DNA of 22,192 nt from a virus. The notes beneath the pieces are model-generated. The model saw nothing but the letters and a program-made list of their open reading frames with translations, did not search any database and was not told where the DNA came from. Below are positions 1 through 22,192 of the stretch, piece after piece. The DNA lies in IMG/VR virus record IMGVR_UViG_3300035670_001344, positions 1-22,192 of that record. The stretch is one strand, 5' to 3'. The translations under genes and the position numbers were made by a program. Position 1 is the first letter of the stretch. Every line of letters starts with the position of its first letter.

Positions 1-614
1 CCTTCTAACAGAAGTTCGTAATTGTCGTTCTTTTCCTCGATAGTTTTTCCAACAAAAGGTGAATCATAAGACTCCCCTTCTTTAAGGAAGGTGAGGTTAC
101 AAATGAGCCATTCGATAGTCTTGTCTCTGGCAAGGTTTTCAGCAGAGAATACATAAATGTCTTCTTCTTCAGTTGTGAAGTTTTGCAATTGGCGATGAAC
201 GGCCATAAATTCCTTGAATGCGGCAGTCGCAGCTTCATCATGGAGGGCCTTTTCTTTTTTTGTTTTAGCCTCTAAAGCCGAAGCCTCTTCGAATTGAACA
301 AGAGATCTTAGCTCTTCATACTTCTTAAGAAGAGATTGTCTTTCTTCTTCTTGATCCTTAGAAAACAAGCCGCCATTCTCCAAATAGGCTTTTTTAATCA
401 TAGCCCTTGTAAGGATACCCTCTTTAAGAGCTTTGGAATAAACAGTTTGGTGAAAATGCTGAACGTCATTTCTCTCCGATCTCGTAGGAGACTTGATAAC
501 TACAGTTACAGGAACTTCTTCCTTGACTGTCTCAATAATTTTCTTACCATCCTTTTCCTCGGTCTTTTCGACAGAGACCGACCGTTTTACATTAAACGAA
601 TATAGTTCTTTCAT
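1..614 (-). CDS. Partial phage protein, possible tail assembly factor (3' end beyond window)
   Basis: Reading the minus strand from an ATG at 614-612 gives an open frame with no stop for 204 codons to the left edge. The gene is therefore real but cut. Its start overlaps the stop of the preceding gene as ATGA, which is typical of translational coupling. The protein begins MKELYSFNVKR, then has a lysine/glutamate-rich stretch, a segment reading ALKEGILTRAMIKKAYLENG, and a glutamate-rich predicted coiled coil. I see no enzymatic motif and no membrane segment. Its place right after the tail tube gene and a small helical protein is where long-tailed phages usually carry tail assembly chaperones. 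That role is an inference from position only. Confidence 0.8.
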   Translation of the reverse strand, partial: MKELYSFNVKRSVSVEKTEEKDGKKIIETVKEEVPVTVVIKSPTRSERNDVQHFHQTVYSKALKEGILTRAMIKKAYLENGGLFSKDQEEERQSLLKKYEELRSLVQFEEASALEAKTKKEKALHDEAATAAFKEFMAVHRQLQNFTTEEEDIYVFSAENLARDKTIEWLICNLTFLKEGESYDSPFVGKTIEEKNDNYELLLE

Positions 615-898
615 CTTATACCTTTATTAAAATCTGTTTCAAATTCTCTAGATAGCTCGTTCGCTTTATCTAAGATTTTTTTTCTAGATCTTTCCAAAAA
701 CCCAACACTAACTGGTTCATACAAGTCTAGAACGTCAGAAATCTCCTTTTCGCATTCCGGAAAATCTTCCAAAATCCTCTTTAATTTCTCTTTGCGCTCT
801 TGATTAAGCTCGTCAAGATCCCTAAAAGAATCCAAACAAGTCTTAGCTAATAGTATTAGCTTCCTGTGAACGGAAAATACCGTCAAATCTTTTTCCAT
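611..898 (-). CDS. Small helical phage protein downstream of tail tube
   Basis: A 95-residue, charged and probably all-helical protein with no recognisable motif. It starts MEKDLTVFSVHRKL and its stop codon TGA is shared with the next gene's ATG (ATGA). It lies beyond the terminator that closes the tail tube gene and has its own promoter-like sequence, so it opens a new transcription unit with the partial gene to its left. A tail assembly chaperone is the obvious candidate by position, but I found no slippery heptamer at the junction that would make a programmed-frameshift product. Function unknown. Confidence 0.75.
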   Translation of the reverse strand: MEKDLTVFSVHRKLILLAKTCLDSFRDLDELNQERKEKLKRILEDFPECEKEISDVLDLYEPVSVGFLERSRKKILDKANELSREFETDFNKGIR

Positions 899-915
899 AC
901 CTTATGCCTTAAAAA

Positions 916-944
916 GGTATACAGAAATCTAATGAGTTTGTGAA
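916..944 (-). promoter_or_regulatory. Candidate promoter for the 898-611 gene
   Basis: On the minus strand TTCACA (944-939, five of six matches to TTGACA) is followed after 17 bases by TATACC (921-916, four of six matches to TATAAT), preceded directly by TG. It lies just past the terminator at 951-972, where a new promoter would be needed. The -10 part overlaps the ATTTCTGTNTA element (928-918) that recurs upstream of two other structural genes. Confidence 0.5.
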
Positions 945-950
945 AACAAA

Positions 951-972
951 AAAGCCACCCGAAGGTGGCTTT
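951..972 (-). terminator. Intrinsic terminator after tail tube gene
   Basis: On the minus strand a 9-bp perfect stem AAAGCCACC / GGTGGCTTT closes a TTCG tetraloop and runs into TTTTTTG and TTTTC. This is a textbook Rho-independent terminator placed 22 bases after the tail tube stop codon. Confidence 0.9.
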
Positions 973-993
973 CTCAGCTTATGAAAGCTTGTA

Positions 994-2076
994 TCAGTAA
1001 TCTGCTGAAGCGAGACCCGAGATGAATAAACCGTTGTTCAAATCTTCTGGACCACCTAATTGAGCCACCCAGTTCATTGTTACAGTTTGAGCAGGTCCGA
1101 TAGAAGCCGACCAAGACTGACCGTCTAACTTAGCATTCTTGATAGTGTATCTAACTGCAATGTCTCCGTTACCTGCACAGCTAGGTTTTCTAAGAGTAAC
1201 ACTCATATCATAACCAACGTCATTACAAGTAAGAGCATTCAACTTACCAGTAACAAGGTCACCAGCAAGAGCTTCAACCTGAAGAGACACGTTAATTGGG
1301 AACTGAATTTCTCTAGCTTTTGCATATTTAGAACCTAGACACTCGATAGCTTCTCTCGAAAGGTCGAACGAAAGTGAATACGACTGGATACAAAGATCAG
1401 TTGTATCCACGAAAAGAGCAGAGTTACCAAGTGAAAGAGTGATATCCCCAGCTTGAAGAGCAGTTGCCTGACCAACACTACCAGAAACAGCAGCAGGTAG
1501 AGTAAAGTTTACCGCAGAAATACTTTGTCCATTAACTGGATTAACAGCAGGAATCGGCTGAGCAACTCCACTTGCATAACCTTGAATGTGAAGGGCCTCA
1601 ACGTTCACAGAAGCGGTAGGAAACCCACCAACGGCACCTTCAGTAGAATAAGAGGAAATAAATCCATTCCCGATACCAATAACAGAACCATTGGCTGGCC
1701 CCGAAGAGTTTCCGTTAGCATCACTACCTTGAGGAGTAGTTAGGATAAAATAGTTCTTATCATCTTCTGCCTTACTTAAAAGACCACTGATACAAGAGAC
1801 GGAACCGTCAACAGTAAAACCAAGCCTTTCTTCATTAACAACATCGGTTACTAAGTAAGAGAAGTCAAGAGAGACTTCGGGAGCCTGAACTTGAACTCTA
1901 TCAATAGCCGCAAGAGAACCGAACTGAGTAACGTCTTCTCTATTGAGAGAGAAGTCATAGTTAACAGACTGAACTCTGTAAAGTTGCTGAACGCTTCCAG
2001 ATGCGTGCGCTCCAGTAGAAGGAGAAGGCCCGACATACAAAGCTTGAGATGGGGAAATTACGCGAATTCTGCTCAT
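994..2076 (-). CDS. Major tail tube protein
   Basis: A 360-residue protein rich in serine, glycine, valine and alternating beta-strand patterns, with almost no long helices. Residues about 30-90 (QQLYRVQSVNYDFSLNRED, then QFG, then VSLDFSYLV) look like the opening strands of the tail-tube fold found in long-tailed phages. A second similar beta section follows from about 225 (SYSLSFDLSREAIECLG), so the protein may hold two related domains. It is a monocistronic-looking unit: a promoter/leader region upstream and a strong terminator downstream, as expected for a very abundant virion protein. No sheath gene is next to it in the window, which slightly favours a siphovirus. The tube assignment rests on fold-like pattern and gene order, not on a search. 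Confidence 0.72.
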   Translation of the reverse strand: MSRIRVISPSQALYVGPSPSTGAHASGSVQQLYRVQSVNYDFSLNREDVTQFGSLAAIDRVQVQAPEVSLDFSYLVTDVVNEERLGFTVDGSVSCISGLLSKAEDDKNYFILTTPQGSDANGNSSGPANGSVIGIGNGFISSYSTEGAVGGFPTASVNVEALHIQGYASGVAQPIPAVNPVNGQSISAVNFTLPAAVSGSVGQATALQAGDITLSLGNSALFVDTTDLCIQSYSLSFDLSREAIECLGSKYAKAREIQFPINVSLQVEALAGDLVTGKLNALTCNDVGYDMSVTLRKPSCAGNGDIAVRYTIKNAKLDGQSWSASIGPAQTVTMNWVAQLGGPEDLNNGLFISGLASADY

Positions 2077-2084
2077 ATCTTATA

Positions 2085-2127
2085 TTTTTCTAAAAGTAAT
2101 TACACATTTTATACCTTAAACAGAAAT
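2085..2127 (-). promoter_or_regulatory. Leader with conserved ATTTCTGTNTA element before tail tube gene
   Basis: Minus-strand ATTTCTGTTTA (2127-2117) is followed by GGTATAAAATGTGTAATTA and then TTTTAGAAAAA (2095-2085), 8 bases before the ATG. There is no Shine-Dalgarno sequence. The 11-mer recurs before the 898 and 6773 genes, and the TTTTAGAAAAA block resembles that before the major capsid gene. Confidence 0.4.
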
Positions 2128-2924
2128 TATTTAAGGTCCTGATGTAGTTCAAAAAATAACCTACCAAGGTAAAAATCTGGGTGAATCTTTGAAATAGAGT
2201 CGTTTTCAATAGGAAAGTAGTTGATAGAAGCAATTCTAAGGAGAAAGTTTGAATTAGCATTAGAAGACAGCTCATGCTCATAATTATAACCACCAGTTTT
2301 GTAGTCACCGAAAAAGTTTAACGGAGTATTATCTAAAACTGGAATATAGCTAAAAAGCTTGCTCATAAATACCGAAATGACAGCGTGAAGTTTAAATTCA
2401 TCATTTGAGTAAATAAGAGCATTGAAGAAATATTTTCTAGTAATAGAACCACCAAGAGCAAGAGGCTCAACACCTTGTGACTCTGGCCTAATAAATATAC
2501 ATGGAGCAACCACGTTATTCGGTGCGAGCCCAGACATAGGAAAGTCTATAGGGCTAGGGCGTAACTGATATCTATCTTCAAAAAGCAACCTATGCAATGG
2601 GGAGGTTGTCATATAGATATTAAATTCCTTAATTGCATAATCAATTGACCCAGAAGGTTTTGAGCCGAAAACTCGACCATTTTTATAATCAATGTAATCT
2701 ACCCCCAAACCAGACGCAGTTGGAATATTGGCCCCAGTCACACTTTGGTCATGAACCCACTGATAAAACGGTGCGGAATACTCAGACATTCCACTAAATT
2801 GAGGGGACGCAGCATCAAACAAAGGGGTCGAGACATTAATATAAGCTTCGGCCTCGTGGAGTAGTTGATACTCAAACCATTGGACAAAACTGTCTACTAC
2901 TTTATGATCATTCTGTGGTTTCAT
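2127..2924 (-). CDS. Connector or tail-completion candidate
   Basis: A 265-residue protein of mixed alpha/beta character without membrane segments. Its ATG overlaps the preceding stop as ATGA. It begins with a helical HKVVDSFVQWFEYQLLHEAE and ends with a strand-rich region. It is the last gene of a five-gene chain running from 4950 to 2127 between the major capsid and tail tube genes. This is the interval where tailed phages encode adaptor, head-closure, neck and tail-terminator proteins. As the gene directly before the tail tube it is the best tail-terminator candidate, but I recognise no family. Confidence 0.7.
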   Translation of the reverse strand: MKPQNDHKVVDSFVQWFEYQLLHEAEAYINVSTPLFDAASPQFSGMSEYSAPFYQWVHDQSVTGANIPTASGLGVDYIDYKNGRVFGSKPSGSIDYAIKEFNIYMTTSPLHRLLFEDRYQLRPSPIDFPMSGLAPNNVVAPCIFIRPESQGVEPLALGGSITRKYFFNALIYSNDEFKLHAVISVFMSKLFSYIPVLDNTPLNFFGDYKTGGYNYEHELSSNANSNFLLRIASINYFPIENDSISKIHPDFYLGRLFFELHQDLK

Positions 2925-3682
2925 TTGACAATTTTGGCTCCTGATTTTTCTAAAGTTTTCCTAAATTTTAATAACAGTTCAGAGATATATGGGATTGGAG
3001 TAAAGGAATTGTCTCGAACAGGATTCTCATTTTGTATACCCGCCAAAGACCTCGACTTGTCCAAATATAATGGTAAATAATATTGATAACCAGCTATGTA
3101 GCTTTCTATAGCAAATGGCCAAACGTTTCCCTCCTCCCAAGGCATGGACATTTTGGGGTCCTTTTTAAAGTCATCGAATTCCGGAATATGAACATAAATT
3201 ACTTCATAAATGACATTCGAATTTGGATTAGAACGTTCCTCTCTCTTTTTAATGTAAATATTTTCCTGTAAAAAGTCAATCAAATCCGCCACGGGATCAG
3301 AACTAACAGGAAACCCAATAAAGGAAAACAGATCGCCATCTGTTAAAAATTTTGATGAGTGAGTTCCCTTTTTATTAAGCTCTTTGGATACGGGGTGGTT
3401 TTTTACTGAAATTAGAAGGTTTTCAAAAGCTTCATTAAAAATATCCGAAAGTTCCTTATTTACTAGCCTTCCAAAAGCGCGACCCTCGGAGGATACGCTA
3501 ACCTTTTCTATGGTAAACTCAGCCGCAACAGCAGGAACTTCAGGTTTAGGAATTTCTGTGGAAACCGTAGACTTTCCTAACGTAAAGTCCTTTACAACTT
3601 GAATAACAGAACGACCGGCTTCGATGGCATTTTTTACCATCTGTTTACTCTTTTGTAAAATAGAGAAGGGATTAAACTTCAT
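2921..3682 (-). CDS. Connector-region phage protein
   Basis: A 253-residue protein whose ATG overlaps the previous stop by one base (TAATG) and whose own stop overlaps the next start (ATGA). Residues 1-35 are basic and helical (QKSKQMVKNAIEAG), followed by a proline/valine linker and a region around 65-100 (GRLVNKELSDIFNEAFENLL) that looks like a packed helix pair. Tight coupling to its neighbours suggests fixed stoichiometry in neck or tail-completion assembly. It is comparable in placement to tail-completion proteins of the HK97 gp10 type, but I do not see enough to assign that family. Confidence 0.68.
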   Translation of the reverse strand: MKFNPFSILQKSKQMVKNAIEAGRSVIQVVKDFTLGKSTVSTEIPKPEVPAVAAEFTIEKVSVSSEGRAFGRLVNKELSDIFNEAFENLLISVKNHPVSKELNKKGTHSSKFLTDGDLFSFIGFPVSSDPVADLIDFLQENIYIKKREERSNPNSNVIYEVIYVHIPEFDDFKKDPKMSMPWEEGNVWPFAIESYIAGYQYYLPLYLDKSRSLAGIQNENPVRDNSFTPIPYISELLLKFRKTLEKSGAKIVK

Positions 3683-4146
3683 TAGTTTTGCTTAGCCATT
3701 GTGAAACTATAAAGCTCCATATCAAAGATACCTAAGCGTCGAACGTCAGAATCCAACCTATAAACCATATCAAAAATATAGGCTTTTTCAGCTTGTATCA
3801 AGAAATCGTAGCACTCTTTCAAACATTGAATTTTAATTGTTCCAATGTCTTGCGCCATTTTCACACGAATATCTACGTCATCAGGTTGGTATGTTAAATA
3901 CTTCTGAGGGAACGAAGGATACCACATTCTTACATCAAAAGTTTGCTTAACCTCTGTATAGGTAACCTGATTATTTCCATAAGCTGTTGAGCCCCAATTT
4001 GAACTAAACTGAGGATCGATGGCGACAATAGATTGTTGCGGAGACTTGTATAAAACAAAATCGTGAGGTCTTTTCCAAGTTTCGAAAAGATCCATCATCC
4101 TAGCCCGATAAATCGCCTTAGCTTCGGCACTAATTAAATCACTCAT
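3682..4146 (-). CDS. Head-closure or neck candidate
   Basis: I place the start at the ATG at 4146 (MSDLISAEAKAIYRARM), giving 154 residues. A longer reading would need a TTG start further inside the preceding gene. The chosen start overlaps the previous stop by 8 bases. The protein has an N-terminal helix, a central strand-rich section (TYTEVKQTFDVRMWYP) and C-terminal helices. Its length and place, second after the SAP-like gene in the capsid-tail interval, fit a head-closure protein. This is inference from gene order. Confidence 0.7.
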   Translation of the reverse strand: MSDLISAEAKAIYRARMMDLFETWKRPHDFVLYKSPQQSIVAIDPQFSSNWGSTAYGNNQVTYTEVKQTFDVRMWYPSFPQKYLTYQPDDVDIRVKMAQDIGTIKIQCLKECYDFLIQAEKAYIFDMVYRLDSDVRRLGIFDMELYSFTMAKQN

Positions 4147-4666
4147 CCCAGAAGTTATTAGCAATAGCGTTTCTACTTAAGAAAGTAGGAGGAAGAAAGT
4201 TGTCGAAACCTCCACAATAGATGGGATAGGTTAAAACCTGACGAGGTAACGCAAGACTTTGGTTATATTGAAAAATCATGTCTTCAACACAAGTTTTGCA
4301 GTCTGTAGCCAAACCTCTATAAACCTTTGCGATTTCAGAAGGGGTTGACCTTGCGATATACCCTTGTTCATCTCCATCGATTCTAGACCAAGCTGAGTCA
4401 GTTAGTGCATAGGCAGAGGCTTGCCTTGCAGCCTTCTGTAGAAAGAAGCAGTCATACATTTGAGTATAAACAGCCATGTCGTTAATAGACATTTCTGGAG
4501 AGACGACACCACTCACTAAAGAATACTCCTTAGAAAGTTTTATATTTAAATCCCCCAAACTATTTTCTAGCCAACAAACCACAGAACTGACAGACACTCC
4601 GGAGTAACCTCCGCAATCTATCATTCCACTGGCCCAGCCAGACAAATCTGAGCTAGAATATTGCAT
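4139..4666 (-). CDS. Head-tail adaptor candidate
   Basis: A 175-residue, mostly helical protein. It starts one base inside the previous gene's last codon region (TGAATAATG context) and overlaps the next start by 8 bases. It carries several cysteines (for example C18, and the TDCKTC segment near 120) but no regular zinc pattern. Helical proteins of this size directly downstream of the capsid gene are commonly the adaptor that docks to the portal ring. I do not recognise the sequence family, so the role is positional. Confidence 0.68.
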   Translation of the reverse strand: MQYSSSDLSGWASGMIDCGGYSGVSVSSVVCWLENSLGDLNIKLSKEYSLVSGVVSPEMSINDMAVYTQMYDCFFLQKAARQASAYALTDSAWSRIDGDEQGYIARSTPSEIAKVYRGLATDCKTCVEDMIFQYNQSLALPRQVLTYPIYCGGFDNFLPPTFLSRNAIANNFWDE

Positions 4667-4950
4667 TATTCAGTTATAGATTTAGAAGATGGCTTCTTAA
4701 TAGATTTTTGAGTAGGATGGCCAGACTCAACAACTCTTACAGATTTTGCCGAAGCTCTTTTAAAATGCTTTTCCAAAGCCCTAATCATCATTCGTCTTTC
4801 ATGGGATGGAACCAAACCCGATTCCATACAAAGGTCTTGCAACCTTGCTTTATTAATAGTTTTTAAGTAGTTTGAGAACTCTTCTAAACTTTCATATTTA
4901 GCCTTTTTCTCGGGGCGACCCATGGCTTGCTTAAGTGATCCTATTTTCAT
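4666..4950 (-). CDS. Small SAP/Rho-N-like phage protein
   Basis: A 94-residue basic protein. Residues 26-68 (FSNYLKTINKARLQDLC, then ESGLVPSHERRMMIRALEKHF) show the helix-extended loop-helix pattern of SAP, LEM or Rho N-terminal domains, which bind nucleic acids or serve as small docking modules. The C-terminal 25 residues are lysine/serine-rich and probably disordered. It is the first gene after the capsid terminator and leads the connector operon. Upstream is GTATC 11 bases before the ATG and no Shine-Dalgarno sequence. A SAP-like module next to capsid genes could contact packaged DNA or the portal. That is speculation. Confidence 0.68.
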   Translation of the reverse strand: MKIGSLKQAMGRPEKKAKYESLEEFSNYLKTINKARLQDLCMESGLVPSHERRMMIRALEKHFKRASAKSVRVVESGHPTQKSIKKPSSKSITE

Positions 4951-4987
4951 ATATAAAACTTGATACCCACGTTTAATTAAAATGGGA

Positions 4988-5018
4988 AATAAAAAACCCC
5001 AGTTTTTAGGCTGGGGTT
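4988..5018 (-). terminator. Intrinsic terminator after major capsid gene
   Basis: On the minus strand AACCCCAG (5018-5011) pairs perfectly with CTGGGGTT (5002-4995) across an 8-base loop and is followed by TTTTATTT. It lies 26 bases after the major capsid stop codon and ends that unit. Confidence 0.9.
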
Positions 5019-5043
5019 CCTTAACGGTTTTGTTAGGGTTCGC

Positions 5044-6177
5044 TTAGCGAATCACACCAACAAGGGCTTTGTTATCGAGGACAACACGACCCTCTTCAAG
5101 TCTAGTATAGAGACCAACTTGTTCCTGTCTAGCATAGAACTGGTCATCCGGAAGGGTGATAACAGTTCCATATTCAGAAGGAGACGCAACATCGTAGTCA
5201 CCAGTTGGCTCGGAAGCCACGGCTCTGATAAAGGCATCTTGGCTAAGGTCAACCCCGATGATAACTTCTTGCGAAGCACCGTTAAAGGTTGGCTGAGAAC
5301 CGGCAGGAGTGTAGTAAGTATCAAACACGGAGTTGTAAGACTTATTCACACCAAGTTCATTAAGAACGTGAAGTTTCACACCATAGATCGAAGGAACACC
5401 ACCTTGGCTGAAGTATTGAGCACGAACCTGATCAGGAAGACCTAAAACAGTTGACTCAGCAGTGTCAGGAACAGCAATGGTATTCATTGGCTGGTAAGCG
5501 AAGGCACGGATATCTTCAAGAACCTCAGGAGAGATAAGAAGATCAGTTAACCCTTTCTTACCCTTAAGAGAGGCAGGAGTTCCGCCAGTCCAAGAAGTGT
5601 GGATTCTAGAGATCTTAGTAAACAGTTTATTAAGATCGTGAAGTTGGAATCTACCAGCAGTCGTAGCACTGATTAGGTGGTTAAGGCCATCTGGGGTTTC
5701 AGATTCAGCAAGAGCAGCAAGGATCGGAGCCCAAGCATTGTCTTCCATGTCAACAAGGATTTCTTGAGCCATTCTTTCGATAGCTTTCGCCACAACGTTA
5801 AGACGGCCATCTTTTGCATATCTCTTCAAGAAAGAGACAGCAGAGTCAAGACGATAGGTTTGGAACCTATATTCGTCAGTCCCGTGAATAACGTTGGTAG
5901 GAAGACCCCCAGCGATAGATTGAGACCAAACTCTGATGTAGTTTTCATCGTTATCTTCGAACAGATCTAGTGGGATGCTAGGGACCGTATCGAAATCATA
6001 TTCGTAAGTCGAATAGATAAGTTCGGAAGTGGCAGCTTGTTGAAGAACTTGCTCCACAATATTTCCAACTAAAGCCGCAAGAATTTCTTGAGCAGCTTGA
6101 GAGGTAGCTTTATTGCGAGAGCCAACTTTAGCCAAAAGCTCTAAATTCTCAGGGTTTTTCTCTAGTTTTACTTTCAT
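5044..6177 (-). CDS. Major capsid protein
   Basis: A 377-residue protein in the expected place between the decoration-like gene and the connector genes. It begins with a helical N-terminal arm (about 1-55, rich in Leu, Ala, Gln: SQAAQEILAALVGNIVEQVL), followed by a long section that reads like the spine helix and peripheral domain of an HK97-fold capsid (LKRYAKDGRLNVVAKAIERM near 113-132). A strand-rich C-terminal part ends at about 360. No Shine-Dalgarno sequence is seen; instead TTTTAAGAAAAA lies 7 bases before the ATG. A strong terminator follows the gene. Identification rests on size, order and composition; a structural comparison would settle it. Confidence 0.8.
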   Translation of the reverse strand: MKVKLEKNPENLELLAKVGSRNKATSQAAQEILAALVGNIVEQVLQQAATSELIYSTYEYDFDTVPSIPLDLFEDNDENYIRVWSQSIAGGLPTNVIHGTDEYRFQTYRLDSAVSFLKRYAKDGRLNVVAKAIERMAQEILVDMEDNAWAPILAALAESETPDGLNHLISATTAGRFQLHDLNKLFTKISRIHTSWTGGTPASLKGKKGLTDLLISPEVLEDIRAFAYQPMNTIAVPDTAESTVLGLPDQVRAQYFSQGGVPSIYGVKLHVLNELGVNKSYNSVFDTYYTPAGSQPTFNGASQEVIIGVDLSQDAFIRAVASEPTGDYDVASPSEYGTVITLPDDQFYARQEQVGLYTRLEEGRVVLDNKALVGVIR

Positions 6178-6196
6178 AAATTTGTTTTTCTTAAAA
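6178..6196 (-). promoter_or_regulatory. A-rich leader lacking Shine-Dalgarno before capsid gene
   Basis: The minus-strand leader reads TTTTAAGAAAAA (6196-6185), then 7 bases and ATG. Nothing resembles AGGAGG. A near copy (TTTTAGAAAAA) stands 8 bases before the tail tube ATG, so it may be a translation enhancer used for the most abundant proteins. Confidence 0.35.
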
Positions 6197-6203
6197 TATA
6201 AGA

Positions 6204-6773
6204 TTAAAGTTCAAGCTGGAATAAAGCGTAACCATCCGCACCACTTTGGCTAAGGAATGTTCCAACAAGAAGAGACTTGTCAGTAACGCTTGATTTATTA
6301 ACAACCACAAGTTGGCCATCAACAGTAGAGTGCATCACGGCACCACTTCCGGCATCAGGGGCTCCGCTGAACCCATTAATTTCGAAGATACCTCTTTGAA
6401 CAATCGGAACGCTCTCTCCAGAGGTCACGATCTGTTGTTCGGATCTGTCGTATCTAGGACGGTAAATGTATTTTTCACCGAACTTATTTTCTTCTCTAAC
6501 GTCGTAAAGAAGCATCCCAAAAGGTCTGTCACCACTAGCAGCAGTTTCAACCTTATTAGGATTGACGGCTCTCATCGATTTTGCTCTGCTAGGAACGCCC
6601 TCAAGATCTTGAAGGAATTGCATAGGAGTTGCGTCGGGATCGACACCACCCTTTAGCTTAACAAAAGTTCCCTTATTAACAGAGGCTTCTTCGTGAGCGA
6701 AGAAGTTAACCACATCGTAAGGGTTAACGCTTCTGAAAGGTTTCAAATTCGGTTTTTCGCTTGTATTATACAT
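6204..6773 (-). CDS. Head decoration or stabilisation protein
   Basis: A 189-residue, strand-rich protein directly upstream of the capsid gene and directly downstream of protease-scaffold, which is the usual seat of capsid decoration proteins. An N-terminal extended arm (about 1-25) is followed by a beta-rich body with a phrase VNKGTFVKL near 33 and VPIVQRGIFEINGF near 120-135. Such short strands with glycine turns are common in lambda gpD-like or related capsid-surface proteins. No Shine-Dalgarno sequence precedes the ATG. The element ATTTCTGTGTA lies 23-34 bases upstream, overlapping the end of the protease-scaffold gene. Assignment is by position and composition. Confidence 0.65.
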   Translation of the reverse strand: MYNTSEKPNLKPFRSVNPYDVVNFFAHEEASVNKGTFVKLKGGVDPDATPMQFLQDLEGVPSRAKSMRAVNPNKVETAASGDRPFGMLLYDVREENKFGEKYIYRPRYDRSEQQIVTSGESVPIVQRGIFEINGFSGAPDAGSGAVMHSTVDGQLVVVNKSSVTDKSLLVGTFLSQSGADGYALFQLEL

Positions 6774-6795
6774 GACTTTTTATTCTAGATTTAAA

Positions 6796-7371
6796 TTACA
6801 CAGAAATAGTTACTTTTGCGAAAGATTTTTTATATTTTTCTATATCAGAAACTTCTTCAGTTTCTTGAGCATTAGGGACTTCTTCTTTTGCGCTCGCAGA
6901 CGAAAGCGTTTTACCAACATCTCCAACAGTTTTAGCAGCAAGAATTTTTCCGAAATCATTCAACCAAGCGTTGAATCCATCTTCATCAAGAGATTTAATC
7001 TGTTTTGCAATCACCTCTCTTTGCTCGTCTCCAATTTCAAATTTTTCGTCAACAATTTGCATTCTTTCGTTAAATGCAATGCTTTGTTCCATAGCAACTT
7101 TAGCAGCTTGAACTTCATTTAGAGAAGTTTCAACACTTGAGATTTTTGCTTCAAGGTCGGAAACCTTCTGAAGCTGGGCATCAAGTTCAGCTTGTTTAGC
7201 AGCAATCTCAGATTCCTTTGCAGCAATCTCTTTAGCTTTGTCAGCTTCGGCTTGTTGAAATTCTGCGTTCTTAGCCGAAAGTTGCTCTTTAATAAAGTTT
7301 CTAATTTCCGAAGCGGCAAGAGACTCCTTCAGGGCATCTTCAGTAATGTCTGCGATATCTGTAATTTTCAT
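6796..7371 (-). other. Candidate internal start producing free scaffold (191 residues)
   Basis: An in-frame ATG at 7371-7369 lies at the border of the protease and coiled-coil halves. Its context, GTATC then 13 bases then ATGAAAAT, resembles the starts of the full gene (GTATC, 11 bases, ATGAAGAT) and of the 4950 gene (GTATC, 11 bases, ATGAAAAT). Phages such as lambda make scaffold from a nested start in the protease gene; whether this one does is unproven. Confidence 0.35.
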
Positions 7372-8298
7372 ATGTCTGTTTTTAGATACAGATAACTTTT
7401 CTTTTTGTGAAATTTGTTCTTTAATTTCTTCAAATTTTTCTTCAACAAAACTTTTTAACTCCTCAACAGAAGTTTCTGAAGTAGATTCTAAAGTAATTGA
7501 TGCCGCACACTCGTCCTCTTTACTATAAGATTTAGTCTTTTTATTTGCGTCAACCTCATCCTCAACTACCAACCCTTTTACATTAGCGGCTGGAGTAAAA
7601 GTAAAACCTACCCCAGCGGGTAAAACGTTACCAATTACAATTCTATAAATTGGAGTTCCGTCTTTAAGAAATCCAGTGCCACCTTCTTCGTCAGCTAGAT
7701 ACTGGGTCAGTTCTTGAACTTTAGAATCTTCACGGATAAGTTCAGCGTCAGCAAGCTTTTTAGACCCTATTGCCAAGATATACTCATCAAATAATATTTC
7801 CCAAGATGCCGAAATCGCCCCGTGCCAGTAATTTCCTTTTTTAGAAGAATTTTTAATCAAGTCTGCATAGTAAGAATCTGCCCTTTTATAAACAACTCCA
7901 CCTAAGGCCATGTTAAAAGGTTGCAGACTTTTCGTATATTTTCCAGTGACGTTCTCAATAAGCTTATTATCTCCGAAAGTAGAGAAACCGTAATTCGTAG
8001 CGTGTCCGATAACCATCGAAGAATTATGCTCAATATTATAAGGCTTGTGTAGGAAGTTTTCCATACAAGCAACAGCATCACCACCTAAAATACCGTGACC
8101 GTTAGAGTTTACCAAGTTAGCAACGGCCACATTAAAAGAAACTTTAAGAAGATCGTCATTCCCCTTTTTTAAATCTGGGAACAGAGCCTTTAAAGAGTCT
8201 AAAGAAGATGCAGTAATCAATTTTTCCTCATCTTCTCCGGAAATTTGTTCCGTTTGAACGGATGCGGTCATTTCGATTTTTCTTTGCTCAATCTTCAT
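6796..8298 (-). CDS. Fused prohead protease and scaffold protein
   Basis: A 500-residue protein with two different halves. Residues about 50-235 look like a prohead protease: a conserved-type phrase KPYNIEHNSSMVIGHATNYG holds a candidate catalytic His91, and GAISASWEILFDEYIL holds a candidate nucleophile Ser165 in an S-x-E context seen in phage maturation proteases. Residues about 265-500 are low-complexity, acidic and lysine/alanine-rich with a long predicted coiled coil (about 335-405), as expected of a scaffold cleaved and removed after capsid assembly. Protease-scaffold fusions are known in many phages. It sits between the lysis cassette and the decoration gene. Methionine 310 (position 7371) may be an internal start for scaffold alone. 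Catalytic residues are proposed from pattern only. Confidence 0.75.
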   Translation of the reverse strand: MKIEQRKIEMTASVQTEQISGEDEEKLITASSLDSLKALFPDLKKGNDDLLKVSFNVAVANLVNSNGHGILGGDAVACMENFLHKPYNIEHNSSMVIGHATNYGFSTFGDNKLIENVTGKYTKSLQPFNMALGGVVYKRADSYYADLIKNSSKKGNYWHGAISASWEILFDEYILAIGSKKLADAELIREDSKVQELTQYLADEEGGTGFLKDGTPIYRIVIGNVLPAGVGFTFTPAANVKGLVVEDEVDANKKTKSYSKEDECAASITLESTSETSVEELKSFVEEKFEEIKEQISQKEKLSVSKNRHMKITDIADITEDALKESLAASEIRNFIKEQLSAKNAEFQQAEADKAKEIAAKESEIAAKQAELDAQLQKVSDLEAKISSVETSLNEVQAAKVAMEQSIAFNERMQIVDEKFEIGDEQREVIAKQIKSLDEDGFNAWLNDFGKILAAKTVGDVGKTLSSASAKEEVPNAQETEEVSDIEKYKKSFAKVTISV

Positions 8299-8321
8299 AT
8301 AAAACTATGGATACACATAAA

Positions 8322-9134
8322 TTATACCAAAATCCCATTAGCATTCACAACTTTTGAAAGATCCCAGTTGCCAGACTTTATGCAATTTTTAAAACAATTT
8401 GTTCTGTAAATAGTATTTCTTAAAACGGGGACAGTAGAGTGAGTAGCTAACCAATTATGACGAACATTCACATATTCTTCGATCCATTTTTTCTCTTGAC
8501 CGCCTTTCGATGGGGGAAATTCTCGGAATCTAGCCCTTAAAAAAGCAAGAACACTTCCTGAGTGAACAAAAGAATCAAAAATAACCAACATGGAAAGGGG
8601 CTCTTTAAATCCATTATCATCAAAGAACTTTTTAGCGGGAATCCAGTATTTTTCCTCGAATACTCGGTCTTGAGCTTGTCTCATAAGCGGGTCAGAGCCA
8701 GCCTTCTTTAAGTTTTCAACAAAGTCCTTGTCAGATCTCAGAGAGGGTTGCTTACCGACCCTACCTATATATCTTTTGAAGAAGTCTGAAAAAACCCCCC
8801 CAGCATTTGAGTAATACTCGACAACCTTCCCAAGATTTCCAAACTCAGTAAAACCTCTACCTAAGGTAATTTGCTTCATCTGGTTAGGCCCATCATTATA
8901 AAAAAATAGAGAAGAATAATCAGTTTCTAAGGAACCAGTTTCAAATGCGTTTATGACTTTAAGGATTTTTTCTTTTTGAAGAGGGTCTTTTGGAACTTCT
9001 GGCAACAAAGGTTCAGAGGGCCTTTCTACGATTTCTTCTACAACATCAGGGGATAAATCCACACCAGTAGGTTTTGGAATAGAAATTCTCTCCCTCTTTA
9101 GTCCATTCAGAAAACTTTTAAAAAAATCCATCAT
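8322..9134 (-). CDS. GH46 chitosanase-like endolysin
   Basis: I choose the ATG at 9134, which overlaps the upstream stop as ATGA and has GAGGGG five bases before it, giving 270 residues. Residues 1-50 are an amphipathic N-terminal section and proline/glutamate linker. From about 57 the protein follows the glycoside hydrolase 46 layout of the lysozyme superfamily: KVINAFETGS with candidate acid Glu65, LGRGFTEFG with the conserved Thr96, LSMLVIFDSFVHSG, YVNVRHNWL, and YRTNCFKNCIKSGNWDL. The second catalytic Asp that precedes GRGYT in classical chitosanases is Leu here. With holin and spanins directly upstream, the likely substrate is peptidoglycan and the role host lysis. No signal peptide is evident, so export probably depends on the holin. 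Confidence 0.82.
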   Translation of the reverse strand: MMDFFKSFLNGLKRERISIPKPTGVDLSPDVVEEIVERPSEPLLPEVPKDPLQKEKILKVINAFETGSLETDYSSLFFYNDGPNQMKQITLGRGFTEFGNLGKVVEYYSNAGGVFSDFFKRYIGRVGKQPSLRSDKDFVENLKKAGSDPLMRQAQDRVFEEKYWIPAKKFFDDNGFKEPLSMLVIFDSFVHSGSVLAFLRARFREFPPSKGGQEKKWIEEYVNVRHNWLATHSTVPVLRNTIYRTNCFKNCIKSGNWDLSKVVNANGILV

Positions 9135-9478
9135 CTCCACCCCTCTCTATGTTTTTGATTTAGTGTTGCGAATTTAACCATGTATTGATTAGGAAGATAG
9201 TAATTAGGAGGATCTATAATTAAACCCTCTCCTTTTTCTAATTTAGGAATTAAATTTGGACCATATTCAGAAGTTAAAGCCACGTATCTTTTTGCAGCGT
9301 TTTCTGTAATTTGCCAACCAACGCCAGACTTAAAATCTAAAACCCCAGCATTTTGATCATTTTGATCGAAGCTTATTTGAGAATTTTCAACCCTATCAGG
9401 AATAACCTTAAGAGAAGAACAATTACTCAGAAACAAGCTTGCGCATACGATCAATACCTTCTGATTTAAGTTTTTCAT
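9131..9478 (-). CDS. Outer-membrane spanin lipoprotein (o-spanin) candidate
   Basis: A 115-residue protein with a lysine-containing N-terminus and hydrophobic stretch ending LFLSNC, so Cys20 is the probable lipidated residue. Asn just before the cysteine is unusual, since Gly, Ala or Ser is normal there. Serine at +2 after cysteine does not signal inner-membrane retention, so outer-membrane sorting is expected. The mature part is about 95 residues. Its first 56 bases overlap the end of the membrane-anchored partner in another frame, as in overlapping Rz/Rz1 pairs, and its stop overlaps the endolysin start. Spanin partners connect the two membranes and complete lysis in Gram-negative hosts. 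Role inferred from lipobox and context. Confidence 0.68.
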   Translation of the reverse strand: MKNLNQKVLIVCASLFLSNCSSLKVIPDRVENSQISFDQNDQNAGVLDFKSGVGWQITENAAKRYVALTSEYGPNLIPKLEKGEGLIIDPPNYYLPNQYMVKFATLNQKHREGWR

Positions 9479-9638
9479 CTTCTGAATTAGCTAATACGAC
9501 AGCAGTCTCTGCCTCGTCCTGAATTAAAGCTTCTCTATTAGAAGCCTCTCTTAATTGATTTTCTTTAGAGTATACTTTTGTAAATAGTTTTTCTAAAACT
9601 CCTAAAAGAGAAAATAAAAAAGCTAGAACAGAACTCAT
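9423..9638 (-). CDS. Inner-membrane spanin (i-spanin) candidate
   Basis: A 71-residue protein with an N-terminal hydrophobic segment (residues 3-20, VLAFLFSLLGVLEKLF) followed by a charged helix likely to form a coiled coil (about 25-70). This is the architecture of an i-spanin, which anchors in the cytoplasmic membrane and reaches through the periplasm to the lipoprotein partner. It is shorter than most. The start overlaps the holin stop as ATGA and its 3' end overlaps the lipoprotein gene. The overlap, the order and the paired features make the spanin reading more convincing than the sequence alone would. Confidence 0.62.
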   Translation of the reverse strand: MSSVLAFLFSLLGVLEKLFTKVYSKENQLREASNREALIQDEAETAVVLANSEDEKLKSEGIDRMRKLVSE

Positions 9639-9925
9639 GACATCCCAATTCTTTTTTTCGCTTCTTCCGTAGCTGGCTCTTTACCGCCAGTAACGCTTTT
9701 GTCCTTAGCAAGAATAGCAAAAGAACCACCCGCGACAACAACGGCAATTTTAGCACAAAGCTCTAACCAGTGTTCTACGGTGTCTGGGAGAAAGTCTATG
9801 GCTTCAGGAGTCGATAAAACAAAAGTAGCGATTACGGCGACAAGACCAGAAATCGTTGTTCTCCAGTTTACACCAACGACTTTAACCATAAAGTCGTGAA
9901 ATTTAACCATTAATCTTTCTATCAT
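9635..9925 (-). CDS. Holin with two membrane segments
   Basis: A 96-residue protein with two hydrophobic stretches (about 23-40, TTISGLVAVIATFVLST, and 54-74, LCAKIAVVVAGGSFAILA) separated by an acidic turn (PEAIDFLPDTVEH), then a charged, soluble C-terminus. This is a class II-like holin profile. Holins open the inner membrane and set lysis time. GGGG about 7 bases before the ATG at 9925 is a good ribosome-binding site, better than most in this window. A second in-frame ATG at codon 6 could give a shorter form, as in dual-start holins, but nothing else supports that. Followed by spanins and endolysin. Confidence 0.75.
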   Translation of the reverse strand: MIERLMVKFHDFMVKVVGVNWRTTISGLVAVIATFVLSTPEAIDFLPDTVEHWLELCAKIAVVVAGGSFAILAKDKSVTGGKEPATEEAKKRIGMS

Positions 9926-9946
9926 ATGTAACCCCTTTTTAAAGGA

Positions 9947-11839
9947 TTACACTTTTTCTTTTTCTGAATGAAATAAAATTGCCGCTTGAAAAATTGAAAT
10001 AGAATGCTCTTCAGATAAGTTGAGAATCTCGTCACTTATATCAATAAGTTTTTTTCCAGATACATAACTTTTAACCGACTTTTCCCAATTTTTCATTGGT
10101 TCGGAAATAACGATAGATTCCACAAACGAAAAGGCTTGTTCTTTTTTTGCGTTACTTAGTCTCTTAACATTAAAGTGGTCTTTAAAAGCAGATTCAACAG
10201 ATGGAATTAGAGCAGAAATTTTATCATAAACGGTCTTCAAATCAGAGAACCCAATAGAAGCTGCCCCACTTTTTCGAGTAGACTCTTTAACGGATACGTT
10301 TGTGCTTGGCTTATTTGTAGAACTTTTTGCTTTAGGCGCTTTACTCCCAGCAGGTCTGCCAGAAACGGGTTCCTTAGAACCCCCAATAAGTGGCTCAAAA
10401 AGTCCTTGATTTTTAAGTTTTTTAAACTCTTTTTGAGAGATTTTTGATTTCTCAAATTCCGGAATAATACCAGTTTCAGAAACATCAAAAAATTCTTCAG
10501 GAGTCAAGAAGCCGATTTCAGCAAGGCGGGTATAAACCCTTAATAACTGAGATTTGTCTTCAAGATCAATTTTTTCAAAAACTGGGGTAGGGATCTTTTT
10601 GAAACCAATTGTTTCGGCAATTTTTTCCATCTCTGGAATTAAAAATCGATCCTTGAAAATACGACGAGCCTCATTTAATCTTTCTAAGAAAACTTTAACT
10701 TTAATTAAAGAGTTTGAAAACTTTTGATCGCTCTCAAAAAAGATATTCATCATACCTTGCGCGATATCCCTATTTACAGCAACGTATTTTGCATCTCCAA
10801 GGATCTTATTTAAGTCAGGAATAATAAAGTCGCCCTTGGTAGTATAGTCAGCCACGACAACCCTACCGACACTTTCGTTTTGGAAAAGTCCCTGCATAGC
10901 CTCGATCATCTTTGGGTTTGTTCCACCGTCTTCCTTTTTAGCACCCATCGTAATGAGCAAAATAAGGTAGTCAGTAGTTTTTGCTATAGCCAAGTCAGCT
11001 TTTTTAAATTCTAGCTTCAAGTTAATATCTGCTAAGACTGGATAAAAGAACGGAACAGAAAGAGCTTCGTAATCTTGTTTTTTGATAAAGATTGGAACAA
11101 GCTTATCCTCGTCAAGCTTAATACTGATTTCTCCTCTCCCAGCTTTAATAGCGTCCCTTTCTTCCTTAGAGAGAGAACTTAATAATTCCATATCTTTTTT
11201 AGACTTAGAATTTTTCAATCTAGAAATTTCGTAACCATTTAAAACCTTCGAGTATGAGGAGGTCAAGAACGAAGACCCTCCATCACATTTGATAGAGCAA
11301 GGGTCAAGAAGGGCGTATCTAATAGGAATAGACTTCCCTGTAAGAGCGGGCATTCCAGAATCGATAGCATCTTTAGCAGTAAAGGTATACATCATTCTGT
11401 AGAGAAAGACGTTAGAAGATCTATTCGCCTCCCTGTGGAATTGATCTGAAATATCATAAGAATTAATTTTCTTCCACCACTCTTCAAAAAACTTAACAGA
11501 CTCTTCGTCGTCTCCCCTAAAATGGATAGGGGAGTTGGCGAATTCCGTCATGATCTCAATAGTATTCTTAAATATAGGAACATTTTGGTAAGCCTTTTGG
11601 CAAAGCTCTATAGCGTCTTTGGCCGAAATTCCAGAATCGTTTGATTTTAAAGGGTTCTTTAAAGACCTAATATTAGAGAGAGAATTAAACCCATGATCTT
11701 TTCCTTCTGTGGCTACCATTCTTTCACCGCTTCTAGTGGAAGCTATGATTTTCTTCGAAGCACCCATCATAATAGATTTTGGCTCACAAAACGGAATTTC
11801 TTCTTCGGAAGCTACAATCTCTTTCTTAATTCTTGGCAT
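9947..11839 (-). CDS. Portal protein
   Basis: A 630-residue protein immediately downstream of the large terminase, the standard place and size for the dodecameric portal through which DNA enters the capsid. Residues about 75-130 (IELCQKAYQNVPIFKNTIEIM, then WWKKIN) resemble the N-terminal wing of portals, and the helical section around 375-420 (LIKVKVFLERLNEARRIFKDR) could be the clip/stem region. A basic, serine/lysine-rich low-complexity stretch follows at about 490-530 (near GRPAGSKAPKAKSSTNKPST). The last 100 residues are helical and may be an accessory tail. No Shine-Dalgarno sequence is seen; GTGTGTAATATAG fills the short gap after the terminase stop. Confidence 0.82.
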   Translation of the reverse strand: MPRIKKEIVASEEEIPFCEPKSIMMGASKKIIASTRSGERMVATEGKDHGFNSLSNIRSLKNPLKSNDSGISAKDAIELCQKAYQNVPIFKNTIEIMTEFANSPIHFRGDDEESVKFFEEWWKKINSYDISDQFHREANRSSNVFLYRMMYTFTAKDAIDSGMPALTGKSIPIRYALLDPCSIKCDGGSSFLTSSYSKVLNGYEISRLKNSKSKKDMELLSSLSKEERDAIKAGRGEISIKLDEDKLVPIFIKKQDYEALSVPFFYPVLADINLKLEFKKADLAIAKTTDYLILLITMGAKKEDGGTNPKMIEAMQGLFQNESVGRVVVADYTTKGDFIIPDLNKILGDAKYVAVNRDIAQGMMNIFFESDQKFSNSLIKVKVFLERLNEARRIFKDRFLIPEMEKIAETIGFKKIPTPVFEKIDLEDKSQLLRVYTRLAEIGFLTPEEFFDVSETGIIPEFEKSKISQKEFKKLKNQGLFEPLIGGSKEPVSGRPAGSKAPKAKSSTNKPSTNVSVKESTRKSGAASIGFSDLKTVYDKISALIPSVESAFKDHFNVKRLSNAKKEQAFSFVESIVISEPMKNWEKSVKSYVSGKKLIDISDEILNLSEEHSISIFQAAILFHSEKEKV

Positions 11840-11856
11840 AACACTATATTACACAC

Positions 11857-13737
11857 TTAACCGAACATTTTGGGAAGAAAAAACGTGTCAATATCCTCTT
11901 TAGGAAGGTCGATCATATCAAAATAACATTTTAAGCCCCAACTACCGAGTAAAAGAGCCGAATAGGAGTCCTTTCTCGCCTTATCGGGAGATTGCGACTT
12001 TCTGAGGTTATTAGGTAAATCAAACGTTTGTCCCCCAGTAGGATTTGAGTTAACAACGATCATCGCGCACTGAGTCTTCGTCAAATCTACGATATATTCT
12101 TGATTATCAATAAATTCAGCTTGCTTAAGGCCCAACTCAGAAGGCATATGGTCAATAAGATCAAATTCAATATCTTCTATACCAACCCTCTGACCTAATT
12201 GTTTTTGGTGCTCTTCTTCAATTCCATGAATAGATGAAGCAAATAGAATTCTCTTATGCTCGATATTCGCTTGTAAAAGTTCGTTTGCGTCTCTAATCCA
12301 TTTTGATGAGAATTTTTGAGCGTGACAAATCTTACCAGAGCTTAAGTCGTAAGATTCCCTAGAGTTTCTTAGGCCAACTTGATAATCTTGGTTTTCAAAA
12401 TCTTCTTCGAAGAATGAAAGCTTAATGCCAGAATTCTTCAAATGAGGCAACTCCTGAGAGTCCTGAATGAATTTTGGACCACCAGCATTATCAACAATGA
12501 TATAGACAATATTGAAATGTGTCATTAAGTATCTTAGGTATTTCGCGCGTGCGCCCAAGTTACTCTTAGCCACGGCATAACCGTGAACTAAAACGCCCCT
12601 TCTCTCTTCTTCATAGAGTTCAAGCAAGGACATTGAAAAGTGGTCAGAAGAGTCTGAATCACTATAATTAGGGTCAATAGCTAAAATGTATTTTTTAGTA
12701 GGATCTCCAACAATTCTAGTCGTGGGAGTTTGGCCAATTGGAATAGTGGCTTCTTGCATCTTCTTAGAAGAGAAGAACCCTCCGGAGTCATCAGTAAATT
12801 GAGCGCCCAACTCTCTTTGAAGCTGTTGCTCTGACATTGTGCTAGTAAGTTCCTTCACCAACTGAGGGTCGTAAAGACCGACAGGGGCACATTGGTAAGC
12901 CAATTGCATTACGCAGTGAGAAACGTCTTCTAAGGGTTCCCCTTTCTTATCTCGAAGATTTGTGATCTTATAGATGAACTCCGAATACATTTCATAAAGG
13001 TAATCGAATGTATAACTTGCAGAAGTGAGTCCAATAATTTTTGGAGGAGTTGGCAAAAGTTCTTTATATTGCTCCTTTGTAATTAGCCCCTTTTCTAACA
13101 GCTTGATAGCACGACCAGCAGAGTGAGGATCTGTGCTAACAATAAGGAACGGTTTAAGAACCTCATTAATCACCTTGTCATCTAAAAGTAAAAGCTCATC
13201 GATAACCATTACGTTGAATCTATAACCCCGAATTTTGTCTCCCGCACCTAATGGAAGGGCCACAATAAGGGAAGACCCAATAGTCATTTCCCAAGCATCA
13301 GCATTATGTTTAATAGCCTTTCTAGGATCTCCTAAACATTGCCTGAAAAATTCACCCTCCTTAGAGTTTGCGAATTCCTCAATTTTTTTGAACATCATTC
13401 TAGCCTGACGGAAGGTTTTCGAAACAATGCATATTTTAACGCCTTGATTGAAAATCGCATATAACATGCAAAAAATAGAACCAATGTAACTCTTGCCAAG
13501 ACCCCGAGAGCAAATAGCTAAAAAGTTATTCCTTTGGAACATAGCCTTAATGATCATCTGTTGCAACGGGAACAGAGAAACTCCCACCAATAGACGGGTT
13601 GCAAAAGTCGGGTTATTTCTTAAGAAATCAATAAAAGTAATTTTGGCTTGCCGATCTCTCAAAGTTCCTTCAAGAGCCAATAGCTCATCATTGATGTTCT
13701 TTTTAGGTTTTCTACAGTGAAGTCCTTTTTCCCACAT
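11857..13737 (-). CDS. terL: Large terminase subunit (DNA packaging ATPase and nuclease)
   Basis: A 626-residue two-domain packaging motor. The ATPase domain has a Walker A-like CSRGLGKS at 76-83, Walker B VMVIDE at 176-181 with the catalytic Glu181, and coupling motif GLTSASY at 236-242. The RNase H-like nuclease domain begins at ILAIDPNYSDSDSSD (352-366, first metal-binding Asp355), followed by IIVDNAGG with Asp416. A later acidic stretch FDLIDH may supply the third metal ligand. The protein pumps DNA through the portal encoded next door and cuts it. The ATG lies two bases after the previous stop and has no clear Shine-Dalgarno sequence, suggesting coupling to the ERCC4 nuclease gene. Assignment is secure from the motifs. 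Confidence 0.95.
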   Translation of the reverse strand: MWEKGLHCRKPKKNINDELLALEGTLRDRQAKITFIDFLRNNPTFATRLLVGVSLFPLQQMIIKAMFQRNNFLAICSRGLGKSYIGSIFCMLYAIFNQGVKICIVSKTFRQARMMFKKIEEFANSKEGEFFRQCLGDPRKAIKHNADAWEMTIGSSLIVALPLGAGDKIRGYRFNVMVIDELLLLDDKVINEVLKPFLIVSTDPHSAGRAIKLLEKGLITKEQYKELLPTPPKIIGLTSASYTFDYLYEMYSEFIYKITNLRDKKGEPLEDVSHCVMQLAYQCAPVGLYDPQLVKELTSTMSEQQLQRELGAQFTDDSGGFFSSKKMQEATIPIGQTPTTRIVGDPTKKYILAIDPNYSDSDSSDHFSMSLLELYEEERRGVLVHGYAVAKSNLGARAKYLRYLMTHFNIVYIIVDNAGGPKFIQDSQELPHLKNSGIKLSFFEEDFENQDYQVGLRNSRESYDLSSGKICHAQKFSSKWIRDANELLQANIEHKRILFASSIHGIEEEHQKQLGQRVGIEDIEFDLIDHMPSELGLKQAEFIDNQEYIVDLTKTQCAMIVVNSNPTGGQTFDLPNNLRKSQSPDKARKDSYSALLLGSWGLKCYFDMIDLPKEDIDTFFLPKMFG

Positions 13738-13739
13738 AA

Positions 13740-14636
13740 TTATAGTTTTTTTAAATCGATCATTAGCTGCAAGTCAGAGTCTTTTACAGCGTGGCCCATT
13801 CCTAGAAGATCTTTACACAGTTTTTTTAAATCTGAGCCCCTTCTAGGAAAAACAAATTGGCATCGGTCGTATTTTTGCATGAAATCACACATTTTAACCA
13901 GAGCAGAGTATCCGGAACTTCTACCACCGAAATTATTAGTCCACTCAAAAACTTCTTCAAAAGAAGCTTCGCACACCACAATAAGAAAGAACCCCAACTC
14001 CTCAACTCTTTGAAGCTCTCTATCAAACCTTTCGTAATTCTCTTTCCTTGAAAAGGTCCCGATAAAATCACTCAAAGATTTTCTTTCTAAGAAAACTCCC
14101 GAGAAGTTCATTTTAGTAGTATAGTCGCCAACCTCTAATTTTTCTATTTCATATTCAAATAACGGCAATTGTTCCCTCGTATCTGTTATAATTTGAACAT
14201 CTGCGATACTAACGTTGTCTCTGTTTAAAAATCTTGGTTTTAGTCCAAGGTTTTCACAAAAATCGTAATAATCAATTCCCAAAGACTCAATGCCTATGAT
14301 AGAAGGAATTTTTTTACAGCGCAACTCAGCTTGAGTTGGCATTTTTACAAAACCTTTATTCTTAAAATAGGAAGTTAAGACTTGAGCAGCTTCCGCGCGA
14401 GATCCCTCATCCCTCGTTTTAGATTTATACCAAGTAATAGCATTAACCTTCGAAAGGAAGTCTGTGGAGAAGTATTGATCTTCGTTCTTAAAAGGAATCT
14501 TTTCTCCACTAAGAAGATCAAACCTTGGATAAAATTTCTCGTAGTATTGTGGTTTAGACAATCCACAACACTTTTTTAAATGCCTATGAAACTTGGGTTT
14601 AGTTTCAAAAACGTTTGAGCAAATCTTACATTCCAT
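13740..14636 (-). CDS. Zinc-finger ERCC4-family nuclease
   Basis: I choose the ATG at 14636, overlapping the upstream stop, over an earlier in-frame start, giving 298 residues that begin right at a zinc finger: Cys3, Cys6, His18 or His20, Cys23. A helical linker follows, then an XPF/ERCC4 nuclease domain from about 147: TDTREQ (151-156), GDY (170-172) and ERKSLSD (184-190), matching the family signature GD-x(n)-ERK-x3-D. This family cuts branched or flap DNA with metal ions. Directly before terL, and spaced two bases from it, it may resolve branched replication intermediates before packaging, as T4 endonuclease VII does. The nuclease family is clear; the packaging role is inferred. Confidence 0.88.
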   Translation of the reverse strand: MECKICSNVFETKPKFHRHLKKCCGLSKPQYYEKFYPRFDLLSGEKIPFKNEDQYFSTDFLSKVNAITWYKSKTRDEGSRAEAAQVLTSYFKNKGFVKMPTQAELRCKKIPSIIGIESLGIDYYDFCENLGLKPRFLNRDNVSIADVQIITDTREQLPLFEYEIEKLEVGDYTTKMNFSGVFLERKSLSDFIGTFSRKENYERFDRELQRVEELGFFLIVVCEASFEEVFEWTNNFGGRSSGYSALVKMCDFMQKYDRCQFVFPRRGSDLKKLCKDLLGMGHAVKDSDLQLMIDLKKL

Positions 14637-15717
14637 CCGAAATTTCTTCTTGACTAATCCCGTAGATAGAAGCAATGAAAGATTCTTCGTTTTCAAGCCT
14701 TTTCATTTCATCCCCAACGGCAAGCTCAGTAGCCTTGGCAATAAGAGCCATTCTCTTTCTGCTCTCCTCTTCCTTCCAAAGTTCAACCATTGAAGTTAGT
14801 GACTTATTAGCGTCAGCTTGTGCGCTCAAACGGTCTGCACGGTTCTTAGAAAGGGATTTCTGCAAAGATTGAATTCTCTTTACGCACTTATCTAATTCGT
14901 CAGACTTCTTTCCGTAAGCCTCTGTTAAAGTCATTTTTAGACTTGCGTCCTTATCCTGAACGGACTCCATTAACTCGCCATCTAAAATAATTAAATGGTT
15001 TTGGATTCTTTTTTCTAAGAGATAGTGATAAGCTAAAGTAATACAAGCTTGAAGGTCTTCCGCAGTCATGTCGAGCTTACTGTAAGCTGTCGCAATAAAC
15101 TCACTTTCAAAAAGAGCGCGTTCACCTTCATCCTCGATGGAATTCATTAAGCTAAGGAATCTGGAGTTGGCTAAAAAAGATCTTAAATTCAGAACCATTT
15201 TAGTCTGCACACCATTCAGAGACCCTTCTTTGAAATTTGCGCTAGGGTCGGCGCTATTAATCTTTTCAATAATTTTGGCGTCGGTTCTGGGGACTTTATA
15301 CTCCTTAATTTCTCCATCCCCCATAGAAAAGCCCAAACCAAGTATTTTAATAAACTTTTCAATGGTTTTTGCTTCCTTACTTAAATTTTTTAAGTTAGGG
15401 TCATTGAATAAAACACGCGCCATATCCACGGGCCTGTGAATAGAGGCGTTTTTTCTGATATACCTTTGGGCGTTTTCGTCTAAAAAAACGGTCTCGCAAG
15501 CCCTCTTCAGTTTATCACAAAACTTTCGAACAGTATTATACTTTTCGCTACGAGCTACGATATTTGGATCGTCAAATATATCACGAGCAATCTCAACAAT
15601 ACCCACGCCCTTATCAAGCTTTTCTTGAATCAACTTTTGCTGATCCTCAGATAAACCATAATCGTGTTGAGCAAAGAATGCATCAATATCTTGAATAATT
15701 GGAAAGTCATCACTCAT
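14626..15717 (-). CDS. Protein with duplicated helical repeat and coiled coil, possible small terminase
   Basis: The ATG at 15717 (MSDDFPIIQD) overlaps the sigma-like gene's stop by 8 bases and is preceded by GAG at a fair distance, giving 363 residues. Two copies of one motif stand near the N-terminus: residues 37-72 with VEIARDIFDDPNI and YNTVRKFCDKL, and residues 94-127 with VDMARVLFNDPNL and AKTIEKFIKIL. The first part of each looks like a helix-turn-helix. A charged coiled coil spans about 265-340. I recognise no family. DNA-binding-like repeats plus coiled coil close to terL make a small terminase subunit one option, though it is long for that. A transcription or replication factor is also possible. 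Confidence 0.78.
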   Translation of the reverse strand: MSDDFPIIQDIDAFFAQHDYGLSEDQQKLIQEKLDKGVGIVEIARDIFDDPNIVARSEKYNTVRKFCDKLKRACETVFLDENAQRYIRKNASIHRPVDMARVLFNDPNLKNLSKEAKTIEKFIKILGLGFSMGDGEIKEYKVPRTDAKIIEKINSADPSANFKEGSLNGVQTKMVLNLRSFLANSRFLSLMNSIEDEGERALFESEFIATAYSKLDMTAEDLQACITLAYHYLLEKRIQNHLIILDGELMESVQDKDASLKMTLTEAYGKKSDELDKCVKRIQSLQKSLSKNRADRLSAQADANKSLTSMVELWKEEESRKRMALIAKATELAVGDEMKRLENEESFIASIYGISQEEISDGM

Positions 15718-16396
15718 AAAAAATCTCTTTTTCGGCCAAAATTTTACGGGCTTCTTCAAGAATCTTTTTGCGGATATTATAAATCTGCTTGTATCCAGCC
15801 TTCCTGCCCACTTCTGAAGTAGTGAATCCTAATTCGGTTGCGACCTCTTCTTCGGAAGATTTTTCGATAAATAGCAAACGATAAGCTTTATAGTTATTCT
15901 TTGAAAGGACTTTCTTAAGTTCTTTATCAAACCTTTCTATAGATTTTTCTAAGTCGATTTCAACTACATCAGAATGAATTCCAAAGCTTGCGTGGTCATT
16001 AGGGTTATCTATTGAAGATGGCAATCTCAACTCATAACCGGATCTTTTATTTTTCTCCCAATGGGAATAGCTTAAACATTCAGAATTTTTTTCTCCAGAA
16101 GAAGTCCATGAACACAAATTCCCACCTTGGTTCATTGGACACTTACTACAAGGAGGAGCTAAATTCCCGTAGTTATCTCTGACGAGATTAGCGATTCTGT
16201 TAGTTATAACCCTATTTAACCAATTTTTAAGTGGTCTTTCTTGGTTCCAAAGATTCCATTTCTCATTTAAATGAATCAGAAGTATTTGACGAACCTCATC
16301 AAAGTCTATATGAGTAATAGAGTTTAGTTGCCAACGATTTCTTCGTTTGGAGATCTCTTCCTCAATGATATCAAAGCAATCTTCGAAGGTTTTCAC
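15710..16396 (-). CDS. Sigma-factor-like protein with cysteine-rich insert
   Basis: I place the start at GTG 16396, which overlaps the previous stop as GTGA and has GGGGGA upstream, giving 228 residues. Residues 31-75 (VRQILLIHLNEKWNLWNQER, then LKNWLNRVITNRIANLVRD) match the pattern of sigma-70 region 2, which binds core RNA polymerase and melts the -10 element. Residues 83-107 hold Cys83, Cys86, Cys95 and Cys107, a possible zinc site in place of the normal linker. Residues about 160-220 (YRLLFIEKSSEEEVATELGF, then YKQIYNIRKKIL) resemble the region 4 helix-turn-helix. It could direct late transcription from phage-specific promoters. The sigma relation is a pattern-level call. Confidence 0.72.
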   Translation of the reverse strand: MKTFEDCFDIIEEEISKRRNRWQLNSITHIDFDEVRQILLIHLNEKWNLWNQERPLKNWLNRVITNRIANLVRDNYGNLAPPCSKCPMNQGGNLCSWTSSGEKNSECLSYSHWEKNKRSGYELRLPSSIDNPNDHASFGIHSDVVEIDLEKSIERFDKELKKVLSKNNYKAYRLLFIEKSSEEEVATELGFTTSEVGRKAGYKQIYNIRKKILEEARKILAEKEIFYE

Positions 16397-16800
16397 GATT
16401 CTTTCCCCCAATCTGGGTTTATGGATTTTAAGAAATTCCCCATTGAAGCAATTGACTTTGGTCTATCTACCTCAATACTTGCCGCCAGCTTAGAAGGTCT
16501 AGGAATATCTTCTAAAGAATCTTCTAAATCGTCGTCAAAATCCTCATCTTCATCGGCCTCTTCCTCATCTTCATCCACGGGAGACCTTCCCCTGCGCTTC
16601 AATAGAAGAGCCCGCTTTTTCTCTAAACGAGGATCTTTAAAAGACTTTTCCTTACTTGAGGTCTTTTCTTTAGCCTGAGAAGTTGCAGACAAAGATAGAA
16701 CGGGAAAGTTTAATGACTTTCTACACTTAGCGCAAGAAGATGGCTTTTTATCTACGAAAGAATGTTTCGCCCCGCAGTCTAGACAATAAATTACTGGCAT
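16393..16800 (-). CDS. Zinc-ribbon protein with acidic tail
   Basis: A 135-residue protein with an N-terminal zinc ribbon (Cys6, Cys9, Cys23, Cys26), a basic serine/lysine linker, a run KKRALLLKRRGR, and a long acidic segment (about 75-98, almost all Asp/Glu). Its DNA is a run of repeated CTTCATC-like units on the plus strand. A zinc ribbon with opposite-charge tail suggests a nucleic-acid or RNA-polymerase-associated protein. It is coupled by GTGA to the sigma-like gene, so the two may act together. A promoter-like sequence and an inverted repeat lie just upstream, so it probably opens the operon that runs to terL. Confidence 0.75.
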   Translation of the reverse strand: MPVIYCLDCGAKHSFVDKKPSSCAKCRKSLNFPVLSLSATSQAKEKTSSKEKSFKDPRLEKKRALLLKRRGRSPVDEDEEEADEDEDFDDDLEDSLEDIPRPSKLAASIEVDRPKSIASMGNFLKSINPDWGKES

Positions 16801-16831
16801 ACTAAATTTGGTGTTACCCTCATATAGTATG
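16798..16831 (-). repeat. Inverted repeat covering the zinc-ribbon start codon
   Basis: CATACTA (16831-16825, minus strand) and TAGTATG (16804-16798) are perfect 7-base complements separated by 20 bases. The second arm contains the start codon ATG and the loop contains GAGGG. A protein operator or an RNA hairpin that masks the start are both possible. Confidence 0.4.
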
Positions 16832-16852
16832 CTATGTGAAACTTTTGTTCAA
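16824..16852 (-). promoter_or_regulatory. Candidate promoter for the zinc-ribbon/sigma/terminase operon
   Basis: On the minus strand TTGAAC (16852-16847) and TACTAT (16829-16824) are separated by exactly 17 bases, each matching four of six consensus positions. The predicted start of transcription leaves about a 20-base leader. It lies in the only gap (58 bases) between the PhoH-like gene and the genes leading to terL. Confidence 0.42.
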
Positions 16853-16858
16853 TCTTTT

Positions 16859-17563
16859 TTACATAGATTCTAACTTTTTCACAATAAACTTAACTAGTTC
16901 AGATCTGACAATATCATCAGATGTAAATTCGAAAGACTCAATACCAAACTTTTTAGAATCACTATCAGAAAATAATTCAAGAATAGGCTTAAATCCGGTT
17001 TTTAATTTTCCAACGTCAGATTGTCTTTCGTCACCACATATAAAAACTTTATTAAAGTCCCCAATACGAGTTAGTAAAGTTATCAGTTCGGAGAATGTGG
17101 CATTTTGAGATTCGTCAACAATAATCCCCTTATTCGTAAAATGAGCCCCTCTCAAGAAGTTAAAAGGAGCAGCCTCAACAAGGCCATTCTTTTTTATAAA
17201 CTCAAGGCCCGACTTATTGAGAAACTCGTGCAACTTATCTTCCAATGGCATCATGTATGGAGCGAACTTTTCATCCTGATCTCCTTTCAAGAAGCCTAGG
17301 GAATGAGAAGAACTTTCCACGATAGATCTAACATAAATAATAGAGTCGATTTTACCCTCTTGTAACAGTTTAAGACATTGGTAAACAGCTAAAAATGTTT
17401 TAGAGACCCCAGCAGGACCGTTCACAAACATTATCTTTGTAGACTTCTTTGAGGCAAGTTCATTAAAAGCCTCTTGGCTTGGTGTCCAAGGAAAATCACT
17501 TTTAACAAAAAGAGAGTCAGCTTTTACGATACTCCTATCTTTATAGACGTATTTTTTGCCCAT
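16859..17563 (-). CDS. PhoH-like ATPase
   Basis: A 234-residue P-loop ATPase of the PhoH family, common in phages though its role there is unsettled (RNA metabolism and phosphate response have been proposed). Walker A is GPAGVSKT at 49-56, with Ser in place of the usual Gly before Lys. IIYVRSIVESSSHSLGFLKG (75-94) and KFAPYMMPLEDKL are PhoH-typical. Walker B is GIIVDESQNA at 146-155, followed by FICGDERQSD, equivalent to the GD.Q motif that contacts nucleotide. The start ATG shares one base with the stop of a 44-residue gene. Lysine and threonine of the P-loop are intact, so it is probably active. Confidence 0.9.
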   Translation of the reverse strand: MGKKYVYKDRSIVKADSLFVKSDFPWTPSQEAFNELASKKSTKIMFVNGPAGVSKTFLAVYQCLKLLQEGKIDSIIYVRSIVESSSHSLGFLKGDQDEKFAPYMMPLEDKLHEFLNKSGLEFIKKNGLVEAAPFNFLRGAHFTNKGIIVDESQNATFSELITLLTRIGDFNKVFICGDERQSDVGKLKTGFKPILELFSDSDSKKFGIESFEFTSDDIVRSELVKFIVKKLESM

Positions 17564-17697
17564 TATCCTAAAGAGATTTTCTTTCTGATTTTGGCCTTAA
17601 CTTCTTTTTTAGCTTTGGCTTTTAGCTCTTTTAGTTTTTTTAAATTTTCTTCCGGATCAACAGATCCATCAAGTTGTTTTTCTTTTTCTTTTTGCAT
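17563..17697 (-). CDS. 44-residue basic/acidic helical protein
   Basis: A short frame begins at ATG 17697 (MQKEKEKQLDGSVDPEENL), inside the end of the preceding zinc-ribbon gene, and stops at TAA sharing one base with the PhoH-like ATG (TAATG). It encodes a highly charged, lysine/glutamate-rich helix with two Pro/Gly breaks. There is no Shine-Dalgarno sequence beyond GAGC. It fills the gap exactly between its two neighbours, which is the main support. It may be a small partner of the PhoH-like ATPase or a coupling peptide. The alternative is a 105-base spacer. Confidence 0.5.
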   Translation of the reverse strand: MQKEKEKQLDGSVDPEENLKKLKELKAKAKKEVKAKIRKKISLG

Positions 17698-17920
17698 AAG
17701 CTCTTTTATATTCTTTTACTTTTTCTTTATTATCTTTTTGCCAAGATAGGATCTGTTCTAATTTAGACTCTCTTTTTGCAAGGAAATTTAATTTGTTCAT
17801 TTCGGAGATACACGATTTACAGAACCTTTTCTTACCATCTTTAGATCTATTGTCGGTTCCAAAATATTCTTGACTTTTTATTTCAAGACATTTTCTGCAT
17901 TCCTTTAAATTTTTTGCCAT
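17669..17920 (-). CDS. Small zinc-ribbon protein
   Basis: An 83-residue protein with Cys8, Cys11, Cys34 and Cys37 in the order CRKC, then EYFGTDNRSKDGKKRFC, then KSC. The C-x2-C...F...KDG...C-x2-C layout is frequent in phage zinc-ribbon proteins and at the N-terminus of some HNH nucleases, but no HNH motif follows. The rest is a lysine-rich helix ending KRKRKTT. It probably binds nucleic acid. It overlaps the preceding gene by 16 bases and the next small gene by 29 bases. Confidence 0.72.
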   Translation of the reverse strand: MAKNLKECRKCLEIKSQEYFGTDNRSKDGKKRFCKSCISEMNKLNFLAKRESKLEQILSWQKDNKEKVKEYKRAYAKRKRKTT

Positions 17921-18447
17921 ACAGAAGATTTAAAAGTTGAGGATAAATTCTCGTAAATTCTATTATTCTTAGAGTCGATCCAAAAACAACCTTCATAAAA
18001 AGTTCCGTTACCAGAGGAGTCGAACTCGTCATCGAAGCGAGAGGGTGAAAATGGAAAGTCAAAGATATCTTGGTCGTCATTAGTTAACAATTGCCAACCG
18101 TCAAGAAACTTAAAAATTAATTCCTCGGCTTCGTTTACCCAAAGTTTTCCAGAATCTCCAACTCTTGGATTTCTATTTGAGAAAATAATTTTCTGACAAG
18201 ACCTTTTAGAAACTTCCTCCCAGCACGAAGTAAAAATATAACACTTTAATGAATCTGGATTTAAAATTACGAAACCTTCTTTTGCGGATTTTGGTAATTC
18301 ACCTAAAGAAATTGCATCAATAGCCAACCAATCCGCCAAGTCAGACGGATAGGAATTTGTTCTTTTAGAGATGCAGAAAAAGAACCTGCCTTTACAGGAA
18401 ACGACCTCGCCGAAAGAATATTCAGAATCAGGAATCCAACCTTCCAT
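17905..18447 (-). CDS. Uncharacterised protein, possible carbohydrate-binding fold
   Basis: A 180-residue protein rich in aromatic residues and cysteine (Cys18, Cys25, Cys69, Cys75, Cys83, Cys154). The first 45 residues (W4, Y10, FGEVVSCKGRFFFCISK, then W40) have the W..Y..GdvV...g..y.c pattern of small chitin- or cellulose-binding modules of the CBM5/12 type. The pattern recurs loosely later (GKLWVNEAEELIFKFLDGW; GTFYEGCFWIDS). No secretion signal. It is the first minus-strand gene after the divergent promoter region. A virion-surface or fibre-associated role fits the carbohydrate-like pattern but not its regulatory neighbourhood, so function is open. Confidence 0.68.
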   Translation of the reverse strand: MEGWIPDSEYSFGEVVSCKGRFFFCISKRTNSYPSDLADWLAIDAISLGELPKSAKEGFVILNPDSLKCYIFTSCWEEVSKRSCQKIIFSNRNPRVGDSGKLWVNEAEELIFKFLDGWQLLTNDDQDIFDFPFSPSRFDDEFDSSGNGTFYEGCFWIDSKNNRIYENLSSTFKSSVWQKI

Positions 18448-18507
18448 ATACTCTATTTACACGTTATTCTTGTGGAATTCTGTTTTTTTTAAAAAATGAA
18501 AAAAGAG

Positions 18508-18536
18508 CTTGACAAGGGGCAAAATGGTGATATTTT
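18508..18536 (+). promoter_or_regulatory. Strong sigma-70-like promoter for the plus-strand island
   Basis: A perfect TTGACA (18509-18514), 16-base spacer, and TATTTT (18531-18536) with extended -10 TGA (18528-18530). Four of six -10 positions match. The -35 lies in CTTGACAAG (18508-18516), a 9-base near-palindrome that also reads TTGTCA on the minus strand. The -10 abuts the first ATG of the next gene, so the transcript should begin near 18543, inside that frame. Confidence 0.68.
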
Positions 18537-18794
18537 ATGGAAATTATAGAAATTATGGACAGAAAACGAAGGGTAGAGTTCCCATTCGAAACGGGGGACG
18601 GAGTAGAAATTTGGGTTTCGGGGATGTTAATAGACTCCCCGTATGAAAGTTATTTTGAAATTCGAGAAGCCTCTTTGGTATCCGATCCTACTGTGTTTAT
18701 AGACGAAGAGGATTTTCTAGAAGAGGATTTGGAAAGGTTAGCGCAAGAAGCAGAAGATTTTTTAATAAATGACAGCCTTTATAGAACATTATAA
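18537..18794 (+). CDS. Small acidic protein, first gene of plus-strand island
   Basis: An 85-residue acidic protein with a strand-rich first half and a Glu/Asp-rich helical end (FLEEDLERLAQEAEDF). No motif recognised. The first ATG (18537) begins right after the -10 box, which would put the start codon upstream of the expected transcript. The next in-frame ATG at 18555 (MDRKRRVEF) gives 79 residues and about a 12-base leader, and is more likely if the promoter is real. The gene overlaps the next one by 26 bases. Confidence 0.65.
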   Translation: MEIIEIMDRKRRVEFPFETGDGVEIWVSGMLIDSPYESYFEIREASLVSDPTVFIDEEDFLEEDLERLAQEAEDFLINDSLYRTL

Positions 18795-18981
18795 GCTCTT
18801 TTTAAAAGAGCTTGATGAGAGGGGAAATAATCTAAAACAAAAATCAAAGAGCGCCTTTGAATACTGTGAGGAAATTTTAACAGAATCCTTAGAGCTTGTA
18901 AAACTTTTGGAAGTTTTAGAGCAAGACGGCGAAGAAAAGTTTTTAGAAGAGTTTACAAAATTTTGGGAAAATGAGATTTAA
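18769..18981 (+). CDS. Small helical acidic protein
   Basis: A 70-residue, entirely helical-looking protein rich in Glu, Leu and Lys (LTESLELVKLLEVLEQDGEE). It overlaps the previous gene by 26 bases in another frame and the P-loop gene by 11 bases. No family recognised. Its position in a coupled set with nucleotide-metabolism genes suggests early expression, but nothing in the sequence shows a function. Confidence 0.62.
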   Translation: MTAFIEHYKLFLKELDERGNNLKQKSKSAFEYCEEILTESLELVKLLEVLEQDGEEKFLEEFTKFWENEI

Positions 18982-19504
18982 TTTTTTTGGAGGGGCGGGA
19001 AGTGGAAAATCCACAACAGCAGCTTGGGCGTTTTCTTTCTTAAAAGAAAGGGGTCACAACACAGAACTCGTGCTGGAATATATTAAGACTTGGGCCTACT
19101 TAGAAAGAGGGGTTAAAAGTTTCGACCAAGTTCACATTATGTCACAACAACTTCATTCGGAAGATTTTTTGATATATTCTGGAGTTAAAAACATAGTTTC
19201 CGATTGCCCAATTTTGCTATCTCCCATTTATTCTTATTATTACAGAAACTCCTCTGCCATTTCAGAGCCACTAAGAATGATAGCTAATCATTTTTCAAAT
19301 GTGTTTCCAGAAACCAACATCTTCTTAAAAAGAAATGAAAAGGAATACCAAACGCATGGTAGATATCAGTCTCTAGAGGAGGCAAAAAAGATAGACGATT
19401 ATATTTTAGAATTTTTAATCAAAAATCGAACAAAAAATTTGTGGATAATTGATTGGGACGATAGAAAAACTTTAAGCGAAATACTTATTAAAAATGCAGA
19501 TTGA
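18971..19504 (+). CDS. NadR/Ttd14-like P-loop NTPase or kinase
   Basis: A 177-residue P-loop protein. Walker A is GGAGSGKS at residues 7-14, right after the first strand FNFF. The strand-like VSDCPILLSPIYSYYY (about 77-92) is the counterpart of the DxP motif in NadR-like and other small kinases. The C-terminal part YQTHGRYQSLEEAKKIDDYI resembles the lid-bearing region of phage proteins annotated as AAA_28 or NadR-like. Such enzymes phosphorylate nucleosides or small cofactors. With the thymidylate synthase-like gene directly downstream (11-base overlap), a role in nucleotide supply is reasonable. The substrate cannot be read from the sequence. Confidence 0.78.
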   Translation: MRFNFFGGAGSGKSTTAAWAFSFLKERGHNTELVLEYIKTWAYLERGVKSFDQVHIMSQQLHSEDFLIYSGVKNIVSDCPILLSPIYSYYYRNSSAISEPLRMIANHFSNVFPETNIFLKRNEKEYQTHGRYQSLEEAKKIDDYILEFLIKNRTKNLWIIDWDDRKTLSEILIKNAD

Positions 19505-20357
19505 AAAGAAATACTTAACGGGGTCGAATGAAATTTCGGCAAAAATTATTGCAGATTCTTCTTTCGAAGGGTCTAGACTTACAACTTTTGTTCTTAAGTT
19601 CCCAAGAATTGTCTTGGCGGAATTTAATACACACAGAGCTATTTCTAGAAATTCGGCATCCTCAAGGGCGATTCCTTATGCTAAAATGTTAGAAAAGGTA
19701 ATCAAAACCCCTTTTATTCCTATTGCATTCCAAGCAGACCATAAGGGAATGCAGGGCTCTGAATATCAAGAAGGATGGAGGTTGCGGTTGTCAAAGTTTC
19801 TCTGGCTAAGAGCGAGAGATTGTGCAGTAGCAACATCTTGGCTTTTAAGTAAAAATTCAGCAACAAAACAATTATGCAATAGGATTTTAGAGCCGTTTTT
19901 GTATCATACCGTTATCGCTACAGCGACAAACTGGGAAAACTTCTTCGCTCTCAGGGCTCATGAGGCGGCAGAAATCCATATTTGTGATTTAGCTTATAAA
20001 ATGTTGAAAGAATATAATCTTTCAAAACCTAAAGAGTTGGGATTAGAAGATCTTCATCTTCCATTTGGTGATAGAATGCCAGATGGCCTTACCGTCAACG
20101 AACAAACAAAAGTTTCTGTGGCAAGGTGCGCAAGAGTATCTTATGAAACTTTTGATGGAAAAATTAATCCTAAAGAGGATTTTAAATTATTTGATAGGTT
20201 ATTAGAGATGGGGCACTGGTCTCCATTTGAGCACGTTGCAGCACCTTCTATTTTTCAAGCAGCAGAGGGCGGAAATTTTGACAATAAGTGGAGACAATTA
20301 AGAAAGACATTCTCCAATGAAAACAAAAAAGACGAAAGGGTAGAATGTATTTTTTAA
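19494..20357 (+). CDS. thyX: ThyX-like flavin-dependent thymidylate synthase
   Basis: A 287-residue protein of the phage branch of ThyX, which methylates dUMP to dTMP using flavin and methylene-tetrahydrofolate. The signature THRAISRNSASSRAIP at 46-61 matches the ThyX motif RHR-x7-S except that the first Arg is Thr46; His47, Arg48 and Ser56 are kept. NKGMQ-like HKGMQG follows at 83-88, then the conserved-type ATNWENFFALRAHEAAE (about 142-160) and LGLEDLHLPF. Late section VSVARCARVSYETFDG and LLEMGHWSPFEHVA fits the same group. It sits in the plus-strand island behind a NadR-like protein and overlaps the next gene by 13 bases. No ribosome-binding site is visible. Confidence 0.9.
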   Translation: MQIEKKYLTGSNEISAKIIADSSFEGSRLTTFVLKFPRIVLAEFNTHRAISRNSASSRAIPYAKMLEKVIKTPFIPIAFQADHKGMQGSEYQEGWRLRLSKFLWLRARDCAVATSWLLSKNSATKQLCNRILEPFLYHTVIATATNWENFFALRAHEAAEIHICDLAYKMLKEYNLSKPKELGLEDLHLPFGDRMPDGLTVNEQTKVSVARCARVSYETFDGKINPKEDFKLFDRLLEMGHWSPFEHVAAPSIFQAAEGGNFDNKWRQLRKTFSNENKKDERVECIF

Positions 20358-20746
20358 TAACTCATATTTGTGTGTTTATCTTGGGAGCTTTTATTGGGAG
20401 CTTTCTTCTTGGGCACCTCTTTAAAAAGGTGAACACCGAACAAGAACTTGATTTACTAGATCCCTTGGAACTCTTAAGGGAGAGAGATTCTCTTCTAGAG
20501 AGATCAACTCTCTTAGAACAGAGAGTTTTAGAAAAATCTCAAGAGTTAATTTTTACAAAAGAATATATTCAACTCTTAGATGACGCCTTCGATAAGGATG
20601 ATACTGACTTTATTTATCATGAACTTAAAACTAGGAATCTGAAAAGAAAAAGGCTACCCGATGTAACAGGGGTAACTGGGTATGAAGTATGTTCTGGATT
20701 TCGAACTTGGAGTAGCTATCCAAGAAGCTCAATGGTGAATTATTGA
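20345..20746 (+). CDS. Membrane-anchored coiled-coil protein
   Basis: A 133-residue protein with one N-terminal membrane segment (about 4-26, containing GAFIGSFLLG, a small-residue spaced helix) followed by a Leu/Glu-rich coiled coil (about 33-80, ELLRERDSLLERSTLLEQRV) and a basic, flexible end. The topology resembles an i-spanin, but no lipoprotein partner is beside it and a spanin pair already exists elsewhere in the window. It may instead interact with the host membrane early in infection. The gene is last of the plus-strand island and its end forms part of the terminator hairpin. Confidence 0.68.
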   Translation: MYFLITHICVFILGAFIGSFLLGHLFKKVNTEQELDLLDPLELLRERDSLLERSTLLEQRVLEKSQELIFTKEYIQLLDDAFDKDDTDFIYHELKTRNLKRKRLPDVTGVTGYEVCSGFRTWSSYPRSSMVNY

Positions 20747-20766
20747 GCCATTTTCGTTTATTTTTA
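20727..20766 (+). terminator. Terminator ending the plus-strand island
   Basis: GCTCAAT (20727-20733) and ATTGAGC (20742-20748) form a 7-bp stem with an 8-base loop, followed by TTTTCGTTTATTTTT. It overlaps the last codons of the membrane protein gene and faces the convergent tail fibre gene. On the minus strand the T-run is missing, so it works in one direction. Confidence 0.7.
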
Positions 20767-21747
20767 AGCAACGTATGTAGACGCGGTTTCCCAATCGGAA
20801 GTTAATTGTCCAAAAACACTTCTTACACGAAAATAAATCATAATATCCTGACCTTGCATGGTTGAGGATGTTGTTCCTGATGTTGTTTCTAGGGCAGTAT
20901 AAGAAACACCATCGAGAGATGTTTGAACTTCATAATGTTCAGCAACGCCCGTTTCTTCGGCGTTCCACGACACAGAAGCTGTTCCGGCACCCGCATCGGA
21001 AGCGGAAATATTTAATGGCGGGCATAGTGCCATTAATCCGTGTTTTATAAAAATCGTAGCGATAGTTGAAAAACTACTATAAAGAGAACTATCATAAGTA
21101 TTTCTATTACCACCATCTAGGATAACATTCCCTTTGACCGTGCTCCCGTTTCCACCAGAGATAACTAAACTCGCGCCAGAACCAGTAACGACATCGTGAG
21201 CTTTAATAGTTTGGGTGGTTGGAGTAGTGGAATGATTTCCTCCAAGTTGTAAAATAGAAGAGGAAGGAGATACTATAGATAAATTACCACCTCCTAAACC
21301 TAAAGCGTTAATAACACTGACACTATTCCCAATCCCTGCGATTGAACCTATCACCATCGTTTGGCCACCCCCAGTGCTATAAAAATTCTCACAACCTAGA
21401 CCAAAATTAGTCACGAGCCATCCGTCTTTACGAACAGAACAAACGGTAGTCCCATTCTTTTGAAGAGCTAAAAGAAGACTATTTCCGCCGCTGGCAGTAT
21501 CGGTTACGTTTAACTTTAAAGCCGTGACAGTTTCTGTCGTATTCCAAGTCGAGGATAGATCCAATAATGGAGAATTTTCCGAGCCCGAAAGAGATTGTGT
21601 CGTTAGCTCGGTTTTAAACTTTTCAAATAATAAATCGATAGAAAATATTTGTTCTTCAGAATCGTCGGATTGAACGCCGACAATCTTAGACCCCCCTGAG
21701 AGGTCCTCAAGAGTAGTAATTTCTGGGAAATCTAAAAAATTGGCCAT
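20764..21747 (-). CDS. Tail fibre protein with C-terminal FN3 domain
   Basis: A 327-residue fibre-type protein. The N-terminal 45 residues (MANFLDFPEITTLEDL) are the probable virion attachment region. From about 50 to 230 the sequence alternates short beta strands with Gly/Ser/Asn turns, including LLLALQKNGTTVCSVRKDGW, a typical trimeric-fibre shaft phrase, and GSGASLVISGGNGSTV, typical of glycine-rich phage adhesins. Residues about 242-327 form a fibronectin type III domain (PLNISASDAG, VSWNAEETGVAEHYEVQTS, YFRVRSVFG). It is oriented opposite to the plus-strand island and ends 18 bases from it. It may bind the host surface. No repeat pair or reverse transcriptase for diversification is in view. 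Confidence 0.82.
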   Translation of the reverse strand: MANFLDFPEITTLEDLSGGSKIVGVQSDDSEEQIFSIDLLFEKFKTELTTQSLSGSENSPLLDLSSTWNTTETVTALKLNVTDTASGGNSLLLALQKNGTTVCSVRKDGWLVTNFGLGCENFYSTGGGQTMVIGSIAGIGNSVSVINALGLGGGNLSIVSPSSSILQLGGNHSTTPTTQTIKAHDVVTGSGASLVISGGNGSTVKGNVILDGGNRNTYDSSLYSSFSTIATIFIKHGLMALCPPLNISASDAGAGTASVSWNAEETGVAEHYEVQTSLDGVSYTALETTSGTTSSTMQGQDIMIYFRVRSVFGQLTSDWETASTYVA

Positions 21748-21770
21748 TTAATTTAAAATACACTTACCCC

Positions 21771-22190
21771 TTAATTTTTAGAAACAATCTCCTCTCGACG
21801 GCTCTGGGATATGATACCAACAGAAACTAGCTGGTCTAGTCCGGCAGAAATTCTGGGATCATCACTCCAAACATCTCCACCCCAAGATAAGATTAAAAGG
21901 CGAAGCGCGGCTGTTGTTGGGTCCGTTGAAAGACTAATTTCGGCAAGTTCCGGCATGGAAAACTCATCTAGGAATGCGGCAGCGGTCGGCCACGTCTTTC
22001 TGGCGCGGGCTGCTAGTTCGTCCGCAGTCAGCGCAGCCGCCACCCATTGCCCGTTGATCCATTCGGGCGCGTGATGGGTCTCAGCATTATGCGCTGGCGG
22101 AGTCGTCTCGACCCAGCCTTTGCGCTTGAGATTTGCGATTCGTTCCGCGTCGGTTTCGGTGCGGAGTTGGTTTTGTAAGGTCAGTTGCAT
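21771..22190 (-). CDS. GC-rich tail-associated protein, mosaic composition
   Basis: A 139-residue protein whose ATG is 2 bases from the right edge, so an earlier start cannot be excluded. It begins MQLTLQNQLRTETDAERIAN and has the sequence style ...KRKGWVETTPPAH...APEWINGQWVAA...LTADELAARA found in small accessory proteins beside phage tail fibres, followed by an alanine/aspartate-rich helical region (TWPTAAAFLDEFSMPELAEI). Bases 21961-22140 are about 61% GC by my count (110 of 180), against about 30-40% in sampled neighbours. The last 130 bases drift back toward the window average. This suggests recent transfer by recombination into the fibre locus. Function is probably tail or fibre accessory. 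Confidence 0.7.
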   Translation of the reverse strand: MQLTLQNQLRTETDAERIANLKRKGWVETTPPAHNAETHHAPEWINGQWVAAALTADELAARARKTWPTAAAFLDEFSMPELAEISLSTDPTTAALRLLILSWGGDVWSDDPRISAGLDQLVSVGIISQSRREEIVSKN

Positions 22191-22192
22191 GG

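Follow-up and report, generated by a model that had tools for sequence, protein, structure and literature searches.

The DNA examined here, called the window below, is the stretch of 22,192 nucleotides from position 1 to position 22,192 of the IMG/VR virus record IMGVR_UViG_3300035670_001344. It belongs to a large lineage of uncultured tailed phages, known in this analysis from metagenomes only. Its closest relative, G001, is a contig of 179 kb (IMGVR_UViG_3300020048_000017) whose capsid protein is 86% identical to that of the window; other long relatives are G002 (178 kb) and G003 (167 kb). Neither the capsid protein nor a sigma-like protein encoded in the window had a relative by tblastn among 50,697 named phage records, and a host search in bacterial genomes gave a single match, at 42% identity, to a contig of a Flavobacteriales MAG; this match settles nothing. 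A DNA match between the window and Aeromonas phage Aeh1 covers the region of a terminator hairpin; it is taken as convergent and was set aside. A repeated 11-mer and the features around it are placed as follows:

918-928, minus strand: first copy of the 11-mer, ATTTCTGTATA, with a core in degenerate form only, CTGTAT (919-924), 20 nt upstream of the 898 gene
948-972, minus strand: intrinsic terminator AAAGCCACC-TTCG-GGTGGCTTTTTT, after the 994-2076 gene
2117-2127, minus strand: second copy, ATTTCTGTTTA, lost in G001
6797-6807, minus strand: third copy, ATTTCTGTGTA, overlapping the end of the 6796-8298 gene and including most of a GTGTAAT core

The preliminary description had proposed that this repeat, ATTTCTGTNTA, is a phage-specific late promoter core or operator before structural genes. 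Its coordinates are right: the three minus-strand copies (928-918, 2127-2117 and 6807-6797) are exact and lie 19, 40 and 23 bases from the gene starts at 898, 2076 and 6773. Shuffled sequences would yield 0.07 copies of a preset ATTTCTGTNTA pattern, but the pattern was chosen post hoc and the figure holds only for a preset one. One-wildcard 11-mers with at least three copies numbered 1,852 in the window, versus 1,322 (sd 197) in Markov shuffles, and ATTTCTGTNTA was the only such pattern in the window with all of its copies at most 80 nt before genes. Since 7 of 60 shuffles also gave at least one pattern with all copies before genes, the excess is marginal. The scan for the 11-mer at one mismatch, which had been suggested as a check, found 6 sites versus 3.7 by chance, and thus no excess. 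Moreover, the exact 11-mer has no copy in G001 and 0-1 copies in nine other related records. The copy at 6807 is almost entirely coding (ACT ATT TCT GTG TAA, TISV-stop), and that at 2127 shares one base with the upstream stop codon. In the relatives, TTCTGT is unenriched among the hexamers located 8-13 nt before first ATGs. When occurrences before genes were set against those inside genes in these relatives, TTCTGT failed, whereas another hexamer, GTGTAW, passed.

The three copies relate to GTGTAW in different ways. At the 6773 gene, GTGTAAT (6801-6795) is kept in G001 and the adjacent ATTTCT is changed to GTTTCC; this is the only one of the three copies that has a GTGTAW core. The second copy, lost in G001, is probably non-functional, and a GTGTAA element, GTGTAATTA (2105-2097), stands 11 nt downstream of it and is kept in G001 together with the following bases. 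The first copy lies downstream of the terminator and reads TTGTAT in G001, with no GTGTAW in either genome; because only the one-mismatch form CTGTAT (924-919) is present, its assignment as a promoter is weak. The 11-mer is best seen as a chance alignment: one copy overlaps the GTGTAW element, one is close to it, and one coincides with a degenerate form only. That it might itself be a promoter or operator, perhaps private to this phage, is a reading favoured by three exact copies on one strand, all within 80 nt before genes. We consider it highly improbable and reject the 11-mer as a functional unit, given the missing excess at one mismatch, the absence from G001, the loss at the orthologous 2076 site, the unenriched TTCTGT and the comparable patterns in shuffles. 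The operator reading is unsupported. The idea of a phage-specific late core before structural genes survives in another form, as such a core does appear to exist and it is GTGTAW. The sites concerned, with a possible variant and a promoter-like site of another type, are listed here:

2100-2105, minus strand: putative late promoter core GTGTAA, 23 nt upstream of the tail tube gene (2076); in G001 within the same element
6796-6801, minus strand: putative late promoter core GTGTAA, 22 nt before the 6773 gene; kept in G001
8311-8316, minus strand: putative late promoter core GTGTAT, 12 nt before the 8298 gene; kept in G001
9947-9952, minus strand: putative late promoter core GTGTAA, 21 nt upstream of the 9925 gene, judged holin-like by eye; followed by a Shine-Dalgarno-like sequence; kept in G001
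11849-11854, minus strand: putative late promoter core GTGTAA, 9 nt upstream of the 11839 gene, which is portal-like by its position; leaderless mRNA predicted
18457-18462, minus strand: putative late promoter core GTGTAA, 9 nt upstream of the 18447 gene; leaderless mRNA predicted; GTGTAT there in G001
21758-21763, minus strand: putative late promoter core GTGTAT, 10 nt upstream of the 21747 gene; leaderless mRNA predicted
4963-4968, minus strand: possible variant of the core, GGGTAT, 12 nt upstream of the 4950 gene, which has GTGTAA in G001
18509-18536, plus strand: promoter-like site of sigma70 type, TTGACA-16-TATTTT, upstream of the plus-strand genes from 18537 onwards

GTGTAW emerged without being sought. 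Unseeded k-mer counts before genes placed GTGTAA or GTGTAAT at the top in the window, G002 and G003. We assembled two sets of loci, 82 selected solely by the sigma-like protein and 71 selected solely by the capsid protein. When all hexamers 8-13 nt upstream of first ATGs were compared, GTGTAA came out on top in both, with 84 occurrences versus 1.4 expected in the sigma-chosen loci and 54 versus 1.5 in the capsid-chosen loci; these counts are not fully independent because the loci within each set are related, and all motif and spacing counts refer to predicted gene starts in related records that may be incomplete. It also ranked first in G002 and G003, and it outscored all 90 permutations of its own letters in both sets of loci. 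G001 carries mainly TTGACA and TATAGT promoters; GTGTAAT is present there, but weaker than the sigma70-type signal. The best form of the motif is GTGTAAT, and a seeded EM model gave GTGTA[A/T][T/A][A/T]. In the window, 7 of the 13 GTGTAW occurrences precede a gene of the same strand by 9-23 nt, and the opposite-strand control contained one GTGTAA and no GTGTAT. No such signal was seen in 50 kb of T4, and a literature search for GTGTAAT found no relevant phage paper.

Conservation points in the same direction. Between the window and G001, GTGTA is kept in near-identical position at 5 of 11 orthologous starts (2076, 6773, 8298, 9925 and 18447). GTGTAA precedes 21 of 49 distinct orthologues of the 8298 gene and 11 of 32 of the 11839 gene, with none in the reverse-complement control of the latter. 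The major capsid gene has GTGTAW before 0 of 47 distinct relatives and is presumably read from upstream promoters. Upstream of the core, no clear −35 box was found, the information there being about at chance level; at long-leader sites only, a weak excess of C was noted 18 nt upstream. Altogether, GTGTAW is strongly supported as a putative promoter class.

A −10-like element lacking a −35 box is also what the late promoters of T4 offer; their core is TATAAATA, and they are read by the sigma factor gp55 with gp33 and the clamp gp45. The chance that the late genes studied here use this T4-type core is practically nil. Indeed, TATAAATA is absent from the window and shows no strand bias before genes in G001, G002 and G003 (1 vs 1, 13 vs 12 and 11 vs 7 against the opposite-strand control), so it was rejected as the late core. 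An artefactual origin of the signal, a valine codon followed by a stop (GTG TAA), was also rejected: GTGTAT contains no stop and yet has the same spacing edge in the sigma-chosen loci, in which TTGTAA and ATGTAA have no edge.

The edge was seen in the loci selected by the sigma-like protein: GTGTAA stood 0-7 nt before ATG in 7 cases and exactly 8 nt before it in 30, and GTGTAT has the same 8-nt edge. A hard limit of this kind is to be expected if transcription begins about 8 nt downstream of the core and a usable AUG cannot precede the RNA start. A Shine-Dalgarno-like sequence was present at 2-9% of the GTGTAW sites with 8-17 nt spacing and at 40-60% of those with 18-32 nt. Since its frequency depends on the spacing, there seem to be two kinds of late gene, one leaderless or nearly so and the other provided with a leader, in which a Shine-Dalgarno sequence is often present. 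With the core very near the start codon at many late genes, the mRNA would have to begin at the AUG. These data indicate that GTGTAW is probably a −10-like promoter from which many predicted leaderless mRNAs arise. The spacing was measured to the start codon, so one could imagine that the motif is not a promoter and works at the mRNA level, perhaps as a signal for translation placed at a set distance from the AUG. This is very unlikely: a ribosome-binding signal would peak, whereas GTGTAW has a one-sided edge and a tail to 30 nt, a Shine-Dalgarno-like sequence stands between GTGTAW and the AUG when room allows, and the sigma70-type promoters of the same genomes have the same kind of edge, at 5-6 nt.

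We then asked which protein could read this core. A 233-residue sigma-like protein, the candidate late sigma factor, is encoded on the minus strand at 15710-16411 and conserved near the terminase and packaging genes (69% in G001, 38-39% in G002 and G003), and its relatives occupy at least 493 loci in viral contigs. Sigma70 region 2 (PF04542) was matched by all 6 members scanned (best 8.5e-7); the window's own protein scored 20.2 bits, below the Pfam cut-off of 24. The family phrog_1740 (RNA polymerase sigma factor) was matched by 26 of 38 members. With regard to a C-terminal helix-turn-helix (region 4) in an ECF-like two-domain layout, the predicted structure, of moderate quality (pTM 0.40), has a helical C-terminal domain, and its fold matches are mostly sigma factors, many of them ECF, at weak E-values (best E 0.007, none at or below 0.001). 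Four cysteines between the two domains are invariant. The protein is thus a divergent sigma-like protein and, as judged from co-occurrence only, the likely reader of GTGTAW. As for the polymerase, a phage multisubunit enzyme was sought in six related records; no beta-subunit match was found, and the control gave a signal in all 14 genomes. Use of the host polymerase is therefore likely.

According to the mechanism we propose, a sigma factor encoded by the phage, probably the 15710-16411 product, would bring host RNA polymerase to GTGTAW, and RNA would start about 8 nt downstream of GTGTAA. In many late genes the start point would be the A of the AUG, giving a leaderless mRNA; at others a leader of about 10-24 nt would result, often with a Shine-Dalgarno sequence. 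We regard as quite probable this reading of GTGTAW as the −10-like late promoter core of the lineage, read by host polymerase with a phage sigma factor and yielding many leaderless mRNAs. Alternatively, GTGTAW could be a late promoter read through a host alternative sigma factor or a phage activator route. The 15710-16411 protein is tied to the motif by co-occurrence only, and T4 late transcription is reported to require proteins beyond its sigma factor (PMC6024815). We find this alternative rather unlikely; GTGTAA ranks first in loci chosen only by the 15710-16411-type protein, across many different viral contigs, and this protein is sigma-like and conserved beside packaging genes.

The second promoter class of these genomes helps to place the first. 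The sigma70-type promoters of the relatives have a clear −35 box and read TTGACA-16/17-TANNNT, followed by 5-6 nt and then ATG; in G001, the distance from the −10 hexamer to ATG is exactly 5 nt in 54 of 76. Both classes thus include −10 elements that precede the start codon by 5-8 nt and have no Shine-Dalgarno sequence, and the putative early, sigma70-type promoters of the relatives seem to be mostly leaderless as well. The GTGTAW sites of G001 are mainly in the structural module and the sigma70-type sites elsewhere (10:1 vs 3:54, Fisher p ~1e-8), a segregation that fits an early-to-late switch, the two classes being assigned from gene content rather than timing. There is perhaps an even chance that this widespread lineage depends largely on leaderless mRNAs in its early programme as well as in its late one, switching from host sigma70 promoters to GTGTAW promoters read by a four-cysteine sigma factor of its own, within hosts that otherwise rely on Shine-Dalgarno sites.

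Comparison with known systems shows what is shared and what is not. Like the late promoters of T4, those proposed here would combine a short −10-like core lacking a clear −35 box, located before late structural genes, with a phage sigma-like protein and, presumably, the host polymerase. However, the core is GTGTAW and not TATAAATA, and it often lies 8-10 nt before the ATG, whereas the T4 late cores are at least 14 nt away in the 50 kb examined. The gp45 clamp (PF09116) had no match in six records, and the controls were silent too. In the Thermus phage phiYS40, most middle and late mRNAs have no leader (PMC3594737). Those leaderless transcripts were measured, whereas ours are predicted from spacing; unlike phiYS40, relatives in the present lineage also use Shine-Dalgarno sites. 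Leaderless genes of Deinococcus-Thermus are transcribed from a −10 motif adjacent to the ORF, a few bases ahead of its start codon (PMC12340547), but there the host sigma factor is at work, whereas here two phage promoter classes are involved, the early one with a clear −35 box. The late promoters of AR9 and phiKZ (AACA-N6-TA/G; TATG) also have a short phage-specific consensus near the start site, and AR9 leaders are at least 26 nt long (PMC5312081). Their consensus differs from GTGTAW, and they are read by phage multisubunit polymerases, for which the six related records gave no beta-subunit match. No description of a phage sigma factor with GTGTAW was found in the literature consulted.

Similar strategies are therefore already known, with T4-type late cores on the one hand and the leaderless transcripts of phiYS40 (PMC3594737) on the other. 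More surprising than the core itself, both promoter classes seem to be built for leaderless mRNAs. If this is true, a phage group known here from metagenomes only gains a consensus for its late promoters along with a candidate sigma factor, and sequence could be used to tell its early genes from its late ones. It would also provide a large natural set of predicted leaderless genes beside Shine-Dalgarno-led genes in the same genomes, a set well suited to asking how phages get leaderless mRNAs translated.

In G001, the 179-kb contig most closely related to the window, 76 sites resembling sigma70-type promoters (TTGAC-TANNNT) stand ahead of ORFs (L074-L082), most of them at positions 10-50 kb. 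The spacer measures 16 nt in 63 of these sites, and in 54 of the 76 the -10 hexamer lies exactly 5 nt from the ATG. From this spacing, the putative early genes behind them are predicted to be leaderless, their mRNA beginning at the AUG itself. Features of the window are listed here.

18448-18536, both strands: putative divergent promoter region
ahead of the 18447 gene, minus strand: GTGTAA
immediately 5' of the first ATG at 18537, plus strand: TTGACA-16-TATTTT
948-972, downstream of the 994-2076 gene: strong intrinsic terminator
13740-14696: ERCC4-type nuclease
16859-17563: PhoH-like protein
19494-20357: thymidylate synthase family match

Because TTGACA-16-TATTTT directly adjoins the first ATG, translation of the plus-strand gene may start at the second (18555). 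The nuclease, PhoH-like and thymidylate synthase family genes lie beside structural genes that otherwise went unrecognised, and the terminator's hairpin region is the sole match to a named phage (Aeh1) in the first 8 kb.

The sigma-like protein (15710-16411), candidate reader of the inferred late promoter core GTGTAW, is predicted to have two domains; the stretch joining them contains four cysteines (CxxC, C, C) that never vary and that may bind zinc. Among the relatives chosen by sigma-like (L103-L184) or capsid protein (L002-L073), the position 18 nt 5' of GTGTAW is weakly enriched in C, but only where the leader is long (29 of 64 such sites in the capsid-chosen set); this may be a remnant of contact with a -35 region.

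The Shine-Dalgarno hexamers AAAGGA and AGGAGA are also strongly enriched 8-13 nt 5' of the ATG (L103-L184 and L003-L073), from which led and leaderless genes are predicted to coexist in these relatives.
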